DNA from: Mesorhizobium sp. M7A.F.Ca.US.006.01.1.1
GTDB lineage: Bacteria; Pseudomonadota; Alphaproteobacteria; Rhizobiales; Rhizobiaceae
DNA: 64,000 bases
NCBI RefSeq assembly: GCF_003997935.1
Contig: NZ_RZQL01000002.1
Coordinates: 33,382-97,381 of the forward strand
Reading direction: 5' to 3'
Both the position numbers and the translations under genes were made by a program. The notes beneath the pieces are model-generated. The model was not told the DNA's origin. It did not search any database and saw only the letters and a list, made by a program, of their open reading frames with translations. Below are positions 1 to 64,000 of the stretch, one piece after another. Position 1 is the first letter of the stretch. Every line of letters begins with the position of its first letter.

Positions 1-1304
1 GAAGCAAGGATCGAACGCGCGACCTTTATGCCCTCGACGAGGGTCAGTGCATCCTGTTCGTCACTGAAGAAGCGATGGTCTATGAGCATATTGCGGCGGG
101 TGCCGTCGCGCTGAAGTGTGATTTCGCCGACGCTGCCTGGTCTCAACACACAGGTGTGCACGGCATAGCCGTGGCCATATTCGACGAGCCGACCGCGATG
201 GCTGCGATAGCCCGGCACGAAGTGGAACTGAATGTCGGGTATGCTCCCGGCATACTTCGTCCTGGCAAAGCCGCCGGCTTCGACATAATTGGTCGTCAGC
301 ATGCCTTTGCGCCGGGCGAAATACTGGAACGGCGCCGCCAGCATCGCCGGAAGATTGGCGAGCGAAACGCCGAGCGTCTTGCGGCTGTTCGATCGCACCG
401 TGATCATGCCATCGACATGGTCGCGCAAGTTCTTGCCGACGCCCGGCAGGTTCGCGACCGGCTCAATCCCCGCTGCTTTCAGCTCCCCGGCCGGGCCGAC
501 GCCGGAAGCAAGCAGAATGCGCGGCGATCCGATCGCACCCGCGCTGAGGACCACCTCGGCTCGACATCCTAACCGTTGGGTTGCGCCGTCCCTGATCATG
601 TTGACGCCGGTGACGCGCCGGCGTTCAATCGCCAGATCAAGAACCTCGACGCCCGACAGTATCCGCAGATTCGAGCGGCCGAGAACCGGCCGGACAAAGG
701 CGCTGTAGGCCGAGAAGCGCTCGCCTCTGTCCTGGGTGACGTTGTAGATGCCGAGGCCGAGTTGGCCACCGGCATTGAAGTCGCGGTTCTCGGGCAGGCC
801 TACGCCTCTGCCTGCCTCAACCCACAGCCTGGATACGACGCTGGGATCGCGCGGATTGTCGACCAGCAATTCGCCGTCGAATCCATGATAGGCGGGGCTC
901 TGCAACAGGCAGTTCCGCTCCAATTTCTTGAAGACCGGCAGGACATCAGCATAGGACCACCCGGCGCAGCCAAGCGCTGCCCATTCGTCGTAGTCCTGCG
1001 CGGCGCCACGAATATAGACCATCGAGTTGATCGAACTCGACCCGCCGAGAAGCTTACCCCGGTTGACCGGTATGCGGCGGTTGTCGAGCAGCGGCTGCGG
1101 CACGCCCTTGTAGCCGTAGTCGAAGTTCGGATTGCCGTAGAGCGAGAGAATGCCGGCCGGCACGCGCACCCGGGTGCGGTCGTCGCTGCCGCCGGCCTCG
1201 ATCAGGCAGACGCGGTTGTCAGGATTGGCGCTCAGCCGGTTGGCCAGGACACAACCAGCCGAGCCCGCTCCGATGACGATATAGTCGAATTCCGCGATGC
1301 TCAT
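1..1304 (-). CDS. GMC-family oxidoreductase (choline dehydrogenase-like), C-terminus outside window
   Basis: This is a flavoprotein alcohol dehydrogenase of the glucose-methanol-choline family. It starts at the ATG at 1304 and reads without a stop to the window edge, giving about 434 residues of the usual 530-550. The N-terminus carries the FAD-binding motif IVIGAGSAGCVLANRL, and the GMC signature GKLLGGSSSINSMVYIRG lies near residue 85. The second signature, SAGAIGSPRILLASGVGP, is near residue 260. The catalytic His/Asn pair would be in the missing C-terminus. It lies 77 bases downstream of the ATPase gene of a nitrate/sulfonate-type importer on the same strand, so it probably oxidises an alcohol taken up by that system. 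The substrate is unknown. Confidence 0.9.
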   Translation of the reverse strand, partial: MSIAEFDYIVIGAGSAGCVLANRLSANPDNRVCLIEAGGSDDRTRVRVPAGILSLYGNPNFDYGYKGVPQPLLDNRRIPVNRGKLLGGSSSINSMVYIRGAAQDYDEWAALGCAGWSYADVLPVFKKLERNCLLQSPAYHGFDGELLVDNPRDPSVVSRLWVEAGRGVGLPENRDFNAGGQLGLGIYNVTQDRGERFSAYSAFVRPVLGRSNLRILSGVEVLDLAIERRRVTGVNMIRDGATQRLGCRAEVVLSAGAIGSPRILLASGVGPAGELKAAGIEPVANLPGVGKNLRDHVDGMITVRSNSRKTLGVSLANLPAMLAAPFQYFARRKGMLTTNYVEAGGFARTKYAGSIPDIQFHFVPGYRSHRGRLVEYGHGYAVHTCVLRPGSVGEITLQRDGTRRNMLIDHRFFSDEQDALTLVEGIKVARSILA

Positions 1305-1381
1305 GCCATTCCTGTTTCGTGATCCACCCCGAAGACCGCCGATGTCTTCCCAAAGCCGAGGTCACTTTTGGGCGACATGCA

Positions 1382-2185
1382 TCAGTGCTCGTCGTCTTCG
1401 TCGTTCTTCAAGAGCTCGAGGATTTCGCGCTTCATGGCGATGAAGTTCGGCTCCATGACCAGATCCATGCTGCGCGGGCGCGGGAGGCCTACGCGGATTT
1501 CCTTCTTGATCTGACCGGGCCGGCCGGACATGACGAGAACCCTGTCCGCCAGCAGGATCGCCTCGTCGATGTCATGGGTAACGAACAGGACCGTCTTCTT
1601 GGAATGATCCCAGATCCTCAGCAGAAGCTTCTGCATTGAGTGACGGGTTTGGCTGTCGAGCGCTCCAAAAGGCTCATCCATCAGCAGCACTTCCGGATCA
1701 TTGGCGAGCGCACGGGCAATCGCCACGCGCTGCTTCATGCCGCCCGACAGCTGCGACGGGTAATGGTTGGCGAACTTTGCCAGACCGACCTCGTGGAGAA
1801 AATGCTCGACAATGGCCCTGCGCTCGGCTGGCGCGATGCCCTTCCGCTTCGGGCCATATTCGACGTTCTGCGCCACCGTTAGCCAGGGAAACAGCGTATA
1901 GGCCTGAAACACCATGCCGCGATCTGGGCCCGGCTCGGTAACTGGCTTGCCGCCGACAGAGATCATGCCGCCGGTTCGCTCCTCGAGGCCGGCTATGAGA
2001 TAGAGCAGGCTCGACTTGCCGCAGCCGGATGGGCCGACGATCACGCAGAACTCGTTGGGCACGACATGAAACGAGATGCCGTCCAGCGCCAGCACAGCGT
2101 CGTCGCCCTTGCCGTAGCGCAGGACCACATTGTCGATGCCGATGTCGGAGTTTTTTGGTTTCGTAGCGAGTGTCAGGGCGTCCAT
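1382..2185 (-). CDS. ABC transporter ATPase, nitrate/sulfonate/taurine type
   Basis: ATP-binding subunit of an importer, 267 residues. It shows a Walker A motif (GPSGCGKSS), Q-loop (FQAYTLFPW), ABC signature (LSGGMKQRVAIARAL), Walker B (LLMDEPFGALD) and H-loop (FVTHDIDEA), all as in SsuB/TauB/NrtD proteins. The reading frame stays open upstream to 2263, but I choose the ATG at 2185: a GGAG ribosome-binding site lies 9 bases before it, directly after the TGA of the permease gene at 2199. The gene is the third in an operon of binding protein, permease and ATPase. SsuB-like ATPases cannot be assigned a substrate from sequence alone. Confidence 0.93.
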   Translation of the reverse strand: MDALTLATKPKNSDIGIDNVVLRYGKGDDAVLALDGISFHVVPNEFCVIVGPSGCGKSSLLYLIAGLEERTGGMISVGGKPVTEPGPDRGMVFQAYTLFPWLTVAQNVEYGPKRKGIAPAERRAIVEHFLHEVGLAKFANHYPSQLSGGMKQRVAIARALANDPEVLLMDEPFGALDSQTRHSMQKLLLRIWDHSKKTVLFVTHDIDEAILLADRVLVMSGRPGQIKKEIRVGLPRPRSMDLVMEPNFIAMKREILELLKNDEDDEH

Positions 2186-2198
2186 GTCAGCGAACTCC

Positions 2199-3065
2199 TC
2201 AATTGGCCCAGGGGGCGACGAGGCGGCGGATGCCCCGGAACAATTGGTCGGTGCAAAGACCAAGGATGCCGATCATGGCGATGGCCATGAAGATCACGTC
2301 GACCTGGAAGCCACGCATGGCCTTGAGCGAGATGTAGCCAAGTCCGCTGCGGGCGGCGACGAGTTCGGCCACGACGAGATAGGTCCAGGCCCAGCCCATG
2401 GTGACGCGCAGCACATCCAGCACGTTCGGAAGCGTGGCCGGAAAGACGATGTGGAAGACCGTGTCGCCTCGTTTCGTGCCGAGCGTATAGGCTGCGTTGA
2501 CCAAGTCGCGCTGAACGCCGCGGGCGCTGTCGGCGATCATGACCAGCTGCTGGAAGAAGACGCCGAAGACGATGACGGCAACGCGCTGCTCGATGCCGAT
2601 GCCGATCCACAGGATGAAAAGCGGCACGAAGGACGTCACCGGAAGATAGCGGATGAAATTGACCAACGGTTCGAGAACGGCCTGGACGATGCGGTAGGTG
2701 CCCATCGTCAATCCGAGCGGCACCGCAACGATGCTCGAAAGGACGAAGCCGATCAACACCACCTGGACGCTGGCGAAAACATGCTCCCACAGCGACCCGT
2801 CAAGCGCCATGCTGATGGTGGTGGACAACACGGATTCGGGGCGAGGGAGGAACATTTCCTTGACCGCACCGGAATAGGTCAGCGCGAACCAGCCGCCGAT
2901 GACGGCGATCCAGACCATGAAGCCGAGCGTGATGGAGAGAGCGCGCGGCACAGCCCGAAACGGTGTGGCGATGACTTTCAGGACGGATCGACCGGCCTGA
3001 CCTTCTTCCACTCTCGCGGTCACGCCATTGCTGACCAGAGAGCTCGTGTTCGGTGCTAGTGTCAC
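2199..3065 (-). CDS. ABC transporter permease, nitrate/sulfonate/taurine type
   Basis: Inner-membrane subunit of 288 residues with about six hydrophobic segments. It has the BPD_transp_1 pattern of SsuC/TauC proteins, including the cytoplasmic coupling segment with GTKRGDTVFHIVFPATLPN near residues 175-195. The start is a GTG at 3065; there is no in-frame ATG before the first membrane segment, and a weak AGGG lies upstream. It is separated from the upstream binding-protein gene by a tandem repeat and a GC-rich hairpin, which may lower permease expression relative to the binding protein. It ends 13 bases before the ATPase start. Confidence 0.9.
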   Translation of the reverse strand: MTLAPNTSSLVSNGVTARVEEGQAGRSVLKVIATPFRAVPRALSITLGFMVWIAVIGGWFALTYSGAVKEMFLPRPESVLSTTISMALDGSLWEHVFASVQVVLIGFVLSSIVAVPLGLTMGTYRIVQAVLEPLVNFIRYLPVTSFVPLFILWIGIGIEQRVAVIVFGVFFQQLVMIADSARGVQRDLVNAAYTLGTKRGDTVFHIVFPATLPNVLDVLRVTMGWAWTYLVVAELVAARSGLGYISLKAMRGFQVDVIFMAIAMIGILGLCTDQLFRGIRRLVAPWAN

Positions 3066-3090
3066 GGGATACCCTTTTGGGCCGCTTGGA

Positions 3091-3115
3091 CCGGAGGCGC
3101 GAGGTCCGCCTCCGG
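3091..3115 (-). promoter_or_regulatory. GC-rich hairpin between binding-protein and permease genes
   Basis: A perfect 9-base stem (CCGGAGGCG paired with CGCCTCCGG, 7-base loop) lies in the spacer downstream of the binding-protein gene. There is no T-run after it in the direction of transcription. It therefore looks more like an mRNA-stabilising or processing hairpin than a terminator, a common device for making more binding protein than permease. Confidence 0.5.
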
Positions 3116-3120
3116 TTCAG

Positions 3121-3211
3121 CCAAATCACTTTGCAAGGTCAAATTACTTCGCAGGCCAAGTTACTTTGCAAGGCCAAACTACTTTCCAAGGCCAAGCTAT
3201 TTCCCAAGGAA
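3121..3211. repeat. Tandem 18-base repeat, five degenerate copies, overlapping a gene end
   Basis: Read on the minus strand, the last six codons and stop of the binding-protein gene (CTTGGGAAATAG region) are followed by four further 17-18-base copies of the pattern GGCCTTGCAAAGTAACTT. Each copy ends in a stop codon (TAG, TAG, TAA, TAA, TGA in order). One copy has lost one base. The block looks like slippage duplication of the 3' end of the gene. Confidence 0.8.
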
Positions 3212-4186
3212 GGACGTCTCGACGAGGTCGTCGTACTTGACGTCCATCTTGAGCTTGCCGAAGCCGCCCCAGATATCGCCGCCTAGTTTGATCAGCTTGC
3301 CGGCTTCGCCAGTCTCGCCACCGGCGAAGAATTCGGCATTGCGCTGCTTGCCGTAGAAGTTCACACCAGCGGCCGAGGAAGCGAAGTCCTTCGGATCCTT
3401 CAGCCAGCCGCCGACGCCTTTGGCCATGACCTCATACGCCTTCTCAGGATTCTCCTTGATGAACTCGTTGGCCTTGTAGAGGCCCTTCACCAGCGCCTCG
3501 ACATCTCCGGGGTTCTTCGTGATGTAGTCGCAGTTGAGCGCCACCACATCGACGATCAAGCCGGGCGTCTTGGAGGAGTCGATCAGCACCTGTCCCTTGT
3601 TTTCCTTCTTGGCCAGCGTCAGATGCGGTTCCCAGGTGACGGCGACGGGAATGCGGTCGGCCATGAAGGCGGCGGCGGCATCGTCCGCCGTCATGTTGGT
3701 GATCTTCACATCGGCCTGGGTGAGACCGGCCTGCTTGAGCAGGATATTGAACCAGAACTGCGACACTGACCCCTCGTTCAGCGCAACGTCCATGCCCTTG
3801 AGGTCGGCGATGGTCTTGACTCCACTGGGCGCGAGCACGCCATCGCCGCCATGGCTGTCATCCAGCGCATAGACCGACTTGAAGCAGACATCCTTCGAAC
3901 GATACTTCATGATCTCGTCGACGGTCGAGGCGCTGCCGTCGAGCTCGCCGGCGGCAACAGCCGCCATATACAGTGATGCTTCCTCGATGATTTCGAGCGA
4001 GACATCGAGTCCACCTTCCTTGAAGTAGCCCATGTCACGGGCAAGGAAGAGCGGCCCGTATCCGACCCAGGTCGTCATGCCCAGTTTCAAGCTGCCAGCT
4101 TCGGCGTGGAGGCTCACCGATATGGCGCTGAGCGCAATGCCGGCCACAAGCGCGGCCCGGCGAAACTTCGAGATTATTGTCGTCAT
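3197..4186 (-). CDS. ABC transporter substrate-binding protein, NMT1/SsuA-like
   Basis: Periplasmic binding protein of 329 residues with a cleavable signal peptide (MTTIISKFRRAALVAGIALS, cleavage after an Ala-rich stretch around residue 30). The mature start, LKLGMTTWVGYGPLFLARDM, is typical of the NMT1/nitrate-sulfonate-taurine binding family. I use the ATG at 4186; a GTG at 4189 in frame is the alternative, and GGGGA lies 5 bases upstream. It is the first gene of the importer operon running left to the GMC oxidoreductase. The ligand cannot be named from sequence. The last codons are duplicated downstream as a tandem repeat. Confidence 0.92.
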   Translation of the reverse strand: MTTIISKFRRAALVAGIALSAISVSLHAEAGSLKLGMTTWVGYGPLFLARDMGYFKEGGLDVSLEIIEEASLYMAAVAAGELDGSASTVDEIMKYRSKDVCFKSVYALDDSHGGDGVLAPSGVKTIADLKGMDVALNEGSVSQFWFNILLKQAGLTQADVKITNMTADDAAAAFMADRIPVAVTWEPHLTLAKKENKGQVLIDSSKTPGLIVDVVALNCDYITKNPGDVEALVKGLYKANEFIKENPEKAYEVMAKGVGGWLKDPKDFASSAAGVNFYGKQRNAEFFAGGETGEAGKLIKLGGDIWGGFGKLKMDVKYDDLVETSFLGK

Positions 4187-4189
4187 CAC

Positions 4190-4475
4190 GTTCCCCTGTT
4201 TTTCTGAAGTCGGGCGTTATCCCGGCCCGAACGAAACCCGCTCCGGATGCATCGCCGAAGCCTGTCGCCTGACGTTCTTTTCTTGTTTTCTTTCAGCCGA
4301 TAGCGGAGCAAAGCACGTTGGGTGCGCTGCACAAATTATGATTTTCAGTCGTTCGGCTTAGGCTGGACCTAACCAGACCGCGTTGCGTTTGCGCCATCGC
4401 GATCTCGCCATCAGCAAGCTGCGCCATTTCTTCCTCGCTCGGCCTGGGAGCACCGCGGATCTATTCCCAGACTCC
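4190..4475. other. Gap upstream of the NMT1-type operon, no gene seen
   Basis: About 290 bases. The minus-strand promoter of the 4186 operon must lie here, most likely in the AT-rich part around 4270-4350. I see no convincing -35/-10 pair and no further coding similarity. Confidence 0.4.
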
Positions 4476-4514
4476 AGCCTTAGACCGCGCCAGCGATCAT
4501 GGACCCGATATCTG
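4476..4514 (-). repeat. Second copy of the 3' end of the CUT1 permease gene
   Basis: These 39 bases match the end of the permease gene at 4726-4765 with four mismatches and one missing base (both contain CCCGATATCTG and the CAGCG-TCATGGA core). The two copies are direct repeats that flank the beta-glucosidase remnant, so a duplication or recombination between two similar operons probably took place here. Confidence 0.7.
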
Positions 4515-4521
4515 CGGGGCA

Positions 4522-4720
4522 ACTCCGGGAAAAGCGTATGGCGGCCTTCCGTCGGTTGGCCGGGCGCCAGATCGAGCGTCCGTCGGTCGGAGCCTTCGCC
4601 GTCATAACCGCTCTCGACGTTGACGAACGCGATGACCATGTCAGCGCCGGCGGTGCCCTGCTCGGCTTGCGCGAGCAGCGCCTCGCGCTCCTCGGCGATC
4701 CCGCTCGTCCCCGGAACATT
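4522..4720 (-). pseudogene. Remnant of a family 3 beta-glucosidase
   Basis: In one minus-strand frame the sequence reads IAEEREALLAQAEQ, then ADMVIAFVNVESGYDGEGSD, then RRTLDLAPGQ. This matches the pattern of the C-terminal domain of glycoside hydrolase family 3 enzymes (a V-FV--ESGYDGEG-DR--L-LP run). Only about 65 residues remain; there is no start, active-site domain or proper end, and the frame runs into the duplicated permease tail. It directly follows the sugar permease gene, suggesting that the operon once included a glycosidase. The family assignment is from memory of the motif only. Confidence 0.5.
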
Positions 4721-4723
4721 GCT

Positions 4724-5545
4724 TTAGCCTTTGACCGCTCCAGCGGTCATGGATCCCGATATCTGCCTATACATCACAATCCCCAGCAAGGCCGGCGGCA
4801 AGGCGCCCAGCATCATGACGGCGGAAGCGGTTCCCCATTTTACGCCACCGCCGCTCGCGGCGAAGAAGAACGACGCGCCGACCGTCATCGGCACGGCACG
4901 GCTGGTTGTCAGCATGAGGCCGAAGAGGAATTCGTTCCAGGCGGTGATGAAGCCGAAGATGAAGGTTGTGACCAGCGCTGGTCGGATCACCGGCCGGACG
5001 ATCATCATCATCACCTGCAAGGAACTTGCGCCATCGACTTTCGCCGCCTCGTCGAGTTCGACCGGTACATCTGAAATCGCGTTCACCAAGATGACGAGCG
5101 CAAGCGGCGCGTTGACGATGGTCAGGATGAGCCCGAGCCCGATCCGCGTATCGAGCAGGCCCAGCCACTGGTACATCATGTAAAGCGGGATCGCGAAGAT
5201 GATCAGCGGCACGGCGCGAAGATTGATGACGATCGGCAGGACCAAGCGCTTTCCCGCCTCGCTGCGCGCGATCGCATAGGCAGCCGGGAACGCGAGCACG
5301 ATCGCAAGGCCGGTTCCAATCAGCGCCGCCACGGTGCTGTTCAGCAGATAGGCATAGATGTTGAAGCGGCTGGTCTGCGTCAGGACCTCCAGATAGTTGT
5401 CGAGCGTCGGCTGGCTGATCCACAAACCGGGGTTCGTCGAAAGCTCGCGCTGGCTTTTGAGCGATGTGATCAGCGTCACGATAATGGGGAAATTCATCGC
5501 CAGCACGGCGATGGCAAAAACGATCCAGCGCAGTGCCCTGACCAT
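4724..5545 (-). CDS. ABC sugar transporter permease, CUT1 MalG type
   Basis: Inner-membrane protein of 273 residues with six hydrophobic segments. The EAA loop is ELDEAAKVDGASSLQVMMMI near residues 170-190, the site that docks the ATPase. I choose the ATG at 5545, 2 bases after the stop of the first permease, preceded by AGGAAG; a TTG at 5551 is the alternative. It is the last intact gene of the nan-type operon. No ATPase is encoded in the operon, so a shared MsmK/UgpC-like ATPase encoded elsewhere is expected to power it. Confidence 0.92.
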   Translation of the reverse strand: MVRALRWIVFAIAVLAMNFPIIVTLITSLKSQRELSTNPGLWISQPTLDNYLEVLTQTSRFNIYAYLLNSTVAALIGTGLAIVLAFPAAYAIARSEAGKRLVLPIVINLRAVPLIIFAIPLYMMYQWLGLLDTRIGLGLILTIVNAPLALVILVNAISDVPVELDEAAKVDGASSLQVMMMIVRPVIRPALVTTFIFGFITAWNEFLFGLMLTTSRAVPMTVGASFFFAASGGGVKWGTASAVMMLGALPPALLGIVMYRQISGSMTAGAVKG

Positions 5546-5547
5546 CG

Positions 5548-6414
5548 TCAAAGCTTCCTGCGGCCGGCAAGCCGATTAAGGCCTTGGAGAACGATGAACG
5601 ACGCCAGGAACAGGACAACCGAAGCGGCGACCGCCTTGCCGATAGCCCCTTCCTTGAAGAAGGCCTGGTAGATGTAGATCGACAAGGACGTCGTTGAACC
5701 GCCAGCGCCACTGCCGGTCAGTGCGTAGACATTGTCGAACACCCGGAAACCGTCGATGAAACGGATGAAAAACGCGATGACCAGCGTCGGCTTCATCAAT
5801 GGCAGGTCGATCCACCGAACGATCTCGAACGGTGATGCGCCATCGAGCGAGGAGGCTTCGCGCACGTCGAGCGGTATGGCCGAATAGGCCATGTAGAAGA
5901 GCAGGAAGGCGAAAGGCGTCCATTGCAGCGTTTCCACGACGACAAGCGTGCGGAAGGCATTGTTGATGTCGAGGAAGGCCGGGCTGTCGCCGAACCATTC
6001 GAAGAGATAGTAGGGGACGGGGCCCGCGAATTCATGCAGCACCAGCCGGTACATGAGACCGACCATGGCCGGGGCGACCATCAGCGGCAGCATCAACGGT
6101 GCCATCAGGACTGGTCGCCTGCTCAGAAGCGGCGCCAGGAAGATGGCAAGGAAAAGACCGACCAGACATTCCGCCGATGCGGTAAGAATACCGAAGCGCA
6201 GAGAGAACCAGGCCGAACTCCAGAATTCGCGGTCGTTCAACACCGCGACATAGTTGGCGAAACCACTCAACACCGGACTGCGCAGCGTCTCGAATGTGAC
6301 GGTCGAAACGGAGTAGATCAGATTGACGATCGCCGGAAAGCCGAGAAACAGCAACAGGAAGCCGACCAGCGGCGTCAGATACATCCTGCCTTCGGCACGT
6401 GTCACAAGGGCCAT
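5548..6414 (-). CDS. ABC sugar transporter permease, CUT1 MalF type
   Basis: Inner-membrane protein of 288 residues, partner of the following MalG-type permease. It has six membrane segments and an EAA loop (IPLDVREASSLDGASPFEIV) near residues 190-210. The open frame extends upstream to 6591, but that part is antisense to nothing functional and overlaps the binding-protein gene. The ATG at 6414 (MALVTRAEGRMYLTPLVGF) fits the family start and lies 55 bases after the binding-protein gene. Confidence 0.92.
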   Translation of the reverse strand: MALVTRAEGRMYLTPLVGFLLLFLGFPAIVNLIYSVSTVTFETLRSPVLSGFANYVAVLNDREFWSSAWFSLRFGILTASAECLVGLFLAIFLAPLLSRRPVLMAPLMLPLMVAPAMVGLMYRLVLHEFAGPVPYYLFEWFGDSPAFLDINNAFRTLVVVETLQWTPFAFLLFYMAYSAIPLDVREASSLDGASPFEIVRWIDLPLMKPTLVIAFFIRFIDGFRVFDNVYALTGSGAGGSTTSLSIYIYQAFFKEGAIGKAVAASVVLFLASFIVLQGLNRLAGRRKL

Positions 6415-6469
6415 GTCGATCCGCCAAACGCGCCGGACACCGAGCCTCGACCCGGCGTCCGGCCAATGA

Positions 6470-7795
6470 TCATTTCTTGAGAAGGTCCTGCATGCCCGCC
6501 TTGGTGTGGGCGAGCGCATCCTCGAGGCTCTGCTGGCCGGACCAGTAGCCGGTGAACTCCTTTGCCTGCAGCTCATAGACCGGGAGCGCACTCGCGGACG
6601 TCGCTCCGGTCATGACATAGCCGTACTTGCTGGCGTATTCGCCGAGCTTGACGAGGTCGGGACGTTCCTTCGCAACCTTGGCCACGACATCGGAAGACAA
6701 TGCCGGCGAACCGCCGCTGCGCGCATAGAGCAAGGCCGCATCCTCGGTGGCGAGCCACTTCAGGAATTTGACGGCACCTTCCTTGTTCTTGGCGTTCTTG
6801 TTGAGGCCCAAGCCAAGGCCGTGGATATGATCAGCGCGTCCGTCGGGACCTGCCGGTGGCGCGACGATCCCGGTCACCTCGGCGACGGCCGGGGATTTTT
6901 CGGTGCTGGTCAGATCCGCCGCCGCGGCATTCCACTGCAGCGCCGTCGCGGCCTGGCCGGATGCGAAGGCCGCGTTGGTTTCCGCATATTCGTAGCTCAG
7001 CGAATCCTTGGGCGAAGAACCGGCATCATACAGCTTCTTGTAGAGTTCGAGGCCGGTCTTGTAGGCATCGGAATCCACCGTGACATTGCCATCCTTGTCC
7101 ATCCAGTCGCCGCCGTAGGAGCGCGGCAGGGACTGGAAGACCATCATGTTGAACAGCAGGTTCTTCATCTGCAGGACCGTGCCGTAGCGCACCGGGCTGT
7201 CGGGGTTCACCTGCTTGGTGAAATAGAGGGCGGTGGCCGCCCAGTCGTCCCAGGTCCAGCTGTCCGGATCTTTCGGCTGCAGCGGCTTGCCGAGATATTT
7301 CTGGGCGATTTCACCATAGGTCTTCTTGGCGGCGTCATCCCTGATCAACGCGTCGACGAGATCCTTGCGGTAGTACATGAAGTGCAACGAAAGGTCTGTC
7401 GGCACGCCGTATTGCTTGCCGTCGAACTGCATCGTCTTGAGAACGGATTCGCCGAAAACCTTGACCGCGTCCGCGCCAAGATCGACCGGCTCCATATAGG
7501 GCGCGTAGCGACCGAGCGAGTAGGTGGCGACGAGGTTCACGTCGAAGGCACTGGATCCGGCCGCCATGTCGGCCTGCAGCTTGTCGTAAAAGCCTTCGCG
7601 GTTGAAGAACAGCAGCTCCACCTTGTCGGCATCGCTTGCCTGCTTGTTGTAGGTTTCCACGGTTGCCCGCAGTGCGGTTTCCTCGGAGCCGCCAGGCCAG
7701 CCGAGCACGGTCACGGTTGCGTTGGCAAAGGTCGGCAAAGCCGTCCCCGCAAGGAGGGTGGCCATAAGCGCAAAAGACGTCCTGCTCAATTTCAT
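6470..7795 (-). CDS. ABC sugar transporter substrate-binding protein, CUT1 family
   Basis: Periplasmic binding protein of 441 residues with a clear signal peptide (MKLSRTSFALMATLLAGTAL, cleavage near ANA at residues 24-26). The mature N-terminus TVTVLGWPGGSEE resembles SBP_bac_1 family 1 proteins. The start is the ATG at 7795, with GAAGGGA at the right distance; the frame is open further upstream to 7879 without a better start. It lies 52 bases after the nanE-nanK gene, so the likely ligand is an amino sugar such as N-acetylmannosamine, sialic acid or a glycan containing them. That ligand is inferred only from context. Confidence 0.92.
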   Translation of the reverse strand: MKLSRTSFALMATLLAGTALPTFANATVTVLGWPGGSEETALRATVETYNKQASDADKVELLFFNREGFYDKLQADMAAGSSAFDVNLVATYSLGRYAPYMEPVDLGADAVKVFGESVLKTMQFDGKQYGVPTDLSLHFMYYRKDLVDALIRDDAAKKTYGEIAQKYLGKPLQPKDPDSWTWDDWAATALYFTKQVNPDSPVRYGTVLQMKNLLFNMMVFQSLPRSYGGDWMDKDGNVTVDSDAYKTGLELYKKLYDAGSSPKDSLSYEYAETNAAFASGQAATALQWNAAAADLTSTEKSPAVAEVTGIVAPPAGPDGRADHIHGLGLGLNKNAKNKEGAVKFLKWLATEDAALLYARSGGSPALSSDVVAKVAKERPDLVKLGEYASKYGYVMTGATSASALPVYELQAKEFTGYWSGQQSLEDALAHTKAGMQDLLKK

Positions 7796-7847
7796 GATCG
7801 TTCCCTTCTTTTTTGATGATTTTTGCATGGCATGACCGGGGGCGCCG

Positions 7848-9365
7848 TTACCTTGCCCATTCGGCAAGATCGGCAACACCGATGACGCCGGCGTGGCCTG
7901 CGAGCTTTGCCGGTACGAGATCGGGGGAAAGGCGCGGTGGAACGTCGCTCAGATGCGCGCGCACCCGGTCGAGATAACCCTCGGCAAGACCGATACTGCC
8001 GCCGATGACGATCGATTTCGGATCGAACATCATCTGAATGTCCCGGCACAGCGTCGCGACCCGCGAGGCGCTCTGCGAGACGATGGCGCCGGCCCAGGCC
8101 TCGCCCTTCATCGCACGCCCGAACACATCGGCGGCATCGGCCTTGAAGCCGGCCTTGAGGGCTTGCGTAGCGATCCAGCGGCCGGAGGTGCCGTCTTCGA
8201 GCGGAGCTCGGTCTTCAGACAGACCACGGATCAGACCGAAGTGACCGGCAAGACCGGACAGCAATCGGCCGTTGCAAACGATGCCGCCGCCAATTCCGGT
8301 CGAGATGGTCAAAAAGACGATGTCGCGACCTTGCCCGGCGCCGAATTTGTATTCGCCCCAGGCAGCTGCCTGGGCATCGTTGAGCGCACAGGCCGGTTTG
8401 CCGAAAACAGCGGATGCCCTTTCGACCAGCGGATAGTCATCGGGAATGCCAAGCGTCGCCGGATTCAACGCCGACCAGCGCCCATCCTCTACCAATCCGG
8501 TCACCGCAATGCCGATACGACTGAAGCGGCTCGACCAGGCCGACGTGCTTTGCACAAGAGATGCCAGCCAGGCGTCGGGTCCAGCCTCTCGCGCGGTCGG
8601 CACGATCATGTCCTCGATCACCTTGCCGCCGCTGACCAGCGCGGCCATGGTCTTGGTTCCCCCGATGTCGATGCCGAGCACGGTTTGCGCGCCTCTTGCC
8701 GCATAGGCCTCGGAAATCGCCTGGTGGAACCACGAGGTGACGTGCTCGGTACGAGTGATCGCCGAGCCGACAACCACGGCACAGGCGCCGGCGCGTGCAG
8801 CGGCAGCCGCCTGATCCGGCGATCGGATACGCCCTTCGGCGATGACGTAGGGGGTCAGGGTTCGCATTTGAGCGATGAGGGCGATGTCCGGATCCTCCGG
8901 CTCCGGCCCGCCGACATAGCCGGAAAGCGTCGTGCCGACGAAATCGACACCCGCGGCAAGAGCCCGGCGCGCATCGTCAAGGCAAGAGCAATCGGCCATG
9001 GTCAGCTTGTTCCTGGCCTTGACGGCTTTCACAAGCGCATCGACAGGAACGGGACGGACGCGGTCCGTCGCGTCGAAAGCGATGATATCGGCGCCCGCCT
9101 CGGCCAGGGCTTCGACATCGGCCAGATAGGGTGTGATGCGCACGGGGCTGTCGGTGAGATCGCGCTTGACGATACCGATGATTGGCACGCGGACGGCCAG
9201 GCGGGCGGCCGCGACATAGGACACGGATTCGATGCGCAGGGCCTTGGCTCCGGCTTCAACAGCGGCCCTAGCAAAGCCGGTCACGAATTGCGCACTGTCC
9301 ATCGGGCCGCCGGGAACCGGCTGGCAGGACACGATGAGACTGTTGGCAATGTCTTGTCGCTGCAC
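7848..9365 (-). CDS. nanEK: Bifunctional N-acetylmannosamine-6-phosphate epimerase / ROK kinase (NanE-NanK fusion)
   Basis: One protein of 505 residues. Residues 1-225 are a NanE-type TIM barrel (IVKRDLTDSPVRITP with Lys67, and IAEGRI with Glu177), which turns ManNAc-6-phosphate into GlcNAc-6-phosphate. Residues 228-505 are a ROK-family kinase (GIDIGGTK at 231-238) that would phosphorylate ManNAc. The start is a GTG at 9365 with GGGGAG upstream; no in-frame ATG exists before residue 22. The usual ROK zinc motif CxCGxxGCxE is absent: the region reads GLSEDRAPLEDGTSG. No nanA aldolase is present in the window, so free ManNAc rather than sialic acid may be the imported sugar. Confidence 0.88.
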   Translation of the reverse strand: MQRQDIANSLIVSCQPVPGGPMDSAQFVTGFARAAVEAGAKALRIESVSYVAAARLAVRVPIIGIVKRDLTDSPVRITPYLADVEALAEAGADIIAFDATDRVRPVPVDALVKAVKARNKLTMADCSCLDDARRALAAGVDFVGTTLSGYVGGPEPEDPDIALIAQMRTLTPYVIAEGRIRSPDQAAAAARAGACAVVVGSAITRTEHVTSWFHQAISEAYAARGAQTVLGIDIGGTKTMAALVSGGKVIEDMIVPTAREAGPDAWLASLVQSTSAWSSRFSRIGIAVTGLVEDGRWSALNPATLGIPDDYPLVERASAVFGKPACALNDAQAAAWGEYKFGAGQGRDIVFLTISTGIGGGIVCNGRLLSGLAGHFGLIRGLSEDRAPLEDGTSGRWIATQALKAGFKADAADVFGRAMKGEAWAGAIVSQSASRVATLCRDIQMMFDPKSIVIGGSIGLAEGYLDRVRAHLSDVPPRLSPDLVPAKLAGHAGVIGVADLAEWAR

Positions 9366-9401
9366 GTCGGCACTCCCCTGTCGCCATCACGATAGATGGA
9401 A

Positions 9402-9435
9402 AATACCAGATTACAACCAGTTCATAACTGGTATT
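9402..9435. promoter_or_regulatory. Probable GntR operator upstream of nanEK
   Basis: A perfect 7-3-7 inverted repeat, ACCAGTT-CAT-AACTGGT, lies at 9416-9432. An outer pair AATACCAG (9402-9409) and CTGGTATT (9428-9435) overlaps it. It sits between the regulator stop and the nanEK start. The element ACTGGTAT recurs at 10241-10248 in front of the regulator itself, as expected for an autoregulated HutC-type repressor. Confidence 0.6.
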
Positions 9436-10183
9436 ACCTTTGCAGCTCGAAGACAAAATCGTAGACGTCGCCCTTGTATCGTGTCTCGCAGTATTCGACG
9501 ATCTGTCCGTCGGCGAGAAAGCAGCGGCGCTCGGTCATCAGCAATGGTGCGCCCGCCTCGCAATGAAGGTGCTTTGCATCCTCCAGCGATGCGCCGCGCG
9601 AGCGCATGCGCTGGATTGCCCTCTGAGGCAGGAAGCCGCGTGCATCAAGCGCTTCATAAAGGGAATCCTGAACCATCTCGGGCGAAGGAAGGAAGCGAAC
9701 CGGCACGGCCGAGACCTCGACGGCGATTGGCGCGCCATCGGCCGTCCGCACACGACGCATGCGAACCACATTGGTATTGCCCGCAATACCCAAGGCCATC
9801 ATTTCGGCTGGGGATGGACGGATTATCTGCTTGGAAAGCCATAGACATCCGGGGTTCAGGCCGCGCGCCAGGATATCCTCCGAAAAGCTCGTCAGCGTCG
9901 AAAGCGATTTTTCGACCCGCGACCCGATCTCGGTTTTGGAACCATGCCGGCGATTGAGCTGCCCTTCCTCTTCGAGCAACGCCAGAGCTTTTCTCACGGT
10001 GACACGCGAGATCGACAGGGCTTCCGCCAAAACCCGCTCGCCCGGCAGAACCGCGCCGGCTTTCAATGCATTGGAGCGGATCGCTGCCTCGATCGCCGAT
10101 TTCAACCGTCTGTAAAGCGGCACATCGGACGCTGCCGCTTCCATTTCCCGACTGACAAGCCCGATCAGGTTCACGGTTGTCAT
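9434..10183 (-). CDS. GntR-family transcriptional regulator, HutC subfamily
   Basis: DNA-binding regulator of 249 residues. It has an N-terminal winged helix (PLYRRLKSAIEAAI, LPGERVLAEALSISRVTVRK near residues 20-70) followed by a UTRA ligand-binding domain ending in YCETRYKGDVYDFVFELQR. The ATG at 10183 is preceded by a perfect GGAGG 8 bases upstream; the longer frame to 10264 is not needed. It is the first gene on the strand before nanEK, so it most likely represses the operon until an amino-sugar phosphate binds. HutC-type regulators of amino-sugar genes (NagR, DasR) recognise similar ACTGGT-type palindromes. Confidence 0.9.
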   Translation of the reverse strand: MTTVNLIGLVSREMEAAASDVPLYRRLKSAIEAAIRSNALKAGAVLPGERVLAEALSISRVTVRKALALLEEEGQLNRRHGSKTEIGSRVEKSLSTLTSFSEDILARGLNPGCLWLSKQIIRPSPAEMMALGIAGNTNVVRMRRVRTADGAPIAVEVSAVPVRFLPSPEMVQDSLYEALDARGFLPQRAIQRMRSRGASLEDAKHLHCEAGAPLLMTERRCFLADGQIVEYCETRYKGDVYDFVFELQR

Positions 10184-10228
10184 TGGCTTTCCTCCCGCGC
10201 GAGAAGCACCCAGGATCAAAACATTCCT

Positions 10229-10251
10229 GACTGGACCTATACTGGTATCAT
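10229..10251. promoter_or_regulatory. Second GntR operator-like site
   Basis: The sequence GGACCTATACTGGTATCA just upstream of the GntR gene contains the ACTGGTAT element found in the nanEK operator and a loose ACC/GGT dyad. It is a candidate autoregulatory site. Confidence 0.45.
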
Positions 10252-10314
10252 CAAGCCGGTGCAAACGGCCCGTGGGACGATGCTTCGTCCGCGCCCTCAG
10301 CGCACTAAGATCCC

Positions 10315-11100
10315 TTAGCGAACCCGCGGTGACAGCTTCATGGAGATGCGATCGCAGGCAGCACGCAGGACCTCCAGAGTAAAGGCATGGCGGCTTTCAC
10401 GCGTATGGCGATTGATATAGGCGACGATAATGGAGGCGACGGCGCTGCCGTCCGGTCCGATGACCGGACAGCAGATATCGGTGATGCCGACGAAGTCGCG
10501 GCTTTCGCGCATCCAGTAGCCGTCCGCGCGGATGATCCGAAGCTGCTTTTCCAGCGCGTCACGATCCAGCGGCGCCGGGGAGTGCGCCTCACTTTCATCG
10601 ATCATCCGCGCCGCGACCTTTGGCGGTTGGAAGGCAAGTATCACATGGCCGGAGGTCGCGTCGGTAGCCAGGCGGCCGTAGCCGAGGCGCAGCGTGAACG
10701 CCATGTCCTCGCCGCCGGGAACGGCCGCGGTCACGACGGTCAAGCCATGATTGAAGACGACCAGGTGCGGCGACTGATTTGAGTCCCCGGCAATCCGCGT
10801 CAGTTCGGGCATGGCGGCGGACATGAGATCCTGAGCGCTCGGCGTGTGCAGCCCCAGCTTGAAAAGCTTGTCGGTCAACGAATAGGCGTCGGTCTCGGCG
10901 TTGCGCTCGATATATTGACGCTCCTGCAGCGCGATCAGCATCCGGAATATCTCATTCTTCGAACGCCCAAGGCCTTCCGCGATCTCCTTCATCGTCAAGG
11001 GCGCCCGCGCCTCCGCCAGCAGCTCCAGGACATCCAGACCCTTGGTCAGCGCCGGGGCCGAATAGGTCGGTTTGCTACTCTCTTTTGCGTCATCTGCCAT
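10315..11100 (-). CDS. IclR-family transcriptional regulator
   Basis: Regulator of 261 residues. The N-terminal winged helix (ALTKGLDVLELLAEARAPLT, then KEIAEGLGRSKNEIFRMLIA) occupies residues 15-60, and the C-terminal IclR effector domain (ITDICCPVIGPDGSAVASII) follows. I use the ATG at 11100 rather than the GTG at 11127. It is transcribed divergently from the deacylase gene at 11210, with a strong AT-rich dyad in the shared promoter, so it very likely controls the rightward island. A related site lies in front of the GMC gene at 23500. Confidence 0.9.
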   Translation of the reverse strand: MADDAKESSKPTYSAPALTKGLDVLELLAEARAPLTMKEIAEGLGRSKNEIFRMLIALQERQYIERNAETDAYSLTDKLFKLGLHTPSAQDLMSAAMPELTRIAGDSNQSPHLVVFNHGLTVVTAAVPGGEDMAFTLRLGYGRLATDATSGHVILAFQPPKVAARMIDESEAHSPAPLDRDALEKQLRIIRADGYWMRESRDFVGITDICCPVIGPDGSAVASIIVAYINRHTRESRHAFTLEVLRAACDRISMKLSPRVR

Positions 11101-11157
11101 TCGAAGAATCCCCGGTGGTCCACGCACGATAGAGAGAAGAAATCGGAATTGCCATTG

Positions 11158-11191
11158 GTTTTATATCCAAACTTGACACCATATATAAAAC
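11158..11191. promoter_or_regulatory. AT-rich dyad, likely IclR operator, with promoter elements
   Basis: GTTTTATAT (11158-11166) and its exact inverse ATATAAAAC (11183-11191) are separated by 16 bases. A TTGACA -35 box (11173-11178) lies between the arms, and a CATGAT -10 candidate follows at 11195-11200. A repressor bound here would cover the rightward promoter. A near copy with the same spacing is at 23658-23690. Confidence 0.6.
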
Positions 11192-11209
11192 TGACATGAT
11201 GGCGGGACA

Positions 11210-12298
11210 ATGAATTTCGAGGCCGACCCGATGACCGTCCAGAGACCTGCAAACACTGTGCGCGCGACCATCACGCCCCGGAACAACAGTGTTTACACGT
11301 CCGTCGATTTCGATCGCGAGGGCAAGCAGATGGGCTTCTTCCATGTGCCCCAATCGCCGCACGACGATGCTTGGGGCACGGTCCGCGTTCCGCTCGCCGT
11401 CATCAAGAACGGCGACGGTCCGACGGTCCTGATCGAGGGCGGCAACCACGGCGACGAATATGAGGGGCCGATCGCGCTCGGCGAGCTTCTGCGCGAGATC
11501 GATCCACAGGATATTGCCGGACGCATCATCGCGATCCCGGCCATCAACATTCGGGCTGTCGAGGCCGGCACCCGCACCTCCCCGGTCGACGGGTTGAATT
11601 TCAACCGCAGTTTTCCGGGCGATTTCAACGGCACGCTGACAAGCCAGATCGCGGCCTTTGTGCATGACATCCTGTTTCCGAAGGCCGACTACTTCCTGGA
11701 TCTCCACTCCGGCGGTTCGTCCCTGATGATCCTGCCGAGCGCGATCATCGAGCCCTCCCCGACCGCGCAGGGGCATCGCAAGAACATCAAGGCGACGCTC
11801 GCCTTCGGGGCACCGACCGTTGTCATGGTCGACAATCTCGGTGAAACCCGGACCTCGACCGCGTCCGCCAACCACCAGGGGCTGATCGTCATCGGCAGTG
11901 AGATGGCCGGCGGCGGCCTTGTCAGTCAGGATGCGCTGGCCATCTGCCGCAGGGGCATCCGCAATGTGCTGAAACATGCAGGCGTCCTGAAGGGCGCGCC
12001 TGACATTGCCCCTGGCGCCAACGCACGCGTGCTCAAGGTGCCTGGAAGCGAAGGCTATCTCCTTTCCGAGGAGGACGGCGTCTTCGAGCCTTTGAGCCCG
12101 CTCGGCAGTGCCGTCAGCAAGGGCGACCTTGCCGGACGCATTCACTTCCTCCATACGCCGTCACGCGCGCCCATCGATCTCCTTCACCCCATCGACGGCA
12201 TCGTTTTCGCCAAGCGTCAGCCCGGCCGCGTGCGTCCGGGGAATTGCTGCTTCGTGCTTGCCAACGAATATCCGGAGGCACTGACCGATGGGCCATGA
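11210..12298 (+). CDS. Succinylglutamate desuccinylase/aspartoacylase-family deacylase, DoeB-like
   Basis: Zinc-dependent amide hydrolase of 362 residues. Metal ligands appear in GGNHGDEYEG (His80, Glu83) and LDLHSGG (about residue 165), as in carboxypeptidase-like deacylases. The sequence order AWGTVRVP, NGDGPTVL, GGNHGDEYEGP and NFNRSFPG resembles DoeB, which removes the acetyl group from N-acetyl-diaminobutyrate in ectoine breakdown. The start could also be the ATG at 11231. It overlaps the next gene by 11 bases. With the EutB-like neighbour it suggests use of an N-acylated amino acid related to ectoine, but the rest of the ectoine set (DoeA, EhuABCD) is not here. Confidence 0.82.
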   Translation: MNFEADPMTVQRPANTVRATITPRNNSVYTSVDFDREGKQMGFFHVPQSPHDDAWGTVRVPLAVIKNGDGPTVLIEGGNHGDEYEGPIALGELLREIDPQDIAGRIIAIPAINIRAVEAGTRTSPVDGLNFNRSFPGDFNGTLTSQIAAFVHDILFPKADYFLDLHSGGSSLMILPSAIIEPSPTAQGHRKNIKATLAFGAPTVVMVDNLGETRTSTASANHQGLIVIGSEMAGGGLVSQDALAICRRGIRNVLKHAGVLKGAPDIAPGANARVLKVPGSEGYLLSEEDGVFEPLSPLGSAVSKGDLAGRIHFLHTPSRAPIDLLHPIDGIVFAKRQPGRVRPGNCCFVLANEYPEALTDGP

Positions 12299-13226
12299 GG
12301 ATATCATGGCGGCTGCCCGGCGCATTGCCCCCTTCATACGGCGCACCCCGGTCGTCAAGCTCGACCATGCCACGGGCGCAAACCTTCAAAATGATGTCTA
12401 TTTGAAACTCGAATGCCTCCAGGTGAGCGGTTCCTTCAAGATCCGGGGCGCCACGAACCGGGTGAAGACGCTCGAGCCGAGCCGGATCGAAAATGGACTG
12501 GTCGCCGCATCCGGCGGCAATCATGGCCTGGCCACCGCCTATGTGGCTGCCCAGGCCGGCGTTCCCGCCACCATCTACCTGCCGAACAATGCAAGCCCGC
12601 TGAAGGCGGAAAAGCTGCGCAAATGGGGCGCTGTCGTTCGCTTCGCAGGCAATGTCTGGGATGAAGCGCATGAGGCGGCATTGGCCGAGGCAAAGGCGAA
12701 CGGCGCCTTCTACATGCATCCCTTCGCCGATGCGCAGATCGTGTCCGGCCAGGGAACCGTGGCGCTGGAGATGGCCGACCAGATTCCCGATGCGGACATC
12801 TACATCGTGGCGATCGGCGGTGGCGGCCTCATCAGCGGCATGTCCGAAGTCCTGAAGCACGTCAAACCCGACGCCAGGATCATTGGTGTCGAGCCGACCG
12901 GTTCACCGACCCTTCACGCCTCCCTGGCTGCCAGCCGTGTCGTTCGCTTGCCCGAGATAACGACGAAGGTGGCGACCATGGCCTGCGGCCGCACGGACGA
13001 AAGCATCTACGAGATCGTCGCCAAGCACGTCGACGACATCGTCCTCGTCGAGGATGCGGACATGCAGAAGGCCGCTGAATTGCTCTGGTTCGAATTCGGC
13101 ATCGCCGCCGACCTCAGCGGCGCGGCATCGCTGGCCGCGTTGATGAGCGGAGCTTTCAAGCCACCGCGCGGCGCCCGCATCGCCGGGCTTGTCTGCGGCG
13201 CCGGTGTCGAAGGCCTGAACGGCTGA
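12288..13226 (+). CDS. PLP-dependent threonine/serine dehydratase, EutB-like
   Basis: Fold-type II pyridoxal-phosphate enzyme of 312 residues. Lys51 in SGSFKIRGA is the Schiff-base lysine, SGGNHG binds the cofactor phosphate region, and IGGGGLISG is the glycine-rich phosphate loop. Such enzymes eliminate water from hydroxy amino acids to give a 2-oxo acid and ammonia through an enamine. The length matches EutB of hydroxyectoine utilisation and short threonine dehydratases without a regulatory domain. The start overlaps the end of the deacylase gene, so the two are translationally coupled. The enamine product fits with the RidA protein encoded at 21450. Confidence 0.85.
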   Translation: MGHEDIMAAARRIAPFIRRTPVVKLDHATGANLQNDVYLKLECLQVSGSFKIRGATNRVKTLEPSRIENGLVAASGGNHGLATAYVAAQAGVPATIYLPNNASPLKAEKLRKWGAVVRFAGNVWDEAHEAALAEAKANGAFYMHPFADAQIVSGQGTVALEMADQIPDADIYIVAIGGGGLISGMSEVLKHVKPDARIIGVEPTGSPTLHASLAASRVVRLPEITTKVATMACGRTDESIYEIVAKHVDDIVLVEDADMQKAAELLWFEFGIAADLSGAASLAALMSGAFKPPRGARIAGLVCGAGVEGLNG

Positions 13227-13384
13227 GGTTGAGAAAGGCCGGTCCACGCAGGACGCGGCCCGACATGGATACGGCACGAGTGCCGCGGAATACCGCCGGA
13301 ATGCCTGTCGCTGGGACGGTCGTCGTGCGGAACATGAAAAAGAGGCGAAGAATCGTCCTGTCGCAACAAGAGGAGAACTGAAAC

Positions 13385-14404
13385 ATGCGCATTTCCCTGA
13401 AAGCATCCATTGCCCTGCTTGCACTCGCCATCGCAACGCCCTCGCTTGCCGCGGAAAAAGTTCTGGGGCTTGCGGCAATCGACCTGCAGAACTCCTTCTT
13501 CGTCCGCATGAAGGAAGCAGGCGACGTGGCTGCCGCCGACTATGGGGTGAAATCCACCTGGCAGAGCGCCGAGGGCAGCCTGGAAAAACAGGTCAGCATC
13601 ATCGAGAATTTCATCAATCAGGGCGTCAGCGCGATTCTGATCGATCCGATCGACAAGAACGCGGTCATTCCGGTCATCCAGAAAGCCACCGCCGCCGGCA
13701 TTCCGGTGATCACCATGGGCAACAAGGTCGAGGCCGGCTCGAACTATTCGACGCTCTATCCGGACTACGACAACATGTCGATGGTTGCCCGCGCGCTCGG
13801 CAAGTCGCTTGGCGGCAAGGGCGAAGTCGCCCTGCTTGTCGGTTCGCGTGGCAACTTCGTGTCCGACACGCGCGAAAAAGGCTTTGTCGAAACCCTGAAA
13901 AAGGAATTTCCGGACATCAAGGTCGTCGGCATCGAGCCGACCGGCTGGGACGCAGCCAAGGCAACCAATGCCGCCCAGACATGGCTCACCACCTATCCGG
14001 ACCTGAAGGCCATCGGCTGCATCTCCGACAGCCTTTGCCTGGCAGCCGATTCCGTTGCCAGTTCGATGGGAACCCAGCTGCTGTATGGTGGCTATGACGG
14101 CGATGCCGAGATGAAGCCGCTGATCGACGACGGCAAGATGGTGATGGACGTGCTGACCGGTGCCTATCGTGTCGGCTACTGGAACATCGCTGTTGCCGCT
14201 CGCCTGGCCAACGGCGAAAAGCTGCCGCAGGATCTCTACATGCCGACCTATTTCGTGACCTCGGATGCGACGGCGGCGAAGCTCAAGGCGGATGGCCTCA
14301 CCTTCGAATACATCAACACCGACAAGGAGGCGGTGGAAGCCAAGAACTATACCGAACAACTCGGTCCCAAGGTTCCGGCGACCGCCATGACCCTGGCAAA
14401 GTAA
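13385..14404 (+). CDS. ABC transporter substrate-binding protein, ribose (RbsB) type
   Basis: Periplasmic binding protein of 339 residues. It has a signal peptide (MRISLKASIALLALAIATPS, cleavage after SLA at about residue 22) and the Peripla_BP_4 pattern LQNSFFVRMKEAG, with ILIDPIDKNAVIPVIQKATA near residues 80-100. GAGGAG lies 8 bases before the ATG. It is the binding protein for the permease-ATPase fusion and the second permease downstream. The family binds sugars, autoinducer-2, polyols and also some amines, so the ligand is open; the neighbouring enzymes favour an acylated amino compound. Confidence 0.9.
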   Translation: MRISLKASIALLALAIATPSLAAEKVLGLAAIDLQNSFFVRMKEAGDVAAADYGVKSTWQSAEGSLEKQVSIIENFINQGVSAILIDPIDKNAVIPVIQKATAAGIPVITMGNKVEAGSNYSTLYPDYDNMSMVARALGKSLGGKGEVALLVGSRGNFVSDTREKGFVETLKKEFPDIKVVGIEPTGWDAAKATNAAQTWLTTYPDLKAIGCISDSLCLAADSVASSMGTQLLYGGYDGDAEMKPLIDDGKMVMDVLTGAYRVGYWNIAVAARLANGEKLPQDLYMPTYFVTSDATAAKLKADGLTFEYINTDKEAVEAKNYTEQLGPKVPATAMTLAK

Positions 14405-14423
14405 CAGCCTAAAGCGGCTCAAG

Positions 14424-14447
14424 CGCCGGATGACATGTCATCCGGCG
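14424..14447 (+). terminator. Perfect 24-base palindrome after the binding-protein gene
   Basis: CGCCGGATGACA is followed at once by its exact inverse TGTCATCCGGCG, then TCCCCTTTT. The position, 20 bases after the stop and 73 before the next gene, fits a partial terminator or mRNA-protecting hairpin that raises binding-protein levels over the membrane subunits. Confidence 0.6.
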
Positions 14448-14520
14448 TCCCCTTTTCCTGACGATCGCCGTCGCCGCTTCCGTGGTGACCGCGCATGATG
14501 CTCGATAAGAGGACCGACCC

Positions 14521-17064
14521 ATGTTCCAGTCCTGGACCTCTCCGCTACTGCGGCGCAACGAACCGGTTCTCATCGCGGTGCTGCTGGTCGCCATCGCCGT
14601 CTTCGGCTGGATCGATCCGCGTTTTCTGTCGACCGGCAATCTTGTCAGCATCGCGCAGCAGAGTGCGGTCATCGCCCTCATCTCTTTTGCCATGACGGCC
14701 GTGATCATCGCGCGCGGCATCGATATTTCCGTCGGCAGCAACCTCGCCTGTTCCGGCATCGCCGCGGGCCTTGCCTATACGGCAACCGGCTCGGCGAGCT
14801 TGAGCCTTCTCGCCGCGATCGGTGGCGGTGCCGCGATCGGTCTGCTCAATGGAACGCTGATCGGCTTTGCCGGCATCTCCCCCTTCATCGCAACGCTCGC
14901 CACCATGGCGTTTGCGCGCGGCCTGGCGCTCAGTCTCTCCGGCGCATCCAGCATCGCGGTCGCCGATCCGGTCCTGCTTTTCGCGGGACGCGAGACGATC
15001 GGCCTGCTGCCGGTCTCCGTCATCATCGCCGCCATCTGCTTGGGCCTCTGGTGGTTCGTGCTCAATCGCACGGTGTACGGGCGCTGGATCTATGCGATCG
15101 GCGGCAATGCGGGAGCAGCGCGGGCCTCTCTGGTTCCGGTCGACCTCGTGCGCATCTCCGTCTACCTGATTGCCGGTGCGACAGCCGGGCTCGGCGCGAT
15201 CCTCACCATCGGCCGCCTTGGTTCGGCACAGCCGCTTGCCGGCACCGGCCTTGAATTTACAGCCATTACAGCCGCGATCATCGGCGGCACGAAACTGTCC
15301 GGCGGCCAGGGCTCGATCTGGGGAACGGCGATCGGGGCGCTGCTGCTGGGCGTCATCAACACCGGCCTGTCCTTCCTGCAGGTGCCGCAGATCCTGATCT
15401 ATTTCGTGACCGCGAGCCTCATTCTGGTGGCCGTTCTCACCAGCCAGCCGGAGAGTGTCGCCGCCCTGTTCAAGGCCGGCGGCCGCAAGTCCAGCCCGTC
15501 GCCCCGCAGCACCGCCGCAACATCGGTCGGCAAACACAGAATCGCCTTGCGCGGGCTTGGCAAGTCTTTTCCGGGCGTCAAGGCGCTCGACGGTGTCAGC
15601 TTTGCCGTCTCGGCCGGCGAGGTGGTGGGACTTGCCGGCGAGAACGGGGCCGGGAAATCGACGCTGGTGAAGTGCATTTCCGGTCTGCATCGCCCGGACG
15701 AGGGTGAGATCGTCATCGACGGCAACGCAGTCCAGTTCCACTCCCCCAGCGACGCCAAGGGCATCAGCGTCATCCATCAGCATTTCAGCCTTTCGCCGGA
15801 CCTGACGGTGGCGGAGAATCTCTTCATCGGCCGCGAACCGCACACCCGCCTGGGATTTCTCGACCGGGCCCGGATGCGGCGTGATGCGAAAACCATCATG
15901 GACGAGCTGTCGCTCGATATCGACATTGGCGCTGAGCTGCGAACGCTTTCCGTCGGGCACCGGCAGATGGTGGAAATTGCCCGTGCCGTTCTGTCCGATG
16001 CCTGGTTCTTCATCATGGACGAGCCGACCAGCGCGCTCTCCAACCGCGAGCGCGACCAGCTCTACGACCTGATCGACAGGCTGAGAGCTCGCGGCGCCGG
16101 CATCCTCTACATCTCGCACAAGATGGAAGAGATCTTCAGCCAGTGCGACCGCGTCGTCGTTCTGCGTGACGGACGCTTCATCGGCGAGCGCCAGACCCGC
16201 CAGACCAACGAGGCCGAGATCGTCTCCATGATGGTCGGGCGCGATGTCGGCGACATCTTCCCCTATCTCGAAGCGCAAGTCGGCGAAACCGCGATCGAGA
16301 TCAGCAACATCTCCGATGGCAAACTCTTGAAGTCGGCCACGCTCAGCGTGTGCAGGGGCGAAATCGTCGCGCTCGCCGGCCTGATGGGCAGCGGCCGCTC
16401 CGAAGTGCTCAGGTTGATTGCCGGCCTCGAACCCATGCATGGCGGCACGCTCAGAATTTTCGGCGGGCAGCAGACCGGCGGCGACACCAAGGCCGCCAAT
16501 CGCGCCGGCATCGTCTACATACCGGAAGATCGGCACCTGGAAGGCTTCGTCGGCACGATGTCGATCAGGGATAACCTGTCCCTCGCCTGGATTCGCGACA
16601 ACAGTCACTTCGGCCTGCTGAGACCTCGCCGCATCCTGGCTCTCGCGCGCGATCTCATCGGCTCACTTGGCGTGCGGCCGGCCCAGCCCGACAAGATGAC
16701 CATCGAGCTTTCGGGCGGCAATCAACAGAAGGTCGTCATCGGCAAATGGCTTGCCACCAAGCCGAAGATCATCCTGCTCGACGAGCCGACACGCGGCGTC
16801 GACGTCGGCGCAAAGTCCGAACTCCATCACCTGATCGCAAGATTGAAGGCCGAAGGCGCGGCGATCCTCATGGTGTCGAGCGAGTTGCCCGAGGTCCTCG
16901 GCGTGGCCGACCGCATCGTCGTCATGCGCGAAGGCCACTCTGTCGGCACGCTGGCGCGTGGGGCAACGGAAGAAGACGTGATGACGCTGGCCTTCGGTGA
17001 TCGCACGATCACACCACCAGCCTGCGCACCCCGGCCAGCATCCAACCTTGCACCATGCCTGTAA
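14521..17064 (+). CDS. Fused ABC permease and tandem ATPase, ribose type (RbsC-RbsA fusion)
   Basis: Single protein of 847 residues. Residues 1-315 are an RbsC-like permease with eight to ten membrane segments (ARGIDISVGS near 62-71 is the family motif). Residues 316-338 are a polar Ser/Ala/Lys linker. Residues 339-847 are a full RbsA-type double ATPase. The first ATPase has Walker A GENGAGKST at 373-381, signature LSVGHRQMVEIARAV near 477 and Walker B FIMDEPTSAL near 497. The second has LMGSGRSE near 621 in place of Walker A, as is normal for RbsA, then LSGGNQQKVVIGKWLA and LLDEPTRGVDVGA. The frame is continuous with no sign of a joined error. A second permease follows at 18109. Confidence 0.92.
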   Translation: MFQSWTSPLLRRNEPVLIAVLLVAIAVFGWIDPRFLSTGNLVSIAQQSAVIALISFAMTAVIIARGIDISVGSNLACSGIAAGLAYTATGSASLSLLAAIGGGAAIGLLNGTLIGFAGISPFIATLATMAFARGLALSLSGASSIAVADPVLLFAGRETIGLLPVSVIIAAICLGLWWFVLNRTVYGRWIYAIGGNAGAARASLVPVDLVRISVYLIAGATAGLGAILTIGRLGSAQPLAGTGLEFTAITAAIIGGTKLSGGQGSIWGTAIGALLLGVINTGLSFLQVPQILIYFVTASLILVAVLTSQPESVAALFKAGGRKSSPSPRSTAATSVGKHRIALRGLGKSFPGVKALDGVSFAVSAGEVVGLAGENGAGKSTLVKCISGLHRPDEGEIVIDGNAVQFHSPSDAKGISVIHQHFSLSPDLTVAENLFIGREPHTRLGFLDRARMRRDAKTIMDELSLDIDIGAELRTLSVGHRQMVEIARAVLSDAWFFIMDEPTSALSNRERDQLYDLIDRLRARGAGILYISHKMEEIFSQCDRVVVLRDGRFIGERQTRQTNEAEIVSMMVGRDVGDIFPYLEAQVGETAIEISNISDGKLLKSATLSVCRGEIVALAGLMGSGRSEVLRLIAGLEPMHGGTLRIFGGQQTGGDTKAANRAGIVYIPEDRHLEGFVGTMSIRDNLSLAWIRDNSHFGLLRPRRILALARDLIGSLGVRPAQPDKMTIELSGGNQQKVVIGKWLATKPKIILLDEPTRGVDVGAKSELHHLIARLKAEGAAILMVSSELPEVLGVADRIVVMREGHSVGTLARGATEEDVMTLAFGDRTITPPACAPRPASNLAPCL

Positions 17065-17075
17065 GGAGAAACTCT

Positions 17076-18095
17076 TTGAGCAAGTTGAAGATCGCCATCG
17101 TCGGTGCCGGCTACATGGGCCTCCTGCATGCGCAGGTGGTTGCCGCCAGCCCTGTCGCGGAACTGTCGGCATTCGTTGATCCGAACGCTGCCTCGGGAAG
17201 CCAGGCCGCGTCCGATTTCGGCGTCCGGCATTTTACCGATGCCGCAGCCGCGCTGACTGCCAATGCCGCCGACGCCTACATCGTGGCGGCACCCGACACG
17301 CTGCATGAAGACGTCTGCCGCACGCTGCTCGATGCCGGCAAGCCGGTGCTGCTCGAAAAACCGATGGCTCATGATCTATCCGCTGCCAAGGCGATTGCGA
17401 AAGCAGCGGAGAGAAACGGCGCGCGTCTGTTGGTCGGCCACATCCTGCGGTTCGACCCGCGCTATTGCGAGGCCGCGGCAGCGGTGAAATCCGGGCGGAT
17501 CGGCGAGCCGATCCACGGCAGCAGCGGCCGTTTCACCAATCGCGAAGTCGGTCTTCGCATGAACGGAAACTCGAGCGTCTGCTTTTACCTCGGCGTGCAT
17601 GACGTGGATGCGCTGCAATGGATCTCGGGTTCGGACATCATCGCCGTCTACTCCCGCCCGGTCGCCAAGCTCATGCCTTCGCTCGGGGTTCGATCCGAAG
17701 ACGCGATCTTCTCCACCGTCGAGCTGTCGAACGGAATGAGCGGACAGCTCTACTTCGGCTGGACGCTGCCACCGACCGTTCCGACCGGCATCTGGGCACG
17801 CACGGAAATTATCGGCACCGAAGGCATGATCGACCTCGACGTGCGCGACCACGGTCTACGCATCCTGTCGCGTGGACAGTGGTCGCAACCCGACGCCCTG
17901 CACTGGCCAACCGTCAATGGCCGTATCACCGGGGATCTCTTCGAGGAGGTCCACCATTTCATTTCGGCGGTTCGCGACGACACCGCTTTCGTGATGCCGC
18001 TCGACGACGCCCTGCGCGCCGTCGCCGTCAACGATGCAATCCTGCGCAGCGTCAAATCAGGCCTGCGCGAACCGGTCGAAGCCTGGCACATCTAA
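17076..18095 (+). CDS. Gfo/Idh/MocA-family oxidoreductase
   Basis: NAD(P)-dependent dehydrogenase of 339 residues. It has a Rossmann N-terminus (KIAIVGAGYMGLLHAQVV), the EKP motif with catalytic Lys (LLEKPMAHDLSAAKAI, near residue 97) and the C-terminal alpha/beta domain. I choose the TTG at 17076: AAGGAGA lies 7 bases upstream and the protein then begins LSKLKIAIVG, as usual for the family. The ATG at 17055 would overlap the end of the previous gene and lacks a ribosome-binding site. Family members oxidise sugars, inositols or sugar amines; the substrate here is unknown but is probably the compound imported by the surrounding transporter. Confidence 0.88.
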   Translation: MSKLKIAIVGAGYMGLLHAQVVAASPVAELSAFVDPNAASGSQAASDFGVRHFTDAAAALTANAADAYIVAAPDTLHEDVCRTLLDAGKPVLLEKPMAHDLSAAKAIAKAAERNGARLLVGHILRFDPRYCEAAAAVKSGRIGEPIHGSSGRFTNREVGLRMNGNSSVCFYLGVHDVDALQWISGSDIIAVYSRPVAKLMPSLGVRSEDAIFSTVELSNGMSGQLYFGWTLPPTVPTGIWARTEIIGTEGMIDLDVRDHGLRILSRGQWSQPDALHWPTVNGRITGDLFEEVHHFISAVRDDTAFVMPLDDALRAVAVNDAILRSVKSGLREPVEAWHI

Positions 18096-18108
18096 TGAGA
18101 GAATCCTC

Positions 18109-19083
18109 ATGACCCGCCAACAGAACATCTGGTGCAGGCGCTTTCTCGATCTCTCGCCGTTGATCCTGCTGGTCATCCTGCTGGCGATCTTCGCGCTCAT
18201 CGACGCCCGCATCGTTTCAACCGCCAGCCTCATCAACATCGTCGCTCAGGCGACCCCGATCGCTATCCTGGCGCTTGGCGCGCTGATCGTTCTGTTGACG
18301 GCAGGCATCGACCTGTCCGCCGGCGTCGGCGTCGCCTTCTGTGCCGTCTTCGTCGCCAGCCTGATCGACGGCGGCGCCAGCCTGCCGCTTGCCTTGCTCG
18401 TCGGCTTTGCCGTGATGGTGGTGATCGGCCTCGCGAACGGCGCCGTTATCGCACTGTTGAAGATACCGCCCTTCGTGACGACACTGGCCACAATGGTCGC
18501 GCTGCAGGGCGCAACGCTTGCCGTTGCCTCCAAAGGCGTCCTGATGCTGAAGGATCCGACGCTTCGCGCGGTCGGCATCGAGCGGAGCTTCGGCATTCCC
18601 AATGTCATCTTCGCAACGCTGCTGATCGTCGCCGTAGCAGCAATCCTGATGCGGCACAGCCGTTTCGGGCTGCGTACCTATGCGCTCGGGTCGGATGCCG
18701 GGGCCGCGGAACTTGCCGGTATCCCGGTGACGAAACACACGATCCTCGTCTATTGCGCCTCCAGTATCTTCGTCTTCCTGACGGCTGTGATCATGATCAG
18801 CCGGGTGCCTGTCGTGACGCCCAATATCGGCGGTACCTCGCTGCTTCTGGACGCGATCGCCGCTGCCGTGCTTGGCGGCACCAGTATTTTCGGCGCACGG
18901 GGAACGGTGTGGGGCGCGGTCGTCGGCGCCCTGATCGTCAGCCTGCTGACGACCGCGCTTCGGGTGTTCGGCACGGATCCCTCCAGCCTCGAACTCTACA
19001 AGGGGGCAATCATCATGGTCGCGCTGCTCGCCGATTCCGGCATGACCTACGCCAAGGCCCGGCTTGTCGAGGCAGCACGATGA
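18109..19083 (+). CDS. ABC transporter permease, ribose (RbsC) type
   Basis: Inner-membrane protein of 324 residues with eight to ten hydrophobic segments and the RbsC-like motif LTAGIDLSAGVGVAF near residues 65-80. The frame is open upstream to 18034, but the ATG at 18109 gives a normal N-terminus ahead of the first membrane segment. It would pair with the permease half of the 14521 fusion to form a two-permease, two-ATPase-domain importer. Its stop overlaps the next start (ATGA). Confidence 0.9.
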   Translation: MTRQQNIWCRRFLDLSPLILLVILLAIFALIDARIVSTASLINIVAQATPIAILALGALIVLLTAGIDLSAGVGVAFCAVFVASLIDGGASLPLALLVGFAVMVVIGLANGAVIALLKIPPFVTTLATMVALQGATLAVASKGVLMLKDPTLRAVGIERSFGIPNVIFATLLIVAVAAILMRHSRFGLRTYALGSDAGAAELAGIPVTKHTILVYCASSIFVFLTAVIMISRVPVVTPNIGGTSLLLDAIAAAVLGGTSIFGARGTVWGAVVGALIVSLLTTALRVFGTDPSSLELYKGAIIMVALLADSGMTYAKARLVEAAR

Positions 19084-19886
19084 GCGAGCCAGCTCCGGCC
19101 TTGCCGATCCCGCCTGGGTCCAGCTTTGCGCTGATGACCTCGCCGGATACGGAAAGACACGCGACAGCCGGCGTGCATAAACCCGTCGTCATTCTGCCGC
19201 TCGGCGCTGTCGAGCAACATGGCCCGCATCTGCCGCTCGGCGTCGATTGCTGGCTTGCGGAAGCGGTTGCGCTCGCCGCGGCGGAAGGACAGGCCTCCAT
19301 CCGTGTCGCCGAACCTTTCGCCTATGGCTCGTCCGAGCATCATCGTTCCTTCTCCGGCACGATGAGCCTCAGCCCGCAGACCTTCATCGCCATTCTGGTC
19401 GATCTCTGCACCTGCCTTGCCGAAGACGGCTTCCTGCCGGTCATGCTGAACGGTCATGGTGGAAACCGCGCCGCGATCCAAGTGGCGATCACCACCCTTG
19501 GCCAGCGTGGCATCGTCACCGCGGGTTTCTCATATTTCGATCTCATCGCCGACATAGCGGCGGAGGCCCTGCCCGATGCCGCCACGGGCACCGGTCACGC
19601 TTGCGCGCTTGAAACGTCGTTGATGATGCATGTGCTTGGCGACAGCGTTCGCCGCGATCTCATCCCGCCAGGCGGCACCCCGCCATCCTGGCCGGATCCT
19701 CACCTCTACGCCGCCCCGGCCGTCACCGTCTGGCGCCGTTTCGAAGCCATCCGCGACAACGGCGTCATCGGCACGCCATCGCAGGCGAGCGCGGAGGCCG
19801 GCAGCAGACTTTTCATCGCAGCCGTGGAACGCAGCCGCGCCGCCATTTTGAACATCCAATCCGAATTCGGCCAAAGGAACGCATGA
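19080..19886 (+). CDS. Creatininase-family amidohydrolase
   Basis: Metal-dependent hydrolase of 268 residues. The metal-ligand patterns PLGAVEQHGPHLPLGVD, NGHGGNRAA and the later CALETSLM glutamate are all present, as in creatininase and the related MftE/FAPy-deformylase proteins. The family opens cyclic amides or removes small acyl or peptide groups. The start ATG overlaps the permease stop and the gene ends in a four-base overlap with the aldehyde dehydrogenase, so it is tightly coupled within the operon. Only this C-terminal part of a longer open frame is real; the part before 19080 is antisense-type noise over the permease. Confidence 0.88.
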   Translation: MSEPAPALPIPPGSSFALMTSPDTERHATAGVHKPVVILPLGAVEQHGPHLPLGVDCWLAEAVALAAAEGQASIRVAEPFAYGSSEHHRSFSGTMSLSPQTFIAILVDLCTCLAEDGFLPVMLNGHGGNRAAIQVAITTLGQRGIVTAGFSYFDLIADIAAEALPDAATGTGHACALETSLMMHVLGDSVRRDLIPPGGTPPSWPDPHLYAAPAVTVWRRFEAIRDNGVIGTPSQASAEAGSRLFIAAVERSRAAILNIQSEFGQRNA

Positions 19887-21412
19887 TGACAGTCCATTTC
19901 AAATCTTCTCTCGAAGGCCCCAACCTGCGCGGCATGGCGATCGTCTCGGAGCCCGAAGCAGCCGCCCGAATCGGCATCAACCGCATCGGCGGCGAGTGGA
20001 TTGCCGGCAGCTCGGGCAAATTCCTGAAAATCGACAGTCCTTCGACGGGCGAGCATCTCGGCTATCTCTCCCTTTCCACCCGCGCCGATGTCGGTCGCGC
20101 GGTGAAAGCCGCCGAAGACGCACGCGAGACCATGCGCAAGATGGGAACCTTCGCGCGCGCTCAGCTGTGCATGCGCATCGCCGACGCGATCGACAGGCGC
20201 GCCGAGGAGCTTGCGCGCCTGCTTTGCCTGGAACAGGGCAAGCCCTTCCACAGCGAGGCAAAGGCCGAAGCGTCGGCGGCAGCTCTCGGTTTCCGCAATG
20301 CGGCAGAGCAGATGAAGTGGCTGGAGACGGCGGCGTTTCCGCTTGCCGATGCCAACAAGCGCGCCTTCAGCTTCCTGCAGCCGAAGGGCGTCTTTGCCAT
20401 CATCACGCCCTGGAATTTCCCGCTCGCCCTGCCCTGCCTCTATTATCTCGGACCGGCCATCGCAACGGGCAACACCGTCGTCTGGGTGCCGGCGCCGACG
20501 ACGTCGCTGATTGCCACGGCACTTGTCGAATGCTTCATCGAGGCGGGCCTGCCGGACGGCGTCATCAATCTCGTTCTGGGTGACGGTGCGGAGGTGGGTG
20601 ACGAGGCGGTCGTTCATCCGGGCACCCATGCCATCGGCTTCACCGGCAGTTCCGCCACCGGCGCGACGATCGCCCGGCGTGGCGCGGGCAAGCCGCTTCT
20701 GCTCGAAATGGGCGGCAACGGCCCGACCATCGTGCTGGCCGATGCCGACATCGACATGGCCGCCGCCCAGGTGGGGGCCGGCTGCTTCGCCAATGCCGGG
20801 CAGATCTGCACGGCCACCGAACGCGTGCTGGTGCATAAATCCGTCCATGACCGTTTCATCGAAGGTCTCGTGAAAGCGGCCGCGAAGGTGAAAATGGGCG
20901 ACCCTTTCGATCCCGCGACGACGATGGGCCCGATCAACAATGCGGTGGCCGTCGACAAAGTGCTCAGCCACATCGCGGACGCCCGCGCGCGTGGCGCCGA
21001 GATCGTCACCGGCGGCAATGTGGCAGCGGGTTTTGCAACCAATCTCTATTTCGAGCCGTCGATCGTCACAGCACTGACCAGGGAAAGCCTGCTCAATGTC
21101 GAGGAATCCTTCGGGCCGATCGCACCCGTGTTGAGCTTCGAGACCGACGAGGAGGCGATGGAACTTGCCGCGTCCAGCCCCTACGGCCTGTCGGCCGCGG
21201 TCTTCACCAGCACCATCAAGAACGCCTTTGCCTTTGCTGAAAGCCTGAAGGTCGGTATCGTCAACATCAACGAGATGAGCTGCTATTGGGAGCCGCACAT
21301 CCCTGCCGGCGGCGCCGCCGGGACGCAGAGCGGCCTCGGTCGCACCGGGGGTCGGCACACGTTGATGGAAATGTGCGACCTGAAGACGATTACCATGGAT
21401 ATCACCCGCTGA
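19883..21412 (+). CDS. NAD(P)-dependent aldehyde dehydrogenase
   Basis: Protein of 509 residues with all key aldehyde dehydrogenase features. These are ITPWNFPLALP (catalytic-region Asn), GFTGSSATGATIA (cofactor binding), LLLEMGGNGP (general-base Glu) and AGQICTATER with the nucleophile Cys309. EMGGNGP is slightly unusual, since most relatives have ELGGNAP or ELGGKSP. It is closest in feel to succinate-semialdehyde or betaine-aldehyde-type enzymes. AAAGGAACGC precedes the ATG. Together with the GMC oxidoreductase at 21938 it could take an alcohol through the aldehyde to the acid. Confidence 0.92.
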   Translation: MMTVHFKSSLEGPNLRGMAIVSEPEAAARIGINRIGGEWIAGSSGKFLKIDSPSTGEHLGYLSLSTRADVGRAVKAAEDARETMRKMGTFARAQLCMRIADAIDRRAEELARLLCLEQGKPFHSEAKAEASAAALGFRNAAEQMKWLETAAFPLADANKRAFSFLQPKGVFAIITPWNFPLALPCLYYLGPAIATGNTVVWVPAPTTSLIATALVECFIEAGLPDGVINLVLGDGAEVGDEAVVHPGTHAIGFTGSSATGATIARRGAGKPLLLEMGGNGPTIVLADADIDMAAAQVGAGCFANAGQICTATERVLVHKSVHDRFIEGLVKAAAKVKMGDPFDPATTMGPINNAVAVDKVLSHIADARARGAEIVTGGNVAAGFATNLYFEPSIVTALTRESLLNVEESFGPIAPVLSFETDEEAMELAASSPYGLSAAVFTSTIKNAFAFAESLKVGIVNINEMSCYWEPHIPAGGAAGTQSGLGRTGGRHTLMEMCDLKTITMDITR

Positions 21413-21419
21413 CATCCAC

Positions 21420-21460
21420 GGCCCGCGCGGGCCTGTCCTCGCGAGTGGTTTACTCGCGAG
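21420..21460. terminator. Convergent terminator region
   Basis: Between the converging aldehyde dehydrogenase and RidA genes lie a 14-base palindrome GGCCCGCGCGGGCC (21420-21433) and a hairpin CTCGCGAGT-GGTTT-ACTCGCGAG (21438-21460). The second hairpin includes the RidA stop codon. Neither has a long T-run. Confidence 0.55.
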
Positions 21461-21914
21461 GCAGCACTCTCAGGATGGCTTCCACCTCGACCGTCATGCC
21501 GTTCGGCAGCGAGTCCATGCCGACAGCTGAACGGGAATGCCGGCCCTTGTCGCCGAGGACGGCGACGAAGATGTCCGAGCAGCCGTTGATGACCTTGGGA
21601 TGATCGGCGAAGTCGGGCACCGCATTGACCATGCCGAGCACCTTGATCACCTCGACCCTGTTGAGATCGCCGACGATACGGGCCGCGACACCGAGAAGCT
21701 GCAGGCCGACGAGCCGTGCATGCTCGTAGGCATCTTCCCAGGTCACGTCCCTGCCGACCTTGCCGGTGTACCATGTGCCATCCGGACGGCTCGGTCCCTG
21801 CCCTGCGAGAAAAAGCAGGTCGTCGCACATCTTGGCCGGAATGTAGTTGCCGGCAGGAATGGGTGTCGGCGGCAAGGTGAGTCCCAGATCCTTTAGCCGC
21901 TGGTAAGCCTCCAT
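21450..21914 (-). CDS. RidA/YjgF-family protein
   Basis: Small hydrolase-fold protein of 154 residues, somewhat longer than RidA itself (about 128). It carries LFLAGQGPSRPDG, TWEDAYEHARLVGLQLLG and the end pattern DSLPNGMTVEVEAILRV. RidA proteins hydrolyse reactive enamine/imine products of PLP dehydratases. The classical RidA arginine (GNV-R region) is not obvious, as in other YjgF subgroups, so the exact reaction is uncertain. It is the second gene after the GMC oxidoreductase. An EutB-like dehydratase, the expected enamine source, is encoded in the same island. Confidence 0.85.
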   Translation of the reverse strand: MEAYQRLKDLGLTLPPTPIPAGNYIPAKMCDDLLFLAGQGPSRPDGTWYTGKVGRDVTWEDAYEHARLVGLQLLGVAARIVGDLNRVEVIKVLGMVNAVPDFADHPKVINGCSDIFVAVLGDKGRHSRSAVGMDSLPNGMTVEVEAILRVLPRE

Positions 21915-21937
21915 ATCGTCTTTCCTCTCTGGGGCTG

Positions 21938-23500
21938 TCAGATGGACCGGCGCAGCCTGTCAGCCATTTTCTCGCCAATCATGATCGAGGTGAGGTTGGT
22001 GTTTGCCTGGCAATCGAGCGGCATGATCGACGCATCGATTACCCGCAATCCTTCAAAACCGTAGACCCGGCATTCCGGATCGACCACGGCCTCGCCGGGC
22101 CTCCCCATGCAACAGCCACCGATCCCATGCTGTGCGTCGGAAGACTGCGCCAGCAGGAAATTGTCGACCTCTTCGTCGCTTGCCGTTTCGAGCCATGACA
22201 AGGGCAGATCGGAATCCCCCAGCAGAACGCGCTCGGCGATCGCCTGGATCGGCGCCTGCCGGGCAATCTCGCCAAGGTGGCGATAGGCGATACGCATGCG
22301 CTGAAGATCCATTGGATCGTCCAGCATGTTCTCTTCCACGATCGGCTGGTCGAAGGGATTGGCGGAACGCAGCTGCACGGTGCCCCGGCTCTTGGCCTCC
22401 ATCAGGATCAGATTGACCATGGCCTCGCCGAACTGGGCGCTGTCGGACTCCACCCCGATACCGCCATGGTTCATGGCGACGTAGAGAATGTCGTCGCGCT
22501 CGGCACCCGGCACGCCGGAACTCATCCGCACACAGCAGTTGGTATGCCGCGCGTCGACATCGGTCGCCTTGAATTCCGGCTTCAGCTTCAGTTCGATACG
22601 GCAATAAGGATGGTCGAAGAAACCTTCGCCGACCGGCAGGTCGGCAAGCACCTCGATGTCCTTTCGATTCAAGAGAGCCGCCGGACCGATGCCCGAGCGC
22701 TGCAGGATGACCGGAGAGTGGATGGCGCCGGCCGAGAGGATGACCAGCGGCGCCTCGAATTTGCGAACCTGACCGGCCACGATGGCCAAAACGCCGATCG
22801 CTTTCTTGCCATCGAAAAGCACCTTGTCCACTGTCGCCTGCCCGATGATGGTGAGGTTCGGCCGGTCGCGGGCAGCTTCCAGATAGCCGTCATTGACCGA
22901 CACGCGCTTGCCGGCTCGACTGTTGATCGGATAGGTGCAAGCCCCTTCGGCATCCGGAGCATTGAGATCGTCATGCCAGGGATGGCCGAGAGCCATCGCG
23001 CTTTGGCGCATGGCCTTGTCGACGCTCCCCCAGCTTTCGACAGGCGCGCGGTAGATCGGAATCGGGCCATCGCTGCCGTGAAAATTGGCCGCGATCGGGT
23101 CATCCTCCAGGCGGCAGAAGAAGGGCAGCACGTCGGCTCCCGACCAGCCCTTGCATCCGATTTCCTCCCAGCGATCGAATGCATGGAGCACGCCGCGAAT
23201 GGCAATCTGCCCATTGACGGCCGTCGAACCGCCAAGCCCCTTGCCGCGCCAGTAGACCCGGTGTTCCTGCCGCTTCGTGCGACGAGCCATCAGGTCGGGA
23301 TACATGTATTGTTGCTGAAAATGATCGGGAAGCAGCAGGTTGAAGGGATTTGGACTCGCCATTTCGGCCGGTTGCTCGCCGCTCCGGTAGTCCGGCCCCG
23401 CTTCCAGTAAAAGCACGGTCGTGGCCGCATCTTCGGTTAGCCGGGCGGCAAGAACAGCCCCGGCTGCGCCGGCTCCGACAACGATGACATCAAAGGGCAT
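21938..23500 (-). CDS. GMC-family oxidoreductase
   Basis: FAD-dependent alcohol dehydrogenase of 520 residues. It has VIVVGAGAAGAVLAARL at the N-terminus and GKGLGGSTAVNGQIAIRG near residue 95. SAGAIHSPVILQRSGIGP lies near 255, and a catalytic His in DAQHGIGGCCMG near 460 is followed by the NTN-type motif. The ATG at 23500 follows GGGAG; a longer frame to 23524 is not needed. It begins a two-gene operon with RidA, converging on the IclR-linked operon. A dyad like that in front of the IclR target operon lies in its promoter region. Confidence 0.92.
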   Translation of the reverse strand: MPFDVIVVGAGAAGAVLAARLTEDAATTVLLLEAGPDYRSGEQPAEMASPNPFNLLLPDHFQQQYMYPDLMARRTKRQEHRVYWRGKGLGGSTAVNGQIAIRGVLHAFDRWEEIGCKGWSGADVLPFFCRLEDDPIAANFHGSDGPIPIYRAPVESWGSVDKAMRQSAMALGHPWHDDLNAPDAEGACTYPINSRAGKRVSVNDGYLEAARDRPNLTIIGQATVDKVLFDGKKAIGVLAIVAGQVRKFEAPLVILSAGAIHSPVILQRSGIGPAALLNRKDIEVLADLPVGEGFFDHPYCRIELKLKPEFKATDVDARHTNCCVRMSSGVPGAERDDILYVAMNHGGIGVESDSAQFGEAMVNLILMEAKSRGTVQLRSANPFDQPIVEENMLDDPMDLQRMRIAYRHLGEIARQAPIQAIAERVLLGDSDLPLSWLETASDEEVDNFLLAQSSDAQHGIGGCCMGRPGEAVVDPECRVYGFEGLRVIDASIMPLDCQANTNLTSIMIGEKMADRLRRSI

Positions 23501-23657
23501 GCCGCACTCCCTGGATCCGACCAATGCACGGCTTACTCGACCGCAACATCATGTTGATTTCATTTGCACGATCATCTTCCGGCATTCAGGCTCGGCGACG
23601 GGCGCCGGAACCGACCACCTTAGCCGCCGTTGCACGACTGCAAGATCATCATGATTT

Positions 23658-23690
23658 GTTTTATATGTAAATATGATTTTGTATATGAAC
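23658..23690. promoter_or_regulatory. Second copy of the IclR-type dyad
   Basis: GTTTTATAT, 16 bases, then ATATGAAC. The left arm is identical to that at 11158-11166 and the spacing is the same; several spacer bases (AAA and TGA) also agree. It lies about 160 bases upstream of the GMC gene start at 23500. Confidence 0.5.
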
Positions 23691-23827
23691 CTATCGAAGT
23701 GTTCCTTTTCACCATCTCCGTCCCCCTGCCAGCGGTTCTCACACCGTCATCGTCCATCGCCTTTTGATAGCGATCGGCTCTCGACAAAAGCGGTGTTTGA
23801 CGTGCTGCCCTTCCACGTCGCCCCCAG

Positions 23828-23852
23828 GGAACAACTGCTTCCATGGAAAGTT
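23828..23852 (+). promoter_or_regulatory. EcfG-type general stress promoter
   Basis: GGAAC (23828-23832), a 16-base spacer, then AGTT (23849-23852). The consensus for the alphaproteobacterial general-stress sigma factor is GGAAC-N16/17-CGTT, so this has one mismatch. It lies 55 bases before the YciF-like start. Confidence 0.5.
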
Positions 23853-23906
23853 AGTCCATGGCTACACCCCCGGTGAGCTTTCACGACAATCCAAGGGAGA
23901 CAAATC

Positions 23907-24425
23907 ATGGCGACTGCAAAAAGAGCGACGACAAAAGGACTGGAGGCTTTGTTCCTCGATGGGCTGAAGGACATTTACTACGCTGAAAAGAAGATACTCA
24001 AAGCCTTGCCGAAGATGGCAAAGGGCGCCGAATCCGAGGAGGTGGCCGCAGCCTTTGAGAAACATCGCATGGAAACCGAGGGCCAGGTCGATCGGCTCGA
24101 GCAAGTGTTCGAACTTATGGACAAACCGGCCCGCGGCAAGACCTGTCCGGCGATCGACGGCATTCTTGAGGAAGGGTCGGAAATCCTCGACGAATACAAG
24201 GGTGAACCCGCGCTGGATGCAGGGCTGGTCGCCGCGGCACAGGCCGTCGAACATTATGAAATCGCGCGCTATGGCACGTTGGTCGCGTGGGCTGAACAGC
24301 TTGGCAAGAGCGACGTGGTCAAGCTCCTCAACGAGACATTGAAAGAGGAGGTCGCGACGGACGAAGCGCTTTCCGGGCTGGGCGAAGGCGGTGTCAATGA
24401 GCGCGCCCTGGAGCAAGCTGCCTAA
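23907..24425 (+). CDS. DUF892 (YciF/YciE-like) ferritin-like stress protein
   Basis: Protein of 172 residues, predicted to be a four-helix ferritin-like bundle. The N-terminal GLEALFLDGLKDIYYAEKKI and the later VEHYEIARYGTL are characteristic of DUF892, with Glu/His residues placed like a di-iron site. GGGAGA precedes the ATG. YciF-type genes belong to the general stress response in many bacteria, and the EcfG-like promoter upstream supports that here. The biochemical role of the family is not established. Confidence 0.9.
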   Translation: MATAKRATTKGLEALFLDGLKDIYYAEKKILKALPKMAKGAESEEVAAAFEKHRMETEGQVDRLEQVFELMDKPARGKTCPAIDGILEEGSEILDEYKGEPALDAGLVAAAQAVEHYEIARYGTLVAWAEQLGKSDVVKLLNETLKEEVATDEALSGLGEGGVNERALEQAA

Positions 24426-24460
24426 CTGGGCGTCCTGACTGGGCGTCCTGACTGGGCGTC
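24425..24460. repeat. Three tandem copies of a 13-base unit
   Basis: ACTGGGCGTCCTG occurs twice and is followed by ACTGGGCGTC, beginning at the stop codon of the YciF-like gene and running into the terminator stem. Confidence 0.75.
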
Positions 24461-24490
24461 GCCCCGGCGCCAAGCCGCCGGGGCGACTTT
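24458..24490 (+). terminator. Rho-independent terminator of the YciF-like gene
   Basis: A perfect 12-base stem, GTCGCCCCGGCG with CGCCGGGGCGAC, a 6-base loop and a short TTT run. Confidence 0.75.
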
Positions 24491-24509
24491 CGCGACTTGC
24501 CGCGGCGTC

Positions 24510-24537
24510 GACCCACCCCGACACTTCGGGGTGGGTC
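24510..24537. terminator. Strong hairpin between convergent genes
   Basis: GACCCACCCCGA and TCGGGGTGGGTC form a perfect 12-base stem with a 4-base loop. It lies 18 bases beyond the stop of the small minus-strand gene at 24556 and probably ends that transcript; no T-run is present on that side. Confidence 0.6.
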
Positions 24538-24555
24538 TGCTGAAATCACCCGCGA

Positions 24556-24753
24556 TCAGCGGTTTTTGTGGCTTTGTTCGCCAGCTTTCACGTGCTGTTC
24601 GTGGGTTCCACCACGCATGCCGGATCCATCGCCCTGCTGCCGTTGACCGCCACCAGCTGCCTGCTGTTGCTGACGGTTTTTATTGTCGTCGTTCTTGTGG
24701 CTCTGCTGGCCTGCCTTTACGTGCTGTTCGTGGCTACCACCTTGATTGGGCAT
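24556..24753 (-). CDS. Small protein with two HEQHVKAGxQSHKN repeats
   Basis: A 65-residue hydrophilic protein. Residues 6-21 (GSHEQHVKAGQQSHKN) and 49-64 (GTHEQHVKAGEQSHKN) are two nearly identical 16-residue repeats, joined by a Gln/Gly/Asn-rich linker. A strong GGAG ribosome-binding site lies 8 bases upstream. No membrane segment or signal peptide is seen. The layout recalls small stress proteins with KGG-like repeats, and it sits beside a YciF-like stress gene. I recognise no function; nucleic-acid binding or a desiccation role would be guesses. Confidence 0.75.
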   Translation of the reverse strand: MPNQGGSHEQHVKAGQQSHKNDDNKNRQQQQAAGGGQRQQGDGSGMRGGTHEQHVKAGEQSHKNR

Positions 24754-24997
24754 TCTTCTTCTCCTTCACAATCCACGAGGCGACAACCGCCTCCCTTGCC
24801 TAAGAAGAGTCAGGCGCGAACGTTCCCTCACGTAATATTTTGTGAAGGACCCTGGTCAGACAAAGCCTGCAATGGATGCCAACCTCGGAGAGCAAACGCA
24901 AATCAAGAAGGCTATTCCTGGAAGTCGACAGCAAGGCGCTTGTCTTGCCTTCCCCAGGATGTCCTCAATCACGCTACTTGTCCGTTGCGTCTACGCA

Positions 24998-25903
24998 TCA
25001 GCCGTCGAGTCGTTTCGGCAATTCGGAGACGAGCGCATCTATTGCCAGCCGTGACCGTAGCGGCAAATATCGGGTCGCCGGCCAGACAGCATAGCATTCC
25101 ATCGACGCACTTGGGCGATCAGCCCACAGTGCAATGAGGGAGCCGGCAAGCAACTTGTCACGGACAAGCCAACAAGGGAGCCAAGCCAAGCCCATGCCAG
25201 CAACCGCGGCGTTCGCGATCGCCTCGAGATCATCGAACCGAAGCCGCGACGTGACCGAGACCTCGACGAGTGCGCCGCTCGTGTCAGGGAGTTGCCAGTC
25301 CTGTCCATGATCGGCGCGCCAATACAGCAACGTGTCATGATCTGCCAAATCCTCGATGACCTCAGGCGCGCCGTGAGCGGCAAGGTAGGCGGGAGCGGCG
25401 CAGAGGACCTTTGGCTGGCTGGTGAGGCGACGCGCTTGCAATCCGGCGCCATTGCCCAGAGCCCCGTTTCGAACCCCGAGATCGATACCCTCCGCGATCA
25501 GATCTACCCGCCTGTCGCTAAAACTCAGATCGAGTTCGAGCCGAGGGTGTTCGCGAGCAAAAGCAAGGAGAATGGGGGCTATGCAATAGCGGCCGAACAG
25601 CACCGGCATCGACACGCGCAACCTGCCGATGACGTCGCGCCTTCCCGATTCGAGAAGTGACTCGCCAGCCCGAAGCTCACCGATCGCACGCAGGCACCGC
25701 TCATAGTACTGCTGGCCGTCCTCCGTCAGATTTTGTGTGCGTGTCGTTCGATTGAAGAGGCGGACACCAAGGCGATCTTCCAGTCGTGCAATGGATTTCC
25801 CGACGGCAGAGCGAGTGAGCGAAAGCCGTTCAGCAGCCTTCGCGAAACCGCCAGCCTCAACGGCTTCGACGAAGACTTGCACCCCGTCAAATCTGTCGCG
25901 CAT
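24998..25903 (-). CDS. LysR-family transcriptional regulator
   Basis: Regulator of 301 residues. Its N-terminal winged helix (FVEAVEAGGFAKAAERLSLT, then RSAVGKSIARLEDRLGVRLF) occupies residues 10-50, and the C-terminal LysR substrate-binding fold follows. The ATG at 25903 gives the usual N-terminus; the frame extends upstream to 25978 without support. It is divergent from the 26086 gene and probably controls the 26086-29335 group. It resembles the DsdC/AaeR-like subgroup that regulates small oxidoreductase genes. Confidence 0.9.
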   Translation of the reverse strand: MRDRFDGVQVFVEAVEAGGFAKAAERLSLTRSAVGKSIARLEDRLGVRLFNRTTRTQNLTEDGQQYYERCLRAIGELRAGESLLESGRRDVIGRLRVSMPVLFGRYCIAPILLAFAREHPRLELDLSFSDRRVDLIAEGIDLGVRNGALGNGAGLQARRLTSQPKVLCAAPAYLAAHGAPEVIEDLADHDTLLYWRADHGQDWQLPDTSGALVEVSVTSRLRFDDLEAIANAAVAGMGLAWLPCWLVRDKLLAGSLIALWADRPSASMECYAVWPATRYLPLRSRLAIDALVSELPKRLDG

Positions 25904-26085
25904 TGAGCAATGCCGCCTCAAGACGATTGTAGAGCGGTGGGAACCAAAAACGGGAAGAACTGTCGCCACTGCTGACACTCATTCTACGCTAGGAACAAAC
26001 CCACGCAAACGATTTTTGGATAGTCGCGCCCGTTGCCCGGCGACTTCAGTTCGTTTGATCCGTCTTCCCAACCAGGAGCCCTACC

Positions 26086-26385
26086 ATGAAACTGCTGTGC
26101 CTCGACATTCCCCAACCCGGCGCCACCATGGAACGGTACCAGCCGCATATGGCGGATGAAGTCCGTCACACTTGGCAGGCCTACAAGAGCGGCATCGTGC
26201 GCGACATCTATTTCCGCCAGGACCGTCCGGGCGTGGCCATCATAGCCGAATGCGACTCGATCGAAGCCGCCAGGCAGGCTCTGCGCGAATTTCCGCTGGC
26301 CAAGGCCGGACTCATTGACTGGGACGTTATTCCGCTTGGTCCTTTCCTCAATTGGGAAGCGCTGTTCGCGTCCGCGAACGCCTGA
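26086..26385 (+). CDS. Muconolactone isomerase-like small protein
   Basis: A 99-residue protein of the ferredoxin-like dimeric alpha/beta-barrel fold. It shows AYKSGIVRDIYFRQDRPGVA and then FPLAKAGLIDWDVIPL, which match proteins annotated as muconolactone delta-isomerase-like. AGGAG lies 8 bases before the ATG. It is the first gene rightward of the LysR regulator and is followed by an alcohol dehydrogenase. The activity is not proven for this subfamily. Confidence 0.75.
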   Translation: MKLLCLDIPQPGATMERYQPHMADEVRHTWQAYKSGIVRDIYFRQDRPGVAIIAECDSIEAARQALREFPLAKAGLIDWDVIPLGPFLNWEALFASANA

Positions 26386-26483
26386 GACTTCGCGAAATCA
26401 CTGAGCTGCGCCTGCCGCATTCGGCCGCCGCAGCAGCTTTCGTCCGCGCTCGATGGCGCCAGGATCGATAAGGAATACAGACA

Positions 26484-27533
26484 ATGAAAGTGCTGGGCTA
26501 TTCCGCTCCATCGGCCAGTGGGGCTCTCGAGCCTTTCGTGTTCGAGCGGCGCGCTGCGCGGCCCGACGATGTCGTGATCGACATCCTCTATTGCGGGGTC
26601 TGCCATACGGACCTGCACCTGGCGCGCAATCACTTTGGCTTCACGAGCTATCCCATCGTTCCCGGCCACGAGATCATCGGAAAGGTTCGACAGGTCGGTG
26701 AGAAGGTCAGTCGCTTCAAGGCCGGTGACATGGTCGGCGTCGGATGCCTTGTCGACTCATGCCAGCATTGCAAACCCTGCCTCAAGGGATGGGAGCAGGA
26801 CTGCGCCGAAGGCGCGACCTTTACCTACGCCAGCCGCGACAGGCACGATGGCACCGTCACCCATGGCGGCTACTCCGATTCCATCGTCGTCCGTGATAGA
26901 TTCGTTCTCGCTCTCCCCGATGGACTCGACCCGGCCGGGGCCGCGCCGCTCTTGTGCGCCGGCATCACCACCTGGTCGCCACTCCACCGCTGGAATGTCC
27001 GCGAAGGCAGCAAGGTCGCCGTAGTCGGCCTCGGCGGCCTTGGCCATATGGCGCTGAAGTTGGCAAAGGCGCTCGGCGCCGACGTCACGCTGTTCACCCG
27101 GTCAACCGGCAAGGATGAAGACGCCTTCCGGCTTGGTGCCGATCATGTGGTGCTGTCGAGCGATCCGGCCCAGATGGCGGCTGTCGCCGGCCGCTTCGAC
27201 ATGATCATCGACACCGTTCCTTACGACCACGACGTCAACCCGTATTTGCCCACGCTTGCGCTGGAGGGCGTGCTTGTCCTGATTGGCTATATGGGGCCGC
27301 TGGGCACTTCGGTAAACGCCGGCGGGGTCGTGCACGGCCGCAAGGCAATCTCGGGATCGTTCATCGGCGGCGTCGCCGAGACCCAGCAGATGCTCGATTT
27401 CTGCGGCCAGCACGGCATCGTCTCCGATGTCGAGATCATTCCAATCCAGCAGATCAATCAAGCCTATGAGCGCATGTTGAAGAGCGATGTGAAGTATCGC
27501 TTCGTCATCGACATGGCCTCGCTGAAATCATGA
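26484..27533 (+). CDS. Zinc-dependent alcohol dehydrogenase, YahK/cinnamyl-alcohol type
   Basis: Medium-chain dehydrogenase/reductase of 349 residues. The catalytic zinc ligands are in CGVCHTDLH and GHE. The structural zinc has four cysteines (CQHCKPCLKGWEQDC), and the cofactor loop is GLGGLGHMALKLAKALGA. The pattern and length match YahK and related NADPH-dependent aldehyde reductases. It is probably co-transcribed with the flanking genes under the LysR regulator, reducing or oxidising an aromatic or aliphatic aldehyde. Confidence 0.92.
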   Translation: MKVLGYSAPSASGALEPFVFERRAARPDDVVIDILYCGVCHTDLHLARNHFGFTSYPIVPGHEIIGKVRQVGEKVSRFKAGDMVGVGCLVDSCQHCKPCLKGWEQDCAEGATFTYASRDRHDGTVTHGGYSDSIVVRDRFVLALPDGLDPAGAAPLLCAGITTWSPLHRWNVREGSKVAVVGLGGLGHMALKLAKALGADVTLFTRSTGKDEDAFRLGADHVVLSSDPAQMAAVAGRFDMIIDTVPYDHDVNPYLPTLALEGVLVLIGYMGPLGTSVNAGGVVHGRKAISGSFIGGVAETQQMLDFCGQHGIVSDVEIIPIQQINQAYERMLKSDVKYRFVIDMASLKS

Positions 27534-27544
27534 GGACCAGGACA

Positions 27545-28233
27545 ATGCCAGACACTATCAAGCCCATTCTTTGCGTCGTCACCAGTCATCCGATCCGCGG
27601 CGACAGCGGCGAACCGACAGGCTTCGCCATGGTCGAGCTTACGCATCCTCTTGCGGTGTTCCGCGAGGCCGCATTCCGGTCGAGATCGCCTCGATCCGCG
27701 GTGGACATCCACCGATCGACTTCTTCGACCTCAAGGATCCGGTCAACGACCGCTTCTGGCACGACCAGGAATTCCGCGGCGCGCTCGCCCACTCGCTGAT
27801 CCTGGGCGAACTCGACCCGTCACGTTATTCGGCAGTCTTCTTCGCCGGCGGCCACAGCACGATGTGGGACTTCGCCGACAACGCGGCTGTCCAGCGCACG
27901 ATCCGCGAGATCTACGAAGCAGGCGGCATTGTGTCCGCCGTCTGCCATGGCCCGGCCGCGCTGGTGAACGCGACGCTCTCCGACGCCAGCTATCTCGTCG
28001 CCGGCAAGAAGCTGGCCGCCTTTACCGACGAGGAGGAAGCGGAGGTCAAGTACACGAAAGTCGTGCCTTATCTGCTAGCGACCGTGCTCAAGGAGCGAGG
28101 CGCGCTGCACCAGCCGGCGCCGAACTGGACGGAAAAGGTTGTGGTCGATGGTCGCCTGATCACAGGCCAGAATCCGGCGTCGGCGCACGGTGTCGGCCAG
28201 GCAGTCGTCGACAAGCTGACCGCAAAGTCCTGA
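27545..28233 (+). pseudogene. DJ-1/PfpI-family protein with a single-base frameshift
   Basis: The first frame, from the ATG at 27545, reads ILCVVTSHPIRGDSGEPTGF and ends in LAVFREA. The second frame continues IPVEIASIRGGHPPIDFFDL to the stop at 28233. The nucleophile motif AVCHGPAAL is in the second frame. Loss of one G near 27671 (GCCGCATTCC where GCCGGCATTCC is expected) breaks the frame. With the base restored the protein would be about 229 residues, the normal size for this class I amidotransferase-like family (Hsp31/YhbO type glyoxalase or deglycase). It is either a recent pseudogene or a sequencing error. Confidence 0.85.
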
Positions 28234-28327
28234 GTGACGATATCCGGCGGTTGATCTTAAGGCGGCGTGTTCGGCAGGGCCGCTGTCAAGCCAACGAGTA
28301 TGGCTGTACGGTTACGAAGGAGCAGAA

Positions 28328-29335
28328 ATGAAGATCATCGCGATCGAAGAGCATGCCCTTCCCGATGAGGTGCAACATGCGTGGAACACCATTCCCGGCG
28401 CCGACGACGGAACACTCGGGCTCAATCCAGGGATCCTCGGCAGTCGCCTTGCCGATCTCGGCGAACAGCGGCTGGCGCTGATGGACGAAACAGGCGTCGA
28501 CGTGCAGGTCCTCTCCCTGACGACGCCCGGCCTCAACAACCTCGGGCACCACGCCGTCGATCTGGCCCGCCGGGTTAACGATCTCCTGGCTGAAACCGTG
28601 GCCTCGAAGCCATCCCGCTTCCAGGCACTGGCAGTGCTGCCATCCACGAGCCCCGACGCAGCCGCGCAGGAGCTCAAGCGCTGTGTCGACGAGCTCGGCT
28701 GCAAGGGCGCCATTCTCTATGGACGCGTCCGTGAGAGGAACCTGGACCATGCGATCTTCGAGCCGACATTCGCCTGCGCGGCGGAGCTGGGCGTCCCGCT
28801 GCTGATCCATCCCCAGATTCCGCAAGCGAGCGTTCGCAACGCCTATTATGCGGGATTCAGCACACCGATCGACCTTGCCTTGTCGACCTTTGGTCTTGGA
28901 TGGCACTACGAAGCCGGCATCCAGTTTGTCCGCGTCGTCCTGGCCGGGGTATTCGACCGGCACCCCAACCTCCAGATGATTCTCGGCCACTGGGGCGAAG
29001 TGGTGATCTTCTATCTCGAGCGGCTCGCGATGCTGGATCGGGTGTCGGGGTTGCAGCGGCCCTTTGTCGATTACGTCCGCAACAATCTCTATCTGACCGC
29101 CAGCGGCATGTTCAGCCCGGCCTATCTGCAGCAAGCGATCGGCGCCGTAGGTCCCGACCGCATCCTGTTTTCGACGGATTATCCCTATCAGTATCGCCCA
29201 GGAGGCGACGCGCGACGTTTCATAGAGGATCTGACGCTCGGCAGTGCCGATAAGGCCAGGTTTGCTCATGAAAACTGGGAGCGTTTGACCAGGAATTCGG
29301 GCTCGCAACCTGACGCAATTCCGTCGGGCGCATAG
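28328..29335 (+). CDS. Amidohydrolase-2 family protein, ACMSD/resorcylate decarboxylase-like
   Basis: TIM-barrel metal enzyme of 335 residues. It has the N-terminal IAIEEHAL motif (metal ligands Glu/His), LIHPQ, ILGHWGE and the metal Asp in STDYPY. This order is that of gamma-resorcylate and 2,3-dihydroxybenzoate decarboxylases and of ACMSD. AAGGAG precedes the ATG. In the same group lie a muconolactone isomerase-like gene and an alcohol dehydrogenase, which fits degradation of an aromatic compound. The substrate is not determined. Confidence 0.85.
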   Translation: MKIIAIEEHALPDEVQHAWNTIPGADDGTLGLNPGILGSRLADLGEQRLALMDETGVDVQVLSLTTPGLNNLGHHAVDLARRVNDLLAETVASKPSRFQALAVLPSTSPDAAAQELKRCVDELGCKGAILYGRVRERNLDHAIFEPTFACAAELGVPLLIHPQIPQASVRNAYYAGFSTPIDLALSTFGLGWHYEAGIQFVRVVLAGVFDRHPNLQMILGHWGEVVIFYLERLAMLDRVSGLQRPFVDYVRNNLYLTASGMFSPAYLQQAIGAVGPDRILFSTDYPYQYRPGGDARRFIEDLTLGSADKARFAHENWERLTRNSGSQPDAIPSGA

Positions 29336-29414
29336 CCAAGCTTGCCGGTCATGGCGTGCGCACATCAAAAAGCCCGGTCGACGCACCTTTCAATTCATTG
29401 GAAGGACGCACGGT

Positions 29415-29780
29415 CGAACCATCCGGCCCTCAATGTGATCATCAACAATGCCGAGGTTCAGCATCGGCGCGACTTCAACAATGATCCGGAGGCCGACACT
29501 CTCGACCAGGAGGTGGCAATCAACCTCACGGCGCCGATCCATCTGGCCGTCGAACTGCTGCCAACCCTGAGGTGGCACGAGCAGGCCTACATCATCAACG
29601 TCAGCTCGGCTTGGCGTTTTCGCCAATGGCGGATGTTCCCGTCTATTGCGCCACCAAGGCCGCGATCCATTCCTTTACGCTCAGTCTGCGCCATCAATTG
29701 AGGAGGTGCTTGTCGGTATTTCGGCCGATACGCGCCGGATGGACGAAGCTTTGTTCGAGCGGATGAACAATCGCTCCTGA
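29415..29780 (+). pseudogene. Decayed short-chain dehydrogenase, DltE-like
   Basis: The pieces NHPALNVIINNAEVQ, INLTAPIHLAVELLPTL and IINVSSA are in one frame, and then LAFSPMADVPVYCATKAAIH, FTLSLRHQL in the next. The shift near 29613 again looks like loss of one G. A third frame, EVLVGISADTRRMDEALFER, reaches a stop at 29778-29780 after a gap of roughly 60 missing residues. The N-terminal nucleotide-binding part is absent. The catalytic YxxxK (YCATK) is still visible. This is a true decayed gene, not a single error. Confidence 0.8.
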
Positions 29781-29794
29781 GCCGCCATGCTATG

Positions 29795-29822
29795 GGATTG
29801 CCGTCGCGGGTTGCGGCAATCC
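29795..29822. terminator. Hairpin between the pseudogene and the convergent SDR
   Basis: GGATTGCCG and CGGCAATCC form a 9-base stem around a 10-base loop, without a T-run. It may end transcripts from either side. Confidence 0.4.
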
Positions 29823-29894
29823 GCTCGTGGCCACGTGTCCTCGAGGTTTGTCAGCCATGCCCCCGGGCCGGATACAGACGAGTGAAAGCGCGCG

Positions 29895-30689
29895 CTAGGC
29901 TATTGTCCGGACGACACCACCGTCGACACGCAAGGAAGCGCCTGTCGTCGCCGACGCCTGCTCTGAGCAGACATAGACGACCAGGTTTGCGACTTCTTCG
30001 GTTGTCGCAAAGCGATTGAGGAGCGATGTCGGGCGCATCGTCTTCAAGAACTGCTGCTCGGCCGCCTGTTGCGTAATGCCTTGCTCTTTTGCGGCCGCCT
30101 TCATCCAACCGCTCATGATCTCCGAATTCGTCGGACCAGGGAGAACCGAATTGACGGTGACGCCCGTTCCGCCGACCTCCTCGGCCAGTCCCCTCGCGAT
30201 GGCGAGCTGAGCGGTCTTGGTCATGGCGTAATCGATCATGTCCTTGGGGATTGCGAGCGCGGACTCGCTGCTGATGAACACGACACGCCCCCAGCCGCGC
30301 TTCGCCATGCCCGACGCATAGTGGCGGGAAGCGCGGACGCCGCTCATGACGTTGAGCTCGAAGAGGTCAATCCACTCCTTGTCGGCAATATCGAAGAACG
30401 GCTTCGGGCGCCCCGTGCCCACATTGTTGACGAGGATATCCGCATCCGGCGCCCGCGCGAACAGCTCGGCCGCGCCTTCCGGAGTGGCAAGATCGGCGAC
30501 GACACCGACCAATTCGCTTTTCGGGAAAAGGGCGCGCAACTCGCGAAGCGTTGCGGCGACCCTGTCCTCGCGGCGACCGTTGATGACGACCGAGGCGCCC
30601 GCACGCGCCAACCCTTCGGCAATGGCTCGGCCAATGCCCGCCGTAGACCCGGTAACAACCGCCTTGCGTCCAGTACTATCGATATTCAT
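29895..30689 (-). CDS. Short-chain dehydrogenase/reductase
   Basis: Oxidoreductase of 264 residues with TGSTAGIGRAIAEGL (cofactor binding), NNVGTG and a C-terminal end typical of the family (ASATTGASLRVDGGV). The active-site region reads ISSESALAIPKDMIDYAMTK, giving the Ser-Tyr-Lys triad. The ATG at 30689 follows AAGGGA. It is divergent from a LysR regulator at 30793, which probably controls it. The substrate is unknown. Confidence 0.9.
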   Translation of the reverse strand: MNIDSTGRKAVVTGSTAGIGRAIAEGLARAGASVVINGRREDRVAATLRELRALFPKSELVGVVADLATPEGAAELFARAPDADILVNNVGTGRPKPFFDIADKEWIDLFELNVMSGVRASRHYASGMAKRGWGRVVFISSESALAIPKDMIDYAMTKTAQLAIARGLAEEVGGTGVTVNSVLPGPTNSEIMSGWMKAAAKEQGITQQAAEQQFLKTMRPTSLLNRFATTEEVANLVVYVCSEQASATTGASLRVDGGVVRTIA

Positions 30690-30792
30690 GGCAGATTCCC
30701 TTTCAAGCGTTGGTAGACGCCTCATCTAGGTCATGTGAAAAACATTGATAATAATACAAATCTCCATAAGATTGATGCCGAAGGAGAATATA

Positions 30793-31683
30793 ATGGGCCG
30801 ATTTCACGAGTTGAGTGCCTTTATCGCGGTGGTCGAATCGGGCGGCTTTTCGGCCGCTGCGCGCCGGATCGGCGAGTCACAGCCCGCTGTCAGCAAGGCA
30901 ATCGCCGCGCTCGAGAAACGCCTCGGCGTGGCGCTGTTCAATCGGAGCACCCGCAGCGTGACCCTGACGGATCAGGGGCAGCGATACTATGACCGGACGA
31001 AGCCGCTGGTTGATGAAATCGACGATGCCGATAGCGAACTCACGAGCAGCACGCAGACTGTTTCGGGCCTGATCAGGATCAGCGCGGCCTCCACATTTGG
31101 CCGCCTGCATATCCTGCCGCTGATACCCGAGTTGTTGTCGCTTTATCCCGGCCTTCAGGTGGATCTCGTTCTTTCGGATTTCGTGCGAGACATGGTGGAA
31201 GATCGGATCGACCTGGCGATCAGGGTGGGGCCTGTCGAAGACTCGGACGCGGTTGTCCGCCGGGTGGCGGTCACGCCCCTCGTTTGCGTCGGATCCCGTC
31301 GCTATTTCGAGAAGCATGGGATGCCGAGGTCCCCCGCAGACCTGAGTAAGCACAATTGCCTTCTATACGGTGGCCTGACGGAATTGGCGAAATGGCCGTT
31401 TACAGGCCCACACGGACGGTTCAGCGTGACCGTTCGCGGCAACTTATCGTCCAACAGCGTCGAAACGATCCGGGCTGGGGTTCTAGCCGGCGTCGGAATC
31501 GGCCTCTTCGCCAAGGTCTCGCTCGCCGATGAGCTCAATCATCCTGACGTGATCACGATACTCGACGACTTTCTCGACGACGTCAGAGACATCAGCCTCG
31601 TCTGGCCGAAGCGTCGGTTCGTGCCGGCACGCGTGCGCCGCGCGACCGACTTCTTTGCAGCAGCCGTCCCGCAGCGACTCTAG
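30793..31683 (+). CDS. LysR-family transcriptional regulator
   Basis: Regulator of 296 residues with a winged helix at the N-terminus (FIAVVESGGFSAAARRIGES, QPAVSKAIAALEKRLGVALF) and a substrate-binding domain. GGAG lies 8 bases before the ATG at 30793; the frame is open from 30745 without a better start. It faces the SDR gene at 29895 across about 100 AT-rich bases. The close likeness to CrgA/DsdC-type regulators of SDR genes suggests local control. Confidence 0.9.
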   Translation: MGRFHELSAFIAVVESGGFSAAARRIGESQPAVSKAIAALEKRLGVALFNRSTRSVTLTDQGQRYYDRTKPLVDEIDDADSELTSSTQTVSGLIRISAASTFGRLHILPLIPELLSLYPGLQVDLVLSDFVRDMVEDRIDLAIRVGPVEDSDAVVRRVAVTPLVCVGSRRYFEKHGMPRSPADLSKHNCLLYGGLTELAKWPFTGPHGRFSVTVRGNLSSNSVETIRAGVLAGVGIGLFAKVSLADELNHPDVITILDDFLDDVRDISLVWPKRRFVPARVRRATDFFAAAVPQRL

Positions 31684-31933
31684 CCCAGGCCGAAGTAACG
31701 CCTATCGCCATCGGTGGGGAGCTTCGCCTGCTGCGCAAACAGTGCAAAGCTGTTGACTGACGCGCCAACTATCGGAACCAATGGGGCTTTTTTCACCTTG
31801 CAGCCGACGGTGCGCCCAAGTCGTCTCGAAAAGTACCGTCACCGGTCCGTCCGTCGATCTCGAACATCTCGATCAGGAACCCGCACCTCCGGCGCGGTTG
31901 CAACGCTAGCCCTATAAATGTCCGGGGGGCGGC

Positions 31934-32902
31934 TCAGCCATCCTCCCTGGCGACCAGCAGAAAAGGTTCGCGCTCCGGCGTCGTCACCGAAAAGCCCGAG
32001 GGGCCCACCGCGCTGAAAAAGCGATGGAACATGTCGATGAAGACACGCACGAAGAGTGGCTTTGCCGAACCGTACATGTCGGCGACGATCAGCGTCGGTG
32101 GCGGCAGTTCATCGAGGATTGGTCTTCGAACGATCTCCTCGCCATCGGCGGTGGCGCGACCGATCGGCCGCATGTTGAGGACGGCCATGCCGAAGCCGGA
32201 TGCGACGGCCGAGCGCACCGTTTCGTAGGAGCGCGTGCGAAAGCGCACCTCCGGCCGTTTCGCCAGCACGTCGAACAGGGTCAGGAGATAGGTCGCCGTG
32301 TGCGGCAGGTCGAGCAGCACCAGCGGCCGTGCCGCCAGTTCCGCCAGCCAGATGCCGTCGCGCGCGGCAAGGGGATCGTCCGCATTGAGCACGGCATGCG
32401 CCGGTACCTTGCAGATGCGGGTGACGCTGTCGATACCGATTGGACCGATGTCGTAGAGAATGGCAAGATCGATCTGGCCAGCGACAAGCCGTTCCTGCAA
32501 CTGGACTTGGTCGGCCTCGACAAGGTCGATCTCGACATCGCCGACGCTGTCGAGGTAGCTGCGCAGCATCTCCGGCATGAACAGCGCGCCGAACGGCTCG
32601 AAGCAGCCGATGCGCAGGACCTTCGGCACGCGCCCGTTGAGGTCTCCGATCGACCGGTTGAACTCCGTTTCCGCCGCCAGCATGATGCGGGCGGCGGCGA
32701 CGAAGCGTTGGCCGGCCGGCGTGATGGAGACGCCGCGCGCCGGCCGCCTGTCGAAAATGCGCGCCCCCATCCCGGCCTCGGCCAGAGTGATCGCCGCGAG
32801 GATGGAGGATTGCGAGATGTAGAGCGATCTGGAGGCCGCCAGCACGCTGCCAAGGCGGGCGACTTCGCAGACATAGCGCAACTGCCGGATAGTCAGGTTC
32901 AT
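31934..32902 (-). CDS. LysR-family transcriptional regulator
   Basis: Regulator of 322 residues with the winged helix in residues 1-60 (LRYVCEVARLGSVLAASRSL, ISQSSILAAITLAEAGMGAR) and a substrate-binding domain behind it. It diverges from the amidase-transporter operon that starts at 33034, across about 130 bases, so it is the likely activator of that operon. The inducer is probably the transported compound or an early product. Confidence 0.9.
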   Translation of the reverse strand: MNLTIRQLRYVCEVARLGSVLAASRSLYISQSSILAAITLAEAGMGARIFDRRPARGVSITPAGQRFVAAARIMLAAETEFNRSIGDLNGRVPKVLRIGCFEPFGALFMPEMLRSYLDSVGDVEIDLVEADQVQLQERLVAGQIDLAILYDIGPIGIDSVTRICKVPAHAVLNADDPLAARDGIWLAELAARPLVLLDLPHTATYLLTLFDVLAKRPEVRFRTRSYETVRSAVASGFGMAVLNMRPIGRATADGEEIVRRPILDELPPPTLIVADMYGSAKPLFVRVFIDMFHRFFSAVGPSGFSVTTPEREPFLLVAREDG

Positions 32903-33033
32903 GGCTCTTTGTTACATTAAATAGCGAATATTCCCCACAACAATACATTTTATGGTGATGAAGAAACCCGCCAGATTGGCAGGGCTGACAAGGCTGCCGG
33001 AAGAGCGGCCATGGAGTGAGGGGTTCGAACTGC

Positions 33034-34467
33034 ATGCCGAATGGGCTGTCTCCCATTGCCGACGCCGATGAGCTGTGCCGCCTGGGTGCCGCAGAGCTTA
33101 ACGCTGCCTACGGCGCTGGATCGCTGTCGCCCGTCGAGGTGACGCTGGCGGCTGTGGCTCGCGCCGAAGCGATCAATCCGCTTTTCAACGCCTTCACCTC
33201 GATCGACCGCAAGGGTGCGATCGAGGCCGCAGGTGCTTCCGAGAAACGCTGGCGGGCAGGCGAGCCGCTGTCGGCGGCCGACGGCATACCGACGACGCTG
33301 AAGGACATCGTCTGGGTCGACGGCTGGAGCGTGCGTTACGGCAGCAGGACGACGACTCCCGCCGCCTATGACCAGGATGCTCCCGCCGTTGCCCTGCTGC
33401 GCAGAGCGGGCGCCGTCTTCATCGGGCAGACGACGACGCCCGAATTCGGCTGGAAGGCGATTACCGACAGCGGCCTCTGCGGCATCACGCGCAATCCCTG
33501 GAATGCGCAAAAGACCCCCGGCGGTTCCTCCGGCGGAGCGGCGGTGGCCGCCGCCACCGGCGCCGGCGTCTTCCATCTCGGTACCGATGGCGGCGGCTCG
33601 ATCCGCATTCCGGCCTCGTTCACCGGCATCGCCGGATTGAAGCCGACCTTCGGCCGCGTGCCGGCCTATCCGTCCAGCGCGTTCGGAACCGTCGCCCATA
33701 TCGGACCGATGGCGCGGACAGCACTCGATCTTTCCGTCATGGCCGACGCCATGTCCGGCCGCGATATCAGCGACTGGCAGCAAGGCGTGGGAACGCTGGT
33801 GCCGCTTGGCCGGATCGAAGAAATTTTGCGGGGCGCTCGGATCGGCTACTGGTCGAAGCCGCCTTCAGGAGTCCTGGATTCCGGGATCGCCGCCGCCGTC
33901 TCCCACGCCTTGACGTATTTCGATGCCTTCGGCGCAACGGTCGAGCCGATTGATCTTCCCGGTGGCGATCTCCTCGATCTTTTCCAGCATCATTGGTTCA
34001 CCGGCGCCGCTGCGCGGCTGGCGCTGGTTCCGCCGAGCGAACGGGCGGGCATCGATCCGGGTTTCCTGGAGATCGCGCAGGCTGGGGCGGCGTTCAACGT
34101 CCAGACGCTCGTCGCCGCGCAGCTGGAGCGCGCCGAATTCGGCGCCGCCATGGACCGGCTGCTGGACGACTATGATTTCATCGTTTCGCCGGGGACATCG
34201 ATTCCAGCCTTCGACGTTGGCCTTGAAGTGCCCCCGGGCAGCGGCCTTTCGCGATGGATCGAATGGGCGGCGTTCAGCTACCCGATCAATCTCAGCCAGC
34301 AACCGGCCTGCGTCATCCCTTGCGGCATGACCGAGGCGGGCCTGCCCGTCGGCTTCCAGATCATCGGCGCGCGCGGCGACGATGCACGCGTGCTTTCGGC
34401 GGCAGCCGACCTGGAAGCCGCTTTCGTGCCCATGACCCACGCGTTTCGCCAGAAAGATCTGGTGTGA
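33034..34467 (+). CDS. Amidase, amidase-signature family
   Basis: Amide hydrolase of 477 residues. The Ser-cisSer-Lys triad is visible as Lys90 (TTLKDIVW), Ser165 (TPGGSSGGAA) and Ser189 (DGGGSIRIPASF). I choose the ATG at 33034 over the GTG at 33016; GAGGGG lies upstream. It is the first gene of an operon with a branched-chain-type importer, a GMC oxidoreductase and a deacetylase-fold enzyme. The order suggests that an imported amide is cleaved in the cytoplasm and its alcohol part oxidised. Confidence 0.9.
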   Translation: MPNGLSPIADADELCRLGAAELNAAYGAGSLSPVEVTLAAVARAEAINPLFNAFTSIDRKGAIEAAGASEKRWRAGEPLSAADGIPTTLKDIVWVDGWSVRYGSRTTTPAAYDQDAPAVALLRRAGAVFIGQTTTPEFGWKAITDSGLCGITRNPWNAQKTPGGSSGGAAVAAATGAGVFHLGTDGGGSIRIPASFTGIAGLKPTFGRVPAYPSSAFGTVAHIGPMARTALDLSVMADAMSGRDISDWQQGVGTLVPLGRIEEILRGARIGYWSKPPSGVLDSGIAAAVSHALTYFDAFGATVEPIDLPGGDLLDLFQHHWFTGAAARLALVPPSERAGIDPGFLEIAQAGAAFNVQTLVAAQLERAEFGAAMDRLLDDYDFIVSPGTSIPAFDVGLEVPPGSGLSRWIEWAAFSYPINLSQQPACVIPCGMTEAGLPVGFQIIGARGDDARVLSAAADLEAAFVPMTHAFRQKDLV

Positions 34468-34521
34468 AAGATTTCGCATGAAGAAAAGACTCTAACCAAC
34501 GCCAAAAAAGGGGAACTTGCC

Positions 34522-35820
34522 ATGATGAACAGACGTGCAATGCTGCAGGGCGTGGTCGGCGCGGGTGCGGCCGGTGCCGCGCTTCTTGCCGACATGAACA
34601 CTGCGGCGATCGCCCAGGACGCCAAGCCCATTCCGGTCGGCTCGGCCCTGCCGATGTCCGGCATTGCCGCCGCCGACGGCATCGAGTTCAAGAACGGTCT
34701 CGAACTTGCCGCCGAGGAGATCAATGCGGCGGGCGGCATTCTCGGCCGGCCTGTCGAGATCCACATCGAAGACACCAAGGAAATGGGCGCCGACCTCGTC
34801 AGCCAGTCGATGCAGCGCCTGATCGACCGCTTCGAGGCGCCGGTCATCATCAATGGCTACAATCTCGGCACCAACATGATCGAGATGGACGTCGCCGCCG
34901 ACAACGACGTCATCATGATGCACTACAACACGCTGATTTCGCACAATGAGAAGTTCAAGACCGACCCTGCCCGCTACTACAGCTCCTTCCAGGGCGATCC
35001 GCCGGAGTTCTGGTATGGACCGGGCTGCCTGAACTTCCTCAAGATGCTTGCCGCGGACGGCAAATGGAAGGCGCCCAACAAGAAGATCGCCATCATCCCG
35101 TCGGCCAACGAATATTCGATCGTCATCGCCAACGCGATCCGCGACAAGGCCGCCGAATACGGCTTCGAGGTTAGCCTGTTCGAGACCGTTCCGTTCCCGA
35201 CCAACCAATGGGGACCGACGCTGGCGAAACTTCGCCAGGACCCGCCGGCAGCGATCCTGGTCACGCACTTCCTGCCGCAGGACCTGGCGCAGTTCATGGT
35301 CCAGTTCCTCGCCGAGCCGATCAACAGCCTGATCTACATGCAATACGGACCATCGCTGCCGGCTTTCCGCGAGATCGGCGGCGAGGCGATCAACGGCGTC
35401 GTCTATTCCACGGTGATCGGCTGCCTGCCGGACGATTTCTCCAAGCCGTTCCGCGAGAGCTACCGGGCCAAATTCGGTCCGAACTCGGCCTACATCACGG
35501 GATCGCAGACCTATGACGGCCTGTGGATGTGGGCGCTTGCCGCAGCAGTCGCCGGTGGTCCAGGCGAACCGATGAACAAGGCGCAGACCACCAATGTGGC
35601 CAATGCAATGAAGCGCCTGGTCTATCGCGGGGTCAACGGCACCTACCGGGCCGATCCGGCCGGCCAATCGGCCTTCTGCTATCCGACGCAGGTGGCCGAT
35701 CCGTCGCTTGGCATGCCGCACCAGTTCCTGCAGCATCAGGATTACAAGACCGATCCGAAGCTGATCGCGCCGGCGCTCTATGCCACGGACAGCTTCATCC
35801 TGCCGCCATGGATCAAGTGA
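34522..35820 (+). CDS. ABC transporter substrate-binding protein, branched-chain amino acid/amide type
   Basis: Periplasmic binding protein of 432 residues, Peripla_BP_6 family. The N-terminus MMNRRAMLQGVVGAGAAGAA carries a twin-arginine-like motif (NRRAMLQ), so export by the Tat system is possible. The mature part begins PIPVGSALPMSGIAAADGIE, and GLELAAEEINAAGGILGRPV is the family hallmark. The size is nearer to the amide/urea-binding group (FmdD, UrtA, about 400 or more) than to LivK (about 370). It feeds the Liv-type permeases and ATPases encoded next. Confidence 0.92.
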   Translation: MMNRRAMLQGVVGAGAAGAALLADMNTAAIAQDAKPIPVGSALPMSGIAAADGIEFKNGLELAAEEINAAGGILGRPVEIHIEDTKEMGADLVSQSMQRLIDRFEAPVIINGYNLGTNMIEMDVAADNDVIMMHYNTLISHNEKFKTDPARYYSSFQGDPPEFWYGPGCLNFLKMLAADGKWKAPNKKIAIIPSANEYSIVIANAIRDKAAEYGFEVSLFETVPFPTNQWGPTLAKLRQDPPAAILVTHFLPQDLAQFMVQFLAEPINSLIYMQYGPSLPAFREIGGEAINGVVYSTVIGCLPDDFSKPFRESYRAKFGPNSAYITGSQTYDGLWMWALAAAVAGGPGEPMNKAQTTNVANAMKRLVYRGVNGTYRADPAGQSAFCYPTQVADPSLGMPHQFLQHQDYKTDPKLIAPALYATDSFILPPWIK

Positions 35821-35890
35821 CCGGACGCGGAAATGAAACCAACGACACCGGCCGGGCCCTTTGCCCGACCGGCTCCATTGGGTGAGAAAT

Positions 35891-36715
35891 ATGACTGAGG
35901 CCGCCGGTCCGATGCTGGTTTGTGACACTGTGGTCAAACGGTTCGGCTCGCTGGCCGCCGTCGACGGCGTGTCGATGGTGGTCAATGCGGGCGAGATCGT
36001 CGGCATTGGTGGGCCAAACGGCGCGGGCAAGACGACCTTCTTCGACGTGGTGACGGGGATCACGCCGACCAGTGGCGGCCGGGTGCATTTCGGCGACACC
36101 GACATTTCGGCGCTTCCGGCCGACCGCATCTGCCAACTCGGCATCGCCCGCACCTTCCAGCTCAATGCCGCCTTCGACAGCTTGACCGTTCGCGAAAACA
36201 TCCAGATCGCCGCCTATTTCGGCCGGCAGCGGCGAAGGCTGGCCGGCTTCCGCCTCGGCGAGGATGTCCGGCAGGCAACGATCGAAGCGCTGGACTTCGT
36301 CGGGCTTGCGGCCAAGGCCGACGAGACCGTGGCGCGGCTGCCGGTGCTCGACCGCAAGCTGCTGATGATTGCCGGCGCCATCGCCACCCGGCCGAAAATG
36401 CTCTTCCTCGACGAGCCGGTGGGCGGGCTCAACGTCGCCGAGATCGACCAGATCATGGCGATGGTGCTGAAACTGCGCGACCAGGGACTGACCATCGTCC
36501 TGATCGAGCACGTCATGCGCTTTCTCCTGGCGCTCTCCAGCCGTGTGATCATCATGCACCATGGCAAGGTGATATTCGAAGGCCGGCCCGACAAGGTCGC
36601 CGAGGACCAGACCGTCGTCGAAACCTATCTCGGCCAGGGCACGCAGAAACGGCTGAAGAAATTCTTCGACGAGCAAGCCGCCGCGACGAATCCGGCGGTG
36701 GGGGGGACGCCATGA
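35891..36715 (+). CDS. ABC transporter ATPase, LivG type
   Basis: ATP-binding subunit of 274 residues with Walker A GPNGAGKTTF, Q-loop TFQLNAAF, Walker B MLFLDEPVGGLN and H-loop LIEHVM. The signature region (VARLPVLDRKLLMIAGAIAT) deviates from LSGGQ: this helix lacks the usual LSGG sequence, as if changed to LPVLDRK. The ATG at 35891 is preferred over 35861. The stop overlaps the next start by four bases. The altered signature is worth checking, as one intact composite site in the LivF partner may suffice. Confidence 0.9.
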   Translation: MTEAAGPMLVCDTVVKRFGSLAAVDGVSMVVNAGEIVGIGGPNGAGKTTFFDVVTGITPTSGGRVHFGDTDISALPADRICQLGIARTFQLNAAFDSLTVRENIQIAAYFGRQRRRLAGFRLGEDVRQATIEALDFVGLAAKADETVARLPVLDRKLLMIAGAIATRPKMLFLDEPVGGLNVAEIDQIMAMVLKLRDQGLTIVLIEHVMRFLLALSSRVIIMHHGKVIFEGRPDKVAEDQTVVETYLGQGTQKRLKKFFDEQAAATNPAVGGTP

Positions 36716-37437
36716 CGGCAGCCGCAAAACCACCTGTCCTGCAACTCGACGGCATCGTCTGCGGCTATGACGGGCTCGACGTGCTCAAGGGCATTTCGCT
36801 GACCGTTCATGCCGGTGAATTCGTCACCGTCGTCGGCCCGAACGGCCATGGCAAGTCGACATTGCTCAAGACCATTTCCGGCCTGGTGCCGCTGCGCGGC
36901 GGTCAGATCAGCATCGACGGCCGGCGCTTGTCCGGCAAGCCGCATGAGACGGCGATGCTGGGAGTCGCCCACGTGCCGCAGGGCGATATGCTGTTCGCGC
37001 AGATGAGCGTGCTCGAAAACCTTTTGATGGGCGGCTATCTCGCGCCGGACAAGGCCGAGATCGCGCGTCGGCTGGAAGAGGTCTACGCGCTTCTGCCGAA
37101 GCTTGCCGACCGTCGCGACCAGATCGCCTCGAGCCTGTCGGGCGGCGAACGGCGCATGGTCGGCATCGGCCGCGGCCTGATGATGGGCGGGCGCATCCTT
37201 TTGATCGACGAGCCGTCGCTTGGCCTCGCGCCACTGATCATCGATCAGGTCTACGGCGTCATTTCGCAACTGAGCAAGGCTGGACGCACGATCCTGCTGG
37301 TGGAGGAGAACCCGGCCCGGGTCGAGGATCTCGCCGACGGCCTGCATCTGCTCGACGACGGCGCCATCGTCTGGTCGGGCAAGCCCGCCGAACTGATGGC
37401 GCGCGACGAACTCCTCGCAACCTATCTCGGAGGCTGA
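36712..37437 (+). CDS. ABC transporter ATPase, LivF type
   Basis: ATP-binding subunit of 241 residues with Walker A GPNGHGKST, Q-loop VPQGDMLF, signature LSGGERRMVGIGRGLM and Walker B LLIDEPSLGLAP. The H-loop position reads LVEENPAR with no histidine, which is usual for LivF proteins. It is translationally coupled to the LivG-type gene by ATGA and ends 4 bases before the permease. Confidence 0.92.
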   Translation: MTAAAKPPVLQLDGIVCGYDGLDVLKGISLTVHAGEFVTVVGPNGHGKSTLLKTISGLVPLRGGQISIDGRRLSGKPHETAMLGVAHVPQGDMLFAQMSVLENLLMGGYLAPDKAEIARRLEEVYALLPKLADRRDQIASSLSGGERRMVGIGRGLMMGGRILLIDEPSLGLAPLIIDQVYGVISQLSKAGRTILLVEENPARVEDLADGLHLLDDGAIVWSGKPAELMARDELLATYLGG

Positions 37438-37441
37438 CGCC

Positions 37442-38329
37442 ATGACCGACGTTCTCATGGCCATTCTCGTCGCCGGCTTCACCTCGGGCGCGCTCTATGC
37501 GCTGGCGACGGTCGGGCTGTCGCTGGTCTGGGGTTCGATGGGCATGCTCAACATGGCCCATGCGGCGATGCTGACGCTTGGCGGCTACGTCGCCTTTACG
37601 GTGATCACCTCGCTCGGCCTGCCGGTCGCGGTCGGTTTCGCCGGTGCCATCGTCGCGGGCGCTTTGGCCGGCGCCATCCTCTATTTCGCGATCGTTCGCA
37701 ATCTCCTGCAGAACGACAAATCGACATTCGAAGCCAACGTCATGATCGCCACGGTCGGCATCGGCATCGCCCTCGAGAATGCCATCCTCCTGACCTATGG
37801 CGGGCAGCCGCTGAAGCAGCCGGTTTCGATCGCCGGTGCCTTACGCCTGGGGCCGCTGACGCTGCCCTGGCAGAACCTTCTGATCATCGCGGTGGTGGTC
37901 GTCATGATGGTGGTCGTCTCGGCGGCGCTCGGCCGCACGCGGATGGGCCGTGCGATCCGGGCGACGGCGCAGAACCGCGACGCGGCGCAGCTCATGGGCG
38001 TCGCCGTCAACCGCGTCTACCTGCAGGTGCTGATGCTGTCGGGCGCGCTCGCCGGCATCTGCGGCGTCATGGTCTCGTCGATGACGCAATTGTCGCCGCC
38101 ACTCGGCAACGACCCGATGCTGAAGGCCTTCATCATGTGCGTGGTCGCCGGTCTCGGCAATCTGCCGGGCGCCATTGCAGCAGCACTTGGGCTGGCGTTG
38201 CTCGAATCCTTCGTCCAGTACGCCTTGGGCGCCAGGTGGGGCTTTCCATCGCTGCTGTTCGTCGTCATTGCCGTGCTGATCTGGCGGCCGTCCGGCCTTT
38301 TCGGCCACGCCGAAATCCGGCGCATGTGA
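37442..38329 (+). CDS. ABC transporter permease, LivH type
   Basis: Inner-membrane protein of 295 residues with eight or so hydrophobic segments. The N-terminal pattern (FTSGALYALATVGLSLVWGS, GMLNMAHAAM) and the loop with TAQNRDAAQLMGVAVNRVY are typical LivH features. It pairs with the LivM-type permease that follows. Confidence 0.92.
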   Translation: MTDVLMAILVAGFTSGALYALATVGLSLVWGSMGMLNMAHAAMLTLGGYVAFTVITSLGLPVAVGFAGAIVAGALAGAILYFAIVRNLLQNDKSTFEANVMIATVGIGIALENAILLTYGGQPLKQPVSIAGALRLGPLTLPWQNLLIIAVVVVMMVVVSAALGRTRMGRAIRATAQNRDAAQLMGVAVNRVYLQVLMLSGALAGICGVMVSSMTQLSPPLGNDPMLKAFIMCVVAGLGNLPGAIAAALGLALLESFVQYALGARWGFPSLLFVVIAVLIWRPSGLFGHAEIRRM

Positions 38330-38337
38330 GGGTCATC

Positions 38338-39423
38338 ATGACAGAGACACGTCCCCTGCCCCGTTCCTCCATGTCCCGCTCGGCCAGGACTGATCTTGCC
38401 ATCAGCCTGATGCTGATCGCGGCGGCGATCGCGCTGCCGTTCCTGGTCGACAGCCGCTACATCCTTGGCCAGATCGTGCTGGCGCTGTTCTATGCGACGA
38501 TCGCCTCGCAGTGGAACCTCCTGTTCGGCTTCTCGGGCATCTTCTCGCTGGCGCAAATGGCGATCTTTGCCTTCGGCGGCTATGCGACGGCGATGCTCTG
38601 CTTCTATTTCGGCTGGAACGTCTGGGCAGCACTTGTGCCTGGCGCGCTGGGCGCCGTGTTGTTCTCGCTGATCGTCGGCCTCGCCTGCCTTCGCTTGACC
38701 GGCGTCTATGTGGCGCTGCTGACGCTGGCGATCGCCCAGACGATGTATCTGCTGATCGTCACCGACACCGAATGTTTCGTCATGGTCGGCTCCGTCTGCC
38801 GCCAGTTCACCGGCGGCGCCGTCGGCTTTGCCCGCTTCGGCGACCTCGGCACCAGGGCCTTGCTCCGGGCGCAGTGGCTGGTCGGCAATTACGCCATCAG
38901 CGCGGTGCTGTTCGCGCTCACCATGGTCTTCACCTACGCGATCGTCAAAAGCCCGATCGGCCTTGCCTTCCGGGCGCTGAAGGACAATCCGGGCTATGCG
39001 GTGGCCCGCGGCGTCAATCGCTTCCAGGCGCAGCTTCTGGTGTTCGGCATCTCCGCCTTCTTCACCGGGCTGGCCGGCGGTTTCTATGCCGCGCATTTCC
39101 AGGCGATCGGCCCCGGTGTGCTGTCGATGTCGCAACTCATGTTCATCATCGCCATCGTCGTGGTCGGCGGCGTCGGCACGTTCTGGGGACCGCTGGTCGG
39201 AACGGTGGTGCTGGTGCTGGCCGACGAATTGATGCGAGAGAGCGGCGAGTTCCGCACGCTCGGGCTCGGCCTGATCATCGCCCTGTCGGTGGTGCTGATG
39301 CCCAAGGGGCTGGTCGGCCGTTTTGGCGATCTCGTCGACTGGCTCGCGCGCCGTCGCGCCAGCCCAGACAGCAAGCCAGCAGTAACCAACATTGTGCAAA
39401 GCCCGACCCCGGCCGGAAAGTGA
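38338..39423 (+). CDS. ABC transporter permease, LivM type
   Basis: Inner-membrane protein of 361 residues with about ten hydrophobic segments. The family pattern QWNLLFGFSGIFSLAQMAIF, the loop FRALKDNPGYAVARGVNRFQ and the GTFWGPLVGT motif are present. The frame is open upstream to 38137 inside the LivH-type gene, but the ATG at 38338, 8 bases after that stop, is the natural start. Confidence 0.92.
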   Translation: MTETRPLPRSSMSRSARTDLAISLMLIAAAIALPFLVDSRYILGQIVLALFYATIASQWNLLFGFSGIFSLAQMAIFAFGGYATAMLCFYFGWNVWAALVPGALGAVLFSLIVGLACLRLTGVYVALLTLAIAQTMYLLIVTDTECFVMVGSVCRQFTGGAVGFARFGDLGTRALLRAQWLVGNYAISAVLFALTMVFTYAIVKSPIGLAFRALKDNPGYAVARGVNRFQAQLLVFGISAFFTGLAGGFYAAHFQAIGPGVLSMSQLMFIIAIVVVGGVGTFWGPLVGTVVLVLADELMRESGEFRTLGLGLIIALSVVLMPKGLVGRFGDLVDWLARRRASPDSKPAVTNIVQSPTPAGK

Positions 39424-39433
39424 GAGACTGACG

Positions 39434-41017
39434 ATGTTCGATACGATCATAGTGGGCGCCGGCTCGGCCGGCTGCGTGCTGGCAAACCGGCTCAGCGCCG
39501 ATCCAGCCCGCAAGGTGCTGCTGCTGGAGGCCGGGCGCGAGGCGCCGCTCGCCTCGGACGTGCCGTCGGACTGGCCGACCATGTTCAACACGGAAGTCGA
39601 CTGGGGTTACTACACCGAGCCGCAGGCCGGCTGCCGCGGCAGGCGGGTGTTCTGGCCGCGCGGCAAGATGATCGGCGGCTCCGGCGCGCTGAACGCCATG
39701 ATCTATATTCGCGGCCTGCCGTCCGACTATGATGGCTGGGCGACGATGGGCTGCCCCGGCTGGGCGTGGGCTGACGTGCTGCCGGTGTTCAAGGCCAGTG
39801 AAAGCAATGCCGAACTCGGCAACGACCCGCTGCACGGCGCCGACGGGCCGCTGCATATCGGCAATGTCGGACATGTCGATCCCAACGAGCTTGCCTGGAT
39901 CGAGGCCTGCAAGGCCGCAGGTTACAAGCAGAACCGCGATTTCAACGGCGTCGAGCAGGAAGGCGTCGGCTTGTTCCAGTTCACCATCAAGAATGGCGAA
40001 CGCTGGGGCACCGGCAAGGCCTATCTGCGCCCGGCGCGAGAACGACCCAACCTGACCGTGAAAACCGGTGTGCTGGCGACGGGCCTGATCGTCGAGAAGG
40101 GCCGGGTCAAGGGCATCCGCTATCTCGTCAATGGCGAACCTGAGACCGCTTTCGCCGACAGCGAGGTGGTGCTGTCCTCGGGCTCGATCGGCAGTTGCCA
40201 GTTGATGCTGCTTTCGGGTATCGGGCCGGCCAACGAACTCGCCCAGGTCGGCGTTGCTCCCGTGCACGACCTGCCGGGCGTGGGCAAGGATCTGCAGGAC
40301 CACATCAACATTCCGATCACCTTTTATACCAAGGACAAGATCGGCGTCGGCGCCTGGACCGACGAGACGCTGCAGCGCGACTTCGCGGAATGGCAGACAT
40401 CGCGCAGCGGCCCGCGTTCCTCACCCTGGGTGGCGGCGGGCGGCTTCGTCAAGAGCCGGCCCGATACCGAGCCGGACCTGCAGCTTTACGGCGCCATCAG
40501 CCCGCATCGCGATTATGTTCGGTTCCTCTCCTCCCGACCCGGCATCACGCTGCACACCACGCTGCAGCGACCAGACAGCCGCGGCGAGATACGCCTGCGC
40601 TCGGCCAATCCGATCGAATATCCGGCGATCGACCCACGTTACTTCATCAGCGACGAGGATGGCTCGGACATCGCCACGCTGGTCGAAGGCATCCGCATCA
40701 GCCGGCGCATCGCGGCGCAGTCGCCGCTTGCCGAAATGCTCGTCGGCGAAATCACGCCGAGCGCCGAATGCGAGAGCGACGCCGAGATCGCCGACTACAT
40801 ACGCGGCCACTGCACGACGCTTTATCACCCGACCAGCACCTGCCGCATGGGTTCAGATGCGATGGCCGTCGTCGACCCCACGTCGATGAAGGTTCATGGG
40901 CTGGACGGGCTTTGCATCGCCGACGCCTCGGTCTTTCCGAAAATGGTGTCGGGCAACACCAACGCGCCGACGATCATGATCGCTGAACGCGCCGCGTCAA
41001 TGATCCTGGCGGGATGA
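39434..41017 (+). CDS. GMC-family oxidoreductase (choline dehydrogenase-like)
   Basis: FAD enzyme of 527 residues and complete. FAD binding is by TIIVGAGSAGCVLANRL, and the signature GKMIGGSGALNAMIYIRG lies near residue 80. SSGSIGSCQLMLLSGIGP is near 250. The catalytic His sits in LYHPTSTCRMG near 470, and the second pair member in SGNTNAPTIM near 510. It would oxidise a primary alcohol to the aldehyde, reducing FAD and the electron transport chain. The last bases overlap the next start. Confidence 0.93.
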   Translation: MFDTIIVGAGSAGCVLANRLSADPARKVLLLEAGREAPLASDVPSDWPTMFNTEVDWGYYTEPQAGCRGRRVFWPRGKMIGGSGALNAMIYIRGLPSDYDGWATMGCPGWAWADVLPVFKASESNAELGNDPLHGADGPLHIGNVGHVDPNELAWIEACKAAGYKQNRDFNGVEQEGVGLFQFTIKNGERWGTGKAYLRPARERPNLTVKTGVLATGLIVEKGRVKGIRYLVNGEPETAFADSEVVLSSGSIGSCQLMLLSGIGPANELAQVGVAPVHDLPGVGKDLQDHINIPITFYTKDKIGVGAWTDETLQRDFAEWQTSRSGPRSSPWVAAGGFVKSRPDTEPDLQLYGAISPHRDYVRFLSSRPGITLHTTLQRPDSRGEIRLRSANPIEYPAIDPRYFISDEDGSDIATLVEGIRISRRIAAQSPLAEMLVGEITPSAECESDAEIADYIRGHCTTLYHPTSTCRMGSDAMAVVDPTSMKVHGLDGLCIADASVFPKMVSGNTNAPTIMIAERAASMILAG

Positions 41018-42126
41018 GGCACGAGATGACGACGGGCTGGAATTTCCACGAACTCTATCTCTGGCACGAGACCGGCAATGCCGCGCAGTTCTTTCAGCCG
41101 AGCCTGACCATCGAGCCGGGCGAGCATGCGGAGAATGCCGACACGAAACGCCGATTCCGCAATCTGATGGAGGTTTCGGGCCTGACCGAAAAATTGTCCA
41201 AGATCGCCTCCGTCGCGGTGAGCGAGGATGACCTCGCGCTGTTTCACGACCGCGACTACATCAGCCGTATCAAGCTGCTCAGTGATGGGCGCGGCGGCGA
41301 TGCGAGCTATCTCACCCCCTTCGGCCATGGCAGCTACGAGATCGCTTGTCTGGCCGCCGGCGGCACGGCAGCGCTGATGGATGCGGTGTTGAGCGGCGAT
41401 ATCGACAATGGCTATGCGCTGGTACGGCCGCCCGGCCATCATGCCGAGCGCGGGCAAGGCATGGGCTTTTGCCTGTTCGGCAACGTTCCGGTCGCTATCC
41501 TGAAGAACCGGGCTAAACATGGTTTCGAGCGGGTCGCTTGCGTCGACTGGGATGTTCATCACGGCAACGGCACCCAGTCCGCCTTCTACTCGGACCCGTC
41601 GGTACTGACCATCTCGATCCATCAGGACGGGCTTTATCCGCATGACAGCGGTCTTCACAAGGAACGCGGCGAGGGCAAGGGCGAAGGCTACAACATCAAT
41701 GTGCCGCTGCCGGCCGGCTGCGGCCACGGCGCTTACATGTCCGTCTTCGAACGCGTCGTGCTGCCGGCGCTCAATCGCTACAAGCCTGATCTTATCGTCG
41801 TGCCGTCGGGCTTCGACGCCTCGGCGGCCGATCCGCTGGGGCGCATGATGCTGCATAGCGGCAGCTACCGCGACATGACGCGGATGCTGATACAGGCAGC
41901 GGACGACCTCTGCGGCGGGCGCCTGATGATGTCGCACGAAGGCGGCTATTCGGCCTCCTACGTTCCCTATTGTGGCCTGGCGGTGATGGAGCAACTGTCC
42001 GGCATCAGGACGCATATCGACGACCCGTTCCTGCCGGTCTTCGAAAGCTACGCCGGCCAGCCCTTGCAGCCGCACCAGGCGGCCGCGGTTTCCAGGGCGG
42101 AGGAACTTTTGGGCGGCATCGCCTAG
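41014..42126 (+). CDS. Histone deacetylase-superfamily amidohydrolase (acetylpolyamine/acetoin-utilisation type)
   Basis: Zinc amidohydrolase of 370 residues in the arginase/deacetylase fold. The charge-relay motif RPPGHHAERGQGMGFC, zinc-site motif DWDVHHGNGTQ, the second Asp in GFDASAADPLG and the catalytic Tyr in EGGYS are all present, so it should be active. Bacterial relatives remove acyl groups from polyamines or amides. The ATG at 41014 overlaps the GMC stop; the ATG at 41026, with GAGG upstream, is an alternative start. Sitting with an amidase, it points to a substrate with an acylated amine. Confidence 0.9.
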   Translation: MRHEMTTGWNFHELYLWHETGNAAQFFQPSLTIEPGEHAENADTKRRFRNLMEVSGLTEKLSKIASVAVSEDDLALFHDRDYISRIKLLSDGRGGDASYLTPFGHGSYEIACLAAGGTAALMDAVLSGDIDNGYALVRPPGHHAERGQGMGFCLFGNVPVAILKNRAKHGFERVACVDWDVHHGNGTQSAFYSDPSVLTISIHQDGLYPHDSGLHKERGEGKGEGYNINVPLPAGCGHGAYMSVFERVVLPALNRYKPDLIVVPSGFDASAADPLGRMMLHSGSYRDMTRMLIQAADDLCGGRLMMSHEGGYSASYVPYCGLAVMEQLSGIRTHIDDPFLPVFESYAGQPLQPHQAAAVSRAEELLGGIA

Positions 42127-42239
42127 AACCCTCCGACGATCCGCCGATGAGACGATCTCAAGACACACCGGCGCCCAACCTGACAAGTGCGGGCTGCGCT
42201 TGCGGTAGAACGTGGGGCGCGAGAAAATATCTGGCTCAT
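42123..42239 (-). CDS. Possible small protein, 38 residues
   Basis: A short frame, MSQIFSRAPRSTASAARTCQ and on to GGF, with CAGGAG 8 bases before its ATG at 42239. Its start overlaps the stop of another micro-ORF in the same ATGA arrangement used by coupled genes. It is rich in Arg and Ser and shows no recognised domain. It ends at the convergent deacetylase gene. Low GC-skew signals cannot be checked by eye, so this is only a candidate. Confidence 0.3.
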   Translation of the reverse strand: MSQIFSRAPRSTASAARTCQVGRRCVLRSSHRRIVGGF

Positions 42240-42322
42240 GAAGGGTCTCCTGTGTCGTGAGATTGGCTTGGGTAATGCGGGTAGTCGCATCGGGACCAAG
42301 CCCTTCGAAACTTGCGTAGCAT
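42236..42322 (-). CDS. Possible micro-ORF, 28 residues
   Basis: MLRKFRRAWSRCDYPHYPSQ then SHDTGDPS and stop. A strong AAGGAAGGA lies 8 bases before the ATG at 42322, and the stop overlaps the ATG of the 38-residue frame. It is basic and aromatic, with no recognised family. It could be a leader peptide or chance. Confidence 0.3.
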   Translation of the reverse strand: MLRKFRRAWSRCDYPHYPSQSHDTGDPS

Positions 42323-42721
42323 GATCGAATTCCTTCCTTGGGTTCAATTGAGGTCCAGGTTCGACCGCTCGGCCTTTTGCAGATGTCAGTCCGGCTTTGC
42401 GGCTGTGATGTGTTGGGCAACTCAGCGTAAATTCAGCGTGAAATAACGATCGTCGCTCCCCGGTGTTTCCGGATGACCGTTGAGAGACGATCTTCGGTCT
42501 TCGCGGCCCGTGCATCCGGATAGCTGTCAATGGAGGCTTGGCAAGCGACCCGCTTCGGCAATGCCGCCGGCTAGGGCTGCAAGGCCGACCCGATACAGAA
42601 GCCCGCCCGGACGAGTGTCAATGCGATTAGCCTTTTAGCCTGGTTGGACGCATTCCGGCGCAATTCACGTTGAGATCACGCGGAGCACTGCAAAGCATGC
42701 GTCACAAGGGAGGAACCCGAC
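42323..42721. other. Gap of about 400 bases, no recognised gene
   Basis: The stretch must hold the promoter of the 42722 gene (AGGGAGGAAC lies just before that start) and, on the other strand, that of the micro-ORFs. I see no coding similarity in either direction and no clear dyad. Confidence 0.4.
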
Positions 42722-43492
42722 ATGACGCTCAACATCAATAAGTCGCTGCGTGTAGCCACAGTAGAAATTCCAGCTCGCGAAACAGCCTCGCCCTTCACGG
42801 TCCAGTCTCCGCGCCTCCGTGCTTGGAGCAGCGCATTGACGGCACGGATGTCTGGCCCTGGGGGCGCCTACAGTATCGGCAACCTCATTGGTCTCTGCCA
42901 GGGGATTACGGCGCAGATTCTCGTATCCGGCGGTCCGGACCAACTTCTCTGGACAGGCGCACCGGCCGCCATCAGCCATTACCTGACGGGCAATTTCGCC
43001 GCGATCGCAATGACCTCGGCGACGGCGATCTTCTTCGCCAGCGGTGAGGTCTACCATCGCGCCTGGAATGGGTGTCTCAAGCCCAGGGAAAATCTCAACC
43101 GCCTGGGTGATTTCCTGTCCGGCGTTGGTGCCGTTTGCCTTGGCCTGGCCCTGTTTGAACTTGGCCATCCGTTGCTGGCGTTGACATCGGGCCTCCTTCA
43201 TTCCGTTGGAAAATTCGGCAGTGCTTGCCACCGACCGGGTGTCCAGATCCTCAACTTGTCGGAACACAGCCTCGAGCCGTTTCGCATCATGGTCCTTCTC
43301 AGCCGGCTGCCGGCCCTCATCGTTGCCGGGACAGGACTTTGTGCCTCGCTGTTCAAATTCGAGGCCGGACAGCCACAGCATTGGTCGACGCCCGCCACCC
43401 TTCTCGTTTGTTACCTGCTCTGGTCCTGGGCTGACCTGCTTCTGTTCCGATCGAGCCAACCTCGCGCAGCCCGCGATCATTCCGCCGGCTGA
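42722..43492 (+). CDS. Predicted multi-pass membrane protein
   Basis: A 256-residue protein of unknown family. A polar N-terminus of about 50 residues is followed by five or six hydrophobic stretches, for example AISHYLTGNFAAIAMTSATA, FLSGVGAVCLGLALFELG and STPATLLVCYLLWSWADLLL. GGAGGAACCCGAC precedes the ATG, a good ribosome-binding site. It lies 39 bases before the LOG-family gene and may be co-transcribed with it. No function can be proposed. Confidence 0.75.
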   Translation: MTLNINKSLRVATVEIPARETASPFTVQSPRLRAWSSALTARMSGPGGAYSIGNLIGLCQGITAQILVSGGPDQLLWTGAPAAISHYLTGNFAAIAMTSATAIFFASGEVYHRAWNGCLKPRENLNRLGDFLSGVGAVCLGLALFELGHPLLALTSGLLHSVGKFGSACHRPGVQILNLSEHSLEPFRIMVLLSRLPALIVAGTGLCASLFKFEAGQPQHWSTPATLLVCYLLWSWADLLLFRSSQPRAARDHSAG

Positions 43493-43531
43493 TCAAAGCT
43501 TCGCTATTCCAACTTCCTTTGGAGAGACACC

Positions 43532-44230
43532 ATGTTTGGATCATCATCCGACAATTCCGCAGAACAGATCGGCCGCTCCTATCCCTTGCAGCGACGCATC
43601 GGCACGATCTGCATTTTCGGCGGCGCCATGCTTGGCAACGATCCCGACCACGCCCGTTGCGCCACCATCCTTGGCGAGGCGATTGCCGCTGCGGGTATTC
43701 GCCTGGTCTATGGCGGAGGCTGTGATGGCCTGATGGGCCAGGTGGCCATTGCCGCAGCAGAAAGGGGTGGAACCGTGGTCGCGATCACCCCGCAGTTCCT
43801 GATCGAGCGGATGAGGATGCTATCATCGGGATGTCAGACGATTTCAGTTCCTGACATGAGTGTCCGCAAGCAGCTCATGTTTGACTACGCGGATGCCTTT
43901 GTAGCCTTGCCTGGCGGCATCGGCACCGTTGAGGAACTGACCGAGGTCATGACGCTTCGCAAGCTGGAAAGGCACTGCAAGCCGCTGGTCCTGGCGAATT
44001 TCAAAGGCTTCTGGTCACCGCTTCTCGGCGTCTTCGACAGCATGTCCGAGGCTGGCTTCATGAACTCGTCAACTCGATGTACGCAAATGGCTTCGGCAAC
44101 CCCGGAGGCTATCATTCCGCTTCTCCAGCGCAGCGTCAGTTTCGAGCAGAACGAACCGCCAAAGCCCGTCCTGCTGCCCACCATCCCCGTCTTGCGCAGA
44201 TCACATATATCGAGTGCTGGCCCCGGATAA
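43532..44230 (+). CDS. LOG-family protein (cytokinin riboside phosphoribohydrolase-like)
   Basis: Rossmann-fold enzyme of 232 residues with the motif LPGGIGTVEEL near residue 128 and the Arg-rich stretch VRKQLMF before it. LOG enzymes split nucleotide monophosphates to a free base and ribose phosphate; in plants and plant-associated bacteria they release active cytokinins. GGAG precedes the ATG. The C-terminal 50 residues beyond the family core are polar and unrecognised. A role in cytokinin formation is possible in a rhizobium but is not shown. Confidence 0.85.
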   Translation: MFGSSSDNSAEQIGRSYPLQRRIGTICIFGGAMLGNDPDHARCATILGEAIAAAGIRLVYGGGCDGLMGQVAIAAAERGGTVVAITPQFLIERMRMLSSGCQTISVPDMSVRKQLMFDYADAFVALPGGIGTVEELTEVMTLRKLERHCKPLVLANFKGFWSPLLGVFDSMSEAGFMNSSTRCTQMASATPEAIIPLLQRSVSFEQNEPPKPVLLPTIPVLRRSHISSAGPG

Positions 44231-44362
44231 ATCGCGAACCAAATAGCAAAAGACGCATTCTTCCGGGCAACACCATTCACCCAAACGACGACTGGGTGGT
44301 CGGCTCCGGTCGTCGCATTCAAACCCGATCACAAACCGTTGGAGACATTGCCCGGTGTGGCG

Positions 44363-45250
44363 ATGCGATCAATCATGTCCAGATTCAAGGCAAATTCCTT
44401 GCTGATGCTTGCTGCGGTCATTTGGGGAGTGGGCAATGTGTCCCATAAGACCATACTGGCCCACCTCGATCCCATGGCGGTTGTTTTCCTGACCAGCGTG
44501 ATCGCCGGACTGGTGACATTGCCATTCGCGGTGCGGGAGCGCGACCCCGTAACCAACACCGGCTGGTTTCCAAGTGTGGCGAGAGTGGTTCTGCTTTTTG
44601 CCCTCGGCTGTGTGGTCCAGCAAGCGTCCTATGTCAGCACGACGGTGACGAACTCGAGCCTTCTTATCAGCGCTTCCACTGTGATCACGCCGATCGCCGC
44701 ATGGCTGATCATGAGGGAGCGTCCAAGTGCACCGATCCTGTTCGTCGCTATTCTGACGGTCGTGGGATCGGCCCTCCTGGCGGGCGGCTTCAATGGTTCG
44801 GCAACCGCCGGCGACGCTTTCGCCATCCTGACGGCAATCTGTTTTGCAGTGTGGACGGTCGAGCTCGGGCGGCATGTGCAGGCACATGGTCATCCCTTCG
44901 CGACGGCGGCCGCGCAGTTCATCGGCACGGCCGTTGCCACGCTACCTTTCGCCCTGCAGGGCACAATGACATTTCAGGCAATTATGGCAGCATGGCCAGA
45001 ACTCATCATGCTTGGTGTGTTCTCGACCGCTGTCGGCTTTTGTCTGCAGACTTCTGCACAGCGCTACACCACTTCGTCCCATGCGGCGGTGATTTGCAGC
45101 GGAGAGGGTGTGTTCGCCGCCATTTCCGCCGCCGCTCTGCTTGGTGAACGGCTTTCGCCCGACGGGTTTCTGGGTGCGGGCGTCATTCTGTGCTGTGTGC
45201 TGTTCACCGCCGTCTCGGCGGGCCCGAAGCTCGATCCGTCAGTGCCATGA
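44363..45250 (+). CDS. EamA/DMT-family transporter
   Basis: Inner-membrane exporter-type protein of 295 residues with ten hydrophobic segments in two repeats, starting MSRFKANSLLMLAAVIWGVG. The C-terminal repeat shows GEGVFAAISAAALLGERLSP, a hallmark of EamA proteins. The start is uncertain: a TTG at 44339 is also open, but the ATG at 44363 (or 44375) is more likely. These transporters export amino acids, nucleotides or metabolites; the substrate is unknown. Confidence 0.85.
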   Translation: MRSIMSRFKANSLLMLAAVIWGVGNVSHKTILAHLDPMAVVFLTSVIAGLVTLPFAVRERDPVTNTGWFPSVARVVLLFALGCVVQQASYVSTTVTNSSLLISASTVITPIAAWLIMRERPSAPILFVAILTVVGSALLAGGFNGSATAGDAFAILTAICFAVWTVELGRHVQAHGHPFATAAAQFIGTAVATLPFALQGTMTFQAIMAAWPELIMLGVFSTAVGFCLQTSAQRYTTSSHAAVICSGEGVFAAISAAALLGERLSPDGFLGAGVILCCVLFTAVSAGPKLDPSVP

Positions 45251-45386
45251 TCGCTTCGGCAATGTCGCGCTGCTCTGGCAGCCGCGCCATTCAGACCACC
45301 GACTGGAAGTCTGTTTCTACTCCCGGATTCATGCCAAGCTACTCGTCTGGCCGCATTCATCCTTCTGGAAAACGAGGTCTACTTCG

Positions 45387-47051
45387 ATGCTCCATGGCGA
45401 AACGTCCTCCTTCGAAGCCGCTAACATACCGAACCGGTCAAACCAGAATTCAGACGACGGCCTCAACGACAAGCCGACCTTGCGAGGCATCAGGCTCTTC
45501 CCGTCCCTGGCGGACGTGCCGATCGCCTTGTTTGACGCAACCGAAGACGAGAGCGCCATCGACCGCACCAAGGCGGGCTTGTTGGACATCACGGCGGAAA
45601 TGGTCGGCCCGACCGATGGACTTGAAGGCAGTGATCTCAGCCCTACACCTGCCGGCTTTACCTATTTCGGTCAATTCGTGTTCCATGACATCGTCTTCAG
45701 CCAAATATTCGGATTGCCCAAGCCGACAGGCAAAACCCATCATTTGACGAACGCGTCCTCGCAAGGCCTTGACCTTTCGGGGCTCTATGGGAGGGGGCCC
45801 GTCGTCGACGCCCATCTCTACGATGTTCCAGATGGAGCGGATTTGTCGGCCTGCCGGTTTCCGATCGGCTTGCCTTGCATGAAAGACAGTATGCTTCCAG
45901 TCGATCGCAAGTCCGTGCAAGGCCGGGATTTGCCGCGCATCGACATGTCGGGCAAGTTCATCAGTGTCGAGGGCCGGCGGTCGCCCTATCGGCCGTTGGT
46001 GGCGGACCCTCGAAACGACGACAATCTCGTCCTGTCGCAACTGCTCTGCACACTCATGGGCATCCACAACAGGATCGTGGATCTGCTGCTTGGCAGCGGC
46101 ACCGACCCAGCCGAAGCTTACAAGGGTGCCAGGGTCTATCTGACCTCGGTTTACCGCACCGTGATCATCAACGACTATCTGAGAAAAGTTCTGGCTCCGG
46201 AAATATGGGACCATTTTTTCGCCAGTGACGATTTTCTTGGCGCCGGAGTCTCGGCCCTTGAGACCTTCAACGCGCTGCCTTTGGAATTCACGTTCGGTGC
46301 GTCGCGCTTTGCCCACGCCATGGTCCGGCAGTTCTATGTCGTGAACGACAGGTCGGTCGAAGAACCAGCCAATCTGCGCAAAATGCTGTCCTTTTCCAGC
46401 CTGCGCCCAGGTGGGGAGATTCCAATACCCGAGAACTGGATTGTCGACTGGAGCCGGTTTGCCTCAACCGACACTCCGTCGAAAGCTCAAAGTGCCCGGC
46501 GCATAGGGCCATTCCTGTCGAAAGAACTCACGATTGCCGGCCTGAGTGCGGAATTGAACGGCACAGTCCGGCCGGTTGCCTTCATGGATTGCTGGCGCTG
46601 TTACGACCTTGGTTTGCCATCCGGTCAGGATGTGGCCGGTGCGGTGAAGACCGCCCTTGGTGACAGTATCGATGTGCCGGTCCTGACGGGCAATGGCATG
46701 CTTCCCACGGCTGCCTGCGCCAAACGTTACGTCTACAACGCCGGCCGACTTCGGGCCGCTTTGCAACGGCACCCGGAGTTCCTGAGTCAAACACCTCTCT
46801 CCTACTATATCATCCAGGAGGCCTCCGTTCTTGGTAGTGACGGCAGCCATCTTGGCCCAGTTGGCTCCTATGTGGTGGCCGCAACGATCGCATCCGCACT
46901 GTTCAAGGCTGCCGATACAGATATCACCTCTCGCAGGCTCATTCCGGACGTGGAGCCGAAAACGCTGGCAGGACTGCTCGATCTCAATGATACTGCGAAG
47001 GTATCGGATGAAGTGCTTGGCGGCCTGATCGGCAGTCAGGGTTTTCAATAG
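45387..47051 (+). CDS. Animal-type haem peroxidase family protein
   Basis: Protein of 554 residues in the cyclooxygenase/peroxidase superfamily. The distal motif reads FGQFVFHDIVF (Gln96, His100), the proximal region GASRFAHAMVRQFY (His310), and the C-terminal domain continues to LLDLNDTAKVSDEVLGGLIG. In most family members the residue before the distal His is the Asp that is ester-linked to haem (QxxDHD); here it is Phe99. No signal peptide is seen. The open frame begins far upstream at 45108, but the ATG at 45387 (MLHGETSSFEAA) with GAGG upstream fits. The function may be peroxidase or a dioxygenase on lipids. Confidence 0.82.
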   Translation: MLHGETSSFEAANIPNRSNQNSDDGLNDKPTLRGIRLFPSLADVPIALFDATEDESAIDRTKAGLLDITAEMVGPTDGLEGSDLSPTPAGFTYFGQFVFHDIVFSQIFGLPKPTGKTHHLTNASSQGLDLSGLYGRGPVVDAHLYDVPDGADLSACRFPIGLPCMKDSMLPVDRKSVQGRDLPRIDMSGKFISVEGRRSPYRPLVADPRNDDNLVLSQLLCTLMGIHNRIVDLLLGSGTDPAEAYKGARVYLTSVYRTVIINDYLRKVLAPEIWDHFFASDDFLGAGVSALETFNALPLEFTFGASRFAHAMVRQFYVVNDRSVEEPANLRKMLSFSSLRPGGEIPIPENWIVDWSRFASTDTPSKAQSARRIGPFLSKELTIAGLSAELNGTVRPVAFMDCWRCYDLGLPSGQDVAGAVKTALGDSIDVPVLTGNGMLPTAACAKRYVYNAGRLRAALQRHPEFLSQTPLSYYIIQEASVLGSDGSHLGPVGSYVVAATIASALFKAADTDITSRRLIPDVEPKTLAGLLDLNDTAKVSDEVLGGLIGSQGFQ

Positions 47052-47105
47052 CGCTGATAACGGCAGCGTTACAGTGCTCAATCTGCTTTAGCGGGGGAAG
47101 TGGAC

Positions 47106-47507
47106 ATGGTGAAGTTCAAAGATGTGCAGTTCGAGGCGCTTGGCGAATTCATCCGAGACCTGATCAAGGATCCGGCCAAGCAAGCGATCTTCAAAAGTAA
47201 AGATCAGGAGGCGATGAAGGACCTGCTGCGTGGGTTCATGACGCCCAGGGACAAAACCTGGGAGGAGATCACCATCCAACCATACTTCGACGAAGACCTG
47301 ATCGTGAACATCGCCTTTCCCTTCACCGGCGACGTCGAGCAAACGATCGCCACCATTGCGCCGGCGGATGGACCCGGTGAGGACTACACATTTCCCGATC
47401 ACTACAAGACCGATCCGAACGCCGGCCCGCCCGACCAGATCAAGCAAAACCGTTTGAGCGCATATCATAAGCGCCTCGGCGATTATGTGATGTCACGCTG
47501 CAAGTAG
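47106..47507 (+). CDS. Hypothetical protein, 133 residues
   Basis: A small acidic protein that begins MVKFKDVQFEALGEFIRDLI and ends RLSAYHKRLGDYVMSRCK. The ATG at 47106 follows GGGGGAAG; a GTG at 47100 is also in frame. No signal peptide, membrane segment or known motif is visible. Its place 54 bases after the haem peroxidase suggests co-transcription and perhaps a role with it. Confidence 0.6.
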   Translation: MVKFKDVQFEALGEFIRDLIKDPAKQAIFKSKDQEAMKDLLRGFMTPRDKTWEEITIQPYFDEDLIVNIAFPFTGDVEQTIATIAPADGPGEDYTFPDHYKTDPNAGPPDQIKQNRLSAYHKRLGDYVMSRCK

Positions 47508-47539
47508 CATCCGGGGCGGCGTAACTGAGGATTGTTGCT

Positions 47540-47861
47540 TCAGCCCGACTGCGCTGCCAGTTCGATACCGCGGGCCAGCTTCTCCTGATCCACCGGTAAC
47601 CGGATCGGAAAAGCGGTCTTGAACCAATCGACGGCGACGGGGCGGTCGAGCCTCGGCATGTTCGACATCGTCGAGATTCTTTGCCGTTTTCGGGGGTTGG
47701 TTCACCTCGCCGCGCTGCTTTCCGCGGTTAATGACATCCAGGTCGCCGTCGATCTTGGCAGGATCCAGGCTGTTGAATAGCTGGGTGCTCGCCCGAAAAT
47801 CGTGGTTGGATTCTCGCAGTGAGTCACGTAACTTATTTAGTTTTTCGAATTTAGAGCCCAC
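47540..47861 (-). pseudogene. Possible frameshifted remnant of an unknown gene
   Basis: On the minus strand one frame reads KFEKLNKLRDSLRESNHDFR, then LFNSLDPAKIDGDLDVINRG and KQRGEVNQPPKTAKNLDDVE. The next frame continues LDRPVAVDWFKTAFPIRLPV and DQEKLARGIELAAQSG to a stop at 47540. Both halves have protein-like composition and join near 47650. I recognise no family. No good start exists. Confidence 0.3.
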
Positions 47862-48036
47862 GCACTCACTACCCCAACTTTGCGCCCCCCCCGGCAGAGT
47901 GGTTTCTATGCATAGTAGAGCTAAAGGGCAACCGCACATTCACTTCTGTCCACTTGCTAGTGCGGGTCAGGCTCAATTGAGTCCCAATAAATGATCATTG
48001 CTGCTGATCAAGTGGTGATCGGCCGCAACTACGAGC

Positions 48037-48310
48037 TCAATCGCGTACCCTGAGATGGCGATCCTGACCGATTGCAGCGTGCAACACATGATAAGCGCCA
48101 TCGAAGACGGCGCTGCGATAAACCTCGTCACTGGCGACCTATAGATTGTGTCGCTCAGAAAATGTCGCAACTGTCTCCAAATCCTGCTTGCCAAACACAT
48201 ATTCGCCGGGATTATTTGGGAAGTTCAGCTAGATCGCCCGAGTTCGATCTCCGACAGCTTTACCGAGAATATCCTCGGATATCTTCTGTCGCGCATTTTG
48301 CAGCGATAGT
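48037..48310 (-). pseudogene. Remnant of a class I/II aminotransferase
   Basis: In one minus-strand frame the sequence reads KISEDILGKAVGDRTRAI, a stop, LNFPNNPGEYVFGKQDLETV, ATFSERHNL, a stop (TAG at 48139-48141), and then VASDEVYRSAVFDGAYHVLH before a third stop at 48037. This is the middle of a PLP aminotransferase: the NxPxNP motif and the SDEVY cofactor motif in the right order and spacing. The PLP lysine and both termini are missing. Two in-frame stops show it is dead. Confidence 0.75.
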
Positions 48311-48367
48311 TTGACGGGTCGAGCCGTCGCGATAGGGCCATTTAATTCCGCGGCCTCTACGCGAAGC

Positions 48368-48766
48368 CTAGCGCGATCCGAAGCGCGCTTTTGCTGCATC
48401 GGTAAAGGGCATAAAAAGACTGACGGCAGAGCCTTCAGGATCGCGGACCTGGAATGTGCGATTGCCCCAGGGCAAAAGCTTGGGCTCATGCACTATGTCA
48501 GCTTTATCTTTGAGCCTTTCGAACGCAGCGTCGATGTCATCGACCATAAATTCAAGGATTGCGGTGCGGTTAGAGCGCGGCTGCGAGCTCCCCTGACTGA
48601 ACAATGCGACTGTCTCCGCACTACCGATTGCCAAGGTGCCAGCAGAGGTGACAATTTCGGCGAACTGAGGCGCAAGCCAGGCTGCGGTTTTTTCCGTCAC
48701 CATCTCGTAGAAGGCCACCATGGCCTCGATATCGGCGGCGATGAGACGGACGGACGCGAACTTCAT
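48368..48766 (-). CDS. Glyoxalase/VOC-superfamily protein
   Basis: A 132-residue protein of the vicinal-oxygen-chelate fold with two beta-alpha-beta modules. The first starts MKFASVRLIAADIEAMVAFY, and the second holds FMVDDIDAAFERLKD and FQVRDPEGSAVSLFMPF. The ATG at 48766 with AAAGGA upstream is preferred to that at 48781. The conserved first metal His is replaced, so it may be a binding or resistance protein rather than a glyoxalase. It is divergent from a YafY-type regulator that probably controls it. Confidence 0.82.
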   Translation of the reverse strand: MKFASVRLIAADIEAMVAFYEMVTEKTAAWLAPQFAEIVTSAGTLAIGSAETVALFSQGSSQPRSNRTAILEFMVDDIDAAFERLKDKADIVHEPKLLPWGNRTFQVRDPEGSAVSLFMPFTDAAKARFGSR

Positions 48767-48828
48767 AACTTTTCCTTTCATGTGGTGGTGTTGAGCTTGC
48801 GCATGGCCGGCTTCTAGCGCAATCCTGT

Positions 48829-48854
48829 TGACACCGTTATGTCAGCAGGTGTCA
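48829..48854. promoter_or_regulatory. Operator-like inverted repeat
   Basis: TGACACC (48829-48835) and GGTGTCA (48848-48854) are perfect inverses 12 bases apart, in the short space between the VOC gene and the YafY-type regulator. The left arm lies inside TTGACA, a possible -35 box for the regulator. Confidence 0.5.
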
Positions 48855-48861
48855 TGAGCTG

Positions 48862-49591
48862 GTGCGTCGCGCAGAACGTCTTTTGCAGATAATTCAGATA
48901 TTACGCCGATCAAGCAGGCCGGTGACGGGTGCAACCATGGCAGCCGAGCTGGAAGTGTCCCCGCGCACCGTCTACCGCGACATCGCGGCCTTGATGGCCC
49001 AACGGGTGCCGATCCAGGGCGAGGCAGGGTTCGGCTATCTTTTGGCGGACGAATACGACATGCCGCCGTTGATGCTGACCCCGGCAGAGATCGAGGCCAT
49101 TGTGCTTGGAACGCAATGGGTGGCGATGCGCGGTGATCCGCAGCTCTCACCCGCTGCCTACGATGTTCTTGCCAAGATCGTCACGGCTGTTCCCGCTCAC
49201 CTGAGACCGTTCGTTGCCGAACCGAGCACGGCGGGCGAAGCCGCCTCTCGGTGCGTCGGCAGAGCAAGTGGATACTGCAATGATCCGGGATGCAATCCGG
49301 AGACGGATGAAGGCGCGCCTAATTTACCGCGCCGAGGAGGACAAGCGGACGGAACGCACGGTCTGGCCAGTTGTGCTTGGCTATTCCGACACTAACTGCG
49401 TCCTTATCGCATGGTGCGAGCTGCGGCAGGCCTTTCGCCATTTCCGCACCGATCGGATAGAGGCCGCCGAGATACTCGACCAGCCCATCTCAGTGCCACG
49501 TAGCGCGCTGGTTAGGCGCTGGGAAGCGTGGCGGTCTGCGGAACTTGCACATAGCAACACCGGAGCAAGCTACAGAGCTGACAGAATCTGA
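48862..49591 (+). pseudogene. YafY-type HTH/WYL regulator with a frameshift
   Basis: The first frame starts at a GTG at 48862 and reads RRAERLLQIIQILRRSSRPV, TVYRDIAALMAQRVPIQGEA and LRPFVAEPSTAGEA; this is the DeoR-like HTH and middle domain. From about 49240 the next frame continues PPLGASAEQVDTAMIRDAIR, RTVWPVVLGYSDTNCVLIAW and CELRQAFRHFRTDRIEAA, the WYL domain, to 49591. One extra base joins them. Restored, the protein would be about 242 residues, close to normal for this family. It is either a new pseudogene or an assembly error; the divergent VOC gene is its likely target. Confidence 0.8.
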
Positions 49592-49901
49592 CCCTCGGAC
49601 AACAATTTGCTGGCTTTCATAGAAGGCCTCCAAAAAGCAGACTAACAGTTATCCACCCCCTCATGGACATTGCTGCAACCTGACCGGACCGGCGGCATTC
49701 AGGAAATCGCCGACACGACCGGGATGAGGCGCTTGGTTGACGGGGAGCACTCTCGAATCCCGGCAGCTCAACTGCCTCCGATGCCCACTGCGTGATGACT
49801 TCTCGCATTGAGACCGAGGGCCGGCCTAGATGGGCGTCGGTCGCGGCGGCATGCGCGGGTTCCGTACAGCCCATGCACGGCACAAGTCCTGCCGCCTCGG
49901 G
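49592..49901. other. Gap of 310 bases, nothing recognised
   Basis: Between the WYL-regulator end and the convergent SDR. Several short frames exist on both strands but none has a ribosome-binding site or family motif. Confidence 0.4.
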
Positions 49902-50666
49902 CTAGTCAGCCGTCCAGCCGCCATCGACCATTTGAGCCGTGCCGGTTACCAGGGCCGAGGCATCCGATGCGAGAAACAGGACAGGCCCCATAATGTCGGG
50001 TAGCTCGCCGACGCGGCCGAGCTTGATCTTATCTTCGATCCACTTCCTACGTTCGGGGTTCACAAATGTTCCCTCCGTAAGCGGCGTTCGAATGAATGTT
50101 GGACAGACAGTGTTGACCCGGATGCCGAACTTCCCCCATTCGATAGCCATCGCCTTAGTGAAGCCCTCGACGGCAAATTTGGAGGCGCAGTAAACAGCCC
50201 TGTCTTGCCCGCCCACATGGCCCATCTGGGACGACACATTGATTAGGGAGCCCGGTCTCCCCACCTCGATCAGACGGCCGGCCACGGCCTGGGTCAGGAA
50301 GAACGCGCCGCGGACATTGATCGCCATCACTGCATCATAGTCCTCAGGAGTGGCATCGAGCGCAGCGCTGTGCCGTGCGACGCCGGCGCTGTTGACCAGA
50401 ATGTCGAAGGGAAGCTCCGACGCCACCCATCTATGCACAGTGTGAACGTCAGCCACATCGATCGCTTTGTGTCGTGCGTCCCATCCCCTGTCTGCAAAGG
50501 CGCCGACCAAATTTACAAGCGCGCCTTCGGAACGGGCAGCTATCGTTACCGCTGCACCCGCTGCGGCCAGCGCGACTGCTGCCGCCATGCCAATGCCAGA
50601 GGTTGCACCTGTGACAAGGGCGCGTCGCCCGTCGAGCCGGAACGAGGGCGTCTGCGGCAAATCCAT
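49902..50666 (-). CDS. Short-chain dehydrogenase/reductase
   Basis: Oxidoreductase of 254 residues with TGATSGIGMAAAVAL, NSAGVARH, the active-site region SSQMGHVGGQDRAVYCASKF and the C-terminal GTAQMVDGGWTAD. GGAG precedes the ATG and the gene starts 6 bases after the HisD-like stop, so the two are co-expressed. It is the last gene of the 61640-49902 operon. In that context it could act on the keto or hydroxy product of the HisD-like enzyme. Confidence 0.92.
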   Translation of the reverse strand: MDLPQTPSFRLDGRRALVTGATSGIGMAAAVALAAAGAAVTIAARSEGALVNLVGAFADRGWDARHKAIDVADVHTVHRWVASELPFDILVNSAGVARHSAALDATPEDYDAVMAINVRGAFFLTQAVAGRLIEVGRPGSLINVSSQMGHVGGQDRAVYCASKFAVEGFTKAMAIEWGKFGIRVNTVCPTFIRTPLTEGTFVNPERRKWIEDKIKLGRVGELPDIMGPVLFLASDASALVTGTAQMVDGGWTAD

Positions 50667-50672
50667 TGTACT

Positions 50673-51983
50673 TTACTCCGCGGCGGTGCCGTATGGAACG
50701 TTTTGTCCTCCGTAACGCCGAACCCGTAGGTTGCACTGTTCTGCATGCGCGACGAAACCTTCCAGCATGCAGAGTCGCGACCCGTAGCGGCCGATAAGCG
50801 TAGCGGCTTCGTCGGTCACGATGCGCTGATAGCTGTGGGTCTTCAGGAATTTGCCAACCCAAAGCCCACCGGTGTAGCGGCCGGCCTTCTTTGTCGGCAA
50901 CGTGTGATTGGTACCGATCACCTTGTCGCCGTTCGCTACGTTTGTGCGGGGCCCAAGGAACAGAGCACCATAGCATTTCATGTTCTCGAGGAACCAATCA
51001 TCACGGTCGGTCATGACCTGCACGTGCTCGGAGGCGATGTCGTTGGCGACGGCCAGCATTTCATCATAGGTGTCGCATACGATCACCTCGCCATAGTTCT
51101 CCCAGCTGACGCGGGCGGTTTCGGCCGTCGGCAGGATCTGCAGAATGCGCTCGATTTCCTGCATCGTCTCTTCGGCCAATTTCTGGGAATTGGTGATGAG
51201 GACGCAGGGCGAGTTGTATCCATGCTCGGCCTGACCCAGCAGATCGGTCGCGCATATTTCGGCATCGACCGTCCGGTCGGCAATGACCATGGTTTCAGTC
51301 GGGCCTGCAAACAGGTCGATGCCGATGCGCCCGAACAATTGACGCTTGGCTTCCGCCACGAAGGCGTTGCCAGGACCGACGAGCATATGGACAGGTTTGA
51401 TGGTCTCAGTGCCGATCGCCAGCGCACCAATGGCCTGGATGCCACCGAGAACATAGATCTCATGGGCACCGCCGAAATGCATTGCAGCGATCACCCCGGG
51501 ATTGGGCTCACCCTTGAAGGGCGGCGTTGCCGCGACAATGCGCGGAACGCCTGCGACAGTTGCGGTCGCGACCGACATGTGCGCCGACGCAACCATGGGG
51601 AACTTCCCGCCAGGAACGTAACAGCCGACCGACTGAACCGGAATGTTCTTGTGGCCGAGAATGACGCCCGGAAGGGTCTCGACCTCGATATCGGTCATCG
51701 AAGCGCGCTGGGCCTTGGCGAATTTTGTGACCTGTTCCTGGGCGAAGCGTATATCCGCCATTTCCCGCGCCGAAAGCTTGCGCACCAGGCTCTCGATTTC
51801 TTCGTCTGACAGCCTGAAGCTCGCCGGTGTGTATTTGTCGAACTTCTCACTGAGCGCGCGGACCGCGGCATCGCCGTTTTTCTCGATCTCCCTCAGCGTA
51901 TCCTCGACCACAGAACGGACCTTGCTGTCTTCCTCGGCCCGCTCATTCTGCGACTTGCCGGTCTTGAGATATCTGACAGCCAT
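50673..51983 (-). CDS. HisD-family dehydrogenase, sulfopropanediol-dehydrogenase (HpsN)-like
   Basis: NAD-dependent zinc dehydrogenase of 436 residues in the histidinol dehydrogenase family, with [42 protein letters not shown] and [16 protein letters not shown]. The catalytic His region is ASEHVQVMT. It is not true HisD: there are no his genes nearby, and its pattern ([21 protein letters not shown]) resembles the HpsN group that oxidises dihydroxypropanesulfonate. GGAG lies 8 bases before the ATG. It probably oxidises a diol or amino alcohol released in this operon twice over to the acid. Confidence 0.85.
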
Positions 51984-52011
51984 TTTGTTCTCCGATAGCC
52001 CTATCTTTAGG

Positions 52012-52030
52012 ACGCCCGTGGATCGGGCGT
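52012..52030 (-). promoter_or_regulatory. Hairpin between the ATPase and HisD-like genes
   Basis: ACGCCCG and CGGGCGT form a 7-base stem with a 5-base loop in a 142-base spacer, with CCTAAAGATAGG, a second small dyad, next to it. It may be a weak terminator or an RNA-processing site that lets the last two genes be expressed separately. Confidence 0.35.
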
Positions 52031-52125
52031 TGCGTTTGAATTCCTATGGCCGCTGACCCTGCAGCCATCGGATCGTCTTTCCATTCTTATGCGTGCGGTC
52101 GAAAGGCAGGGCTTGCGCCCCAGCC

Positions 52126-53646
52126 TCAAAACAGCGCCGCGTAAAGAATCTTGTCCTGTGTCGCCTCAGCGGCCGAGAATTCCTCGACAACCTGTCCGCG
52201 CCGCGCCACCAGGATGCGGTCGCCAAGCGACATGACCTCCGGGATGTATGAGGAGATGACCAGGACAGCGACGCCGCTGTCGGCAAGATCGCGAATGAAC
52301 TTATGGATTTCGGGAATTGCGCCGACATCGACGCCCTGTGTCGGCTCGTCGAAGATGACCACCTTCGGATTCTGGACCAGCGACTTTGCGATCACGACCT
52401 TTTGCTGGTTGCCACCGGACAGTTCGACCACGCGCGCGTCACCCGATATAGCCCGGATGGACAGTCTCTTCGTCCACTCCTTTGACATCTTCTGCGCCAT
52501 GTCACGTTCGACGAGCGGCTTTCGACCCGCATTCGACGCAAGGAACCCGGAATAGATGTTGTCTGTGATCGACATTGTGTCGAAAAAGCCGTTCTGCTTG
52601 CGGTCTTCGGTGATGTAAGCAATGCCGTCATGCACCGCCTGGGGCGGCACACGATATCGGATTAGCTTGTCGCCAAGCAGGATTCGCCCACCATTGATGT
52701 ACCGGCGCTTCAACGCGCCCGAAATGATCTTGGCGATCTCTGTCCGCCCCGAGCCCACCAGACCGAAGAGCGCGGTGACTTCCCCCTTAGTGATCGAAAA
52801 CGACATGTTCCTGACCACACTTCCCATCGTAACGTTCTCGACCGTCAGAACCCTTTCGGCTGGCAACTTCTCCTCGGTGCTCTGGACCTGGTTCCTCACC
52901 GGCACGAAGCCGGTCTCTCGGCCAACCATGAGGCGGACAATCTCATCGCGCGTGAACCCGCTTGTCGGCCCCGTTTTGATCAGCTCGCCGTCACGCATGA
53001 TGGTGACGCGGTCGGAGATCTTCTCCACTTCCTCAAGGGCGTGAGAAATGTAGATAATGCCGGTACCGCGCCGGCGCAGATCGCGAACGAGGTTGAAGAA
53101 GTGCTTCTTCTCGCTCGGAGTCAAAGTGGCGGTCGGCTCGTCGAAGATAATTATGCGCGCCTTGTGATAGACAGCGCGCGCGATCTCAACCATCTGGCGC
53201 TGCGCGGCGCTGAGACTGCCTCCGAGCGCAGTCGGATCGACGTTGAAGTTCATTGACTGCAGGTGTGCCTGGATCTCCTTGTTGAGCGTTCTCAGGCGAA
53301 TGAACCGGCTCTCGACCCCAAGCTGGATATTCTGAGCCACCGACATGGTCGGCACCAGGCTGGTCTCTTGATAGACCATGGCCACACCGGCATCCAACGC
53401 GTCTTTAGGATTGGTCAGTTCGACCTTCGCGCCGAAGAGTTCGATACTGCCTTCGGACGGTCGCACCGCACCTGCAACCGCCTTGGATAGCGTCGATTTT
53501 CCGGCTCCGTTTTCGCCGACCAGCGCGTGGATTTCGCCGGACTTCAGGTCGAAATTGACCGACTTTATGGCGTAGTTGGAGCCATAGATCTTGGAAAGGT
53601 CGCGACAGCGCAGAATGACTGACCCAATTTCGGGAGCGCTCGTCAT
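52126..53646 (-). CDS. ABC transporter tandem ATPase, ribose (RbsA) type
   Basis: ATP-binding protein of 506 residues with two ATPase domains. The first has Walker A GENGAGKST near 46-54, signature LSAAQRQMVEIARAVY and Walker B IIIFDEPTATLT. The second has the usual degenerate Walker A (LVGSGRTE near 294), LSGGNQQKVVIAKSLV and VIFDEPTQGVDVGA. It energises the two permeases encoded upstream. Its C-terminus closely resembles that of the ATPase at 63687 (SSYIPEVMSLGDR against SSYLPEIMSLSDR), so the two come from one duplicated transporter lineage. The start overlaps the stop of the SMP-30-like gene. Confidence 0.93.
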   Translation of the reverse strand: MTSAPEIGSVILRCRDLSKIYGSNYAIKSVNFDLKSGEIHALVGENGAGKSTLSKAVAGAVRPSEGSIELFGAKVELTNPKDALDAGVAMVYQETSLVPTMSVAQNIQLGVESRFIRLRTLNKEIQAHLQSMNFNVDPTALGGSLSAAQRQMVEIARAVYHKARIIIFDEPTATLTPSEKKHFFNLVRDLRRRGTGIIYISHALEEVEKISDRVTIMRDGELIKTGPTSGFTRDEIVRLMVGRETGFVPVRNQVQSTEEKLPAERVLTVENVTMGSVVRNMSFSITKGEVTALFGLVGSGRTEIAKIISGALKRRYINGGRILLGDKLIRYRVPPQAVHDGIAYITEDRKQNGFFDTMSITDNIYSGFLASNAGRKPLVERDMAQKMSKEWTKRLSIRAISGDARVVELSGGNQQKVVIAKSLVQNPKVVIFDEPTQGVDVGAIPEIHKFIRDLADSGVAVLVISSYIPEVMSLGDRILVARRGQVVEEFSAAEATQDKILYAALF

Positions 53647-54767
53647 TTGCTCAAAACCTCCTCATCGGCATGAACCAGCTTGCCGTTTCCGGCAGAGAGA
53701 ATGAAAAGCGAATGCTTGTTCGGTGACGCGATGCCGGTGATGCCATGACGCTTTCCGTCCGCACGGCTGTGCATGCTCTTTACTGGCTGGAAATGACGGT
53801 CGAGCTTGGCTACCAACCCATACGAGTAAGGCGGAGAGAACGGCTTCTTCATGCCGACCTGCTTGATCGCACCAAGCTGAAGGGCCTCGCGATAGTCGTC
53901 ACTGGTTGCCATGGCCGGAGCCACCCAATATCTGGGAGGTACCGTCTCAAGCATTTCCTTCAGGAATTCTTTCTCGCGCAGGACAAACTCGATTAGCGGA
54001 TTCCTCAGCGCGAACAGGGCCAGCCAATATCCGCCGCCTTCGATTGGTTGGATTCGCGAGGGATATCCCGGTAGGTTTCCAAGGACCACCTTTGGCCCGG
54101 TCCTTTCAGAGCCCGAAACATCGACCGCCAGCAGTCTGTGCTTCCAGCTTTCACTGACCATCACCGAGCTGTCGTCGATCTCGCAAACACCGAAAGGCCA
54201 GGCGAGCTTGTCGCGCAGCGTCTTGACCGCTCCCGTCGCCCAGTAGAGTTTCAGAAGTCTACCCGTTTCGCCCGAACGCATGAGGTCTTCCACCCATTGC
54301 TCGGGACCGAACTTTGTCGAACCGTCGGTAAGGTACACATTTCCATCGCGACCGATCGCGATGGAGGTGATGCATTTCATCGGCCCAGTGTCAGAGTTTA
54401 CGAGCGTGCTGCGCGACCCGTCGGGCGCGATAACTTCGATCCCGTTGCCGGCGATCGCCACGATCAGACTGCCGTCCGGATGGCGACACATGGCGCCCGC
54501 ACGGCCTCCTACCTTATGGACCGTACTTCTAACCGGGCAGAACCAGCTTCCGCCGATCCGATAGATCCTGTCCCCAGCCGAAACCCACGGCTTGCCGTAC
54601 TTGTCCACGATGACATCGTCGGGATGCTCGAGAGTGCGGTCGACCATGGCGCAGTCGCCGATGAGTTCGTTCTGCTTCCACGGGCCATCAAGGGTGCGGA
54701 TTTCCGGCTCGTCCTTCTCGCCCATTATATGCGTGCGGAAGATCTCCGGCAGATTGAAGATGCTCAT
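53643..54767 (-). CDS. SMP-30/gluconolactonase-like beta-propeller protein
   Basis: Protein of 374 residues with repeats typical of six-bladed lactonase/strictosidine-synthase propellers, for example HPDDVIVDKYGKPWVSAGDR, CRHPDGSLIVAI, SIAIGRDGNVYLTDGS and KVVLGNLPGYPSRIQP. No signal peptide is seen, so it should act in the cytoplasm. The ATG at 54767 overlaps the previous stop (ATGA) and follows GGGAGG; the longer frame to 54980 lies inside the fusion gene. It is related to the propeller half of the upstream fusion protein. A lactone or ester hydrolase role is likely. Confidence 0.85.
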   Translation of the reverse strand: MSIFNLPEIFRTHIMGEKDEPEIRTLDGPWKQNELIGDCAMVDRTLEHPDDVIVDKYGKPWVSAGDRIYRIGGSWFCPVRSTVHKVGGRAGAMCRHPDGSLIVAIAGNGIEVIAPDGSRSTLVNSDTGPMKCITSIAIGRDGNVYLTDGSTKFGPEQWVEDLMRSGETGRLLKLYWATGAVKTLRDKLAWPFGVCEIDDSSVMVSESWKHRLLAVDVSGSERTGPKVVLGNLPGYPSRIQPIEGGGYWLALFALRNPLIEFVLREKEFLKEMLETVPPRYWVAPAMATSDDYREALQLGAIKQVGMKKPFSPPYSYGLVAKLDRHFQPVKSMHSRADGKRHGITGIASPNKHSLFILSAGNGKLVHADEEVLSK

Positions 54768-56935
54768 TCCATGCCTCCCCAGCGCTCGGAATGCGCGGTC
54801 CAGCTCTTGTTGGCCGATGGCAGATCCACGCGCCCGATGCGCACGTTGAAAATGCCGCCGACATAGAGGTGGCCACGATCCTCGACCGCCGACGTGATTG
54901 TCGAATAAGCCTGTTTCGTCCCGCCCAGATCCCAAAGCGTCTCGACTGGTTGACCATCCTTGGACAGCTTGACGATGCATCCCGCGTTAAAGTTGGGTAG
55001 CAGCCAGTTGTCGACCGGCAGCCTGCGGGTCATCCGCTTGCGGAAGCTGGGCATGCGCATCGCGATGTCGGATACTTTCGTCCGCATTGCGACCATCGCA
55101 ACCCAGAAGCCACCATCGGAACTGGGATTGATGTTGTCGGGATAACCCGGCAGGTCGTCTACAACGACCTCCTTGCGACCGGCTTTTGGGCCGGCGAAAT
55201 AATAGCGCGAGATCCGGCACAGCCAGGTCTCACTGTATAGGAAAGACTGTCCGCCGCGCTCGATGCATATTCCGCCGGGGTGTACGATGCCATTGAGCGT
55301 CGTACGCGTCTTCCCAGTCTTCGGGTCGTAGGAGAGGATGCGGCCGTTGGGCCGGGCTTCAATGGAGTCAAGGAGCCACTCGTCCATGTTGTAGCGCGTA
55401 GACCCTTCGGTAAAGTAGATCATTCCGTCCTCGGCGATATCCAGATCATCGAGCATGAGCAGTCTGGAATCGTCCTTGACGCGACCGACCGTTCTCGGTG
55501 TCTCGTCGGCGAGGCGCTTCATCGATGCGTCCGGCGCAACGGACATTAGCCCGATGCCCGCCACGCAGACGATCAGATTGCCGCCCTTGTCGAAAGCGAG
55601 CCCACGAACTTGGCCACCCGTGCGGCAGAAAACCTCGCGATCGTGCAGCGCGGGGCCCGAATAGCGCATGATCAGTCCGGTGCTGGTACCAGTATAGACG
55701 CGCTGTTGGTCGTCGATCGCGACATCTTCGGGCGCCACCAGCCTTAGCTGCCGGTCGTCCATGATGAAGTCTTCCTGCCCGGTGAAGTCGCGGCCGTGGA
55801 AACCGACTTTCATGATGCCCATGAGCGCGTTGTTCGGCCGGAAGACGGTCTCCTTACGAAAGTCAGTCTCCACCTCGTTCGAAAACCTGACGGCAGTCGG
55901 CACCGTGTAGAAAAGGTCGACGACCTTCCAGACGTGTTTCAGCCATTTGACGTCGGCCGCCACCGCGAGAAGAAGGAGCAAGCCCAGGAAGAACGAACTG
56001 CCGCCACCCGTCACCCCGACACGCACCAGCGTATTCGTAACAATCATGATCGTGACGATGCCCAGCGCGATGCGGCCGGTCGAACCCTTTCCGCCGGAAA
56101 GGCTGACACCGCCCAGCACGACCGCCGTGAGGGCAAGGATTTCCCAGCCGACGCCGGTATCTGAACCGGCACTGTTTAGACGTGCGGCATAGAAGACTGC
56201 GCCAACTGCGCATAGCATGCCCGATACGACGTAGGACACGAATACGACGGTGCGGATCGGCACACCTGCATGGCGCGCCGCGCGGCGTCCGGCACCGACC
56301 GATGTCAGCCGCCAGCCATATTTGGAGCGGGTGATCAGCAAGTGCCCCGCGATGCAGGTCCCGGCAAAGACAAGGATATTGAACGGAATACCTAGGACAC
56401 TTCCATAGCCGATGTAGTCCCACACAGGGTCGACATTGCCCGATGAGGCGATGGCGACGCCATACTTTTCGAGAAGGAGCCGAACCGTGGCAAAACCGAT
56501 GATCAGGGTCGCCATCGTCGTCAGGAACGAGCGTGCCCTCAGGATGCCTACCAGAAAGCCGTTTACGGCTCCAAGCACAGCGCCTGCGACGAGACAAACT
56601 CCTACGATCGCCAACGAATTGAGGCCTGTGATATAAAACAGATACAGTGCGAGAAGGTTGATGAGAGCGAACAGCGCGCCCACACTGAGATCAACGCCTC
56701 CGCCTATCAAGACGATGCCCATGGCCAAGCCCACGAATGCGAACTCGCCGAACTGCCGGAGCGTCGTGGCCAGATTGTCGGGCTCCAGATAGCCCGGGAT
56801 AATGCTAACCGTGATCGCGGCGACAACGACGAAAACGACCCATGGAATGAGTGTCTCCATCCAGCGTTTGCTGAGAACCTCAGCAACGAAGATGCGCAGG
56901 GACCATTTGCTTTGCCCGTTCATGGCGTCCAACAT
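54764..56935 (-). CDS. ABC permease fused to an SMP-30-like beta-propeller
   Basis: Single protein of 723 residues in one unbroken frame. Residues 1-335 are an RbsC-type permease with the family motif LIGGGVDLSVGALFA near 76-90 and the conserved LSGGKGS near 279. Residues 336-390 form a polar linker. Residues 395-723 are a lactonase/strictosidine-synthase-like propeller (LVAPEDVAIDDQQRVYTGTS, GLAFDKGGNLIVCVAGIGLM, DDLDIAEDGMIYFTEGSTRY, DDLPGYPDNINPSSDGGFW). RbsC-like permeases have a cytoplasmic C-terminus, so the propeller would sit at the transporter exit inside the cell. AGGA precedes the ATG at 56935; a second ATG is at 56923. Confidence 0.93.
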   Translation of the reverse strand: MLDAMNGQSKWSLRIFVAEVLSKRWMETLIPWVVFVVVAAITVSIIPGYLEPDNLATTLRQFGEFAFVGLAMGIVLIGGGVDLSVGALFALINLLALYLFYITGLNSLAIVGVCLVAGAVLGAVNGFLVGILRARSFLTTMATLIIGFATVRLLLEKYGVAIASSGNVDPVWDYIGYGSVLGIPFNILVFAGTCIAGHLLITRSKYGWRLTSVGAGRRAARHAGVPIRTVVFVSYVVSGMLCAVGAVFYAARLNSAGSDTGVGWEILALTAVVLGGVSLSGGKGSTGRIALGIVTIMIVTNTLVRVGVTGGGSSFFLGLLLLLAVAADVKWLKHVWKVVDLFYTVPTAVRFSNEVETDFRKETVFRPNNALMGIMKVGFHGRDFTGQEDFIMDDRQLRLVAPEDVAIDDQQRVYTGTSTGLIMRYSGPALHDREVFCRTGGQVRGLAFDKGGNLIVCVAGIGLMSVAPDASMKRLADETPRTVGRVKDDSRLLMLDDLDIAEDGMIYFTEGSTRYNMDEWLLDSIEARPNGRILSYDPKTGKTRTTLNGIVHPGGICIERGGQSFLYSETWLCRISRYYFAGPKAGRKEVVVDDLPGYPDNINPSSDGGFWVAMVAMRTKVSDIAMRMPSFRKRMTRRLPVDNWLLPNFNAGCIVKLSKDGQPVETLWDLGGTKQAYSTITSAVEDRGHLYVGGIFNVRIGRVDLPSANKSWTAHSERWGGME

Positions 56936-57021
56936 GCTTCCTCAACTGCGCCAGCCTCTTCGCTTGCTGAACAAGCTGGCGCCTTACTTCTTTTGCCTAG
57001 CTATTGGTTTGGTGACGGTTC

Positions 57022-58035
57022 TTACTGGTTGGGCAGGTCGTAGCAGAGCGAACGAGAATAGTTCTCCTTCGTCCAAACGCTGACCGGAGTGTATACGGCC
57101 ATCTCAACTGCCCCCGGCTTCTGACCCGACTGGAGGATAAGGCTAATGGTGGTCATCAGATCCTGTCCCTGCTGAAGGGTATGCGTGTCCCAATATCTGT
57201 CGAACATGCCGGCGTCCCAGCTGTCGCAAGCCATGCGCTGTCCGCCGCCGGTCGTGTACAGGAGGACTTTGCCCTGCTGACCAGCAGCCTTGATGGCCTG
57301 TGCCGCGCCAAGCGCCATAACATCGAAGAAGTCGTAGACGCCGCACAAGTCTGGATTCTGCTGCAGGGCCGTCTGGGTGATGTCGCGGGACTTGTTGGCG
57401 TCGTAATCGCCGGCCTGGTTCGAGACGATCTTGATCTCCGGATGCTTCTCGAAGATTTCCATCGCCCCGCCAAGCTCCTGCAGGCTGGCCGCATTGGTGA
57501 GCTCGCCTTGCACGATCGAAATCTTGCCGCTCTTCCCTTTCTGGGGCGAGCAGGCCTCGACCAGGTCCGCAGCAATCTCACGCCCCACGCGCCGGTAGTC
57601 GGCTCCGACATAGGCGTCGGATATCTGGTTCGAGACCAGGTTGAGCTGGACGACGTAGATGCCGGCCTGCTGTGCCTGACGGATCTGGCGCGCCAAAAGC
57701 TGCACGTTCAGATTATGGATCACCAGGACGTCCGGCTTCTCCTGGATCAGAGCCTGGACGGCCTGCGACTGAGCGGTCGTGCTCCAGTTAGGATCTCGGG
57801 TAACGAACTTCATTCCAAGACGCGCGGCCTCTTCCTTCATGACGTGCGCCCAGCCGTCAGTCAAGAACATGCCATAGGACATTGGAACGAAAGCGATCGT
57901 CTTGCCTTGCAGTGCGGTCGTGAACTTGTTGAATAACCGCACGTCGGGGGTCTCGTCCGCACGGGCACCAACCGCCATTGTCATCATCGATATTGCCGTG
58001 ACGATACTTCCTATGGATTTCAAACTGAATTTCAT
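57022..58035 (-). CDS. ABC transporter substrate-binding protein, ribose (RbsB) type
   Basis: Periplasmic binding protein of 337 residues. It has a signal peptide (MKFSLKSIGSIVTAISMMTM, cleavage near ARA about residue 26) and a Peripla_BP_4 pattern (TIAFVPMSYGMFLTDGWAHV, VLVIHNLNVQLLARQIRQAQ). The ATG at 58035 follows GGGAGGTGATC. Cysteines at CSPQKGK, LCGVYDFF and the C-terminus may matter for the fold. It lies between the two permease genes of the operon. Ligand unknown; the enzymes suggest a lactone-, ester- or amide-containing compound. Confidence 0.92.
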   Translation of the reverse strand: MKFSLKSIGSIVTAISMMTMAVGARADETPDVRLFNKFTTALQGKTIAFVPMSYGMFLTDGWAHVMKEEAARLGMKFVTRDPNWSTTAQSQAVQALIQEKPDVLVIHNLNVQLLARQIRQAQQAGIYVVQLNLVSNQISDAYVGADYRRVGREIAADLVEACSPQKGKSGKISIVQGELTNAASLQELGGAMEIFEKHPEIKIVSNQAGDYDANKSRDITQTALQQNPDLCGVYDFFDVMALGAAQAIKAAGQQGKVLLYTTGGGQRMACDSWDAGMFDRYWDTHTLQQGQDLMTTISLILQSGQKPGAVEMAVYTPVSVWTKENYSRSLCYDLPNQ

Positions 58036-58080
58036 GATCACCTCCCATTGTTGCAAGCCAGTATTGCAGCCCAATTCGAA

Positions 58081-59058
58081 CTACATCGTCTCTCCCTGGC
58101 GGGCTGTTTCCTCATCGAAAGGATGTAGAAATCCATCGATCAATATCGCAGCCAAGAGTACGAAACCTTTGACGATATTTTGTACGTCGTTGTTGATATT
58201 CATGATGGTCATGCCGTTAAGGATCGTGCCGATCAGGAGTGTTCCGATAATCACGCTCAGCATGCTTCCTCGGCCGCCAACCAGACTTATCCCACCTAAA
58301 ATGACGACAAGGATGACGTCGAAGACCATGGTGCCCTGCGCGACATTGACGTTCACGCTCGAAACGTTGCCGAGCATGATGATGCCAGCAACGAACGCCG
58401 TTCCGCCGCATAACGTGTAGGAAATCAGCGTGATCGGCCGCACGGGCAGACCGGCAAGCTTTGCGGCTTCAGGATTGGCGCCCATCGCATAAAGGATGCG
58501 GCCAACTCTGGTCGTCGTCAGCAAAATCGCGCCGAGGACGAGCACAAGGAAAAAGCTCCACACGGCAAGCGGGAGTCCAAGAAAATTGGTGAGGCCAAGC
58601 GCGTTGATGATCCGGCCTGATTCTGGCAAATACTGGATGTCATTCGACAGCAAGAATAGTCGCGATCCACCGGTGACGAGAATGCCGGTAGCAAGAGTTG
58701 CAAACAAGGCAGGCACCTCGACGAAGGCAACCAGCCAGCCGTTTACAAACCCCGTCAGGAGCGCCATGCACAACCCCGTGGCGATGGCGACTTGTGGCGA
58801 ATGGCCATCCCGCAGAAGCTGAACCACCAGACCGACGCTAACGACCATGTTGGCCACGATGCTCAGATCAAGTCCGCGGCCGATCACGACGACTGCAAGA
58901 CCGACCCCCAAGATGCCCAAGATCGCGACCCGCATGAACAAATTCGAGATATTCTCGATCGTCAGAAAGCCATTGAGGAACACCGAAAGAAGCACAACTA
59001 TTACGATCGTGCAGGAAAGGACGATGATCTCTTGCCCCTTGAATGCAGCCCTTAACAT
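58081..59058 (-). CDS. ABC transporter permease, ribose (RbsC) type
   Basis: Inner-membrane protein of 325 residues with eight to ten hydrophobic segments, the motif VIGRGLDLSIVANMVVSVGL near residues 55-75 and LGGISLVGGRGS near 250. The ATG at 59058 with GGGAAA upstream is chosen; the open frame to 59274 lies partly in the amidohydrolase gene. It is the second permease, partner of the permease-propeller fusion. Confidence 0.92.
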   Translation of the reverse strand: MLRAAFKGQEIIVLSCTIVIVVLLSVFLNGFLTIENISNLFMRVAILGILGVGLAVVVIGRGLDLSIVANMVVSVGLVVQLLRDGHSPQVAIATGLCMALLTGFVNGWLVAFVEVPALFATLATGILVTGGSRLFLLSNDIQYLPESGRIINALGLTNFLGLPLAVWSFFLVLVLGAILLTTTRVGRILYAMGANPEAAKLAGLPVRPITLISYTLCGGTAFVAGIIMLGNVSSVNVNVAQGTMVFDVILVVILGGISLVGGRGSMLSVIIGTLLIGTILNGMTIMNINNDVQNIVKGFVLLAAILIDGFLHPFDEETARQGETM

Positions 59059-59129
59059 GCAGTCATTTCCCTTTTCTTGAAGCGATAACCACGGCCTGCC
59101 GGATCCAGGGATTCGGTCATCTGCAACAC

Positions 59130-60605
59130 TTATTTTACCGTCGCATCCTCGCGCAGCTGCTCGTCCGCATTGTAGTTGAACATGTTCTGGAAAAGCGGAC
59201 CGATCTTGTCGATTGGCACATGCCGCGACTGGCTCATCATCTTCTCTGACGACGCCACGATCTTCTTGCGCCAATGCTCCCAGTCGACGCCCACGAGCTT
59301 GCCATGGCGCTTGACGATGTCACCGCACACGAGAACGGTGTGGACATCATGGATGTTTGCGTTGAAGACGATGGCGCCATAGGGATCGATCATCGGCGTC
59401 ATATTGATCGTATGGCAGTCGAACAGAGTTATGTCGGCATCCTTGCCGGGCGTCAGCGAGCCGGTGACGTCATCCAGGCCAACAGCCTTCGCGCCGTCAA
59501 TCGTGGCCAGGCGAACGACGTCGCTTGCCTTGAGCGGAATGTCGCCAGGCATGTATCCGCGCTTGAAATCCACAGAATGTTCGACGGCACGCTGGACCTG
59601 AAGATTCAGCCGCATCTGCGCGAAAAGGTCGCCGGCGATGTTGGAGACGATATCGACACCGAGCGATGTCTTGCCGCCCAGCTTCATGATGCGCTGGGAA
59701 ACAAGCGGAAAGCCCATGCCCATGCCAAGCTCCGTATCCGGCGAACTGGCGCAGGCGCAGCCATGGTCTACCAGGATTTGCAACTCTTCATCGGTAAAGC
59801 CGGCCGCGTGCACGAACAGACATTTGGGGCTCAGGAAGCCGTCTGCCTGCATCAGCTTGACCAGACGGACATCCTTCTCGAGCTGCCCCATGCCCGCGTG
59901 AAGACTGTAGATGATCGGGTCGAGCTCGCGAGCCCTGCTGAACTCCGCGCGCGATTCCGGATATGGGCGGAACTCGAGTTCGTTTGGTGCGATGCCGAAC
60001 CTTATCTTGCCGGCGGATTCTGAGAAATACTTGAGCTTGACGCGTTCCGCGTCTTTGTAGCGCCACTGTTCCACGTCGCCGAACATATCGCCGACCAGCA
60101 GCGGCAAATCGATTGGCTCGCCTATTTTGTATTTCGGATTCTTGAAGAACCCGTAGCAGTATATGCCACGGACGCCCGATGCCTGGAACGCTTCGACGCC
60201 AGCATCGGCATGCTCTGGCGAGTTGATGATGTGGGAGTGATCGACGCAGGATGTGACACCAGCATTCAGCGCCTCAAGCAATCCGACATAGTTGCCGATA
60301 TAAACATCTTCCGGTTCGTAAAAGGCCGAGAAGCGGGCGCGCATGTTCACGAAATACTGACTGAGCGTCCAGTCGGTCGCGGTCGTTCGCAACTGCGTCT
60401 GCCAGCAGTGCCTGTGGGCGTCGAACAGGCCCGGCGTCACAATCATGCCCTTTGCGTCGATGACCTCGACGTCGTCGGCCACAATGTGCGGTCTAACCTC
60501 AGCTATCTTGCCATCGATAACCAGCACGTCGGCGTCATCGAAGTCTCCAATATCCGGGTCCATGGTAAGAACGAAACCGTTCTTGATCAGAATTCTGCCT
60601 GACAT
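59130..60605 (-). CDS. Metal-dependent amidohydrolase, cytosine-deaminase/TRZ-ATZ type
   Basis: Hydrolase of 491 residues with the TIM-barrel amidohydrolase pattern: IDAKGMIVTPGLFDAHRHCW (HxH metal ligands near 66-68), LHAGMG, LFVHAAG, SSPDTELGMG and the ending VTGSLTPGKDADITLFD. Such enzymes deaminate or dechlorinate heteroaromatic rings or cleave amidine and guanidine groups, working in the cytoplasm. It is the second gene of the operon after the cyclase-family enzyme. The C-terminus (about 60 residues after the core) is hydrophilic and unrecognised. Confidence 0.9.
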   Translation of the reverse strand: MSGRILIKNGFVLTMDPDIGDFDDADVLVIDGKIAEVRPHIVADDVEVIDAKGMIVTPGLFDAHRHCWQTQLRTTATDWTLSQYFVNMRARFSAFYEPEDVYIGNYVGLLEALNAGVTSCVDHSHIINSPEHADAGVEAFQASGVRGIYCYGFFKNPKYKIGEPIDLPLLVGDMFGDVEQWRYKDAERVKLKYFSESAGKIRFGIAPNELEFRPYPESRAEFSRARELDPIIYSLHAGMGQLEKDVRLVKLMQADGFLSPKCLFVHAAGFTDEELQILVDHGCACASSPDTELGMGMGFPLVSQRIMKLGGKTSLGVDIVSNIAGDLFAQMRLNLQVQRAVEHSVDFKRGYMPGDIPLKASDVVRLATIDGAKAVGLDDVTGSLTPGKDADITLFDCHTINMTPMIDPYGAIVFNANIHDVHTVLVCGDIVKRHGKLVGVDWEHWRKKIVASSEKMMSQSRHVPIDKIGPLFQNMFNYNADEQLREDATVK

Positions 60606-60668
60606 TTCCTACCGCTCCAGTCTCGGGAACACGCGCCGGCCGACTATGCCGGCCTGCATAGGCGCCGC

Positions 60669-61640
60669 CTACTTGATGGCTTGCGGATTGATTGGCGAGC
60701 CCGTGCCACCGGTGATGACCAGGGGCGGCGCGCAAAAGAAGAATTCGTAGACCCCGTCTCCCGCGCAGTCCTCGGCGAGTTCCTTGAGATAGAACATCTC
60801 CCCCATCGTGAGGCCAATGGCTGGGATGACCACCCAGTGCCAGGGTTGATTGATGTCCGACGTGCTTTCGTTAGGACGAACCTCGCATCCCCAGGTGTCG
60901 GCACAGATTGCAGCGACATCTTTGTCACGCAGCCATTGCGCGGTTGAAAACGACAAGCCAGGCGCGTCGCCGCCAGCATAGCCGCCCCATTGGGCTTCCT
61001 TGAGGCAGCGCTCCATTTGACCGGTACGGAAGATGACGAAATCGCCCTTCCTGATCTCAACGCCCTGCTTCGCAGCCGCGCCATCCAGGTCCTCAGGCGT
61101 GATGGCCTCGCCATCCTTCAGAAAGTCTACACCCTTGTAGCGCGCGATATCGAGGAGCACGCCCCGTCCCACCATGCGATTCTTTGTGTGCTCAATCCCA
61201 AGCTGATGCACGCCGCCGGAATCGACCGAGGAGGCCGGATATCCATTGTACATCTTGTCGCCCAGGAAGATGTGTCCCAACGCATCCCAATGGGTCGCAG
61301 ACTGCACGGGCATGTTGATGGCGTCATCGGAGTAGCGCAGGCCAACCGTATCGTCCTGATTGCCGGCAAGCGCGTCGGTGCCGGTTGCTAGCATCGTATG
61401 TATCGGGTTCCAGCGTCCACCGAACAAGCCGTTCTGCGGGCCTTTATTATTCAGCGGAATCCCCAGCGCAAAGACCTTGCCTTTCGTGACGAGGCTGGCA
61501 GCCGAGACGATATCGGCAGGTTCGACCGTGTTGAGCGTGCCAATTTGGTCGTCTTCGCCCCAGCGCCCCCAATTTGTCAGTCTGTCGGCCGTTTCGACCA
61601 CATGCTGCCTGGTAATCCTTCCGGTACCGCCTTGTGACAT
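60669..61640 (-). CDS. Cyclase-family hydrolase (kynurenine formamidase-like)
   Basis: Metal-dependent hydrolase of 323 residues with the signature ATHWDALGHIF (HxDxxxH-type metal site near residues 117-124), NLTNWGRWGEDDQIGTLN-like N-terminal sequence (residues 21-38) and GDFVIFRTGQME. Its relatives include kynurenine formamidase and isatin hydrolase, which open amide or lactam bonds. GGAGGAGGAATAA precedes the ATG. It is the first gene of the long operon facing the TetR regulator, so it may act early on the imported compound. Confidence 0.88.
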   Translation of the reverse strand: MSQGGTGRITRQHVVETADRLTNWGRWGEDDQIGTLNTVEPADIVSAASLVTKGKVFALGIPLNNKGPQNGLFGGRWNPIHTMLATGTDALAGNQDDTVGLRYSDDAINMPVQSATHWDALGHIFLGDKMYNGYPASSVDSGGVHQLGIEHTKNRMVGRGVLLDIARYKGVDFLKDGEAITPEDLDGAAAKQGVEIRKGDFVIFRTGQMERCLKEAQWGGYAGGDAPGLSFSTAQWLRDKDVAAICADTWGCEVRPNESTSDINQPWHWVVIPAIGLTMGEMFYLKELAEDCAGDGVYEFFFCAPPLVITGGTGSPINPQAIK

Positions 61641-62019
61641 TTATTCCTCCTCCCGTCGGTAAAGCCTAATAATCTCCAGCCGAAGCCCCTGGACGCATGA
61701 GGCGCTCACTTCGGCGCACATTTTCTACCGCCGCCTACGCGGCAGACGTTAGATGCCTCACAAGCGGCACCGGGCCCGCCATGGCGGGGCCTATTTTGCA
61801 AATCCTCCGTCGGCCAGATCTCCTAGCCCTTCGGCTTTATCAGCCTACTAGTGACCATATGCTCACTATCTTTCGGTGTCAACGCTTATTGACCAGATGA
61901 TCACCAAAAAATATGCTGACCTTGCTCACCGGCATTGAGCCGACCCAGGGCACAGGTCCCTTGCGCACTCAGCTCCAAAGTCGGCGCCGCGAGCGCGCAT
62001 CACACAGAGGCGTTCCAAT
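61641..62019. other. Divergent promoter region of the TetR regulator and the 61640 operon
   Basis: About 380 bases with no gene. Two related palindromes lie near the middle (61850-61867 and 61889-61905), and a weaker third element TGACCTTGCTCACC follows at about 61917-61930. Promoters for both directions are expected here. Confidence 0.5.
61850..61905. promoter_or_regulatory. Paired TetR-type operators
   Basis: AGTGACCATATGCTCACT (61850-61867) is an 18-base palindrome with one mismatched pair. TTGACCAGATGATCACC (61889-61905) shares the pattern TGACCAnATGnTCAC. The centres are about 38 bases apart. They lie between the TetR gene and the long catabolic operon, so TetR probably controls both. 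Confidence 0.6.
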
Positions 62020-62673
62020 TTGTCCAAGAACACACCATCTAAAAAACGCCCGACCGCGTCACGGCGCATCAGGATGACCCCTGATGAGAGAAAAAAGATG
62101 ATGACCGAAGCCGCCATTTCTTTCTTCGCAAAGAATGGTCTTTCCGCGCAAACTCGTGATCTGGCTAAATATATAGGCGTGTCGCACGCTCTTATTTTCA
62201 AATATTTTGGCAGCAAAGACGGTTTGCTGGAATGCGTATTCAAGGATGTTTTCTTGGAGCATTGGAATTCTAAGTGGGTTGTGGAGCTATCGGATAGAAC
62301 GACGCCCCTGAGAGATCGCCTCGTATCCTTCTACAAACAATACCTAGACGTCGCCAATGATTACAATTGGATAAGAATTGTATTTCAAGCCAGCCTTAGC
62401 AACGAAGATTTGACTAGAAGATACATAAATCAATATCTATCACGAGTTTTGTCAGCAATCGTTATTGAGATCCGACATCACAACGATTTCACGTCCGACA
62501 CCAACCCCACAGAGCTTGAAATGGAGAAAGCATGGATTGCACACGCTTCCATCGTATACTTTGCGATTCGTAAACACATCCATGAGACCGCCGTTATGGA
62601 TGACTCCGACGCATTTGTCTGCAATGTTATTGATACAATATTGCCCGGCCTAACGATTAGAAAAGATGATTAA
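62020..62673 (+). CDS. TetR/AcrR-family transcriptional regulator
   Basis: Regulator of 217 residues. The N-terminal HTH reads MTPDERKKMMTEAAISFFAK then TRDLAKYIGVSHALIFKYFG (residues 19-65), followed by a helical ligand-binding domain. The start is a TTG at 62020 with AGAGG 9 bases upstream; the ATG at 62074 would remove only a basic tail. Codon use is visibly richer in A and T than its neighbours (many AAA, ATA, TTT, AAT codons), which suggests a different origin. It faces the 61640 operon across a region with paired palindromes. Confidence 0.88.
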   Translation: MSKNTPSKKRPTASRRIRMTPDERKKMMTEAAISFFAKNGLSAQTRDLAKYIGVSHALIFKYFGSKDGLLECVFKDVFLEHWNSKWVVELSDRTTPLRDRLVSFYKQYLDVANDYNWIRIVFQASLSNEDLTRRYINQYLSRVLSAIVIEIRHHNDFTSDTNPTELEMEKAWIAHASIVYFAIRKHIHETAVMDDSDAFVCNVIDTILPGLTIRKDD

Positions 62674-62735
62674 TACTTATTTTATGAGTTTTGCTGTTCT
62701 AGAAAGACTTACCGTAAGAAGCCTGGTCAATGCTG

Positions 62736-63629
62736 TCAGTTCACCACGCCCGCGCCATTCCATGGCTTACTCGGCATCATAATTGTGCTGCCGCCATCGA
62801 CCACCAGAACTTGCCCCGTAATGAAACGCGCCTCATCGGATGCAAGGAACGCCGCAGCCTCGCCGACATCCCAGCCCTCGCCCTGCCAGCGCATGGGCAC
62901 GGCGTTGTCGCGCGAACTCATCATCTCTTCGAGATCGAAATGATTGTCCTTGTGGGCCGATTGCACCATCGGTGTGGACAGCATCCCGGGCGCGATCGCG
63001 TTGCAGCGTATGCCCTTGGCGGCATATTGTGCCGCGACACCCATGGTCAGCGCATTCACCGCTCCCTTGGAAGCACTATATGCGATCCATGGAACAGTGA
63101 ACCTGATCGCCGCAAAAGATGAGATGTTGATGATCGCACCTTTGCCCTGGCGTTCCATGATCGGCAGGGTCCATTTGCACGTCAGGTACATGCTCTTCAG
63201 ATTAACCGCGATGACCTGATCGAAGTTCTCTTCCGAGCACTCGACCGGGCCGCCCATCTTGGCAATCCCTATATTGTTATGAAGAACGTCGATGCGGCCA
63301 TTGTAGCTGAGCGACTTCTCAATCGTATCCTTCACGCTTTCGGACCGGGTGGCATCGCAAGCAAGGGCGAACGCCTGTCCGCCCTGGCTCCGGATGAGTT
63401 CGGCCGTAGCGGTCGCCGCATCCAGATCGATATCGACGCAGGTGACGGCCGCCCCGTGGCGGGCATAAACAAGCGCCGTGGCCTTGCCAACGCCGTAGAC
63501 TTTGTCGCTGATCTGCCCAAGACTCCAACCCTGCTCGACCTCATTGGCCGTCCCCGCGCCAAACAGCACGACATGTCGTCCTTCGAGTTGGTGCCCGCTT
63601 CTTGGATTTAAAAGTGAAGGAATACTCAT
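62736..63629 (-). CDS. Short-chain dehydrogenase/reductase with an enlarged cofactor loop
   Basis: Oxidoreductase of 297 residues. The usual TGxxxGxG loop is stretched: VVLFGAG is followed by about 17 extra residues (TANEVEQGWSLGQISDK) before VYGVGKATALVYARHGA. The later elements are normal: NNIGIAKMGG, ISSFAAIRFTVPWIAYSASK (Ser-Tyr-Lys) and TGQVLVVDGGST. The ATG at 63629 follows GGAAAG. It lies 57 bases after the stop of a ribose-type ATPase and is probably in its operon. Confidence 0.88.
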   Translation of the reverse strand: MSIPSLLNPRSGHQLEGRHVVLFGAGTANEVEQGWSLGQISDKVYGVGKATALVYARHGAAVTCVDIDLDAATATAELIRSQGGQAFALACDATRSESVKDTIEKSLSYNGRIDVLHNNIGIAKMGGPVECSEENFDQVIAVNLKSMYLTCKWTLPIMERQGKGAIINISSFAAIRFTVPWIAYSASKGAVNALTMGVAAQYAAKGIRCNAIAPGMLSTPMVQSAHKDNHFDLEEMMSSRDNAVPMRWQGEGWDVGEAAAFLASDEARFITGQVLVVDGGSTIMMPSKPWNGAGVVN

Positions 63630-63686
63630 CTGACTTTCCAATGGTTGCTGCTGTGTCGAGACATTCGCAATTCAGAGTCGCCTGCG

Positions 63687-64000
63687 CTAGTTGATGGCCG
63701 CGTACATGACCTTCTCTTCAGTCGCCTCCAAGGCGGAGAACTCCTCAACCACCTTGCCCTTACGGAACACGAGCAGACGGTCCGACAGGGACATGATCTC
63801 CGGCAGGTAGGACGAGATCACCACGACAGCCTTGCCCTCATCGGCAAGCTGGTTCAGATATTTGTGGATCTCGGCGATGGCGCCGACGTCGACACCACGG
63901 GTCGGTTCGTCGAAAATGATCAAGTCCGGTTGTTGGATCATCGATTTGGCGATGACCACTTTCTGCTGGTTGCCGCCCGATAGTTCGATCGCCTTGGCCT
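63687..64000 (-). CDS. ABC transporter tandem ATPase, ribose (RbsA) type, N-terminus outside window
   Basis: Only the last 104 residues are visible. They contain the second-domain signature LSGGNQQKVVIAKSMI, Walker B LIIFDEPTRGVDVGA, and the end VVEEFSALEATEEKVMYAAI. The frame runs off the window edge with no start. It is closely similar to the end of the ATPase at 52126 and would be part of another ribose-type importer to the right. Confidence 0.92.
   Translation of the reverse strand, partial: AKAIELSGGNQQKVVIAKSMIQQPDLIIFDEPTRGVDVGAIAEIHKYLNQLADEGKAVVVISSYLPEIMSLSDRLLVFRKGKVVEEFSALEATEEKVMYAAIN

Follow-up and report, generated by a model that had tools for sequence, protein, structure and literature searches.

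The gene at 54764..56935 on the minus strand of a 64,000-nucleotide stretch of Mesorhizobium DNA (the window, meaning the whole stretch analysed) joins an RbsC-type permease and a strictosidine-synthase-like (SSL) propeller in one protein of 723 aa, here called FUSED. A single frame of this kind had been proposed in a sequence-only reading, and it is borne out by the open frame, Pfam matches to both domains and full-length homologues. We read the surrounding genes, at slightly below an even chance, as an RbsABC-type importer to which a cytoplasmic hydrolase is tethered. This enzyme would cleave an ester or lactone bond of the imported compound, a step that has possibly been lost in the window copy.

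The fused gene lies in a conserved five-gene cassette

The cassette of the window has the gene order PERM2-SBP-FUSED-PROP-ATP. Its genes, the two domains of FUSED and the neighbouring genes were as follows:

58081..59058, minus strand: PERM2, second RbsC-type permease (Pfam), likely 325 aa from MLRAAF; the open frame extends mechanically to 59274
57022..58035, minus strand: SBP, periplasmic binding protein, Peripla_BP_4, 337 aa (Pfam)
54764..56935, minus strand: FUSED, permease-propeller fusion, 723 aa (open frame; Pfam, both domains; full-length paralogues and homologues)
55901..56935, minus strand: permease domain of FUSED, residues 1-345, RbsC-type, with a BtuC-like fold at 14-328
54767..55852, minus strand: SSL-type propeller domain of FUSED, residues about 362-723
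53643..54767, minus strand: PROP, separate propeller, 374 aa, without a metal-ligand set; its start overlaps that of the FUSED stop codon (ATGA) (Pfam, alignment, gene overlap)
52126..53646, minus strand: RbsA-type tandem ATPase, start overlapping the PROP stop (ATGA) (Pfam ABC_tran, two stretches)
50673..51983, minus strand: HisD-family dehydrogenase, nearer to sulfopropanediol 3-dehydrogenase (HpsN) than to HisD, outside the conserved cassette
49902..50666, minus strand: SDR oxidoreductase, neighbour (Pfam)
59130..60605, minus strand: amidohydrolase (PRK08204-type), neighbour (Pfam, NCBIfam)
60669..61640, minus strand: Cyclase-family (PF04199) protein, neighbour (Pfam)

The same order was found at three further loci of the own genome, one with its ATPase gene truncated by the contig end, and at 19/19 named fused loci, 16 with all five genes and 3 cut by contig ends. 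The window, the three own-genome loci and these 19, which were the ones among 80 loci to match both domains, formed a set of 23 loci. PERM2, suggested earlier as the partner of the fused permease, was present in all cassettes except those truncated at a contig end. With a BPD_transp_2 permease, a tandem-domain ATPase and a Peripla_BP_4 protein in one operon, the system belongs to the RbsABC/CUT2 importers. None of the NCBIfam equivalog cut-offs listed was reached by the permeases or the SBP (for example, 114 of 398 bits for ribose permease), nor by the ATPase among the 25 of 189 families listed. No solved relative of PERM2 was found by sequence, and the profile search with FUSED for solved relatives returned propellers only and no permease match.

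Across 20 loci (190 pairs), pairwise identity averaged 65.2% for the fused propeller, 66.6% for the ATPase, 54.1% for PERM2, 52.9% for the permease part of FUSED, 47.6% for the SBP and 44.2% for PROP; the PERM2 rows of L019 and L021, whose contigs lack this gene, were left out. Conservation of the fused propeller near that of the ATPase, while the SBP diverges, would seem unlike a cargo-specific enzyme.

The full-length frame recurs across genomes

The own genome carries three further full-length copies of FUSED, and a broken copy on C232 was excluded from the locus set. In the genus survey FUSED matched in 91/146 genomes, and 89 of these 91 have a listed frame of at least 691 codons. G672 has only a 449-codon frame, located at a contig start (C347:381), and G784 was counted as a match with its frame absent from the listing. 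A short frame in G769 (G769:C1062:6) begins at a contig end, and this genome also has long frames. Two other samples, with two genomes in common, placed 8/8 non-own fused-type matches in frames of 713-739 codons (6/288 other genomes) and 16/16 in frames of 707-840 codons (10/397 other genomes). A frame split in related strains, named in the sequence-only reading as a refuting result, was seen in none of the matches listed from these three surveys. Frameshift or misassembly as the origin of the fusion was rejected, since paralogues and other genomes have the full-length frame too. The permease-propeller fusion is stable.

No description of this arrangement was found in the open-access literature searched. 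Homologues of FUSED, where named in databases, are called 'ribose transport system permease protein', 'ABC transporter permease' or 'SMP-30/gluconolactonase/LRE family protein'. In table rows of PMC6710368, blr6437 of Bradyrhizobium is given as an 'SMP-30/gluconolactonase/LRE family protein' and a permease is listed separately; the fusion is unmentioned in those rows.

The fused propeller is predicted to be cytoplasmic

The model of the FUSED permease covers BtuC 1..324 at residues 14..328, which gives it the permease fold of a type II (BtuC-fold) importer. Mean K+R was 5.4 at the N-terminus, 5.0 in the coupling loop and 4.8 after the last helix, against 0.0-1.7 in the remaining inter-helix loops. 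In E. coli RbsC, the N- and C-termini both lie on the cytoplasmic side. The cytoplasmic C-terminus assumed by the sequence-only reading is supported as a prediction by this positive-inside pattern and by the BtuC-like fold ending at about residue 328, and the propeller is predicted on the same grounds to lie in the cytoplasm.

Metal-ligand residues are complete in most fused propellers and incomplete in the window copy

The fused propeller scored 65.1 bits against Str_synth, above its score for the SGL domain of SMP-30 gluconolactonase (42.3 bits, curated cut-off 26.3, passed; Pfam), and was therefore classed as SSL. A Str_synth/SSL_N sequence together with a six-bladed propeller fold places it in the SSL subgroup of the N6P superfamily. 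By structure comparison the fold was nearest to TGW6, an IAA-glucose hydrolase, followed by strictosidine synthase, DFPase and the lactonase RPA3624. Strictosidine synthase catalyses a metal-free condensation of tryptamine and secologanin, and the propeller sequence match stops short of its catalytic Glu (Glu309). Neither fold nor ligand count settles activity, because TGW6 is a hydrolase for which Ca2+ was not observed (PMC10958001) and strictosidine synthase is not a hydrolase. The ligand positions are used here as named for TGW6 in PMC10958001, and background on SSL proteins follows PMC4215206. Residues were read in a 54-sequence alignment (A1) of the window protein and 53 of 120 listed homologues, which we chose to thin near-copies:

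55727..55729, minus strand: E403, metal-ligand position 1, kept; maps to TGW6 Glu59; Glu in 54/54
55448..55450, minus strand: D496, position 2, kept (Asp for Asn); maps to TGW6 Asn167; Asp in 44/54
55274..55276, minus strand: G554, position 3, lost; maps to TGW6 Asn226; Asn in 40/54, Gly in 4/54
55136..55138, minus strand: D600, position 4, kept; aligned with TGW6 Asp271, next to Asn272; Asp in 44/54
54905..54907, minus strand: Y677, Tyr where His stands in 40/54 (alignment)

The window protein has three of the four N6P ligands (E403, D496 and D600), with G554 at the third position, and the four G554 carriers are the window's own clade. A complete E-D-N-D set with H677 and L444 was found in 40/54 homologues; the remaining 14 have Y677, R444 and an altered ligand set, and E403 is the sole ligand kept in 10/54. 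All four ligands were present in 22/23 cassette loci, and the complete set with H677 in 22/22 additional fused loci that were read (the three own-genome copies are counted here a second time), so that the four N6P ligands are typical of the fused family. Judged by these residues, the window copy belongs to a minority subfamily with three of four ligands and no His. In a context search with the propeller P0026, which keeps only E403, 0/297 genomes of the order matched at E 1e-120. A search of 289 genomes of the class at E 1e-95 gave the window and a single other match, at 47%.

The residue pattern makes a hydrolase function likely in the fused family. Hydrolysis by the window copy is doubtful, because the third ligand is G554 and the conserved His is Y677. 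The earlier view of the propeller as an enzyme thus agrees with the hydrolase-type ligands of most members but not with the residues of the window copy itself.

Free-standing SSL relatives (32-41% identity; those matching at 34-41% lie in frames of 358-412 codons) kept the ligands in 6/6 read. Reading by eye, we found a hydrophobic N-terminal anchor in 6/7 and a lipoprotein-like signal in 1/7 (L123). Relatives of the cassette transporter genes were absent from the 7.5-16 kb around each of the 7.

The separate propeller lacks the metal-ligand set

A paralogous propeller directly after FUSED had been noted, and in the window the two genes overlap at ATGA. The PROP gene is present in 23/23 loci, and in 21 of them a start codon in its frame shares bases with the stop of FUSED. 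Fused propellers form one clade (99/96) and separate propellers another (100/100). The metal-ligand set was found in PROP at 0/23 loci, and the PROP N-terminus contained no 19-residue segment above 1.55 on the Kyte-Doolittle scale in the 23 loci. Because the ligand set is lacking in all 23, PROP probably does not act as another enzyme of the N6P-hydrolase type. The proposal that PROP is the real enzyme, or that the roles are swapped in the window, was rejected on the same ground.

Neighbouring genes and candidate cargo

Neighbouring enzymes were diverse among the 23 fused loci. We counted ALDH, Fe-ADH, Zn-ADH, acyl-CoA ligase, CoA-transferase, SDR, HisD-like and amidohydrolase genes at these loci and at the 60 permease-only loci left after L034, which matched the propeller, had been dropped. 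Compared with the 22 Pseudomonadota controls, picked by title from the 60, no class was enriched (smallest p 0.19), and ALDH occurred in 6/23 vs 3/22 loci (p=0.46). Compared with all 60 controls, ALDH (6/23 vs 3/60, p=0.012), acyl-CoA ligase (5/23 vs 1/60, p=0.006) and CoA-transferase (p 0.019) were more frequent, but these uncorrected values were not relied on because the controls are mostly from other phyla. The HpsN-like dehydrogenase of the window hints at a small polyol, sulfonated or otherwise, as cargo, but the gene is found in only 1/23 loci.

Discussion

In the mechanism that we favour, the plain and fused permeases are predicted to form a channel together, each contributing one half, above the tandem ATPase, and each transporter would therefore have a single propeller tethered at its cytoplasmic face. 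The propeller of most members would bind a divalent metal through E403, D/N496, N554 and D600 and would hydrolyse a bond by water or histidine-assisted attack, so that cargo containing an ester or lactone would likely be cut on leaving the channel. The ligand-less PROP, presumably made by coupled translation, may pack non-catalytically against the fused propeller or the plain permease. The window subfamily, with three ligands and Tyr for His, may be a weak hydrolase or may have turned to binding, and the window copy, which lacks one of the metal ligands expected, may for this reason have lost cargo cutting. We regard as rather unlikely the bolder form of this mechanism, in which the whole importer class imports and cuts its cargo within a single machine, with a metal hydrolase joined to one half of the channel and a translationally matched dead twin on the other half, and the dead enzyme of the window subfamily serves as a cargo sensor.

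Possible, though we lean against it, is a non-catalytic fused propeller whose cap, formed with PROP, acts as a sensor of cargo or of a metabolite and serves to gate or stabilise the permeases, its metal site being a relic, structural or sensing. The loss of one ligand and of the His in the window copy, the homologues that keep only E403, and the retention at every locus of a PROP gene without the ligand set, mostly overlapping FUSED, are consistent with this, as is the near-ATPase conservation of the fused domain despite the varying SBP and neighbours. A structural role, however, needs neither the whole ligand set nor the co-varying His, and both are kept in 40/54 and 22/22 sequences. It is improbable that the propeller acts on a shared cytoplasmic intermediate, for example a lactone from neighbouring dehydrogenases, with the permease as a mere anchor. 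The high conservation that the fused propeller shows even where SBPs and enzymes differ between cassettes, and the uncorrected excess of ALDH and acyl-CoA ligase over all 60 controls, would fit such an activity; these controls are mostly from other phyla, the excess is absent against the 22 Pseudomonadota controls, and the constant partner in the 23 loci is the permease and no single enzyme. A periplasmic propeller processing cargo before uptake, as the anchors and lipoprotein-like signal of the free-standing SSL relatives might suggest, is very improbable given the Lys/Arg-rich stretch past the last helix, the BtuC-like end point, and a PROP that lacks a signal or membrane segment and whose gene overlaps FUSED.

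The cassette shares all four transporter parts with RbsABC/CUT2 sugar importers, including two different permeases, as in LsrC/LsrD and YtfT/YjfF, but differs in the C-terminal propeller on one permease and in the separate propeller gene. Typical ABC importers pass their cargo to free cytoplasmic enzymes. Unlike its N6P/SSL kin (TGW6, DFPase, the RPA3624 lactonase and Drp35), the fused propeller is attached to an ABC permease, and the window copy has Gly at one of the four ligands. Free-standing bacterial SSL proteins are also apparently membrane-tethered, and animal APMAP is an SSL protein with an N-terminal anchor. The bacterial ones, however, have a single N-terminal anchor or lipoprotein-like signal and no cassette transporter genes nearby, and their anchors would make them face outwards, opposite to the proposed side of the fused propeller. 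A lactonase-type propeller is also naturally fused in Deinococcus, where, according to the excerpt of PMC12362111, the partner of the beta-propeller lactonase is a Cu/Zn-SOD and not a transporter.

If the favoured mechanism is true, a hydrolase-type domain fixed at the channel, together with a degenerate twin at all 23 loci, would allow a direct test of whether transport is coupled to the first step of catabolism. A very common cassette, matched in 91/146 genomes of the genus and with a fused protein known only under generic names where databases name it, would also gain a role.

A permease-propeller fusion in a five-gene cassette

The sequence-only reading had proposed an importer with its own built-in enzyme from one frame (54764-56935, minus strand, 723 aa) that joins an RbsC-type permease to a strictosidine-synthase-like (SSL) propeller. 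We found that this fusion is a genuine, common and clean architecture. With the fused protein as the query, 1027 database proteins matched at E <= 0.001; among the best 120 of these, query coverage was never below 92%, and each contained a permease and a Str_synth domain. In the genus sample, 91 of 146 genomes had a match, and the listed frame was at least 691 codons in 89 of them; the short frames among the matches listed all began at contig ends. The fused type was present in the own genome plus 6 of 288 others (class sample) and 10 of 397 others (phylum sample), two fused-type genomes being common to both. Named carriers were Bradyrhizobium, Mesorhizobium, Rhizobium and Hoeflea, and metagenome-assembled carriers were Rhodobacteraceae, Variovorax and Comamonadaceae. 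Both domains are already known, and the joined protein is present in sequence databases under generic names; no paper describing the arrangement was found in the open-access literature searched, including passages of PMC6710368.

Three further full-length copies (42-43% identity to the window protein) were present in the own genome. A remnant of a fifth fused propeller was also observed near a contig end (locus L012, G000:C232, 6218-6826, minus strand), apparently disrupted by a stop codon in frame and a short gap within the sequence, and no separate propeller gene was found after it near that end.

The gene order was plain permease, binding protein, fused permease, separate propeller and tandem ATPase on a single strand in the window, the three own-genome loci and 19/19 named fused loci. 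All five genes were present in 16 of the named loci, contig ends cutting the other 3, and the ATPase of one own-genome locus extended past the contig end. The fused stop overlapped a start codon in the separate propeller frame, via ATGA or GTGA, in 21/23 loci, and the propeller-ATPase junction in the window showed an overlap of the same kind. At locus L017, the separate propeller frame from 9409 onward (plus strand) was open for 1258 codons, spanning the fused gene in another frame.

Other features were observed in the window:
63687-63998 (-): another RbsA-type ATPase, represented by its C-terminal part, with 70% identity to the cassette ATPase; another cassette may lie upstream of it, because the window end is the end of contig C222
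14521-17064 (+): 847-residue chain with an RbsC-type permease (41-304) and a tandem ABC ATPase, a different kind of fusion in the same transporter type
45108-47051 (+): protein of 647 residues that matches animal haem peroxidase (E 4.1e-9)

The metal-ligand site

According to the review PMC4215206, characterised N6P hydrolases have four metal ligands in common, which are apparently retained in most SSL proteins, and one SSL protein with three of the four still has hydrolytic activity. The TGW6 positions named in PMC10958001 are Glu59, Asn167, Asn226 and Asn272, where no Ca2+ was found. By sequence alignment, Glu59, Asn167 and Asn226 corresponded to window E403, D496 and G554, while D600 aligned with TGW6 Asp271 and N601 with Asn272. 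D600 was taken as the fourth ligand position on the analogy of DFPase Asp229.

We then aligned the window protein with 53 of the 120 listed homologues. The ligands read E-D-N-D, with His677 and Leu444, in 40 of the 54 rows, and the remaining 14 had Tyr677 and Arg444, four of them (the window's clade) reading E-D-G-D and ten retaining E403 only; these counts are not independent events, because the 40 complete rows may have a single common ancestor. Every one of the 54 rows thus carries either the Leu444/His677 or the Arg444/Tyr677 pair, a division that parallels that of the metal ligands.

Among the 23 cassette loci, 22 fused propellers had the complete set (position 496: D in 17, N in 5), the window copy being the sole incomplete one, and 0/23 separate propellers were complete. 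The further fused loci read were complete with His677 in 22/22, three of these being the own-genome copies again. Therefore, the intact site is the rule among the copies read and the window is the exception. The chemistry of the window copy is probably impaired, and catalysis by it is doubtful.

Propeller phylogeny and conservation

In a tree of 53 propellers, the 23 fused propellers formed one clade (99/96), the 23 separate propellers their own (100/100), and seven free-standing SSL proteins a third (100/98); the tool flagged long branches, including the window's separate propeller. Mean identity (190 pairs from 20 loci) was highest for the ATPase (66.6%) and the fused propeller (65.2%). The plain permease (54.1%) and the permease part of the fused protein (52.9%) came next, followed by the binding protein (47.6%) and the separate propeller (44.2%). 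The strongest rival explanation, that the fused propeller is a sensing or gating cap, draws on three points: it is conserved almost like the ATPase although the binding protein is variable, the metal site has decayed in the minority subfamily, and its twin lacks the ligands.

Side of the membrane

Mean lysine plus arginine over the 54-row alignment was high in three regions, the N-terminus (5.4), the coupling loop (5.0) and the stretch following the last helix (4.8), compared with 0.0-1.7 in other interhelix loops; the later linker (350-396) had 3.5, versus 5.5 acidic residues. In the predicted permease model, residue 328 aligned with the final residue of BtuC, both ends of which are cytoplasmic. 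No N-terminal window above 1.55 (Kyte-Doolittle) was found in the separate propellers of the 23 loci. From the charge pattern, BtuC-like end point and hydropathy, the propeller is predicted to be cytoplasmic, at the channel exit side. Against this, 6/7 free-standing relatives had a hydrophobic N-terminal anchor and 1/7 a lipoprotein-like signal, as judged by eye.

Cargo and proposed function

Genes near the cassettes included aldehyde and alcohol dehydrogenases, acyl-CoA ligases, CoA-transferase, LysR regulators, aminotransferase and others. No neighbour class was enriched relative to 22 permease-only Pseudomonadota loci; against all 60 control loci, mostly from other phyla, aldehyde dehydrogenase (P = 0.012), acyl-CoA ligase (P = 0.006) and CoA-transferase (P = 0.019) were commoner (uncorrected). 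The window neighbours were an HpsN-like dehydrogenase, two SDRs, an amidohydrolase and a cyclase-family protein. The dehydrogenase (50673-51983, minus strand, HisD-family) matched sulfopropanediol dehydrogenase HpsN more closely (8v35, E 1.6e-112) than it did the best histidinol dehydrogenase (E 2.9e-75). The neighbouring genes do not settle the cargo.

The best reading is an importer in which one channel half would carry a hydrolase, and the separate propeller would be a non-catalytic twin made in matched amounts.
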